A stretch of 41,592 nt of DNA from the NCBI RefSeq assembly GCF_000002865.3, contig NW_001865059.1:147418-189009 (forward strand), read 5' to 3'. The stretch comes from Monosiga brevicollis MX1. Lineage: Eukaryota; Opisthokonta; Choanoflagellata; Craspedida; Salpingoecidae. Below, piece by piece: positions 1 through 41,592 of the stretch; the stretch's first letter is position 1, and each line of letters opens with the position of its first letter. Under the pieces are notes generated by a model. The model was not told the DNA's origin. It made no database searches and worked only from the letters and a program-made list of their open reading frames with translations. The position numbers and the translations under genes were made by a program.

Positions 1-60
1 AAAGCAAAAGCCCCCACTCCCGTCTTGTACACATTGAGCACCCGCCTAAATCGAGCGCAC

Positions 61-845
61 CTTGGAGGAATGTGTGAGTTGATCAGCAGTCAGTCCAAGA
101 ATGAGGGCACCGCCGGGGCCACCCTCGGCACCCCACAAAACTCGCTCGTCGTCGACGGCAACGCGCCACTTGACACCATTGACAAATGCATCGTGACGCG
201 ACCGATGAAGCTTTTCATCGGCTGCCTGGCCAGGAAAATAAAGCATACGACAGAGCGAGCACTCGGTCTTGTTCAAAGCACGCTGCCCAAGGTCCAAAAC
301 GAGCTCCGTGGTACGTGCTGGGGTGCTCGGGGCACGATGGCGCTCACGGGCTTTGTCGCGGCGTGACGCCGAAGATCCTCGAAGTGGGGTCACCACAGAC
401 GCTGGCGGGGGCTGCCGGCGCAAAAGGATGTCAAAGGCGTTGCGCGGCCCTCCTGCTTTGCTATTGGGGATGGAAGGTTGCGTGCTGGTGGGAGTCGCAG
501 CGGCCGCATCTGCCTGTGCACTGTTTGGTGTTGCACTAGCTTTGACCGTTGCCTGGTCGTGTCTAATGGCATCGATCGACACCGGGGGCTCGATAAAGTT
601 GGCAGCTAGAGGGCGCTTGGCCACGGGCAGCCCTGCGTTGGCCCAAGCAGCAACAGGCTTGAGGACGGGAAGGCGCACCAAGCATGTCGCTGTGCACCCA
701 GACACTCACCGTCATTGGCTGAATCCAAGAAAGCATCCTGCGGAGCAGACGGATTTGAAGAGCGTTGCAGCGCAGCACCCCAGGCAGCATTTGCATCGCG
801 GTTGAGCGTAGCCAACCGGCGCTTGTGCAGCGAGTAGGCCGCCAT
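61..845 (-). CDS. ESCO: ESCO-type sister-chromatid cohesion N-acetyltransferase, N-terminal part (partial)
   Basis: Family role: acetylates cohesin SMC3 in the nucleus to establish sister-chromatid cohesion in S phase. Two exons are seen, 845-710 and 632-61, joined across a 77-bp intron with donor GTGAGT and acceptor GCAG, phase 1. The start ATG lies in a CCATGG context. The first ~130 residues are low-complexity and basic, with a short NAFDILL segment. They are followed by the hallmark ESCO zinc finger: a LVLDLGQ lead-in, C-x2-C (CSLC), GMLY-like MLYFPGQ, then H-x3-H (HRSRH) and FVNGVKW. The second exon ends at a GTGCGC donor, so the acetyltransferase domain must lie beyond the left edge of the window. 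The zinc finger and flanks identify the family with good confidence. The exact N-terminal splice is inferred. Confidence 0.8.
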
Positions 846-1393
846 GGACTGTCGTGGTGAACGCCGGTTCAGGTGAACACCGGTTCAGGAACACACGTTT
901 GCGACAAGCACACGGATCTCCAACGCAGCCGCAACTGACGCCAGACCCAGACCTTGCACCTCTTGTTTCATCAGCCACATGGACACTGCTTGGCGATCAG
1001 CGCGGCCCGCGCACCGTGATTGCCTGCTGCTGTTCCGAATCCTCAAAAAAAAAAAATGAAAAAACGCGCCGAAACGAGAAAAAAACGGTCAAGAAGTCGT
1101 CAAAAAAGTATTTCGCCCAAACTGAACAAGACTGAACCATTTTTAACATGAACATAGTCAAGTATTTTATTTACATGTGTCTGAGTTTTGGAGTTTTGTC
1201 TGACTGGTCCCCCTTGTTTGCTACCAACCGTCAACCTGCTGCCGTGACCAAGTGTCAGACCCATGTCTGCTACCAACTGAAATTGGTCGACACAACGTGC
1301 TCACACAACACACACACACACACACAGAGTTCACTTTCTAGTTTTGTGGTTTGAAAGGTAAGCAGCATTGACAGTGGCTCTGGAGGTTGGCGC

Positions 1394-1442
<49 letters not shown>

Positions 1443-1598
1443 CCCGTACCGGCGGTTGCAAAATGGCAGCGCTGTTGGGACAAGTGTTGGTCTAAAAGGG
1501 GATCCTTGAATGCATTTTCGTTCCCTCGAGTCTTGGTCAGCACATGACTTGAAGCTGACACGGCTTTTGCATGACTATCAGGGCGAATCAACGCAAAG
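846..1598. promoter_or_regulatory. Divergent intergenic region, ESCO / eIF3b, with CA and GT repeats
   Basis: This ~750-bp spacer separates two head-to-head genes and should hold both promoters. It contains an A-rich patch near 1046-1115, a (CA)n repeat at 1309-1326 and a (GT)n repeat of about 43 bp at 1398-1440. At 1460 there is AAAATGGCAGCGC, resembling a YY1-type core element, 139 bp before the eIF3b ATG. I see no convincing gene here. Confidence 0.5.
1398..1440. repeat. (GT)n microsatellite upstream of eIF3b
   Basis: Uninterrupted TG dinucleotides, about 21 units, ending roughly 160 bp before the eIF3b start codon. The longer antisense reading frames here (runs of His/Thr) are repeat artefacts. 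Confidence 0.95.
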
Positions 1599-4250
1599 AT
1601 GTCCGGCCCCTTGCTTACCGAGGCCGATGCGCCGGTCTTGGACAACTCTTTCCGCAATGTCCTGGTGCTGTACGGTCTGCCCGACCCCGAAGCCTCCAAG
1701 ATGGCCAAGCTCGAAAAGGTCATCATCAGCAAGGTGCTGAAGGATTATCATATCGTCGAGCACCGCTTCCTCGTTGATGAGGATGGCAAGGGTCGTGGCG
1801 TTGCCTTTCTTGAGTTCGAGACTGTCGAGGCCGCCAACACCGCCCTCGTGGCCCTCGACGGCTACAAGCTGGACAAGAAGCACACCTTCCAAGCCTGCCT
1901 TCTCGAGGATATGGACCGCATCCTCAAGACCGAAGACGAGTTTCAAGCCCCGCCCGAGGAAGCCCTCGACTCAAAGCTTGTGAGTGGTGTCGCAATATAT
2001 ACTTTTGGTGGTTGTCATTTTTCAACGTTGTCCAAGCCATGTTCGTCCGACTCACTTGGTGATTGTTCTGTGCTCGACCCACGCAGAACGAGCTTCAGAG
2101 CTGGTTGCTCAACAGCGACTGCTACGACCAGGTCGCGCTGCGTTACCAGAACATGACCTCGATCGGCTGGAACATGCGTAACCGCGTGAACATTGCCTGC
2201 GAGCGTGAAGGCTGGTCCGAGCTTGGTGTGCAATGGTCGCCGCTCGGCTCATACCTGGCCACTTTTCACCAACCTGGTATCTCCCTCTGGGGTACTGAGA
2301 AGTTTGAGCGGTATGTTCTAGAGTGTGGCTTGCCTTGCGTGTGTTTGTGTGTGTTTTAGGCTTCATTCCCTTTTTCTGGCCGTCTGCTTGCATTCAAAAA
2401 CTCATATGTCCGATACGTGCGTTGCGCTGTGACAGCATCAACAAGTTTGCGCACATGGGTGTCAAGTTTATTGATTTTTCTCCTTGCGAAAACTACATGG
2501 TCACCTTTGCCCCGGCTACGCCCATCAACGAGAAGGACCCTCGCAGCATCATCATCTGGAACCTCAAGACGGGTGAGCAAATGCGCGGTTTCATGCCCCC
2601 ACGCAAGTACCGCAGCGCCCACGGTGAGGTCGAGGAGATGTGGCCCGTCTTCAAGTGGAGCCATGACGACAAGTACTTTGCCCGTATGACTGACGCGGAC
2701 ACGCTTGCCGTGTACGACACCGAGTCGTTCAAGAAGCTGGATAACCGTGGCATTCAAATCACGGGTCTGCAAGAGTTTGCCTGGTCGCCGCGCGACAACG
2801 TTATTGCTTACTGGCAGCCCGAGATTGCCCAGCGCCCCGCCCGCATGGGTATCCTGGATATTCCCCGCAAGGAGGATCTCACCACTCGCAACATGTTCTC
2901 CGTCGTTGCTTGCCACCTCGTCTGGCAAAAGTCTGGCGAGCATGTTTGCGTGCACGTCGTACGCCACAACAAAAAGAAGACTCAGCTGTATTCTGATTTC
3001 CAGATTTTCCACATGAACGGCAAGGACATCCCCTGCGATCAGCTTGAGCTGCACCGCCCCGTCGTTGGATTTTTCTGGGCACCAGAGGGCAACCGCTTTG
3101 CCGTCATTAGCGGACAACATCCCATGACTCGTGTTGAGACCTACTCGCTCGAGTCGCGCAAGATTGTCAAGCACCCCGAACACCTCGACATCACCTGCGA
3201 GAGCGTGTTCTGGAGCCCCACCTCTCAGCACATGATCCTGGCCGATCGCTTCAAGATGAACAGTGAGTTGCGTGTCGTTTGTTGATCGTGCTCGTTTTCG
3301 CTTGTTTTTGGTCGTGTATTGTTTGTTGTTTGATCTTGTGTGGACACGATGCGTCATTCGAGACACTTGATTATGTCCAGCCTTCGCATGGTGGTGGGTA
3401 TCGGCACGTATTATAAAAGGGGGCTGATAAGGATGGACGGGGCTGGTGGAGGAGATATGATGACGTTTAGAATAGGGACAGCTGAATAGCCTTGTTGATT
3501 TATTCGTGGAAGATCTTGGGTTGTAGCTTGATCGATCGCCTGATCTCTCCAGCATCGGCCCTCGTCTTGTTCGCTCAGACCCCCTGTGCCGATATCTACC
3601 ACCTTTATTGCTGGACAACAACTGCTCTTCCGTGACGCACCGCACCGCCTCTTTTGTGTTTTTTATAATGTGACATTTTTGTGTTTCTCGTCGACTCGTG
3701 CCCTCATTCTGGCGCCCTGTCGATTGCAGGCCAGCTCGTGTTTGTGGACGCCAACACAATGGAGACGATCCGCATCGTTGAGCATGCCATGGTGACAGAC
3801 ATTGAATGGGATCCCACTGGCCGCTACGTGGCCAGTATTGCCAGTGCGTCCAAGACGCAAGTGGACACGGGCTACATCATGTGGTCTTTCCAGGGCAACC
3901 AACTGCACAAGATGAACAGGAAACACTTTTTCCAGCTTCTGTGGCGTCCGCGTCCCAAGGAGCTCATCAACGATGATGACCTCAAGGAGATTCGTCGCAA
4001 CTGGAAGAAGTACCAGACCAACTTTGAGGCCGCGGACAAGATGATGATGGATCAGGCGGACGAGGAAACCCTGCAGGCTCGTCGTGCCATGCTCGAGGAC
4101 TGGAGCGACTGGCAAATGTCTGTCGAGAAGCGCCTGTCCGAGCTGCGTGCTCGTCTCAAGAAGCTTCGTCCCGAGGATCAGGAAGACATTGTTGAAATTG
4201 TGGAGACTGTCGAGGTGCCTGTCAAGGTCGAGGAGGTTATCGTGGAGTAA
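1599..4250 (+). CDS. EIF3B: Translation initiation factor eIF3 subunit B
   Basis: Scaffold subunit of cytoplasmic eIF3, which recruits the 43S pre-initiation complex. Four exons: 1599-1979, 2087-2310, 2436-3262 and 3730-4250 (650 aa). All joins keep phase (0, 2, 1) with donors GTGAGT/GTATGT and acceptors CAG. Residues ~18-100 form an RRM: RNP2 VLVLYG at 21-26 and RNP1 KGRGVAFL at 64-71. Residues ~130-560 form the eIF3b beta-propeller, with WSPLGSYLATFH, WNLKTGEQMRGF and the conserved EWDPTGRYVAS near the end. The C-terminus is the charged helix that binds eIF3i/eIF3g in other species (RRNWKKY, then DWSDW). It lacks the long acidic N-terminal extension of the human protein (814 aa), so translation starts almost at the RRM. 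A possible AATAAA signal lies at 4525. Confidence 0.95.
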
Positions 4251-4917
4251 ATGCCCTTCCCTGCGCCGAGCGCGACGGGTTTATGGCAGAGCCATCTTCT
4301 CGCGCGTTGGGCTTGGTGCCAACTTTTTTTCTTTTTGTTTTCGTCGTCTTCTTCACCACATGGAGTGTCGTCTTCCTTGTCTTCCGTGACGACGAGAGTT
4401 GCATGACACACTGTACTCAACTTTTCCCTGCTTTTTTTTTCCTTTTTTTGGGTTGTATTACTTACGACACGGCAAGCTCGAGGGCAATTGGCCGAGCTGT
4501 GCAAAATTCAACAGACTTTTAAAAAATAAAATGAACTGAACTGAGATCAACTCCCTACGCTTGATGCTGTCTATGAATGATGTGTCAAGAAGCGCACACT
4601 GGGATGAGATGGTTGAAAAGGCAACCAGGGTGAAGCAGTGGTACAAGCGTGACTGAGGAAAACGCTTGCCACCAGCTTTTTTCTGACACTTTTTGCTGAC
4701 AAGCCTTTCTTCCTTTGTGAGGCGTTGACAACCACACACACAACAACAACAAACAAAACAATATCTTGTCGTGCCGTGTCGCTGCGGCTTTGGTGTGTAT
4801 GAGTGTGTGTGTGTGTGCTGCCGTGCTCGCTGCCGTGCTCGCTTCTTGACGTGGTTGACGTGCTTTGCAGTTGGTGTGCCCGGGGCATCGTGTGGGGTTG
4901 AATGAACACCATTGGCC
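4251..4917. promoter_or_regulatory. 3' flank of eIF3b and promoter region of RAB28
   Basis: Tandem genes on the same strand are separated by ~670 bp. The first part is T-rich (runs near 4324-4340 and 4432-4449) and contains AATAAA at 4525-4530, the probable eIF3b cleavage signal. A short (GT)n repeat at 4802-4817 lies ~100 bp before the RAB28 ATG. No other gene is seen. Confidence 0.5.
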
Positions 4918-6097
4918 ATGGCCAGTCAGGAAGACGCTGCTGAAACTTACAAGGTTCGCGCACGCATGCACCTTTGTCGTCACCCCCTCCGAGCTGCGTT
5001 GCACTCCAGTCGCCTCACCAGCTGCCCTCGACCTTCATCCTTCATACGCCTGCGCTCACAGATTGTGGTCCTGGGGAACGGGACTTCGGGCAAGGTGGGT
5101 TCCCGCCGCTCGTCGCCGCTCGCCGCTTGCCGATTGCCGCTTGCCGCTTGCCGTCCGCCGTTCGCAGCTCGCCACACAACATGACCTACGTCCCGAGATC
5201 AGCTGCGCTCGCTGCTGCCTCAGCAGCCCGTACTCACACCCAATGACCCTGTCGATCTTCTCATCGATATAGACATCTGTCATTCGTCGCTACTGCCAAG
5301 ATGGCTTTGGCAACGCCTACAATCAGACCATCGGCCTCGACTTTTTCATGAAACGACTCAATCTGCCCGGCGACAAGTATGTCACCCTGCAGATCTGGGA
5401 CATTGGGGGCCAAGCCATTGGTGGTAAAATGATTCGCAACTACCTCGAGAACGCCAAGGTATGCTGCCGTCCCCACCCTAGTCAGCCAGCTTATCGATCC
5501 GGGCACATGAACCACCGCACCGGTGCATGACGACTCTTTGCTTTGGCCCCTTTGCATAGGGCGTCATACTAGTATATGACATCACCAACCGTGACTCGTT
5601 TGAGGATCTCGCCGATTGGTACCAACTCGTGGTGGACACTTGCTCGGACTCGGGCATGCCACATGTCGGGCTCATGGCCAACAAAAGTATGTGCTGTATC
5701 TGTCCCATCACCGAACATGGGCGGAAAAAAGATCAGTCGCCTGGCACAGCATGCTCTTTGCTCACCTCACTTCTCTGTCGGACCCGCCTCAGTGGACCTG
5801 GCTCACATGCGTGCCGTCCCCGCCGAGCGCCATGACGACTTTGCCGCACGTCACCAAATGCTTAGCTTTAGCGTATGTGCTAAAGACGGCAGCAACGTTG
5901 ATCTCTCCTTTCGTCAACTCGTGGCCAAGATAACACGCATCAGCATCTCCCCTGCCGAAATGGAAGCCTTTCGCACCAAGCGCATGACCGCCGGTATTGT
6001 CAATCATCCCAAGGCTCCCAGCGACCCCTCCACTGTTCCTAAACCCTCTGCGGCCACTCAAGGCAAACCTCGTTCAACCCTGTGCCATGTCATGTAA
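4918..6097 (+). CDS. RAB28: RAB28 small GTPase
   Basis: Atypical Rab GTPase, linked in animals to cilia and BBSome/retromer traffic. Five exons: 4918-4953, 5062-5094, 5273-5458, 5560-5686, 5793-6097 (228 aa). G1 is GNGTSGKTS (17-25), split by an intron inside the P-loop. Switch I is QTIGLDFF. G3 is WDIGGQ with Gly in place of the usual Ala, a RAB28 hallmark. G4 is NKMD, assembled across an intron, followed by LAHMR. G5 is SVCAKDG. The C-terminus is CHVM, a CaaX box predicted to be farnesylated, as human RAB28 also ends in CaaX rather than the di-Cys of most Rabs. The chosen ATG gives the same short N-terminus as the family. The only uncertainty is the first exon of 12 codons. Confidence 0.95.
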
Positions 6098-6711
6098 TCA
6101 GCCCCACCCCCTACCCTGCCCGTTTCTTCTTCTTCTTCTTCTTCCTTTCTTCTTGACCCCCCATTTAGCGCCCTGCGGGCGAAATTGATATCAACTCTGA
6201 TAAATCACACAGCACCGAGAACGAATTATTTGCCTCAAATTTGACCATTGATAGACTCAACGTGACGTACTGCCTCAGCTTTCAACGCACCCGAGTGCAG
6301 CCATAACCCTCGCCACCAACCCATCGAAAGAACCACTCCAGCTTGGTTCCACGAAAGAGAGAAGAAACTGTAGCAGCTGTGGTAGAAAAGGGGCAGAGCA
6401 TCGATGCTGTCCTCGCGACATTGCTTGAAGAAGCGCGTACGGAAAAAAGAAAAAAAAACGCAAACGCAAGATGGATACATACGCGCGCACTGGTAAACGA
6501 CGACGACGACGCCAATCTCAACAAAAAAACAAAAACGAGAAAAGGGGGACCGGCCCCAACCTGCTGTCAGGCCCGCACAAACAAAACAAATCACTGGCAG
6601 GACTTTGACATGAAAAAAATCACAAAATGACCTCAAGAAGGCGCGAATGGTTTTCGAAACGACTACAAGCAGCCCATGTTAGCACGCTTGGCTTTGAGAG
6701 CCACTGGTTGC
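6098..6711. other. Convergent intergenic region, RAB28 / HMGCL
   Basis: Tail-to-tail spacer of ~610 bp. It begins with a CTT-rich stretch (6125-6153) and continues with A-rich and mixed sequence. I see no coding, RNA or mobile-element signal that I would defend. Confidence 0.4.
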
Positions 6712-8860
6712 TCATGCAGCTTCCTTCTTCTGCTGCTCCAGCTGTCAAAGTGGAGACGGGACAGCAATAAATGTGAGTTTAAGAAACAAAAAAACAAGAA
6801 AGCCCATCTCAATGCAAAAAGCAAGGAAAGAGAACGTTGCCCTGGACGAGAAAAAAAAACGCACTTCCTCACGCTGGCGCTGGCGCTCAGCGGCAGCACG
6901 CTTGGCTTGCATAGCGGCACCTGCACGCGAGGCCGTTGGGCGACCCAATGCATTGCTGATAAAGATGCTTGCGTCGACCAACAACTACAAGCCATTGCCA
7001 CAGATGCAACCGTTAAAAAACCGGAAAGCAATGCTGGAGGTACAACTAAGGAAGGAGGGAGGAAAAAGAAGGGGAGCGAGATGGTGTTCTCACATCAAGA
7101 TCTACGCCTGTCTTGACACCAAGCCCGTTGAGCATGTACACCACGTCTTCCGTGGCCACATTGCCGGTGGCTCCGACAGCATACGGGCAGCCACCAAGAC
7201 CAGCAACCTGCAATTCCCAAAGACGAGGTGAAAAGGTGAGCAAGGGCACTCCAAGCAGCACAGCAAACACAAACGTAAACACGCTCTCTTTCCTGCCCCC
7301 GTCCACTCTCGAACCCTCTCCCCATCTCTTACGGGCGGCATTTGCACACGGATAGGCACCTACGCTGGTATCAATGGTACCGATGCCCTTTTGCAATGAA
7401 ATCAAAATGTTGCTGAGTCCCTGACCAAAAGTGTCGTGGCAGTGCACGGCCAGTGCCTCAGGGGGCACCTCCTGTACATGTAAAAAGGGCAAACCAAGAC
7501 ATGACAATGGCATGAGGGCATGAGCAACGAATTGAACAGGATGACGGTGGCATCTGAATCTTGTGATCAGGGGCTCACGGTTGACCGTCAGGCTTATTGA
7601 CGACAAGGTACGTACGGCAGAGACAGCGTCAAGCATTTCAGCCATGGCATGAGGGGTACCAACACCAATCGTGTCACCGAGCGAGATTTCGTAGCAGCCC
7701 ATGTCGTAAAGTTTGCGGGCCACACGAGCCACCACGGCGGGGTCTGTGGGCCCGTCATAGGGGCATGCAATCACGCACGACACGTAGCTGGCGAGAGTAA
7801 GCAATCGACCATGTGAGGTTGCACAGCCGCTAGTAGCCCGGAGAAAAGGGAGAAAAAGAAAAAAAGAGGAGGAAAGAGATGCACCAACGTACCCGCGCAC
7901 GAGGACATTGTCCTGCTTGGCGGCGTCCACGACGTCGCGAAAGCGCTCAATGCTCTCGTCAATGGAGCAATTGATGTTGCGACTATCCACGGAGAAGAAT
8001 GTTTGGGAAGAAAAACACGGATGAGGAAGAGGGTGGCAGACAAAGGCGGGGGTACAAAGAAATGGGATGCACGTGTCTGTACACACAAACTTGGCCACGA
8101 ACCGACTGAAAGCTTCAGAGGCTGCGCCGAAGATGGCCACTTCTTGCGCGCCAACTTCAACGGCAGCTTGGTACCCCTTGATATTGGGGGTGAGCACGGG
8201 ATATGACACGCCCGGCTGGCGATCGATTTGCTGCATCACGGCCTTGTGGTCGCCCATCTAGAGACGTGTCGGACGAGTGTCGAGCGTCGGCGTGAATTTC
8301 AGATGGCAGTTTGGGACAGCTCCAGGCATGGCATGTGGCATGGGAGAAGTCGAGACGCACCTGAGGCACCCACTTGGGTGACACAAAGCTGGTGGCTTCG
8401 ACGACGGGAAGCCCAGCAGCCGCAAGGCGCTGGATGAGCTCCACCTTGACTTCGGTGGGCACGAGCTGTCAAGGGCAGCGTCAACCAGCGACCATGAGGG
8501 CACGCAAGGGAAAAAAATATCAAGCAAGTTTGACACGGATAGAGAAGAAGGCGCAAGGCCAACTCACGCCACGCTCGTTTTGCAGGCCATCGCGGGGGCC
8601 CACTTCAACAATCTTGACATAGTCGGGCAAGTCCTTAAACTAGAAAAAAAGGCCGAACCCCAGAAGCGGTCAGGCAAGCCGCCAAATGGGACGCGTAGCA
8701 ACCCGCACGGACATGGTACACGGGCGAATGCATTCGAGTCGCAGACGAGAACGAGCCCGAGGGGTCAAGAACGCGGACGTACCAAAGGCTGGACTTGACG
8801 GCCATGATGCAGGCAACGTCGTGAGGTCGCGAGCGTTTGCAAAGCCAAGCGCCGCGCCAT
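6712..8860 (-). CDS. HMGCL: Hydroxymethylglutaryl-CoA lyase, mitochondrial
   Basis: Cleaves HMG-CoA to acetyl-CoA and acetoacetate (leucine catabolism, ketogenesis). Ten exons: 8860-8783, 8639-8568, 8465-8361, 8257-8103, 7982-7893, 7787-7616, 7471-7364, 7207-7094, 6984-6865 and 6741-6712 (347 aa). Exon 1 is a typical mitochondrial presequence: MARRLALQ start, Arg/Leu/Thr/His-rich, no acids. Catalytic residues are intact, each one position after the human numbering: Arg42/Asp43 in GPRDGLQNE, His234/His236 in AVHCHD, and Cys267 in [19 protein letters not shown] and [11 protein letters not shown] are also conserved. The last two exons encode a charged Arg/Gln/Glu/Lys tail that replaces the CKL-type peroxisomal end of the mammalian enzyme. 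Splicing of the last 9-codon exon is inferred from phase and an early TGA. Confidence 0.95.
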
Positions 8861-9051
8861 GATGACGGTGATGCCGCTGATGCCGATCCGAATCACAAAT
8901 TATACGAAGCTTTCAATCGCGTCGAGCGCCAACCAAAGGGCACACGCTACGCTGTCAACAACAACCCCAAACCCTGGCGTCTCCAACACGCCACCGAACC
9001 AAGCGCTTGACCGCCCCGGATACCAAATCCAGCCAGAGAGCTCCAACGCCA

Positions 9052-9206
9052 CGCGAGAGAGCGAGAGAGAGAGAGCGAGAGCGAGAGAGAGAGAGAGAGA
9101 ATGCACACACACAGTTATCGTGTCGAGCAAGCTGCGTGATCGCACGCGAGAGAGAGACAAAGAGACAGAGGGAGAAGAGAGACACAGACAGAGAGACAGC
9201 GAGACA

Positions 9207-9242
<36 letters not shown>

Positions 9243-9510
9243 CAGAGACAGAGACAGAGACAGACAGAGACAGACAGAGAAGAGAGACAGAGACAGAGAA
9301 GAGAGACAGAGAGAGAGAGAGACAGAGAGAGAGAGAGACAAAGAGACACAGAGAGAGAGAGAGAGAAGAGAGAGAGAGACAGAGAAGAGAGACAGAGAGA
9401 GAGAGACAGTGAGCAGTATGACAAAATGTTATAAGCGAGTAAAAAGAGAGAGAGAGAGAGAGGGTGAGACACGAGACACAGAGAGAGAGCGTGACGCATG
9501 CGGGAGAGAG
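9052..9510. repeat. Long purine-rich (GA)n / (CAGAGA)n tract
   Basis: About 460 bp in which the plus strand is nearly all purine: GAGAGA runs interleaved with GACAGAGA units. A short mixed stretch (9104-9146) and 9412-9445 interrupt it. It begins ~190 bp upstream of the HMGCL ATG, so on that gene's sense strand it is a CT tract. Homopurine tracts of this kind can adopt triplex DNA. Reading frames through it (Arg/Glu/Asp or Ser/Leu runs) are artefacts. Confidence 0.95.
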
Positions 9511-10130
9511 ATGCATGAGAGAGAGATGCACGTCGACGACGTGATGGACGAGCGTTCATCGGCGCTGGGAACAGCAGGGATAAGAGCTGGACTCACGGGC
9601 ACGGCAAGCCCTCGAGGTCTTGGACTGGCGATTCGGCAGCGGGATGGGATGGCGCTGCCATTTGGAGCCTTGACGCCCGATCGTGTGTCAACGTTGACGA
9701 CCGCTTCTTCTACTACAAAAATCTGCTAATCTTCTACTATAACTCAGACCGTCATCTGCATTATTTCTGCATTTTCTCCATTTATTTCTACGTAAACCTT
9801 TCTTCGATTTCTTAAAAGAATTCTTCTACTGCAACGATGGCGCTTCTTCTACCAAACGCTCAGCTGCTGGAAGAAAAATGGCAGCGCAGTGTGATCGCGT
9901 CCGAGCCAAAGGACCTTGAAAGCTCCCATGCTGACTCTATCTTGGACACCATCGGCCTCCCGTCGCTCACCATCTGCACCGACGGAGAAGGGGCCGCTCC
10001 CCGCTGCCGCTGCCATTCCTACACACCATCATCACCTTGACAACTTTTTTTCTTCTTCTCCAGATCTCCCCCCCCCCCACGACAACTATTTCAGGTTTAT
10101 TTTGCTTCACATGATCAAGCGTCCCAAAAG
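9511..10130. other. Unassigned stretch between repeat blocks
   Basis: AT-richer sequence with TTCTTCTAC repeats around 9700-9830 and a pure C run near 10070. A 67-codon frame opens at an ATG at 9837 (MALLLPNAQLL...). Its first ~56 residues look protein-like, but it has no recognisable family or clear splice partner. AAAATGGCAGCGC occurs at 9875. I do not call a gene here. Confidence 0.3.
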
Positions 10131-10660
10131 TTGTCGGGGTACTTGTTACGAGCTGCGGCTGCTACGGCGACGGCTACAGATGCTGCCACTGCTATTGCCA
10201 CTGCCACACTGCGACGGCTACGGCTACGGCTACTGCTACAGATACGGCTAGGGATACAGCTTCTGCTACCGATGCTGCCACTGCTACGGGTACTGCTAAG
10301 GATACTGCCATGTCTGCTAGACATACTGCTACGGATACTGCTACGGATACTGCTACGGATACGGCTACTGCTACAGATACTACTACTGCTGCTACGGATA
10401 CGGCTACTGCTATAAATACTGCTACTGCTCTGGATACTGTTCCGAATACTGCTGCGCTGCGGCTACGGTTGCTGCCATGTCTGCTACATATACTGCTACA
10501 GATACTGCTACGGATACTGCTCCAGATACTGCTCCAGATACTGCTCCAGATACTGCTACAGACACTACTACTACTGCTACAGATGCTACTACTATGCTAC
10601 TACCACCTGCTACTACTGCTACTACTGCTATTGCTATTGCTATTGCTATTGGCTGCTCCT
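10131..10660. repeat. Imperfect hexa/dodecanucleotide repeat (GCTACGGATACT-like)
   Basis: Degenerate tandem array built from GCTACN and GATACT units, densest at 10310-10600 and ending in TACTGC/TATTGC units. The unit has no stop codon in any of the three plus frames. It can therefore encode Ala-Thr-Asp-Thr, Leu-Arg-Ile-Leu or Tyr-Gly-Tyr-Cys repeats for over 100 codons each. No splice-consistent gene links to it, so I treat it as a repeat, not as a CDS. Confidence 0.85.
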
Positions 10661-11020
10661 GTTGTATGTTTCTGCTGCTTTGCTCCTCTTGTCTTCGCTC
10701 TTCTCTGACTTCTTGTTTCTGCTCTGCGTTGTTGCCCCCTGCGTGTCCCTCTGTCTGTGCGTGAGGCTTTGACTCTGCTTCTTCGGCCCTGCTTGCCCTG
10801 TGGGTCTGCCGCTTTGGCTTCACCCCTTTGTTCTGAGCTCGACACTAAGATCATAGATACGTTGCATTCATCGACTCAAAGGACAAAACAGGAAAAGGAG
10901 GGCAACGCAGTTGCACAGGTACCAGCCACCGCGAAGATACGACTCTGCCGCGCGGATTCAACCAAAGCAGGGAGAGGAAGGGAAAAAAAAAGCACACAAC
11001 TGAACTTCGGGTTTCATAGC
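10661..11020. other. 3' flank of the 2-O-sulfotransferase-like gene
   Basis: CT-rich then mixed sequence of ~360 bp between the hexanucleotide array and the stop codon of the minus-strand sulfotransferase. I see nothing further in it. Confidence 0.3.
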
Positions 11021-11962
11021 CTATAGCGTCAACAGATGGCTGATGTTGAGGGCAAGGTGACAAGCCGATGCATGCTGGTAGAAGCGCGCCACGGCGTAGC
11101 GGTAGAGCTCAATGTCGTAGAGGGCCAACGCAGCCAGCTGTCGGTATCCCGCAGCCGAAGGCGGTGGTCCGGCGTGTGTGTTGCGATTCAAGCTTGTGGC
11201 CTCGCTTAAACGATCTGCAGGGACCTTGTCTGGACCCTCGGCCGCCTCGGGTCCCCCATAAAAGTCGGGCAACAGCCGGGCAAAGAGCGCCATGGAAGTG
11301 TCAAACTCCTCCGCCAGCCCCACAGCCACATACTTGTCCAGGTTGGACTGCGCCTTGCGCAACGTGGCCTCGCCAAAGTCCTGGCACTCGGGTGCGTGTC
11401 CGCAAAAGAAGCCCGTCATCAGATTGTTATGCTCCACGCTCTTTCCCAACAAATCGCAATGCTGCGGGTGAGACAAGCACTCGTCCACGCTCCAATCTGC
11501 CGCGACCGTGCCCGTCGGTCCACGAGCATTGACCGCTGCCCGGTACTGTTCTCGCTTTGGATATGAGCCCCGCAGCTTGTAGTAGTAAAGCGAAACTAGC
11601 CGAGCCACGGGCTCACGCACCATGTTGATGTATGCCGGCGCCGGCTGCACGCCATGTCGCTCAAAGTCCAGATAGCGCGTATGCTGATCGTACAGCACCG
11701 GCACCTCGTGCGCCGCAAAAAGAGCCTGCAGCCGCGCCACGTTGGCAGCCTCCTTGTCAAAGCTGAAAAAGGCGCTGTCGTTGTAAACCGTGCTGCCAAT
11801 GTGCACAAACCCATTTGTAGCCGCCCGAACGCTGGCCAGCCCCTTGGTCGATGTGCCAGCTGCCTTGGGGACGCGGTTATATATCACATTGGCAGGATGC
11901 TGTGCCACGCAGCTCTGATCCGAGGTAATGCGCCGCTCGCGTGCATGTAGCTCAACAGTTGA
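11021..11962 (-). CDS. Heparan sulfate/uronyl 2-O-sulfotransferase-like enzyme (5' part lost in gap)
   Basis: Sulfotransfer_2-type, PAPS-dependent Golgi enzyme that in animals sulfates the 2-O position of uronic acid in heparan, dermatan or chondroitin chains. One long exon encodes the whole catalytic domain. The 5'-phosphosulfate loop is VIYNRVPKAAGTST and the 3'-phosphate site is REPVARLVSLYYY. A His in YDQHTRYLDF corresponds to the proposed catalytic base of HS2ST. FFCGHAPEC carries the conserved cysteine pair. The family's KAQSNL...VGLAEEF pattern is also present. The frame stays open upstream until the run of N, so the cytosolic tail, membrane anchor and stem must lie in or beyond the gap. 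Whether the substrate is heparan-like is inference; HS2ST and UST cannot be separated by eye. Confidence 0.85.
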   Translation of the reverse strand, partial: STVELHARERRITSDQSCVAQHPANVIYNRVPKAAGTSTKGLASVRAATNGFVHIGSTVYNDSAFFSFDKEAANVARLQALFAAHEVPVLYDQHTRYLDFERHGVQPAPAYINMVREPVARLVSLYYYKLRGSYPKREQYRAAVNARGPTGTVAADWSVDECLSHPQHCDLLGKSVEHNNLMTGFFCGHAPECQDFGEATLRKAQSNLDKYVAVGLAEEFDTSMALFARLLPDFYGGPEAAEGPDKVPADRLSEATSLNRNTHAGPPPSAAGYRQLAALALYDIELYRYAVARFYQHASACHLALNISHLLTL

Positions 11963-12321
11963 NNNNNNNNNNNNNNNNNNNNNNNNNNNNNNNNNNNNNN
12001 NNNNNNNNNNNNNNNNNNNNNNNNNNNNNNNNNNNNNNNNNNNNNNNNNNNNNNNNNNNNNNNNNNNNNNNNNNNNNNNNNNNNNNNNNNNNNNNNNNNN
12101 NNNNNNNNNNNNNNNNNNNNNNNNNNNNNNNNNNNNNNNNNNNNNNNNNNNNNNNNNNNNNNNNNNNNNNNNNNNNNNNNNNNNNNNNNNNNNNNNNNNN
12201 NNNNNNNNNNNNNNNNNNNNNNNNNNNNNNNNNNNNNNNNNNNNNNNNNNNNNNNNNNNNNNNNNNNNNNNNNNNNNNNNNNNNNNNNNNNNNNNNNNNN
12301 NNNNNNNNNNNNNNNNNNNNN
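11963..12321. other. Assembly gap (359 N)
   Basis: A run of 359 unknown bases. It removes the 5' end of the minus-strand sulfotransferase and part of the region shared with the divergent SH2 gene. It is followed directly by GA and GT repeats, a likely cause of the gap. Confidence 1.
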
Positions 12322-12342
12322 CTTCACCTGCTTAACACAAAC

Positions 12343-12475
<133 letters not shown>

Positions 12476-12660
12476 CGGTGTGACGGTGAGTGGGACGGGC
12501 AGAGAACCCAACAGTAGAGCGATCGCACGGGGGCGGATTGACTGGATTTTGCTGCTGGTGCCGCTTGCACGTTGATCGCTGGCTGCGTTTTGTGTGATCT
12601 TCGGTTTTGGCTTTGCCACTCTATTGTTGTGATTCGGTTGTTGGTAGCTGAAGCCACACC

Positions 12661-12759
12661 ATGGCGCCACCCTGGCATCACGGCGAGCTCACAAAGGAAC
12701 AAGCCGAAGGTACGGACGGACCAAGTTGCCCCGGGTTGGGCTGCTGCTGTTGCTGCTGT

Positions 12760-12794
<35 letters not shown>

Positions 12795-15700
12795 TTGCTG
12801 TTGCTGTTGTCGTTGTTGCTGCTGCTGCTGCTTCCCCATTCGGTTTGCAAATGGATCCGACCAAGCCCTCACAAACTCGTCTCGTGCTCCAACGTGGCCT
12901 GCCAGCACTCTGCTCTCCTTTTGAAACAGGCGCGTGGTTTGTTTATCAGTCGGTCGCCCGCAATCTCCTCGTCCTCTGCTTCAAGTTCAAGGGCAAAGTT
13001 ACAACCCATGCCCTCGAAAAGGTTTGTCGGCACCTCCATTTTCCTACCTGTTTCCAGCAATAGCCTCAACTAGCGTCCACCTCACTGGTGGCCTCGGACT
13101 CTCGACTGCCCGCCCTCACCCTGCACCAGCGTGATGATGTGTGGTGCGTCAACGGCAAGGACTTTGGCATCAAGGCCGAGTCTATGGCCCGCTTGATCCA
13201 ACGCCTCACCAAGCCGCTGGCGGGCTGGCCCACCCCGCTTTCCATTCCCATCTTCAAGGGTGAGACTTTTCCGCCCGACGACACTCCATTGGAAGACATT
13301 CCATACTTCCATGGCGCCCTGCCCAAGGACATTTGTGACGCCTCATTGGCCAAGATGGGCATGAAGGACGGCACTTACATGCTCCGTTTGTACAAGCCCA
13401 ATGACCCGAGCATCCTAGTCCTGACCGTTGTGTACAAGGGAAAACCCACCCATCACCAGGTGCAGCACGAAGCAACCGTCTGGTCAATCAATCGCAAAGT
13501 TCTGCCCGGCTGCACCTCGGTGCGCCGCCTCGTTGCTGCCCTGGCCGTCACACATGCCGACTTTTGGCCCGTGCCTCTCATGCTGCCAGTCATCAACCCA
13601 CGCTGCGACACTGTCAAGCCACCTACTCAACGCGGCTCTTCTGCTGCTGCATCGCCGTCTCCGACGCCGGATCCCCAAAACACCCCATCAGCAGAGTCGG
13701 TGCCATCTTCAGAGATGCCCCAAACAGACACAAGCAACCAATACGGCAACGACGCTTCAGAAGAAGCGCCAACCGAAGCAAAGTCTGTGACCACACCTGA
13801 AATAGAGTCCAACATTTCAAGTAAACCTGAACCCCAGCCTGAGCTCCAGCCAGAATCTGAACCCCAGTCCCAGCCAGAACCTGAACCCCAGTCCCAGCCA
13901 GAGCCTGAACCCCAGTCCCAGCCAGAACCTGAATCCCAGCCCCAGCCAGAACCTGAACCCCAGTCCCAGCCAGAACCTGAGCCCCAGTCCCAGCCAGAAC
14001 CTGAACCTGAACTTCAAGCGGATGTTGCAAACAACAACGCGCCCAAAGCAGAGATCAAGGCAACCCCTGACGCCCCTGAAACTCTCCCCGAGGCCGATGC
14101 AACAGCGGACACCCACCAGACCAAAGCCGGCACGCAACTGGAGAACCCAGCAAATGCCAAGGGGCTGGTTGACGAAAGCATTTATGGCACAGTGGACGAA
14201 GCCGAGGCCCTGATTAAGACGCGTCTTCAGGACCGCGTCAAAGCAATCAACACCACTCGGGAGCCTGATGAGTGGGTAACCCCAGAAGTGGAAATTCGCC
14301 AGGGTTTGGTTGGCCAGTCTATCAAGGCGCTTCTGCCCTCAGACGATGCCCAGGTGCCCTCCGTTGAGATTGTCCTGCCCCATCCCGACTTTGACGAGCA
14401 CGAGCTCACCGTGGAGCCCAGCATGACCCTCTACTATCATGGTGATATCACGCCCGCGCAAGCCGAGGCTGCCCTTAATGCAGCCAAAGACGGGCAATAT
14501 TTGCTGCGAGCCCACGAGGCCAGCCGTCATGCCTTTGCCGTGATTCTGTCTCATGTGCACAATGGTAGCATTCTTCATACACCTCTGACCCAAAGCGACC
14601 TGAATGGCAGTTTCAAGATTGGACAGGTCGCTACTGGTGAGCGCAACCTCAATGACGCCTTGCGCTTTCTCCACGCACAGCAACCAGGTATGTTGCATTT
14701 GTTTCCTGCCCAAACCTGGTCTGCCTGTATCCGAGCAGACCACACCTGAGAGGCCTGCGCCGCACGGTGTTTTTCTTTTTTTCCATGCAACAACTGCATG
14801 GGCCGACCATGATAGGCTGGCCGCATCCCCTAACGGAAGGCATCCAGGGCATCAAAGTCCTCTCGGCGGCGGAGAAGAGCAAAATGCGCCAGGCCAATAA
14901 CCAAGCCATTGAGGAAGCTGCCCAACGCCAGCAGGCCTTGGTCGAGGAAGCCAAACGTGAACAGGCCAGAGCACGGGGATCACACCGTGCTGCCACCACC
15001 AAAGCCGAAGTCAATCTGGAGGCTCAGCGCCAACGAGCCATGGAAGAAGAGATGCAATCGCTGCGTGCTGCTCAGCTGGAAGAACGTCGAGCGCAGATGC
15101 GCGAGCAGATTCGCCAAAAGCTCGTGGCCGAACGCAAAGCGCAGGCTTTGAAGGATCTCCGCGAACAACGTCGCCAAGAAGCCGAAGCTGCCCTTGCCGT
15201 AAGATTATCAAGCCATCTGCTCACTAACATGTAAACATTTGCCGCTGCCGGTGCTCACCTTGGTATGCCCCACTGACTGATTTTCTACACAGGCCGCTCG
15301 TGCTTTCAAACCAGAGGTCGAAGTGAATCTCGACTCTGATGATGAAGATGCTGGTGTGCTGGGCCCGGAGGAACTCGATGAATGGCGACGTAATGCTCTC
15401 AAAAGTTTGTTTGACCGCGCCGCACACGCACGCGGGAGATCTTTGTCTTTGGGACCCGGTAGCTCATCGCTCTGTCATTGAACTTTAAAACATTCATAGA
15501 TGCCGAGAGTGGTGGCCCAGAGCTCATGGAGAGTATCTATGCCGCACCGGATGCGGCGCTGAAGCAAGACGAGACATCTGCCAGTGATATTGCTGGCAAT
15601 GCGCCGCTATATTCCGATTTTTCCACAACCATGTCACGCACACCCAGTACAACCGCTCTTCGCAACGACCCCGAGTTGCCCAACCCCTATGGCGTGGCGA

Positions 15701-16014
15701 CCAACGCCATTGCCGAGGAGCCTGATGCTATTGCCGCTAGTCACAATGTGGATGAGGGTGGCGCATATGGTGAAGCTGTGGATCGCTCAGCAGGCCCGTC
15801 TACAGGCGTGGAATCCAACACGTACGAAGTGCCTGCTGAGGCAAAAGAAGAGGCAACCACGTCCGCCTCACCGAGCCAAGCCGCGGCTCAGGCTCAAGCA
15901 GCACCTGCCGCAGCGGCAGCACCGGAATCTGCCCGCGATGAGACACCTTCCTCGCCTCCTGCCAAGTCCAAAGGCGGGCCCGATGACAAGAAGAAGGGTT
16001 GCCTCGTCATGTAG
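12661..16014 (+). CDS. Triple-SH2, coiled-coil, CaaX-terminated signalling protein
   Basis: Six exons: 12661-12709, 12906-13021, 13130-14687, 14816-15198, 15293-15404, 15500-16014 (910 aa). SH2-1 starts at residue 5 ([12 protein letters not shown], split by the first intron). Its FLVR position reads WFVYQ, with Tyr30 where the pTyr-binding Arg should be. SH2-2 starts at 114 (YFHGALP) with Arg141 in YMLR. SH2-3 starts at 490 (YYHGDIT) with Arg515 in YLLR. Between SH2-2 and SH2-3 is a Ser/Thr/Pro-rich linker and a (QPEPEPQS)n array. Residues ~580-700 are a strongly charged coiled coil. The tail holds tyrosine motifs YGTV (407), YAAP (753) and YEVP (848). It ends KKKGCLVM, a basic stretch plus CaaX box predicting a prenylated, membrane-bound protein. 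I know no named family with this architecture. The acceptor of exon 4 is the least certain join. Confidence 0.85.
12741..12831. repeat. (TGC/TTG)n trinucleotide repeat in intron 1 of the SH2 gene
   Basis: About 30 TGC/TTG triplets lie inside the 196-bp first intron, so the sense RNA has a CUG-rich tract and the antisense strand an open poly-Gln frame. The intron is supported by donor GTACGG, acceptor CCAG and the phase-1 join inside SH2-1. The poly-Gln frame is therefore not a gene. Confidence 0.9.
13827..14012 (+). repeat. Coding tandem repeat, (QPEPEPQS)n
   Basis: A 24-bp unit of CCAGCCAGAACCTGAACCCC type, repeated about seven times with point variants, encodes an acidic Pro/Glu/Gln linker in the SH2 protein. 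It has no stop codon and stays in the frame of the flanking SH2 domains. Confidence 0.9.
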
Positions 16015-16171
16015 GACCTCTTTTCCAGGCGGTGTGAGAAGTAGGAGGGGTTGACGCAGTGTTCGTGATTGTTTGGTTTTCAATTTGTCTTCTTCTTAGC
16101 CAAGCGTGTCACAATCGAAAGAAATGGAACTTCTTTTAGATGTCAGTTGTTCTTGGAGCAAACCTCCTGCT

Positions 16172-19100
16172 TTAGACGACCACGGGGTCCGCTTGCTCCA
16201 GCAGCGCAAACACAGTCGTGGCATTCACTGCATAGTGTGGGTTGGGTGCAGGAAACTGGGCCGCGTAATACCAGTGGTCGCTTTTATCCGCAATGACTGT
16301 AGTATCATCGCGGAGCAGCTCCTTGGGGCCACAGCATCGACTCGTTTCATACCAGACAGTGTCTGCACTGACGGTTGCCAGACGCTCAATCAGAGTCAAC
16401 GCAAGTGCTTGCAAGTCCGCGTCCAAGCGGTTGTCCAAATACTGCACCGCCGCTCGGCAGAGCAGCCGTGTGTCAGCCACCGAAGGCGTTAGATTGTTCC
16501 ACATGTCCGCAAAGACTCCCAAAATTTTGGCCACCAGTCGGTGGCGTGGTCCATTCAGGCTACAAGCCACAAGGAAGGACATAAAATGAGGTAACAAAAT
16601 ACAAACACAAGCAGACAAAGAAACATCGACGGCGCTTCAGGTGCCATGCTAGCAGAACGCCTAGGCACATGGCTGCGAAAGGTGAGGTGGCCCAAAACTC
16701 ACCGATTGGCAAAGTCGGAAGGCTCGGCCAACAAGGCGCCATGCTGCTCGCGTAGTTGCTGCAATAAGATTGGAGCCAATTCACTGCTCATAAACGGCAT
16801 TGTGAGTGAATGTGGATGAATACCACTCATGACCAGTCGCAACTATTAGCAAGCACGGTCAAGAAAGGTACGTACGTTACAAAGCGGCGGCGTAAAAAGG
16901 ATCCACAGGCCCGGCTCAATGCAGGCAATACGTTGAGTGCGGCGAGCGCCACAAACGGCTTGCTAACACGCAAACACGGAAGCTATGGCACAATTTTTTT
17001 CAGCAGCATCACCAAGTAAGCTGCCCAATCACGGAGCACATGGTTGGATGTTTCAAGCTTGAAAGGCATTAGCGTACCAGAATGGGCCAGATTTGGGCCA
17101 CGATGGGCAAGAGCTCATTCTCAAAAGGTGCCAACACGCCGACCCCGGCTGTCAGGGCTTGAAGCAGAATCAGGCGCTCTTGGTCATTGCTGTTGCCGAG
17201 CAGGTGCTTGATGCGGCGCAAGGCCTAGATCGAGGTCAACATTTCCAGAGCCGCGGCGTAATGAGCATGGCCAAATATTTGAGGCTTTGACACCAAGACC
17301 CCTCCAAAAAAAACATACTTCCACCACGAGCATGGCATGGGGAGGTGGGGGTGGGTCTTGTGCGTGGGCGTCATTGGGATCTGGGGCATCGATGGTAGGC
17401 TCAGCAGTGCGCAAGCCATCAACGCCAACATGAAGCGAGTCTTGGGGCAGTCGCGGGCTCCACCGCTCGACGGCCACCAGAACGCTAAAAAAAAAAAAAA
17501 AAAAAGGTGGCCAAAATAAGCAAGTCGCAGCCCCTTGCAGTCGTAGGCCCAAACATGCAGACATGTATGATTGCTGTTTGAAAGTAAGGGCATGGAAATG
17601 GTGCTTGGCAGCGAGTTTGGCACAAATACGAAATGAACCACAGAGATACATGATATGCGTACTTGCGCAGAATCAGCAGGAATTGGGTTTGCAAATGGGG
17701 ATGGTAGCCATCGAGGGCACCAAAGACGTCTTGCATCATGTCCTTCACGGGAAGCAACAACTCGGGCGGACTGTATTCAAGCATGCGCTGCAAGCCAAAT
17801 GCGGCTTGTTCATCAACGTTCATATACCTTTTTGAAGTAGGGGACGATGAGGTGGAGCGCAAAAAAAATAAAAAAAATAAAAAGAGGAAAGGAAAGAGGC
17901 AGACATTGGTGCAGACGAACCGGATGCGTAGCGTAATGTCATTGATAAGGTAATCAACGTTGTCACTGAGGAGCGCCGCGGCGTCCGTGTAACCACAGGC
18001 ATGGGCCACTTGCACCATGGCCCACTGGGCGCTGCCGAACCAGAGCCAGACATGAATAGAATGAGCCCCGACGATTGCAGCGGTGTGGACATGGCGTGCC
18101 CAGCACGAGCTTTCACACCTGCTATTGACGGCTGTTTCGGGTAGTCCCGTGTGCAACAAAAGCATGAACATCAAGTGCATAAGACGCTCCCGCAGTGCCC
18201 GCTGAAGAACCTGAGATCGTGCCGAGAGGAAAGTGAGGCCGGTCTGTGATTGCATCTGCCACCGCCTCGTAAATTGGATGGGTGGTACACCCTACCTGGG
18301 CAGCTTGACCCACAGTCTCGAGCAAGAGGCACGTAAAGACGGTGACGCGAGCAACGCGATGGGCTGTTGAAGGAGCATCTTTTGCATTGTTTGAGTGGGC
18401 AGGGGTCACAGGCTGCAGGGCTTTTCCCGAGGCCCAGGAACGGGCTGCATCGAGGAGGTCACCATCCGTGCACATTGCCAACGCGAGATCCGCCAGGCTG
18501 CGCTGCTGTGGCATGAAACCTGTGCCAGCATCAGAATTTCGACTAGATGTAGAAGGGGGGCGGCTCGCCGTCAGATGTTTCCAGCTCTGAGCAACGCTGC
18601 CTTGCCACGGGCTGCTTTTAGGCGCACTTGGCAAGTTGGATTGCCCGGGAATGTCCGTAGACGGCGAGTGTGCTGCAGCAAAGGAGTCTGTATCAGGTGT
18701 TGAGAGAGCGCCTTGCACCAGGAGAAGCCACTCGGGTCGCTCGTGCAAGATGACCCGTTCAGCGTCCAGGGCATCCTCCAGGTGCAGTCCAAGCCCGCGA
18801 GCCATGCCCAGGCGCAGGAATTCGTCCATGAGGTCAGCGGTGGTGGTCAGATGAAATTGACGATACACGCGGCGCATGCGCTGAGCCGTGCCGAGGACGT
18901 CATCCACGACCACGTGCTCCTGATCGGGAGCAGCATGCTGATTGACAATTGCGAGGCATTGATCCACATCAAGGCGAAGGGCAGCAACGCAAGCGCGCAA
19001 AACGCGACCGGCGGTGTCCGCATCGGCAAAGACGGGGGTTGTGGCGGGCAGTATGCGCAAATAGGCGTTGAGGCGTCTAAGGTGGCGCTGAAAGGCATCT

Positions 19101-20418
19101 TCGGTCCAGGCTTGATGCTGTAGAACAAGCTGGTGGAGTCGCTCACGCAGTAGCGCCGTAATAACGCTCGTGAGCCGGTTGGTGTGCAGAGCAGCCAAGC
19201 AAGTCTGGGCCAGCGAGGCAATGGTCTGAGCATCGTCGCTGCTCAGCAGCACAAGGGTATCAATCCAGGACGGCACACAAGCTGGTAGGGCGCGCGCGCA
19301 GCGCAGCGCAGCTAGGCAGCAACAGCGCGCGGTGGCCTCTCGTACCGAGGCCGCCTGATGCAGGACCACAGTATGAAAGAGTTGTTGATTCAGATGTTCG
19401 ACCATGGGCACCGTGCGGCCCCACCAAGCGGCGTCGGGTGTTTGCCGCAGAGAATAGGGCTGGTCAGCAGACGAGGTCTCTGAGGCGACCACGGGGTCGT
19501 CTGACAGTTGGTCTGACGAGTCCGTCGAACGGTCGGCGGTGTCGCGCACCGTCTCGGCGAGCTCACGCAAGTCATCAAGGGGGCTGGTATCCGGGGGCAA
19601 GTTGTTGTCAGCCACGGCGTGGCAAAGGATGGCAGTGAGAAGCCGCAGACCGACGACGGCCACAGGAGCCGCGCCGTGCACGATGCGACGCAGGACCTTG
19701 GTCACAAGCGAGAGCAGTCCGGGCACCATGAAGGTGGCTACACCGGTATCACGGCGCGCAGCGCCTTCATAGAGGTGTAGCAGCAGCTCGCCGGCAGCAG
19801 CGCGAACAGCAGAGCTTCGTTGGGTATTTTCAAGCACGGTGCCCAGTTCGGCAACAAGTTGACCTAGGGCGGGCAAGTACTGATCGCTGCAGAGCGGGGC
19901 CATTATATCGGACCTTGAAAAGACCAAGGCCTCGGTGGCCTGAACAATGGCCAGGGCCACATCGTCGGCGATGGACACGGCAACACCGCGGCCAGCTAGC
20001 ACGAGCCCGAGAATTTGAAAATGTTGAAGGGCCAGTGGCAAGGGGATAGCCTGGCCCCCATGGCGGAAAAGAATGCCCAGTGCCTGGAGCGCGGCAATGA
20101 CGTCTTTCTCCTTGGCCTGCTTGCCGGCAATCACCACGCGCAGCGGCATGCAAATATGCTCAGCCAATGCCGCCAAGGCCGGCGGTGGGATCTACCAGGA
20201 CACGCATGCCAGACACTGAGGCGAGCGCAACAAGCAACACATGCCCATCACCCACGGCTCGCTCCTGCACCCACGGCACACCGCACACCGCACACCGCAA
20301 AGCAAGTCCAAACCTGCAGAATAACCTGCTGCACCTCCTCACAGGCCGCTGCATCCAAGCGCTGCACCAGGCGTTGCACCGCCCCACGCAGCCGATCCAA
20401 CATCCCCGTCATCGCCAT
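16172..20418 (-). CDS. TTI1: TELO2-interacting protein 1 (TTI1), HEAT-repeat subunit of the TTT complex
   Basis: With TELO2 and TTI2, TTI1 forms the Hsp90 co-chaperone that stabilises PIKK kinases (mTOR, ATM, ATR, DNA-PKcs, SMG1). Ten exons: 20418-20314, 20191-18296, 18210-18119, 18031-17921, 17827-17663, 17484-17319, 17224-17078, 16982-16876, 16825-16703, 16559-16172. All phases match, giving 1099 aa against 1089 in human. The body is Leu/Ala-rich alpha-helical repeat. Family-diagnostic segments lie in the C-terminal half: AHACGYTDAAALLSDNVDYL, LINDITLRIR, ENELLPIVAQIWPILLP and CGSFLRRRF. The start ATG (CCCATGG) opens an amphipathic helix. The gene is convergent with the SH2 gene, only 157 bp between stop codons. 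The acceptors of exons 8 and 9 have weak pyrimidine tracts and were chosen by phase and similarity. Confidence 0.9.
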
Positions 20419-20570
20419 GGGATCCTGTTCCTCGTTGACCGCCTTCCCCGCCTCCTCCCCAGCCGTCCCTCCCCCTCACACACTCCTCACACCACACACC
20501 ACACACCACACACCTCACGTGCTGCGCGCAGACACAGACCTCCCGCCTCTCTCTCTCATAAAAAAAAAAC

Positions 20571-20624
<54 letters not shown>

Positions 20625-20682
20625 TTTTTTTTTTTTTTGAGTATTTTTCGTTATTTTTTCGTTATTTTCGAACGAATTTCTT

Positions 20683-20726
<44 letters not shown>

Positions 20727-21065
20727 CTTGAAACATCAAATCAGTCAGACCTATAGACCTATGGAAGTAGTTGTTACATGTAGTGTCAACCTCTATCATC
20801 CATCTGGGGGTATTGAGAGGTTGTGGATTATGGTTAGACAGGTTGGAGCACTCGACCAGTAAAATGGCTGCGCGTCCCGGCTGGGGGTCGCCAACCCAGA
20901 CTCGGAACTGAATCGCTCCATGTGTTAATTGATTGCTCATTGATTGGAAGGCAAATACATGGTTCGGTTGGATTCAAAGTACGGTGACCGTTGCGCGCTG
21001 CTGTAGTTTTACGAGCTTAATACGGCGTCATTGGTTTTCATGACAACGCACTGCGACGCGACGGT
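20419..21065. promoter_or_regulatory. 5' flank of TTI1 with GT repeat and long poly-T
   Basis: CACAC-rich sequence at 20475-20515, then a (GT)n repeat at 20572-20622 ~155 bp upstream of the TTI1 ATG, a T run at 20624-20637 and a ~42-bp T run at 20685-20726. AAAATGGCTGCGC, a YY1-like element, occurs at 20861. No gene is recognised. Confidence 0.5.
20572..20726. repeat. (GT)n microsatellite followed by homopolymer T runs
   Basis: About 25 GT units, a short T run, and after a TTATTTTTTCG-type stretch a pure T run of ~42 bases. The T run could be the poly-A end of a minus-strand retroinsertion, but nothing next to it supports that. Confidence 0.9.
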
Positions 21066-21613
21066 ATGAAACCGAAGGAGGAACGATCTGTAACTGCCTG
21101 TTGTGGCCGCCCCAATTGGGTCTTTCGCTTCGGGAATAATTGGGCGAAGAGCTACTACACGCACGGGCACCAGCATCAACAACTTGCAAAACCGGGGGAG
21201 CTGCTCGCTCTTGCAAAGGAGGTTCTCGTGCCGGTGGAGGGCGCTGTCGGTGCCCAGCAAGCACGGTTTTTTTTTGCATTTTACCAGGAAGCGGGCCAGC
21301 TCCCTCGTCAGGTCGAGAAAGCTCTTTTGCAAGACCTTGGCAACTACAGGGGCTTTCTGTACCTCCATTGGTCTTCATTTTTTCCGACAGAGAACGCTGC
21401 CTGGATGCAAAGCTTCTGGCGGAGGAGCGCAAACCCACTTGGACACTGGCAGAGTTTGCTAATCGCTCGCTCCTCAAGAACGGCGACGAAAAGGTCTACC
21501 GGTTTCATGCTCAAGTGAAAGGTGAGGATGCTCACACTTGGGAGTGCTATGTTTCTATCGACGAATCTCCATTTGACCCTGTTAGCGTCAAATCCGTGCT
21601 TCCACGCATTTGA
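21066..21613 (+). CDS. Unrecognised protein-coding-like region (uncertain gene)
   Basis: Two plus frames look like protein by codon usage. The first runs from the ATG at 21066 to ~21360 (NNWAKSYYTHGHQHQQ, later KPGELLALAKEVLV). The second runs from ~21394 to a TGA at 21613 (TWTLAEFANRSLLKNGDEK, then WECYVSIDESPFDP). A GTACCT donor and a GACAG acceptor would join them in frame, but the implied intron is only ~32 bp. That is far shorter than any other in this window, so a frameshift or decayed gene is also possible. I recognise no family. Confidence 0.3.
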
Positions 21614-21651
21614 GCACTCCCACTGCTTTCGCACACTCAGTTTCGGTCACT

Positions 21652-22215
21652 ATGGGTCTTTCCACTGAAACCCCCATAGCTGTTGTGACCTCACACACAC
21701 TTAGACCCCCGATTCCTGGCACACGCCTTGGGGCCATAAGCTTGTCACTACTGTTGTTTCTCCTTGTTGTGACACCTGCGGTTGGGCAAGGGTTGCACTT
21801 TCCCTATCCTTGGGATTGAGCGGCTCTACAGCGATTCTAACGGTGCACCTGGTCTGGTCACTGTGAATGCTTGCCGACCGCAGGTACGTCAAGCCCCCTG
21901 CCATTCTGTCTTCTCTTTGCTCTCCTGTGTGCTCTGCTCTCTTGTGACTTTCCCTATCCTTGGGATTGAGCGGCTCTACAGCGATTCTAACGGTGCACCT
22001 GGTCTGGTCACTGTGAATGCTTGCCGACCGCAGCTGGTTCAATTGACCTCAAGACACCATCAACGCTTTCGCTCCGTCCCGACGGACGTCTCTCAAACCT
22101 CTCTCAAAACGCTTCCTCAAACCTACGCGCTTCCTCGCAACCCAAAACTGGCCTCCAGACGTGCTGGAGCCTGACAGACCCCTTACTCTTTGATGATTGC
22201 ACCGTGCCCCAGTGA
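21652..22215 (+). CDS. Possible secreted or membrane protein start, exon structure unresolved
   Basis: An ATG at 21652 opens a frame with a hydrophobic signal-like core (ISLSLLLFLLVVTPAVGQG) that stops at 21819. In the same frame a second protein-like stretch, SIDLKTPSTLSLRPDGRLS onward, runs to a stop at 22215. The two would need an intron across the duplicated 87-bp segment (see repeat entry), but I found no phase-consistent join. No family is recognised. It may be the remnant of a secreted protein gene. Confidence 0.25.
21797..22033. repeat. Exact 87-bp direct repeat (two copies, 150 bp apart)
   Basis: Positions 21797-21883 and 21947-22033 are identical over 87 bp, beginning ACTTTCCCTATCC and ending GACCGCAG. 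Flanks differ. The 63 bp between the copies start GTACGTC and are pyrimidine-rich. Copy 1 is thus followed by a strong splice donor, and copy 2 ends in a CAG acceptor: removal of 21884-22033 would delete copy 2 exactly. The repeat has an open frame on both strands. Confidence 0.95.
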
Positions 22216-22823
22216 GAAACAGTTTGTCGCCACCAGCAGCAGCATGGAGGAAGGTACGCTGCTAAGATGAATTGGCTCCGCTGCAATGTTTTCAGTCAAA
22301 ACAACATGTACATGTATACTTATGCTTCCTGATCAACGTGGTTTCACTGCGAAACACTCGTGTTTTCTGCAGGGAATGCAGGGCGAAACTTCCTACTCGC
22401 GGCAGTCAGCTGTGTGAACTCACTTTGCGACACGTCGATCGCTGTGTTGATTCACCCATTCAACTCGAACTTTGTGTTTAACCAACAACCTTGTGCACCC
22501 CCCGATCGTCGTCCACTGGCACACGGACGCAGTGTGTTTGCTTTGAGAATAGCGTTCCGTGACCACCCGCGTGTCTAACCTCGCTTTCAATTGATTGTAT
22601 CAAATCACACGCCCATCGGCCTTCACTTGGACCCTGCATCGCCCTTGAGCCCAACGGCGCACAGTTGACCGCCACGGTACCGCCGCAGCGCGAGAGTACG
22701 CTGGGCCGTGAAAGATGAATGGTGTGCATTGTCATGACAGTCGAATTGTGGCCTCGGCAGACACCGCAAGACAAGCCGAAGAATTGGCGTTCATTTTTCA
22801 GAGTGGACATCCAGACGCAGAAT
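22216..22823. other. Unassigned stretch downstream of the PARP-like gene
   Basis: About 600 bp with short open frames on both strands (for example 22360-22578 on plus, and a minus frame up to ~22867). None shows a recognisable domain or a consistent splice pattern. Confidence 0.3.
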
Positions 22824-23466
22824 CTATACCGTGTAGGACACGACCAGCTCAGGGAAGATTTGGGCATTGTCGACCATGATCACCTCGTGAAACTGCCCAG
22901 CCGGCGTCGCAATCACCGAGTCATATCTCAAGAAGAATGCACGTGTCACGAAGAGGACAGAATATCTGACAGGGTGGAAGCGCGACTGTGGCCCACGCAC
23001 CGCTCGTTATTGGGCGCGTGGGGCAAAAGGGGCGCATTCAGGGCTTTGATATCGGGGGATTCATGGACACACGCACGTCCCAGTAACGCCCGCGTAATGA
23101 TCAACGTTGAGGCTTTGCATATTGCTGATTCTATGAACATGGTGTGTATCCCTGAGAATTTGCTGTGGCAAGGTAAAGCATTTGCTAAACAACCGCCGAC
23201 CTTGCCCGGGAGGTCAGCTTGATAGATGCCCCGTCCAAAGCGAGTACCGGTACTTTTTCCAGCAAAGCGATAGTCAAGGCCAGGCACACAATCTTATCAC
23301 GCAGCTCGTGATCGGGGCGTATTCCTGGTGGGAAATAACATCCCAAGATACACACTTGCAGATCGAAAAGGAGAAAGTTCCTCTGCAAGCAACGCTGGAT
23401 TACCACACCCGCCATTACTTTCGATACAACTCCGCGCCCATGACATATCGACGAGACGTAGGTCAT
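22824..23466 (-). CDS. PARP-like ADP-ribosyltransferase, C-terminal catalytic region
   Basis: The ADP-ribosyltransferase fold transfers ADP-ribose from NAD+ to proteins or nucleic acids. The last exon (22926-22824) encodes YDSVIATPAG, HEVIMVDNAQIFPE and the stop. The preceding exon ends at 23001 (donor GTGCGT, phase 2). It contains GLDYRFAGKS, GTRFGRGIYQADLPG and LIITRALLGRACV in PARP order. Of the H-Y-E triad, Tyr is seen in GRGIY and Glu in FHEVIMV. A candidate His is in ICHG, ~23440, but its join to GLDYR (acceptor near 23287) is weak. The stretch between GIYQADLPGK and the LIITR strand is longer than usual and may hide another small intron. Upstream domains were not found. Intact gene versus decaying copy is open; the last two exons read cleanly. 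Confidence 0.6.
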
Positions 23467-23600
23467 GTAACATCACACCGTATCCCAACGTATCAGCAGA
23501 CCACCGATATGAGTGGTATCCCCAGTGGGAAATAACATCCCAAGATGCACACATGCAGAACATGCAGATCGAAAAAGACCAATACCCTCTGCCAGCAGCG
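23327..23600. repeat. Imperfect direct duplication in the PARP 5' region
   Basis: The segment starting GTGGGAAATAACATCCCAAG near 23328 recurs near 23524. Both copies continue with CACAC.TGCAGA...GATCGAAAA and a CCTCTGC end. The second carries a 9-bp insertion (CATGCAGAA). The offset is ~196 bp. On the gene strand each copy reads TCTTGGGATGTTATTTCCCA. Confidence 0.85.
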
Positions 23601-24590
23601 CGATACTCACCAACTGCCAGTGGATTCATTACACCCGACACTGGTACTAAGCACCACCGAGCTCAGAAAAAGAAGCCAGTTCCCACCAAAGTTTGAATAC
23701 TAGGACAAAATTCAACCAACCCTCATGGCGAGCTGCAGGGACGGAGGGATTGATTGGCGCCGCTGCAGGGACGGAGGGATTGATTGGCCGTGGGCGCCCA
23801 CAGATCAGTTGTGATGGCCTATCTTGATCGGGCCCCAAATCCGTTCCCTTGGCTGCGACAGTAGATAGGGACAGTGGGAATCTCGTTCATCCATTCATGC
23901 GCGTCACTAGTTCGATGACGAGTCATTGGCTACCTTAAGAGAGCCATCGTTACTCGCGCCGTTTACCCGCGCTTGGTTAAATTTCTTCACTTGGACATTC
24001 ACAGTACTGGGCAGAAAGCACACTGCGTCAACACCATTTCCGGTCATCGCCATGCTTTGTTTGAATTAAACACTCTTGTCCGTACCAGTTCAAGATCGGT
24101 TGTTAAGCGCAGGCCGTGACTTGCAGCACCCGAGAGCAAAGCCCTCTGCCCCCGGTCCCAGCCAGGTCCGCCAGACTTTGACACCAATCACTGTGACTTC
24201 GGTCCAGCTCCTAACATGCGATACCCTCCAATTGTCGACCAAACCCCACCATAAGAAAAAATTATACAAGTCAAAGGTCAATCTTTTAGTGTGAAACAAT
24301 ACAGAAAATCATTTCACCACACCGTCTATCTATTGAGTGGGTCGCTGTCCGCCCCGTCCGCCCCGTCCGCGCTGTTGGGCTGTTGGCGTCTCGTGCCTGT
24401 CGCTATGTCTGACGCCGTCTTGTCTCTGTTTCTGTTCCCATCGCCATCCCATCGCCGCCTCAGGTGCCCGCCTTCGCCCGTGTCTCTTTCTGGCAACTCA
24501 ACAGCTTGACGTGTGAATGAAAAATCTCACTCATTCGCGCACATTTTCTGTTTTTGGGCGGACTCGTCCAGTCTGGAGCCACCTTGGGGC
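23467..24590. other. Gene-poor stretch upstream of the FG-GAP gene
   Basis: About 1.1 kb between the PARP-like gene and the FG-GAP gene. It includes the second copy of the 23.3/23.5-kb duplication and a short tandem repeat at 23732-23788. After 23850 it is mixed unique sequence with no defensible gene. A CCGCCCCGTC direct repeat is found near 24350. Confidence 0.4.
23732..23788. repeat. 27-bp tandem repeat (two copies)
   Basis: GCTGCAGGGACGGAGGGATT plus TGATTGGC occurs at 23732-23758 and 23762-23788, 30 bp apart, identical over 27 bp. Confidence 0.9.
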
Positions 24591-25883
24591 ATGATGCGCA
24601 ACGTTGGCTGTGCCAGCCGCGGGCTGTGTGCGTTGGTGCTTGTTGTTCTATCTGTTTTGGTCATGGGCACCGAGCGACCGTCCATTACTGTGGATTCCGA
24701 TGGAACCTTGTTAATCAATGCGACCAATCGTGTCATTGTAAACGGGGTGGATGTCATGGCGCACTCGACCGTCTTCAAGTTTCTCCTTCGCTCAAACCCG
24801 CAAATGGTGACCCCTCAACGTGTCATCTCAACGGATGCAGATGGCGCACAAGCAGTGTACGCAGCCGACCTGGATAATGATGGACTCATCGATGTGCTCA
24901 GCGCCAGCTACCGCGATAACAAAATTGCGTGGTACCGCAACACCGGCAATGGCAGCTTTTCTGACCAAATTGTCATTGGCATTGCCGACAACTACGCGCG
25001 GTCAATCCACGCTGCCGACTTTGACAAGGATGGATACGTGGACGTGCTCATTGCTGCGGCCTACCAGGACAACATTGCGTGGTATCGCAACAATGGCAAT
25101 GGTACTTTTTCCAATCGACGCGTCATCTCCACCTCTGCCAATGGGGCGCGGCTAGTATATGCGGCTGATCTCGACAATGACGGCGACATGGATGTCCTCT
25201 GTGGCAGTGTTTACGACAACAAAGTTTCATGGTACCGCAACAATGGTGCCGGCGTCTTCTCCAACCAGCGCATTATTTCAAATACCTTGAGGGATGTACG
25301 CTCGGTATACGCAGCCGACCTTGACAAGGATGGTGACCTGGACGTCCTCAGCGCCAGCTCCCAAGATGACAAGATTGCATGGCATCGAAATGACGGCACT
25401 GGCACTTTTAGCGCGCCGATCATCATCAGCAACTCTGCAATTGGAGCACGCTCGGTACATGCAGCTGATCTAGATCAGGATGGGCACGTTGACGTCTTGA
25501 GTGCTGCCGCAGCTGACAATACGATTGCCTGGTATCGCAACAATGGCGATGCCACCTTCTCCGACCCGCGCATCCTTTCGACCAACGCAATGGGGGCGCG
25601 CGCGGTTTTTGCCGCTGATCTGGATCAAGACGGTTGGCTCGACGTCCTGAGTGCCAGCGAAGGGGACAATAAGATTGCCTGGCACCGTAACACGGGACAG
25701 GGCACTTTCTCAGCCCAGCTGATTATCAGTACGGCGGCACTCGATGCGCACTCGGTGTTTGCTGCCGATCTAAACCAGGACGGCAGTTTGGATGTCCTGA
25801 GTGCCAGTCTCGGCGATAACAAGGTGGCTTGGTATCCCCTCGATCCCCCACTACTCCGCGCTGTGGCTGAGACCATGGCGTAA
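24591..25883 (+). CDS. Secreted FG-GAP/VCBS beta-propeller protein, seven Ca-binding repeats
   Basis: Intronless gene for 430 aa. The start is the ATGATG at 24591; upstream frames lack a good ATG. Residues ~8-24 (LCALVLVVLSVLVMG) are a signal peptide. A ~45-residue lead (ITVDSDGTLLINATNRVIV) follows, then seven ~49-residue repeats. Each has the pattern ARSVYAADLDxDGxxDVLSAS, then DNKIAWYRNNGxGTFS. The DxDxDG loops are calcium-binding FG-GAP/VCBS motifs as in integrin alpha chains. Seven blades would close one beta-propeller. No transmembrane segment follows the last repeat, so the protein is probably secreted. The likely role is adhesion or extracellular carbohydrate/protein binding, by inference. 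Lack of introns and the bacterial-type repeat make transfer or retroposition possible. Confidence 0.85.
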   Translation: MMRNVGCASRGLCALVLVVLSVLVMGTERPSITVDSDGTLLINATNRVIVNGVDVMAHSTVFKFLLRSNPQMVTPQRVISTDADGAQAVYAADLDNDGLIDVLSASYRDNKIAWYRNTGNGSFSDQIVIGIADNYARSIHAADFDKDGYVDVLIAAAYQDNIAWYRNNGNGTFSNRRVISTSANGARLVYAADLDNDGDMDVLCGSVYDNKVSWYRNNGAGVFSNQRIISNTLRDVRSVYAADLDKDGDLDVLSASSQDDKIAWHRNDGTGTFSAPIIISNSAIGARSVHAADLDQDGHVDVLSAAAADNTIAWYRNNGDATFSDPRILSTNAMGARAVFAADLDQDGWLDVLSASEGDNKIAWHRNTGQGTFSAQLIISTAALDAHSVFAADLNQDGSLDVLSASLGDNKVAWYPLDPPLLRAVAETMA

Positions 25884-26131
25884 CTGCTTATCTACTTTAC
25901 ATGTTAGACGCTGGCGGGCACAGCCGCTGTGGTCGCATTGTGGCGACCGTGAACATTGAACATCGAGGCATGACATTAATGATGACGAGTAATTGAGACT
26001 TTTCGTCGCAGCAATGTAAGGTATCACGAAAGATGTTGCAGCGATTAAAGGAGTTTATGACGCTCTGCACATGCCGTAATCGAGCCATCTTCTAAAAATA
26101 GCATGAAACACCAAGTTTGGCCGTGAAAGAT

Positions 26132-26174
<43 letters not shown>

Positions 26175-26401
26175 TGTGTGTGTGTGAGCGCATAACGCAT
26201 TTTTTTTTTCCTGACAGCGAGACTCGCGCTGGTGGTGCTGGGTGCGCTGGTGCAGGCATTGTAGCTTCTTTGTGAATTGGAAGGCGCATCGAGGTGGGCT
26301 TTTTCAATACTGGTGCCAACTGGTGGAGATCGGTTTGGTTTAGGTCAACCTATAGCTCGGCCGGAATCAAGGAGTGAGGCCTCGTCTGAACAACCGACGA
26401 A
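25884..26401. promoter_or_regulatory. Intergenic region before the RNA-ligase gene, with GA/GT repeat
   Basis: About 520 bp. A compound repeat, (GA)n at 26134-26172 followed by (GT)n to 26186, sits ~215 bp upstream of the RNA-ligase ATG, which lies in CGACGAAATGGCGG context. Nothing else is seen. Confidence 0.5.
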
Positions 26402-28467
26402 ATGGCGGGATTGGCGCCCGTGATTCGCTTTTTCGAAGCGGACAAGCAGGTGCCGCTCGGCACCTCGGCAGATCAATGGGAGGAGGTCAGTTTGGTCTGT
26501 CTGTGTGGGTCTGAGGCCGACTTTGTAGCCAAGTTTCTCGTTTGCAGTGCACAGGTCATCGCATGTCCACAAACTCAGTTTACATGTGAATGCTGTCCTT
26601 GTTGTTGTTGTTGTCGCTGTCGCTGTTGTTGTTCTTGCTGCTGGGTCTGCATAGGTTTTACACGAGTTGATGGCGCAAGTCCCAGCTCCAGATGAATTGG
26701 CTCAGCGTTTTGCCGACCCGGATGACGCTGAATCTGATGACGTTCAAGCGTATCTGCAATGGTGTCGCCAGCAGCCCAACCTCAGTACGGATGACCATAC
26801 TGGCCGCTCGCCGCCCACTTCGCTTGTCCCCTTCTGCCCTGCTCTGATCGACATGTTGAGGGACTGACACATTGGTTGGCACAGGTGTACAAACCTCAGT
26901 GGTGCCATCGGATGTCTTTGGCGCTTCGGCTGAACTTCATGATATCAAGGTCAAGCCTGTGCGAGGTTACGGCAGCGACGATCAGGTAAGGATAGCTCCC
27001 AGCAATTGGCGTTGACCGCTGTCACACCGCACCATTTCCGTGGTTGACGTGGCCTTGAATGTCCTGCATCTCATGCAATCAGGTGTATTTGGACTTTCCT
27101 GAAATTCGAGAGCGCGTGGCTCGCGGCAATACGATTCTGACGCGTCGACATCCCAAACGCTCCCATGCTCACTTTGTCGTGCAAGGCCTGCACAAGTTTA
27201 CCGGGGCCAAGGGGCAGGATGATGATGACGTCATCGACAATGAAAAGCTCTCCTCCGTCGAGGCGGCGGCCGTCAATTGGCGTCGCTTTTTCATCGGGGA
27301 GGATGCCGCGAGCGCGCGTCACGTGATTTGCATGGACAAGGCCAACGGCGAAGCCGGCCACGTGGCTGTGGTGCGTACCCAGGACGCCTACGTCCTGCTC
27401 GCCGGCAGCAAGAATGTGCACCTGGCCTTTCGAGATGCTGCCGATCTGGCCGCCTATCGTCGCGAGCCCCGTTATCTGGTGGCTTCAGCCGTCGCCGATG
27501 CATTTCTGCGCCACTTGCAACAACTGACACCTGAGCGGCGAGGCGAGCTCTTGGCCTTTATGGCCTGGACGGGTCTGACCGCCTGCTTTGAGATTCTACA
27601 GCCTTCCTATCAGCACGTGGAGTTGCTGACCAATACCGAACCCGAGTTGCTCTTCCTGACCTTTGTCGAGCCCAGTCCAGCCCCAAAGACGACCTCCCTC
27701 TGTGGCCTACGCCCCGACGCCGCGCTGGAGTTGGCACGTTACTTTGGTCTCAAAGTGGTCAAGTACTCGGTCCATCCCATCTCCGACCTGGAGACTCAGC
27801 TCAACGCCATCACCCAGTGGCATGGCAAGGAAGGCGCCGTCCTCTACTATCTCAACGATGCCGGTGAAGTCTTGGGCCTGCTGAAGAAGAAATCCAACTG
27901 GTCGGTTGTCCTGCTGCACACGAGTGGCACGCACTGCATGTGATAACGTTTTCTGCCCAAGACGTTCCTGCCCTGTGATCGGCGCTCATGTTGGCGGTGC
28001 CTTGTTCTGGGTGTTTGCTGCTTAGGTACGTGATTCTTCGAGCATGTCGCGAGAAGCTACGAGCAGGGCTCGGAGCCTTTTGTAAAGAAGTCAAGTCCGG
28101 GCGAGAACCGGTAAGACCTCATCGGCCCCTTGTACGCCGGCCCAGTGGCCTGATCATTCTCACCCCCTTGCCTCACTTGGGTGTGCAGAATTATCACGCA
28201 CAGGCCGAAAGGTTAAAGGCCCGGACGGTGCAACGCATGATGGCTCGCCTCAAGCAACTCAACGAGTGGCTCGTTATGACGCCTGAGGAGATGGCGGCAT
28301 GGTCAAGCTTGCTCACCGATTTTATCACCCATGTCTTTGACCGCGCCGCTCAGGTCCAGGGCCGCGTCAATGCCTTTGTGGAGGAGGTCCGCTGCCAGTT
28401 TCCTCAAACCTGGCACTCTTTCGCCGGCCCTCGCGCCACAGCCTCACCTCTTGCACAAACGCCTTGA
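26402..28467 (+). CDS. T4 Rnl1-like RNA ligase (nucleotidyltransferase superfamily)
   Basis: Predicted ATP-dependent RNA end-joining enzyme. Six exons: 26402-26485, 26655-26784, 26885-26985, 27083-27900, 28026-28110, 28189-28467 (498 aa, all phases consistent). The nucleotidyltransferase motifs appear in order. A pre-motif WRRFFIGE precedes motif I MDKANGEA (Lys191 as the adenylated residue; canonical KxDG is KxNG here). Next come a motif-III-like DAYVLLAGSKNVHLAF and motif IIIa CFEILQPSYQHVELL (Glu275). Motif IV is KEGAVLYY (Glu355). Motif V, KKKSNWYVILR (Lys373-375), is rebuilt across an intron with a TG|G join. The spacing and the KSxWYV ending match Rnl1 rather than Rnl2 or DNA ligases. 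The C-terminal ~110 residues are helical with no known domain. The biological substrate (tRNA repair, splicing or other) cannot be told from sequence. Confidence 0.75.
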
Positions 28468-28814
28468 AGGGTGTTGATGGCGCTTGAATCTGACTTATTT
28501 TCTTTTCTTTTCAACCTTCAATAATTGACCGATCATGACTTGGCTCTTGAGTCTTGAATGTTTTTTTTTTTTTTTAAATATTGGCTGCTAACAAACACAC
28601 AAGTGGAGACAGGCAAGATGAACACGCAAAAGAGGCACCTTGTCGCCGTAAGCCGCACTGTCATCAACCCTCAAATGCCATGCGTCCTCACATGCACAAC
28701 AAGAGAAACAAAGACACGATGACAATAACATGGGAAACACGCAGAAAAATGAATTGCAGAGCCAGCTGCTGGTGTACCGGAACAAAAAAACACAAGGTTG
28801 ACGGCGCCACCCGG
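28468..28814. other. Convergent spacer, RNA ligase / RAD51AP1
   Basis: About 350 bp between two stop codons. A T run lies at 28561-28575, consistent with 3' untranslated sequence. No other feature is seen. Confidence 0.4.
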
Positions 28815-30802
28815 CTAGGAGGATGCCACAGAGTGCAGTTTAAGGCCCGGTCGATTACGCGAAAGACCAACGCGGCGACGCGCCACCAGCGCACCTGTTT
28901 GTGGATTCCGCGATGACAAACCAAAGTGAGGCAGGTTGTGGCAGTTGAGGGGGAAAGAAGCAGAAGCAAAACATCAAAGAACAAACAAAGCAAACAAGGA
29001 CATCAAAATCAAAGTACAGCGACGAACCGGTTGGCAGCTTGACACCACCCAGTTTGGGCGTTGTGCTCAATCCGCCCGTGGCCGGTCGGCGTGCTCCACC
29101 CAAGGGTCGACGCCTAGACCACAACAACGCAGGGTGAGGCCAACCGTAGATGGAGAACGAAAAAAAAAAAAAATACATCAAGGAGAAAGAGTCTGCCAAG
29201 GCTACGTACGTGGCCGTCGAGGCGGCTGGGCGCGTTGTGCCGGGCGAGTCGGCTGTGCTAGTGGCAGCTGGCGCAGGTGTCGGTGTGGAGGTCGTCTTTT
29301 TGGAGGCTGCAGTTGTTTTGGCCTTTGGTGCGGCTTTAGGGGCGGCCACAGGTTTTGCCGGGGCGGCAGCCTTGGCTTTCTTGGCTTTCGGGCTGGCCTT
29401 GGCTGCAGGTTTGGCTGCTGGTGTCGCTTTGCCCTTTTTCGTGTTTTTGGCTGGAGCCTAATGAGAAAGGGCAGACATGGCAGGGAGATTACGGGTGATC
29501 AAAGTATCAAAGAGACGTGGTGTAGCAAGATTGCTCAAATTGCGTGCGCATACCTTCTTGCCACCCTTCTTCTTGGGCGAGACGACAAAGTCCTCGTCCG
29601 CGTCCGAGTTGGCCTGTGGGCAAGCCGACGTGAGCTTCAAGGGTCAGTTGGCTCCACGGAGCGAGTGAGGGGCGACACAGAAAGCATCATACCGAATCCT
29701 CATCCTCGCTTTGGTCCTCCTCGTCCGGCTCGAAATCAGAGCCGCCAACATCTGAGAACAACCAGCAGCAACAGGTAGAGACCGTGTCAGATGACCTGCA
29801 TGCTCGTTCTTGAATCTGTGGGTGACTTGAGACCAGCTTACCAAAATCATCGTCGTCATCGGCACCATCCTCCTCGTCGTCATCCTCGTCCACTTCGGCG
29901 TACGACTTGCGTTTGGCCGTGGCGCGGCGTCGGCCCGAGGCCCCTATCAGGATCGCTCAAACATGAGTCTGTGCCAGCCAATGGGCAAAGATGAGCCGGG
30001 TTGCATAACTTACGGCCGCTGGGTGGAGACAGAGCCTCCTCGGGGGTCAGCTAGATGTGCGTCGTTGAAGATGAACCAGCACCAACCCGATGGCATTTCC
30101 CACAAAGGATTGTTGACCCAGCAGCAACCAAGAAATGAGAGGAAGAAAAAGAGTATTGGAGCAATTGAGCCTTTGTGGTGAGCAGCATAGATGGGCAGAC
30201 CTGAGCAGGTGTGGACGGGGCTTCACCCGCAGGCTCTGATTCGGCAGAGGCTGGATTAGCAGCTGCTGAGGCGGTCAAGTCATCCCCCTGTTGTCCTGGC
30301 CCCACATCCTGCATCGAGAGCTGCAGGGCACGCTCCAGATCGGATTGCTCGGCTTCGGCAAGGGCTTGATCCTTGTTGCCCCTGATATGTGCGTCAAGTA
30401 AGCAGCATGTAAGATTGTCGGCGACATGGGGTGCTTCACAGCCGCACCGCCGCCTCCTCACCGTCGCTTGTTTGATCGCTTGTTGTCACTGGCACCATCG
30501 TCCTTGAAATCCTCTACATTCACAGCTAAATGAGCCCAAAAGTCTGTCCCAGGGCACGGCGGTGATGCAGACGGGCGTGTGCTGGCGTTGACGCTGGTGC
30601 TCACCGTCGCTATCCATGGCCAGCGCGTCGACAAAGTCATCGTCATCATCGTCATCAGAGGCGTTTGCCTTCTTACCACTAATATTTGCGCAGCAAGCAA
30701 GTGAGTTGTTAATAACGACGCGCACATTCGTGGGTCAATGAGCACTGCGCCGGGTCTACTGCCTGTCAACGTCACTCGGACGTACCGCGACTTGCGAGGC
30801 AT
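28815..30802 (-). CDS. RAD51AP1: RAD51-associated protein 1
   Basis: RAD51AP1 promotes D-loop formation by RAD51 in homologous recombination. Eleven small exons: 30802-30786, 30678-30605, 30525-30462, 30381-30201, 30050-30014, 29943-29842, 29751-29693, 29613-29554, 29457-29210, 29113-29028, 28894-28815. They join in phase to 335 aa, the same size as the vertebrate protein. The order of features matches. A basic N-terminus (MPRKSRGKK) is followed by an acidic DDDDDFVDAL. A UIM-like helix DLERALQLSM follows at 66-75. Then come KRKSYAEVDEDDD and DVGGSDFEPDEED. A Lys/Ala/Pro-rich DNA-binding-like stretch follows, and the C-terminal RAD51-interaction motif RVGLSRNRPGLKLH corresponds to the vertebrate LGLSR..RVKPLH. 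The sequence is mostly disordered, so identification rests on the two ends and the order of acidic and basic blocks. Confidence 0.8.
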
Positions 30803-30991
30803 GGCGACTTTCAAGCCGAGCCTGACAGAACAAGAGTCGCTTCACAGCGGCAAGAAAAACCTCTGCTGCATCAACGCATGGAGCAAAATGAGTATGATTA
30901 AATCCAAGCCGCATACAGGTAACATCTCCTCGATATACCTCGATCCCACGTACCTCAACACGGCGCTGCCGTTCCAGCGCGCGCACGCAAA

Positions 30992-31054
<63 letters not shown>

Positions 31055-31147
31055 CCGTTTCAAGCTGTTGACCGTTGCGTCGTTGTCAGAAAAAAAAGCC
31101 AAAACGAGGAAAAAAAAAACGGTTTCAAACGGTCAACAAAGGCCAGT
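30803..31147. promoter_or_regulatory. 5' flank of RAD51AP1 with (CT)n repeat, 3' flank of the PhyH-like gene
   Basis: Spacer of ~345 bp between two minus-strand genes. A 57-bp GA repeat on plus (CT on the RAD51AP1 sense strand) lies at 30995-31051, ~190 bp before the start codon. A-rich stretches flank it at 31090-31120. Confidence 0.5.
30995..31051. repeat. (GA)n microsatellite
   Basis: About 28 uninterrupted GA units on the plus strand. Confidence 0.97.
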
Positions 31148-32989
31148 CTAATCCTGTTTTTGGAGTGTGTGGGCGGTCGGCGGCGATGAACTGCTTTGAT
31201 GAGAGGCATTCATGCTGGCTTTTTCGGTGACGGGTGGCGAGGATGCTGGCGCCGTGGGCCTCTCGGGGTTGGTCGGTGAATTCAATTGTACAGCACACTT
31301 CTCGGCGCCACTGTAGAATAACATGCAATGAATTTCATTATAACAAGGATATCGCCTTAAGATGGGGATCGGGGGACTCGTCGCGTTCATCGCGTCACAC
31401 AAAGCCAAAGCCCGATGAGGTAGAGACGGCCAGGGGGAGCTCGTAGTTCAACTTGCCCACGGTGGAACCGGTTTGCCAATCCATGATCGGCCCACCTGAG
31501 ACAATCAGAGCCATTCACACATGGTGAAATGTGGGTCTCCTGTGAGCAAGGTCCAGCAGGCACGGGAAGCAAAGGAGACAAGGATCGCCAGCATTTGGGT
31601 GGACCGACCAACGACGGGCTCAGACAGGTGCTGGAAGCGAAGAATTAGAGCACCGCGGTCCTTTGACGAGGTGTTGGGGCGCGAGGCGTGCGGCGTACAC
31701 GAGTGGTGCAGCTCAAGACCCCCGGGCGGTAAGATCACGGCCTCCTGCAGTAGGACAGGACCCCCTTTCCGTAAGATGCTTTCGGAACAGACAAAAGCAC
31801 TGCATGGTAGCTCACAAGGCAGGAAATTGATACCTGGCTCCGCTCGAAGCGGCGAAAAGAGATGCCGGGTTCCATCTGAAACAAGTGGTGCTGGATCCAC
31901 ACGGACAGGGCGCCGGCAAAGGTGAGTTGACGTTGTCAGCGCGCCTTCTCGTGGATCATCCAGGGTGCACGCACTTTGTGAAAAAATTGGGCCTGCTCGA
32001 CATCTTCCTCTGTCTCCACCCGGCGGAAGCGAGCCCGCCCCTTGGTGTGCCAGCCGGGCACGACGCGTAGGCCGCCACTGTCTAGTCCAATGTCGTCCTG
32101 TACATGCACCGGCAATGAGAACCTTCAAATAATATTTTTTTGTGTTCCTTTGCTCGCCCGAGCAAACTCGTGTCGACTGGTCATGGACACACCAGAGCAA
32201 TCCACACGGTGATGCTGCGCTCGCCATCTTGATGCCTGACAAAAGGAAAGCCCATGTGAGCCAAAGCACGTGCACAGGTTGGGACCTGCTCCTCCCTTTC
32301 CACCCGATCTAAAAGTGCGTACGTACCATGGCACTTCACGCCCGCCGTGGGCCGGCTTGAAGGCGTATTGGGTGGAGAACAGGACAACAGGTTCCGACGT
32401 ATCCTGTTGATTGGACGATTGAGCCGAGTATGTGGACACACACTGGGTACCTGGGCGCACCACGTACCAGCGCTTCCTGCACCAGCCAAACTAGAGCGGG
32501 ATGAGAGGCCACAGACCAGATGGCCTCTTTCAGCGGCGCACTGCCAAGCTGGTGTGGAGACATGAGCCATTCTGGGTGCAAGGCTCCTGCCTGTTCAGAA
32601 TCCAGAGGCAGACTTGAGTTGGAGCAGTCCATCAGCCAAGCCCAGACATGCGTGCACATGGCGCTCAAGTGTCGTACCTTGACGGCAGAGCTGGATAAAA
32701 TGTCTTGCAAACCTGCACGGCAGGTGGCCAGGGCCTTGGCAGTCAAAGCTACAGGCTTACAAAGCGTTCTATCCAGTGTTCACCATGATAAATCGGCGGG
32801 CCGGCGTATCGAGCTGCTCAGATGGTTCAGAAGCAAGCAGCCGCGTCCCTGCACGTACCCGTGCCGCCGCAACGCAAAGGCATCCTCGATCCCAATCTCA
32901 AACGCCTCAACCAAGCCACTTTCTGCCACAGGCACGGGTGCTGGCACCAAAATTCCCTGCTGGCGCGCTGCGCCCGCCGTGTACATCAT
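31148..32989 (-). CDS. Phytanoyl-CoA dioxygenase (PhyH)-like Fe(II)/2-oxoglutarate oxygenase
   Basis: Ten exons: 32989-32859, 32768-32678, 32590-32468, 32355-32327, 32235-32193, 32097-31975, 31875-31834, 31744-31609, 31495-31399, 31310-31148 (325 aa, phases consistent). The oxygenase core is clear. GGREVPWHQDG gives the iron-binding His126-x-Asp128, assembled across an intron. Next is VWIALDDIGLDSGGLRVVPGWH. The distal site LELHHSCTPHASRPNTSS holds the third ligand His213, and Arg224 in KDRGALILRF should bind 2-oxoglutarate. Upstream AIWSVASHPALVWLVQEAL is the usual helix of the family. After the core come IMDWQTGSTVGKL and a Ser/Pro-rich tail of ~50 residues. Substrate unknown: the family hydroxylates acyl-CoAs, small metabolites and nucleosides. 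The start is the ATGATG after a T/C-rich tract; a 5' untranslated exon is possible. Confidence 0.8.
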
Positions 32990-33009
32990 CGTGCTGATTT
33001 TTTTTAAAA

Positions 33010-33078
33010 AATAGAGAAAACAAGAGAAAAAAACAGAAAAAAACAGAAAAAAACAGAAAAAAAGAAAAACAAAAACGA
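33010..33078. repeat. A-rich tandem repeat, (ACAGAAAAAA)n
   Basis: Three to four copies of a 10-bp unit in an A-rich tract. On the PhyH-like gene's sense strand it is a T/C-rich tract directly upstream of the start codon. It could be the pyrimidine tract of a 5'-UTR intron or core promoter. Confidence 0.8.
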
Positions 33079-33398
33079 AAAGCACGTCTCTGATTTCATC
33101 TCCGATCTTTCTGGCGCCCATGGCCTTGTGTGTAGTATGGCTACTTTCCTCATGAGCCAGAGGCAGCATTGGTGGACGGCAAGGGGTGGGGCGTCTCAAG
33201 AAAATATGTGCATCGACAGACGGCATTCGGAAATCGACAGACGGCATTCGGAAAACTACACACCAGATTCCCCAGCGAGCGCGTCCAGATGGGGTGGAAT
33301 GCTTACAGGCCGGCGATATCTCTTGGTCAGGACACAGGGATACCATGACGTGCCAGTGGAACAAAAACACGAGAAATTTGATTGAAATACTCAACTGT

Positions 33399-34872
33399 TC
33401 AAGTGCAGCACGAGCACTTCCGGCATCGAGGAACAGGGAAAAAAAAAGTGGAGGCTGGAAAGACAAGGAAAAACAGATCAGGGAGCTGGAACAATCCTAC
33501 TTTACTTGGCCGACTGAGGGATGACAAGAACATATGAGCACCTGGGCATGACAGGATATGATGGAGGGAGGTAGGTGGCCAAGGCAGGGCGGCAACTCAC
33601 CACCTTGCCGGTATGTTGAGGCTTGCCAAATGAGAAGGGAATGTACTTGTACTTGATCATGTGCTAAGAGATTCCAAAGCGACAGGGAGCACGCCCCCCC
33701 CCCCCCCCCCCCAAAAAAAAAAAAAAAAGGGGGCCAGCGCATGTGTAGCAACGAGAGGACCGAAAACAAAGAAGAGCAGAGGAAACACGGCAGAGCACAC
33801 AGTGTGCTGGATCGTGCCACGTTGTCCGGGTTGACGTACCGCAATCTGTTTCTTCATGGAGATGAAGAAGAGAATGAAAAAGTACATGACGAGGATGGGC
33901 CAGAACACGGGAACATCAAAGGCCTTGAAAAAGGTGGCGACAAATGCCAGCAGAATTGCTCGTGTACCCGACAGCCTGCACAGAGCATCAACAGGACAGC
34001 CCGCAATGAGTCGGATGGGTCAAAGCCTCCGAACCGCCCTCTTTTTTTTCCTTGAGTGGGTGGCGGTGCGCACCAGAACTTGAATTCGGGGAGCCGGCGC
34101 ATAAACGGACGAAACTCCTCGTCCTGCTTCATGGGCAGTGCCTCGCCCTGTCCCTCGCCCTCTACAGTCGACGGACAGATCAGACCGGGAAGCATAGCCA
34201 TGTGCATCGACGAAAGTGAGATCCCTGGTGGTAGAGCGGCCGTCTGCCTCGGCACCACGTACCATCGTCAGTGTCGGCCACCACCGGCTCGAATTTCGGG
34301 GTCAAGAAGGCAATGAAGAGATTCAGCAGGTAAATGCCAAGGGCATACGCCACAATGTACCAGCCCTGCATTGAAGGCATTCACGTGACATGGCAGTGTT
34401 GAGGTCATGAGGCCATGAGTTGTCTTGCCAGCGATGCAGGGGACGGAGGTCAGGGGCTAATGGGGGCCGGCCATTCAAACCTGCAGAAAGACGATGCGGA
34501 GGCCAAAAAGAACAAAGAGGACACAAGTGGCCACCCATCGCGGGGTAACATGGGGCGTGCTCAAGTCCAGGAATTGTTGATGGCGCTACAAAGAGGAAGA
34601 GGAAGAGCGGAGCACGGAGACAGCGAGCGAGCGACGGAGCGAGGAGCAAGCCGATGAGTCGAGCGACTGGGCGAGGTGACATGGTCAATTCCAACTGTTG
34701 CTTGTGAACATTGCCCAACTCAAGCCACAAGGCGTGTGCCACCCCCGGAGCGATCTCCACCCCACACGCCATCACCTACGTTACTAATCGTATTGATGAG
34801 CTTGGTGGCAAAGCTCGGGGCCTTGTCCCCGGCGGCTGCCGTCGCATCGGTACTGCTGCTGGTGGGCATCAT
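33399..34872 (-). CDS. RER1: RER1, ER-retention sorting receptor
   Basis: Four-span Golgi protein that returns ER membrane proteins by binding transmembrane segments. Seven exons: 34872-34780, 34585-34481, 34365-34263, 34161-34074, 33975-33840, 33663-33601, 33416-33399 (201 aa; human 196). Conserved blocks in order: LSTPHVTPRWVAT, first hydrophobic span VLFVLFGLRIVFLQ, GWYIVAYALGIYLLNLFIAF, TPKFEP, DEEFRPFMRRLPEFKFW, the hydrophobic AFDVPVFWPILVMYFFILFF, then MKKQIAHMIKYKYIPFSFGK. The last exon is a guess: an AAG acceptor after a pyrimidine tract gives the short tail CSCCT and a stop. The alternative upstream acceptor would give a long unrelated tail. It shares strand and orientation with its neighbours but no operon logic applies. 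Confidence 0.93.
33693..33728. repeat. Poly-C / poly-A homopolymer in a RER1 intron
   Basis: Twenty C followed directly by about sixteen A within the intron between RER1 exons 5 and 6. Its length is likely to vary or be misassembled. Confidence 0.95.
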
Positions 34873-35263
<391 letters not shown>

Positions 35264-36939
35264 TTAAAAGTCGGCCCACTCCTTGAGGAAGATGCAGCGT
35301 TGTGGAGCTACGAGCCCGCGCGGCGAGCAGTTGTGCTTGACCTACATGAAACACGTGATCCACCGCCATTGTCGGTTTGGTCATCAAACATAAAAGCATA
35401 ATGTGAGACAGAGGCAGATCAATACAGCCAGCCGAAACCATGAACGAGGAGGGGCTAAGAGCAAAATGCAAAACGGTTTTGGTGTGCGCCGTTCACACAC
35501 CTTGCAGTGACCACAAGGGGCAGTATGAACGGCCGATCGTGGCAGTGGAATTTTGGTAAGGCGATAGGCCCGTCGCCCCGCGCGTGTCCCACGAATGGCC
35601 ATGCGATCATAGACCAACGTCTCCAAAAGCTACGAACAGCAGTGGAGCATGGCACGTTCAGACAATTTGAGATGGATGAGCCACCAAGCCGCGCGGAAAA
35701 GAATTTCAGCTGTGTTCCCTGACAACTCTGCTTTGGCCCACTGTTTCGCACCTTTTCCATGTCACCGACGCTGAGGTCTTGCTGGGCAATTTTGCTGTTG
35801 GCGATGAAATCAAGAATCTCTTGCGCCGTCAACCATGAGGATTGGTACTTGTGTAGCGGGCTATCGTAGGGTCGGTTAAGGCGCTCCTGAAGTTGCTTGA
35901 TGCCTGGTACAAGCCCATCAACAACCGAATGCCCAGTCGTGAGGCAACCACTTGGCGGGACAGCACGGGCTTGGGGTGGGCGAGCGCCACGGGGCCAAAC
36001 AAACAAACAAACAAACAAACGTACAAATGCGACGCATAATGTCGACAAACTGTCCATCGAAATCCTGGCCAGCATACCAAGGCCCGCCCGAGTGCTCCGT
36101 GTCCACTTCCAGCTCGGCCAGAATGTAGAGACGCTTCTTGCCACTCTGCGACCCGATCATTTATCAATGTTAATGGTTCAGGGAAACAAAAACAAAATAG
36201 GCATGCCGCAAAGGGAACAACAAAGGCTCCTGCCTACCTTGATGGAGCTGGCTTCCTTGATGTACTTTTCAGATTTGAGACGCTTGATAATTTTATTAAT
36301 GGTCCGGGGATCCAGGTGACTCTTCGGCTTGAGGTCCTGGTGAAATACACCTAGCGCAGGCGAAATCGCAAGAGACGAAAAAGCCCGTCGATCAGTCGGG
36401 ACTACGAGTTGCTCAAAGACCACGCAGTGCAAGGGTAGCTGCGGTTGCACCCACCCTTGGTGCCGGCATCTTCGATAATGCCGTAGATGAGCTGTTCTTG
36501 GGTGCTGAGCTTTGAGAGTCTGGTAGGCGCAACGGGATGGTTGTGCATGAGGGCTACAGACCAGACCATACAGGGATTCGAGGCAAAGCAAAATGTGTGG
36601 GGGGGATCACGGCCAGACAAAAGGAGACATGCGGCCAAACATACTTCATGGAGCGTTCATCGCCAGCAGCCAGGGAGACACCGCCCGCGTCTTGATGAAC
36701 CACAATTTGACCCTGAACAGAATGGGCCAACAGAAAAAGGCGAGCGTGAGCCACAGGAGCACTGCTAGATCCAGTGCGGTGGTGGTAGCGTGCAAGATGA
36801 GCATGGACGAACCGTGCCCAAGAGAGGCTGAACGTGCTGCAAGACTTCTTCCATAGTCATGTCGAGTCCGGACGTGACCTCGTGGTCACGGAGAGGCTGC
36901 CGTCAACACGAACAAGCAGATGAGGAGAAAGAGAGAGAG

Positions 36940-36971
<32 letters not shown>

Positions 36972-37231
36972 TTGCCCCTTGGCGCCAACACAACCTGCAC
37001 TGCACTGCACTGCACTGCACTGCGTGAAGGACAAGTCGTCTACCTTGTTGGCGGCTGTGAGAAGGTCAATGAGACGTTGTTGCCCGGTTCGGGCTTGATG
37101 GTGGTGTCGGCCGCGGCCATCTTGACGCGCTTGGCGCCATGTTCTTCGCCCTCGACACCTGCCTGGCCATTTGTCACAGCCATCTCACCGGCAGCCGCCA
37201 CGCTCACGGCCACCGATGCCCGCTTGGCCAT
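35264..37231 (-). CDS. POLR3F: RNA polymerase III subunit RPC6 (RPC34/POLR3F)
   Basis: Subunit of the Pol III RPC62-RPC39-RPC32 initiation trimer in the nucleus, with tandem winged helices and a C-terminal Fe-S cluster. Downstream exons are firm: 36896-36813, 36712-36645, 36519-36455, 36350-36238, 36145-36021, 35950-35752, 35629-35501, 35341-35264. Landmarks: TSGLDMTMEEVL, LSTQEQLIYGIIEDAGTKG, DPRTINKIIKRLKSEKYIKE, GGPWYAGQDFDGQFVDI, LLETLVYDRMAI. The cluster APCGHCKVKHNC ends with a fourth Cys in QRCIF (CxxC-x5-C-x10-C) and the family's EWADF stop. The 5' end is uncertain. An ATG at 37231 opens an Ala/Glu-rich frame, but the conserved RLIDLLTAANK (ending 37044) is in another frame. A small intron (for example donor GTGAGA near 37187) is needed, or the sequence has an indel. 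Confidence 0.9.
35997..36020. repeat. (AAAC)n tetranucleotide repeat in a POLR3F intron
   Basis: Six AAAC units on plus, so GTTT units on the gene strand. The first GTTTGT serves as the splice donor of the 36145-36021 exon, so the donor is repeated in tandem. Confidence 0.9.
36923..36971. repeat. (GA)n repeat in a POLR3F intron
   Basis: Interrupted GA tract between the conserved second and third coding segments. A CTGCA pentamer repeat follows near 36998-37022. Confidence 0.9.
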
Positions 37232-37428
37232 GCTCCTTGCTGCTCTTCCAAGCGCGCATCGACACCCAAACGACCGCACACACACACACACACACTCGTG
37301 AAAAAAAAGAGAGAGAGAGAGAGAGACGGGAGAGAGAAATTTAACTTTAAAGAGAGCGCGTGAGCGTGAAAAGGAGGACGAGAGACAGATTAATTTACTT
37401 TAGAGAACATAGAGAGAGACAGAGAAGA

Positions 37429-37471
<43 letters not shown>

Positions 37472-37691
37472 AAAGGCATAACCACATGGAAACACACACA
37501 CACACACACACAACACACACACACATTCATTTCACGATTGGGGGCCTTCAAGCAGGTTGCAAACCAGCACGAGTCAATCGGCACCAAAGTCGGCATCTGT
37601 GTGATCGAGCCGTGTCTAGGGGAGAGGAGAGCGTTGTGGGGTCGGCTGTCGTGCGGGGTCCTCGTGTTGGGTGGGTGACGGGCCGAGAATC
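37232..37691. promoter_or_regulatory. Divergent promoter region, POLR3F / hydrophobic protein, with GA and CA repeats
   Basis: Head-to-head spacer of 460 bp. It contains (CA)n at 37279-37295, GA tracts at 37306-37326 and 37409-37468 and (CA)n at 37494-37524. Half of the spacer is simple repeat. Confidence 0.6.
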
Positions 37692-38492
37692 ATGTTTGAG
37701 GTGTCGGTGGGAGCGCTGAGTGCGCTTTGGGTGCCATGGGTGCAGGAACAGCTGCGGCAGCGACCTCAGCTGCGATATGGTGTGGCCACCTTGATTTTGG
37801 GCCGCTTCACCTACCTGTTGGCTCAGGAACGGGTCTTGGATGCCGGTTTCTGGGGCGTCTTGACGCTGCCAGCCCTCACCCAGCTGCGCGGCACGCTGCT
37901 TGCGCCCGAACTGGTGCGCCTCGAGACCGCCACGCCAGACTCGGACGCCGATGTGGCGCTGAATATCTGCCCCACGCCAATTGATGAGCTGGTCCTGGGT
38001 GCTCATTGCGGCATGCTGGGAGCTCTTTTGGGCTTGCGACTGCCCTACGCCCACTGGCCTGCGTGGTATCAGGGCTTGCATGCGCCCGTTGTGACGACCC
38101 TCTTGTGCATTCCGGCCGTCCAGGCCGTGGCCATGACCGAGCAGACGCCCTGGGCTCCCCTCGCCCTGGCGAGTGGCCTGTGCGCCCACCTCGGCCTCTT
38201 GATCGGCGCCGAGGCGCCCTTGTCCTCCATCTTCGGAGCCATCGTCTACAGTCTGCCCCTGACCATCAACGGCTATCGCGCGCTGGGCGGCGGTCCCGAC
38301 CAGGATGATGATCCATCCGCGGCCTTTGTGCCCGAAGTTGACAAAGAGGATCGCTACTACAAGCTCGGCATGGCCCAATTCACGTGCAGCACCTTTGCTT
38401 GGGGCCTCTACATGCGTCAGACGGACGCCCCAGTCCTGCCCACGGCCCGCGCCGTTCGCACCGCCCGCTATGTCACTGCCTCCTCTGCCTAA
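37692..38492 (+). CDS. Intronless hydrophobic protein of unknown family
   Basis: A single exon of 266 aa from the ATG at 37692 (MFEVSVGALSAL); in-frame codons upstream have no ATG. Codon use is strongly GC-ending, as in neighbouring exons. Several hydrophobic stretches could be membrane-associated: GVATLILGRFTYLLAQ, CGMLGALLGLRLPYA, VVTTLLCIPAVQAVAM and LALASGLCAHLGLLIGAEA. An acidic loop (DQDDDPSAAFVPEVDKED) precedes a final helix and a basic Arg/Ala tail. There is no signal peptide of standard form. I recognise no domain; an organelle or ER membrane protein with 3-5 spans is possible. Its single exon is unusual next to intron-rich neighbours. Confidence 0.7.
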   Translation: MFEVSVGALSALWVPWVQEQLRQRPQLRYGVATLILGRFTYLLAQERVLDAGFWGVLTLPALTQLRGTLLAPELVRLETATPDSDADVALNICPTPIDELVLGAHCGMLGALLGLRLPYAHWPAWYQGLHAPVVTTLLCIPAVQAVAMTEQTPWAPLALASGLCAHLGLLIGAEAPLSSIFGAIVYSLPLTINGYRALGGGPDQDDDPSAAFVPEVDKEDRYYKLGMAQFTCSTFAWGLYMRQTDAPVLPTARAVRTARYVTASSA

Positions 38493-38867
38493 CATGCAAA
38501 GCCTCAAGGAGGGAAGGAGAGATTTTGTGGCTTGCAGCTCTCTTGTGTTTGCTTTTGTCAGATTGTCATCATATCCTGTAAATTAAACTCTTTATCCCTG
38601 GACGTGTCATCCTCCCTGTCCGCTCCTGCGTACATGCATGCATGGTCGAGTCAGCAACAGGCACGGCCTCTCGTTGAGCTCAACGATGAAAAACAGCAAG
38701 AGCCAGTCAGACATACCAACGCTTGCCATCGGGCGCAACCAGGTATTTTGCATCTTGAATCCCAATCCAGAACTTTCATGTGGAAAGTCGTTGCCGCCGG
38801 CCTTTGCCAGCCAGCATCTTGTGGCGCTTCGTTGGCGTCAAACAGCAACCACGAGGGCGCCGAAACA
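38493..38867. promoter_or_regulatory. Intergenic region before the second sulfotransferase
   Basis: About 375 bp between two plus-strand genes. The first part is the T-rich 3' flank of the hydrophobic gene, with ATTAAA near 38582 as a possible polyadenylation signal. Unlike most 5' flanks here it has no dinucleotide repeat. Confidence 0.4.
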
Positions 38868-40630
38868 ATGGCCATGCGGTTGGCAACGTTGGCCGTCGTC
38901 CTCTTGGCAGTGCTCCTGACACGCGTGGGTGAGGCCAGCCCGATTGGTTCATGCGCGGCACCCGCCACGCACAAGGGCACGCATTGTGTTTGTCCGACCG
39001 ATCAGGCCTGCTTTGGCGGCGCCTGCGAGCAAGGGCAAGGCACCGGCATCGAGCTGGTCCACGGCTACCGCCCCACCTGCGAAGACTGCTACTGCGCGCC
39101 CTCGACCAAAGGTGAGTTCGCCACACCGAGGGTTTGTCGACCCCAACAAAGGCGTGGTTGCTCGCTCCAACAGCAACAGGACGAGAACAGTTGAACAGCG
39201 AGCTTGCCGCGATTGGCTTTCGATGGCACGCTCCTGACTGCAATGTCTGGATCCGTGCGTCGGTAGGCGATGCAGTAGGGGCAAAAGCGGATGGCATCAG
39301 CACCAAGACGGCAACGGGCCCCATGGCCAATTTCTACTTTCTCAAGCTGCACAAAGTTGGGTCGACCACCGTCAGCATTGTGCTCGAGCGCCTCGGCGAG
39401 CACTACAATCGCAAGCTCTGTCTACGTGGCGACGCCTTTGAAGGCTCACTTCCTTGTCAAGTAAGCGCCCACTCCCACCGAGTCGGTTCTCTGCGCGCCT
39501 CTTTTGGACTGCTGGCCCGCTACGCAGGAGGGCCTGACGTTGGTTGGCGCTCAGGTGTGGACCACGCACGACGTGGAAACATACATGCTGGCTGGTGGGA
39601 TGCCTGCACTCACTTCCATCATGGGCGAGGATGCCGTCTCCATCATTGTGCTGCGCGACCCGACTGAGCGGTGGGTTCTGGGACGTTGTTATTGCAACTG
39701 CATGATCTACCCGGCCAAAATTCCACATGCCGCTGCGCTTGGTCCCGCAATCATCAACGTGTGCGCAAACCGGGTTCGACACGCCGCCTTGAATTTTATT
39801 CACTTTTTTTTTTTTTTTTTTTTTTATTCTTCCCCACGGCAGACTCTTGAGCCGATATTTTTATGATATTGCGCGAGGGGCGATGGTCACCCAGTCAACA
39901 AAACCGACGGCTCACGACTTTCGCGACTATCTTGCGGAAAATGATATTGAGACGGTGCGTCATGCGGCCTCTGACTTGACTCAGAGTCTGAAACGCACGG
40001 CCCCGCGAACTTTCCTCATGAAAGCCAGCCACCCTGCGACTTTAGATTCACTATCTCAATGCCCTGGATTCAACCAAGCACCAAACCTCGGCCGCCATGC
40101 ACACGCTGGGCCAATTTGATGTGGTGGGCATCACCGAGGATTTGGATCGCTTCCTGGTGGTCCTGGCACACAAGCTCAACGTTCGGCTTGAAGACGTCAC
40201 CTACAAGAGCGAAAAGGTACGCTCGCGACGCCATTTTGTTTGTGCTTTGCCTCTGACGTCGAGCTTCTCAGCGTGTGCCATGTGTGTTGCCAGGTGGTGG
40301 TAGGCCGCCCCAAGTTTGCGGATCTGGACGCCGAGACACAAGAACTGTTGCTGGCAGCCACCCAGGATGATCGTCTCATCTACGCGCATGCCAAGACGCT
40401 GGCCCTAGCGCAGCAACACGAGGTACGATGGCACGCACATTGTCTTGAACATATGGCTCAACGGCTCTCATCCAAACGCGACTGTCGATCGGCTCACCCA
40501 GGTGCCAGACTTTGAAGCCAAGCTGGCTCGCTTCCGCGCACTCGAGAGCAAGATTGACCAGGGCTGCACGTTCTCCGACACCCAGAGCCAGGTCCTAACG
40601 GGCCAGGACTGCTACAAGTTTCAGCAGTAG
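38868..40630 (+). CDS. Secretory-pathway sulfotransferase with Cys-rich N-terminal module
   Basis: Seven exons: 38868-39111, 39180-39460, 39528-39670, 39843-39954, 40046-40216, 40294-40422, 40502-40630 (402 aa, phases consistent). Residues ~3-21 (MRLATLAVVLLAVLL) are a signal peptide or anchor. Residues ~26-80 form a module with nine cysteines (GTHCVCPTDQACFGGAC, then CEDCYC). The PAPS-binding loop is FYFLKLHKVGSTTV and the 3'-phosphate site is IIVLRDPTER joined in frame to LLSRYFYDIARG. A later FDVVGITEDLDRFLVVL is typical of carbohydrate sulfotransferases. It resembles Gal-3-O/Sulfotransfer_2-type enzymes but is clearly different from the 2-O-sulfotransferase at 11 kb. The likely substrate is a glycan, by inference. 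A T run (39807-39827) fills the intron before exon 4. Confidence 0.8.
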
Positions 40631-41163
40631 TCGCCCTTACCGCACGTATGGGCTCTGGTTGTATTCGCATTTATACCGGTTAATGTAGACTTCAAGCCAT
40701 TCACAATTGTATTTTATGTAGCAGATTTGATACATCATGCTGATATAGCGCACACCATTGTTCCAGGCTTGTTTCAACTTGTCCGGCCAAAGTTGGCCTC
40801 ATTATTGACACACTATTTTTAACCATATCACTCGTCTATTTCCGGATGATGTGGGCGAAATTTTGCTCGCCATGATTTTGAGATGTTTTTTATTTTTTAT
40901 TTTTCGCTGTCTCCGTGCAGTGGTACGGCCGGTCCAGGGCGTAGAAAGAAGCGTGTCACGGAAGCGCGTCGCGTGGAGGGCAGGTTGTTCAAGAGCATGA
41001 CCAGCCTGAAAGACATTGGGACAGGGGCTGGATGGCAAGCAGAAGGAGAGGAAGACGGGTGTAAACACAACGTGCCGCAGTAGCGGCAGAGACTATTGTT
41101 TCGACTTCTCGCTCACCTCGGGTTGAGTGGCTGGCGCACTCAGGTTTGGAGCGCCCTGCAGCC
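40631..41163. other. Spacer after the sulfotransferase
   Basis: About 530 bp, AT-richer than the genes. There are T-rich and TTTTTATTTTTTATTTTT stretches near 40886-40905. No gene was recognised on either strand. Confidence 0.4.
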
Positions 41164-41592
41164 ATGCCTCCTCGCCGTTCGACTCGCGCTGCCGCCAAGC
41201 GGACGGCAGCTCAAGCGGTATGGCGCCCTTTTTTCTTTTTCTTTTTTTTTTCTTTTTTTTTTTTGGCGTTGGACCGTCCCTTGCTTTTGGGGGTGCACTG
41301 AATGTGACGCAGGAGCGCTCGCTCACAATCGTATTCAATCGTGTTTTCATGTGACACCCAGGATCCTGCGCCGGCCGCTGCTGAACCCGCTGCACCCACT
41401 GCAGCTGCAGCAGCTCCAGAGGCCAAGACCACCAAGGTGTGGTCACGAAGTTTTGAAATGCCGGATGCTCGCTGCCCCACATGGTTGATGACGGTTTTGC
41501 CTGCACTCTGGCCCAGGTGCAACTCAAGGCCGGAGCCAATGTGCCGGTGATTGAGACCTTTCCCTCGGCCAGTTCCTATCACGTCTACTCGG
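41164..41592 (+). CDS. N-terminus of a possible nuclear PrxQ/Dot5-like peroxiredoxin (partial)
   Basis: Three exons are visible: 41164-41217, 41362-41436 and 41519 to beyond the window, joined in phase 0. The start is basic, with MPPRRSTRAAAKR. An Ala/Pro-rich linker follows (DPAPAAAEPAAPT). Then comes VQLKAGANVPVIETF, which resembles the LKxGDxxPxxxL opening of thiol peroxidases of the BCP/PrxQ type. Fungal nuclear members (Dot5) also begin with an RRSTR basic motif. The catalytic Cys region lies outside the window, so the call is tentative. Another chromatin-associated protein with an RRSTR start is possible. Confidence 0.35.

Follow-up and report, generated by a model that had tools for sequence, protein, structure and literature searches.

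What kind of protein results when a single gene joins three SH2 domains to a C-terminal CaaX box? SH2 adaptors of animals are usually recruited to membranes through phosphotyrosine, and we know of no metazoan SH2 protein that combines three SH2 domains with a CaaX box. A first-pass annotation had proposed this combination in Monosiga brevicollis MX1. We followed it up in the window—i.e., the whole 41,592-nt stretch of contig NW_001865059.1 (147,418–189,009, forward strand) that was analyzed, in whose positions all coordinates below are given. The gene most likely encodes a farnesylated, membrane-tethered multi-SH2 phosphotyrosine scaffold, a reading that we hold with moderate confidence. New here are the loss of the SH2-1 pocket, a WPxPL motif after each SH2 domain, and Abl/Crk-type motifs in the tail; the first-pass annotation had missed the Arg loss and the tail motifs, along with two splice sites and the WPxPL-type SH2 genes of this genome. 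Literature searches returned no report joining choanoflagellate, SH2 domain, and prenylation; Monosiga, SH2, and CAAX; or choanoflagellate and three SH2 domains, though surveys from 2008 may list the gene. A broader search gave no three-SH2 CaaX protein in the titles and abstract openings of the matches listed, and the available portion of the main text of PMC10320760 contains no CLVM.

Gene Structure

How well defined is the gene? On the plus strand, where all features of this gene lie, a six-exon frame runs from an ATG at 12661 to a TAG at 16014. Its phases close without a stop, as had been claimed, which upholds the six exons as a predicted frame; under the favored splice model, the predicted protein has 928 aa. 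Exon 1 (12661–12709) carries the start ATG and the N-terminal part of SH2-1, with an in-frame TGA upstream at 12649 and the donor AAG/GTACGG. Exon 2 (12906–13021) encodes the core of SH2-1, and exon 3 (13130–14687), backed by a stop-free frame (13064–14749) and by its codon score, encodes the end of SH2-1, SH2-2, a repeat linker, and most of SH2-3. The end of SH2-3 with GWPHPL and a helix-like stretch lie in exon 4 (14816–15198), whose acceptor is backed by the presence of WPxPL after all three SH2 domains. Exon 5 (15293–15458) adds the end of the helix and an acidic segment. The 3' boundary of this exon is uncertain, 15390 being an alternative donor. Exon 6 (15500–16014) holds the tail with its Tyr motifs, the CaaX box, and the stop.

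As a prediction, the three-SH2 gene is real, and two of its splice acceptors have better positions than those given by the simplest reading—a reconstruction made in this follow-up, the first-pass annotation having come without exon coordinates. The acceptors shift from 12930 to 12906 and from 13064 to 13130, giving the predicted SH2-1 its canonical length. Among 691 phase-consistent models of introns 1 and 2, compared by their SH2-1 score, the favored model ranks first (31.3 bits, against 10.2 bits for the simplest reading) with an HMM built from 26 other SH2 domains of the same genome.

At the 3' end, 56 of the 732 junction pairs tested for introns 4 and 5 reach CLVM, and the junctions of these introns are therefore not fixed by sequence alone. 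Intron 5, a predicted junction of just 41 nt, has a GC content of 0.37 compared with ~0.60 in exon 6, though introns 1–3 (0.52–0.59) show no such contrast with their exons. By codon score, the CaaX frame is the best of six in both halves of exon 6 and is stop-free in each; one other plus-strand frame is also stop-free in the second half, with a low score.

These observations bear on two alternatives. The protein could be a soluble adaptor whose major transcript retains intron 5 or splices elsewhere and lacks the CaaX box, the CaaX form being minor or absent; alternative splicing could also shift the protein from cytosol to membrane and back. The shortness of intron 5 (retention gives an early stop) and the nonunique junctions of introns 4 and 5 favor this, as does the precedent of M. 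brevicollis crka1 and crka2, for which the available text of PMC5043372 reports database models that differed from cDNA, notably in the 5' part and as far as the SH2 domain. We nevertheless consider it rather unlikely, given that, in both halves of exon 6, the CaaX frame has the top score of the six frames and no stop, that the phases close and put the CaaX box precisely at the C terminus, and that intron 5 differs from exon 6 in GC content, the lack of such a difference in introns 1–3 notwithstanding. Exon 6 might also be a small gene of its own, starting at an in-frame ATG at 15526 and encoding a 162-residue prenylated protein, with the SH2 gene ending upstream. Exons 5 and 6 lie only 41 nt apart, which can be counted for this reading, but a transcript end and a promoter would have to fit into the scant space between the frames; with canonical GT-AG ends and a closing phase as well, we regard a separate gene as very improbable.

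The Three SH2 Domains

Do all three SH2 domains withstand scrutiny, and which could read phosphotyrosine? SH2-2 (aa 113–205; 13301–13579) and SH2-3 (aa 489–580; 14429–14832, interrupted by intron 3) each exceed the 21-bit gathering score of Pfam PF00017 alone, at 23.1 and 30.0 bits; with the own-genome HMM, they score 32.9 and 30.7 bits. In the simplest model, Pfam gives SH2-1 (aa 4–92; 12670–13240, spanning introns 1 and 2) no match at any E value of 10 or less; once corrected, the domain reaches 17.8 bits (E 0.0035), below the gathering score. With the own-genome HMM it is on par with the other two, a score by which its splice model was itself selected, and all three domains score above 300 shuffles each. 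Over all 928 aa, the SH2 profile scores 58 bits (E 1e-15), with only two stretches individually under E 0.05 in that scan. The claim of three SH2 domains is thus supported by Pfam for SH2-2 and SH2-3 and by the own-genome HMM and shuffles for all three; one domain, rather than two of the three, falls under the Pfam cutoff. Pfam finds only SH2 and DUF7063 in the protein (i.e., no kinase and no SH3). DUF7063 scores 31.2 bits on SH2-3 within the whole protein (cutoff 27), and we rejected it as a family label: at E 1e-3 it matches nowhere else in the genome (25.2 bits at this site) and therefore defines no family here.

The domains differ in their phosphotyrosine pockets. In the alignment, both pocket residues—Arg betaB5 of FLVR and His betaD4—are present in SH2-2 (GTYMLR, THH) and SH2-3 (GQYLLR, ILH). 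SH2-1 has Tyr30 (in GAWFVYQS, exon 2) in place of the Arg and Thr at betaD4, and, lacking the FLVR Arg, it probably does not bind phosphotyrosine. Could the gene be decaying, with its 5' part drifting? The lost Arg and His would fit, but the 928-codon frame persists over six exons with codon bias kept across exons 2–6, and SH2-1 equals the other domains in own-genome HMM score, albeit in a splice model chosen by that score; we find decay highly unlikely.

WPxPL follows each of the three SH2 domains, as it does in other SH2 genes of the genome, and SH2 domains of this type recur in other multi-SH2 genes. One of these (L046 on C47, ~806700–809150, minus strand) shares the order of parts (two SH2 domains, a linker with Tyr motifs, a third SH2, and a charged helix), with a W(W/F)P(V/S)PL-type ending after every SH2; no CaaX box is seen there, and its frame ends in KYTKRTPP. 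Its SH2-3/helix query matches only itself in the genome (E 1e-3), so kinship rests on SH2 type and domain order. Close paralogues were sought and rejected: an N-terminal query gave 15 matches in the genome (2 in this gene and 13 elsewhere, at 26–38% identity and mostly over SH2-2), and a C-terminal query gave 4 (3 in this gene and 1, at 31% and E 3.6e-4, to the second SH2 of the C47 gene). With the exon 3 piece containing SH2-2 as query, 3 stretches of viral contigs matched the pattern, and with the piece containing SH2-3, 54 stretches of prokaryote genomes did so; by tblastn, none encoded a relative.

Linker, Helix, and Tyrosine Motifs

What lies between and behind the SH2 domains? The repeat linker (aa 287–351; 13823–14017) contains a 24-bp tandem repeat (13846–14007, 6.8 copies) encoding Pro/Glu/Gln/Ser, in agreement with the Pro/Glu/Gln repeat described earlier. 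The coiled coil, and the oligomerization proposed with it, fared differently. An Ala/Glu/Arg/Gln-rich, helix-like stretch is present (aa 591–707; 14863–15307, interrupted by intron 4), but its heptads do not rise above shuffles: for the 112 residues at aa 591–702, among 300 shuffles, 37% and 89% equaled or surpassed the heptad contrast with two residue sets, in a test that the GCN4 positive control passed as significant. The i,i+4 charge pairs were likewise within shuffles, and the best single 28-residue window reached 0.087. We see this long, charged helix as a probable spacer rather than an established oligomerizer.

The tail, described earlier as Tyr/Pro-rich, holds 5 Tyr in 174 aa and is therefore not Tyr-rich by count; its motifs are what stand out. 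Tyr771 (15538–15540) lies in ESIYAAP and Tyr866 (15823–15825) in SNTYEVPAE, both of YxxP form, and Tyr407 (14183–14185), in the linker, lies in ESIYGTVD. IYAAP occurs once (0.12% of shuffles) and [ED]xIY[AG] twice (0.005%), values that are optimistic, because the motifs were noticed before testing; two YxxP are not unusual, with two or more found in 44% of whole-protein shuffles and 8% of tail shuffles. Among five peptides, MbAbl2 showed its highest activity on EAIYAAPFAKKKG according to the available text of PMC4474922, and the tail ESIYAAP is close to this best tested substrate. ESIYGTVD resembles RTKB2 peptide 1 (SEEVYGAVVD), a substrate of HMTK1, MbSrc1, and MbSrc4 of M. brevicollis (PMC3082566). 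YEVP is a Crk-SH2-type motif; in the accessible part of PMC5043372, the M. brevicollis crka1 SH2 binds phospho-YxxP peptides, with two binders named among 21 phosphopeptides tried (8–10 uM), and BLASTP found no M. brevicollis protein containing those two peptides. No crka1 SH2 turned up in the assembly searched (the 2RVF stretch reached 51% at best, and the GKVTHYK pattern had 0 matches); crka1 may sit in a part of the genome outside that assembly. This absence spoke against M. brevicollis as the species, but the gene-specific portions of two published HMTK1 primers match a single contig, pointing toward one another at a distance of ~1.5 kb, and identify the genome as that of M. brevicollis. 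Separately, a Crk-like SH2 on C48 has Crk and Crk-like chains as its best PDB matches, with 2RVF fourth.

The Predicted CaaX End

Is the protein likely to be prenylated? The predicted C terminus reads KKKG-CLVM (15988–16011; Cys925 at 16000–16002), a polybasic stretch and a CaaX box in the codon-favored frame, behind introns 4 and 5 that are themselves predictions. The probability of a CaaX end by chance is ~4e-4 from the protein's own composition, a figure that leaves out KKK. We followed 25 of the genome's 93 SH2 clusters, this gene among them, for 3 kb or more downstream; this gene alone has a frame of at least 40 codons that ends in CaaX with at least 4 K/R among the 12 residues preceding the Cys. 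CaaX-like ends as such occur at 16 sense-strand places in these 25 clusters (this one included), and 13 of the 16 lie in frames shorter than 40 codons. Another gene (L031 on C20), ending in RRPRAWCFIF, was set aside; coming after a weak PDZ-like match, its end seems to be intron read-through.

Matches to processing enzymes were also found in the genome. The prenyltransferase family PF00432 matches at four genes, every one of them with an above-cutoff hit, and in none of 14 control genomes; the family may also include other enzymes, and the matches do not single out a farnesyltransferase beta gene. ICMT (PF04140) has one place over the cutoff but also matches in 5 of the 14 control genomes and is therefore weak evidence for CaaX processing. 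CLVM after KKK fits the rules for farnesylation, and the CaaX and polybasic end claimed earlier stands as a plausible farnesylation end. It is improbable, in our view, that the C terminus is as predicted and yet fortuitous, with no prenylation in the cell and recruitment through the SH2 domains only. Prenylation is a prediction from sequence, and the 16 places (13 of them in short frames) show that chance CaaX-like ends occur; against this stand the fit of KKK and CLVM to the farnesylation rules and the low chance figure for CaaX alone.

Proposed Function

How might such a scaffold work? Three SH2 domains, the SH2-1 Arg loss, the motif sequences, CaaX in the coding-favored frame, and same-type SH2 genes are computed directly. 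In the farnesylated scaffold that we favor, Cys925 would be farnesylated, and the KKK stretch would help to keep the protein on the inner plasma membrane. SH2-2 and SH2-3 would bind receptors or partners that already sit at the membrane in phosphorylated form, with SH2-1 as a structural or phosphotyrosine-independent module. Tyrosines of the tail and linker (ESIYAAP, TYEVP, and ESIYG) may be phosphorylated by Abl- or Src-type kinases; once modified, these sites might attract SH2 proteins, Crk for example, or act as a switch by folding back onto SH2-2/SH2-3. More tentatively, the protein could be a lipid-anchored Abl-Crk docking scaffold, with farnesyl and KKK as its permanent anchor, SH2-2/SH2-3 as readers, and pYAAP/pYEVP docking sites in its own tail; this specific form is possible but doubtful. 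MbAbl2, crka1, and the tail all come from one species and offer a concrete test of phosphotyrosine circuits outside animals.

Comparison with Known Systems

Which known proteins come closest? PMC5043372 describes five transmembrane proteins with YxxP motifs from M. brevicollis and S. rosetta (A9VAL3, A9V449, PTSG_05573, 12435, and 12436). They are membrane-held, as is proposed here, and three carry cytosolic SH2-like domains, either one or two; they use a transmembrane segment, whereas the present protein has a proposed lipid anchor, three SH2 domains, and only two YxxP. Syk/ZAP-70, the top PDB match (84.5 bits) of a ten-sequence SH2 profile (A1) among the 60 of 267 matches listed, shares the tandem SH2 arrangement but not the third SH2, the degenerate SH2-1, or the CaaX box, and Pfam finds no kinase domain in the 928 aa here. 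Src-family kinases combine SH2 with a constitutive lipid anchor, as proposed here, but through an N-terminal myristoyl group and with a kinase domain, in contrast to a C-terminal CaaX box and no kinase. In p130Cas/BCAR1 and LAT-type scaffolds, disordered tails of kinase-substrate tyrosines recruit SH2 proteins at the membrane, much as we propose for this Tyr-motif tail; to our knowledge, these scaffolds have no SH2 domains of their own, and p130Cas/BCAR1, with its N-terminal SH3 and many YxxP, differs from a protein with no SH3, two YxxP, and SH2 domains of its own.

If the reading as a farnesylated multi-SH2 scaffold is true, anchoring would come first and phosphotyrosine reading second—a different wiring, in a close single-celled relative of animals. 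In the more tentative Abl-Crk form, reader, substrate, and anchor would be united in one protein, where animals split them between recruited SH2 adaptors and LAT-/p130Cas-type scaffolds.

Does the six-exon gene on the plus strand (window 12661–16014) encode the protein it appears to encode? As a prediction from sequence, its architecture is real and unusual: three SH2 domains, one of them degenerate, with a tail that is likely a kinase substrate and ends in a CaaX box (CLVM). The window corresponds to C36:147418–189009.

Gene Model

The simplest phase-closed model, as reconstructed, gives 942 aa, and Pfam finds nothing in its first SH2 region (SH2-1) at E values up to 10. Because SH2 spacing suggested them, two other acceptors were tried for introns 1 and 2 (12930 to 12906 and 13064 to 13130). 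SH2-1 then scored 17.8 bits in Pfam with both changes and 14.2 bits with the first alone, and had no Pfam match with the second alone. With the ATG fixed, GT-AG choices for these introns were enumerated in set ranges, yielding 691 phase-consistent open models, each scored with an HMM built from 26 SH2s of the M. brevicollis genome, this gene excluded. The best model (12661–12709/12906–13021/13130–) reached 31.3 bits over profile positions 1–75 of 78, followed by the second-best at 23.8 bits; the simplest scored 10.2 bits. Phase-closed six-exon models exist, as the first-pass annotation had claimed, but two acceptors are better placed elsewhere. The protein of the best model has 928 aa, and the whole-protein Pfam SH2 score rises from 47.3 bits (simplest model) to 58.0 bits.

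Just 5′ of the gene lie a 359-N gap (window 11963–12321) and, near it, a pure TG microsatellite of 53 copies (12369–12474), a region that may conceal the promoter and 5′ UTR. Intron 1 carries a GCT triplet repeat (12740–12832; 31 copies, 84% matches).

How secure is the 3′ part of the model? Reading frames in exons 2–6 were compared by codon scores trained on three long window frames, leaving out exon 1 (too short) and the repeat part of exon 3. The predicted frame was the best plus-strand frame in every scored piece, both halves of exon 6 included, and is stop-free in each half. One minus-strand frame outscores it in exon 4 but contains two stops, and another plus-strand frame, which scores low, also runs stop-free through the latter half of exon 6. 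CLVM lies in the favored frame, but more than one choice of junctions for introns 4 and 5 leads to it: CLVM is reached by 56 of the 732 junction pairs tested and by 12 one-intron joins. If intron 5 (41 nt) is retained, the predicted protein ends without a CaaX. An alternative donor at 15390 lengthens this intron to 110 nt—closer to the other introns (94–196 nt)—and costs 23 residues, leaving a 905-aa protein with its CaaX.

Among nine open frames scanned, neighboring features were HMGL-like (7046–8257, minus), TTI1 N-terminal TPR (18122–20191, minus), seven FG-GAP_3 stretches (24510–25883, plus), and DUF7920 with weak RNA-ligase similarity (27059–27943, plus).

SH2 Domains and Related Genes

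With the own-genome HMM, SH2-1, SH2-2, and SH2-3 scored 31.5, 32.9, and 30.7 bits, the first value being partly selected, as the splice model was picked with the same HMM. None of 300 shuffles of each domain reached its real score; within the same gene, the helix and tail reached 0.2 bits and the linker did not score. All three proposed SH2 domains are recovered by this profile; in Pfam scans of both the 942- and 928-aa proteins, only two stretches pass individually. In the alignment, the Arg (betaB5) and His (betaD4) of the pocket are retained in SH2-2 (GTYMLR, THH) and SH2-3 (GQYLLR, ILH); SH2-1 has Tyr in the Arg place (GAWFVYQS) and Thr in the His place. AWFVYQS is present in all of the best 25 models listed of the 691. 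SH2-3 (window 14432–14629) also matches Pfam DUF7063 above cut-off (31.2 bits, 928-aa scan) and is the sole match to that family genome-wide at E 1e-3; DUF7063 may therefore be a family of SH2-like domains.

A WPxPL ending follows each of the three SH2s (GWPTPL, FWPVPL, GWPHPL). Across the genome searched (39.47 Mb, 57 contigs), endings of this kind recur behind three SH2s on contig C47 and the second SH2 on contig C20, and a KGKPTHH-like core was found on C47, C20, and C48. When ten SH2s of this type, three of them from this gene, were combined into a profile, its best PDB matches were Syk and ZAP-70 (84.5 bits), among the best 60 of 267. The C47 gene, with Pfam SH2 matches in both its open frames, shares the order SH2-SH2-linker with Tyr motifs-SH2-charged helix but ends in KYTKRTPP. 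Its C-terminal part did not retrieve our gene as a query, so close paralogy of the two predicted proteins is not established.

The C20 locus (C20:232113–242013) encodes, at its positions 3000–5088, SH2-SH2 and a long repetitive KARREAED helix, then a weak PDZ-like match; its SH2 cores are KGRPTHH and KGKPTQH, the second SH2 ending FWPVPL. Two further loci on the gene's own contig, C36:214500–220500 and C36:232000–238800, each hold four minus-strand SH2 matches, within 1.6 and 2.9 kb, respectively.

A region beginning at aa 591 had been read as a coiled coil; in the 112 aa tested, Ala makes up 22%, Glu 16%, Arg 15%, and Gln 14%. Its heptad contrast was not above shuffles, whereas a GCN4 control was, and the predicted coiled coil is not supported.

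CaaX End and Tyrosine Motifs

How unusual is a CaaX end? From the protein's own composition, its chance is ~4e-4. An SH2 survey of 116 places (114 plus 2 added) gave 93 clusters; for 25 of them, this gene included, the sequence was read for 3 kb or more downstream. These contained 16 sense-strand CaaX-stop places, three with open frames of at least 40 codons: this gene (180 codons), C20 (118), and contig C28 (105), with 5, 3, and 1 K/R, respectively, among the 12 residues preceding the Cys. Prenyltransferase family PF00432 has four gene places in the genome (0/14 control genomes) and ICMT one (5/14 control genomes also match); CaaX-modifying enzymes are therefore probably present, although farnesyltransferase itself is not singled out.

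Candidate kinase sites, picked after being seen and then shuffle-tested, are Tyr407 in the linker (ESIYGTVD) and Tyr771 in the tail (IYAAP). IYAAP occurred in 0.12% of 20,000 shuffles and two [ED]xIY[AG] sites in 0.005%; two YxxP were common (44% for the whole protein, 8% for the tail). According to PMC4474922, MbAbl2 activity was highest on EAIYAAPFAKKKG among five peptides. The Tyr407 site resembles RTKB2 peptide 1 (SEEVYGAVVD), an HMTK1 substrate; MbSrc1 and MbSrc4 are reported to be more active on this peptide than on the c-Src peptide (PMC3082566). The crka1 SH2 binds phospho-YxxP peptides, including pYDVP ones, with two named binders among 21 peptides at 8–10 uM; a BLASTP search described in the same source found no M. 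brevicollis protein with the sequences of those two binders (PMC5043372). We propose an Abl-to-Crk link through the tail, as an inference. The crka1 SH2 chain (PDB 2RVF) was not found in the assembly (best 51%; DNA pattern, 0 matches), which we take to mean that the assembly is incomplete. We take the genome to be that of M. brevicollis from two published cloning primers for its HMTK1 (PMC3082566): 20 bases of the 3′ primer match once, at C27:360839 (plus), and 18 bases of the 5′ primer match at two places, including C27:362313 (minus), so that on contig C27 the pair point toward each other over ~1.5 kb.

This protein was not found in the literature searched; the 2008 surveys, possible places for it, lay outside that search. 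The nearest published wiring seen is that of choanoflagellate transmembrane YxxP proteins, three of five of which have SH2-like domains (PMC5043372).
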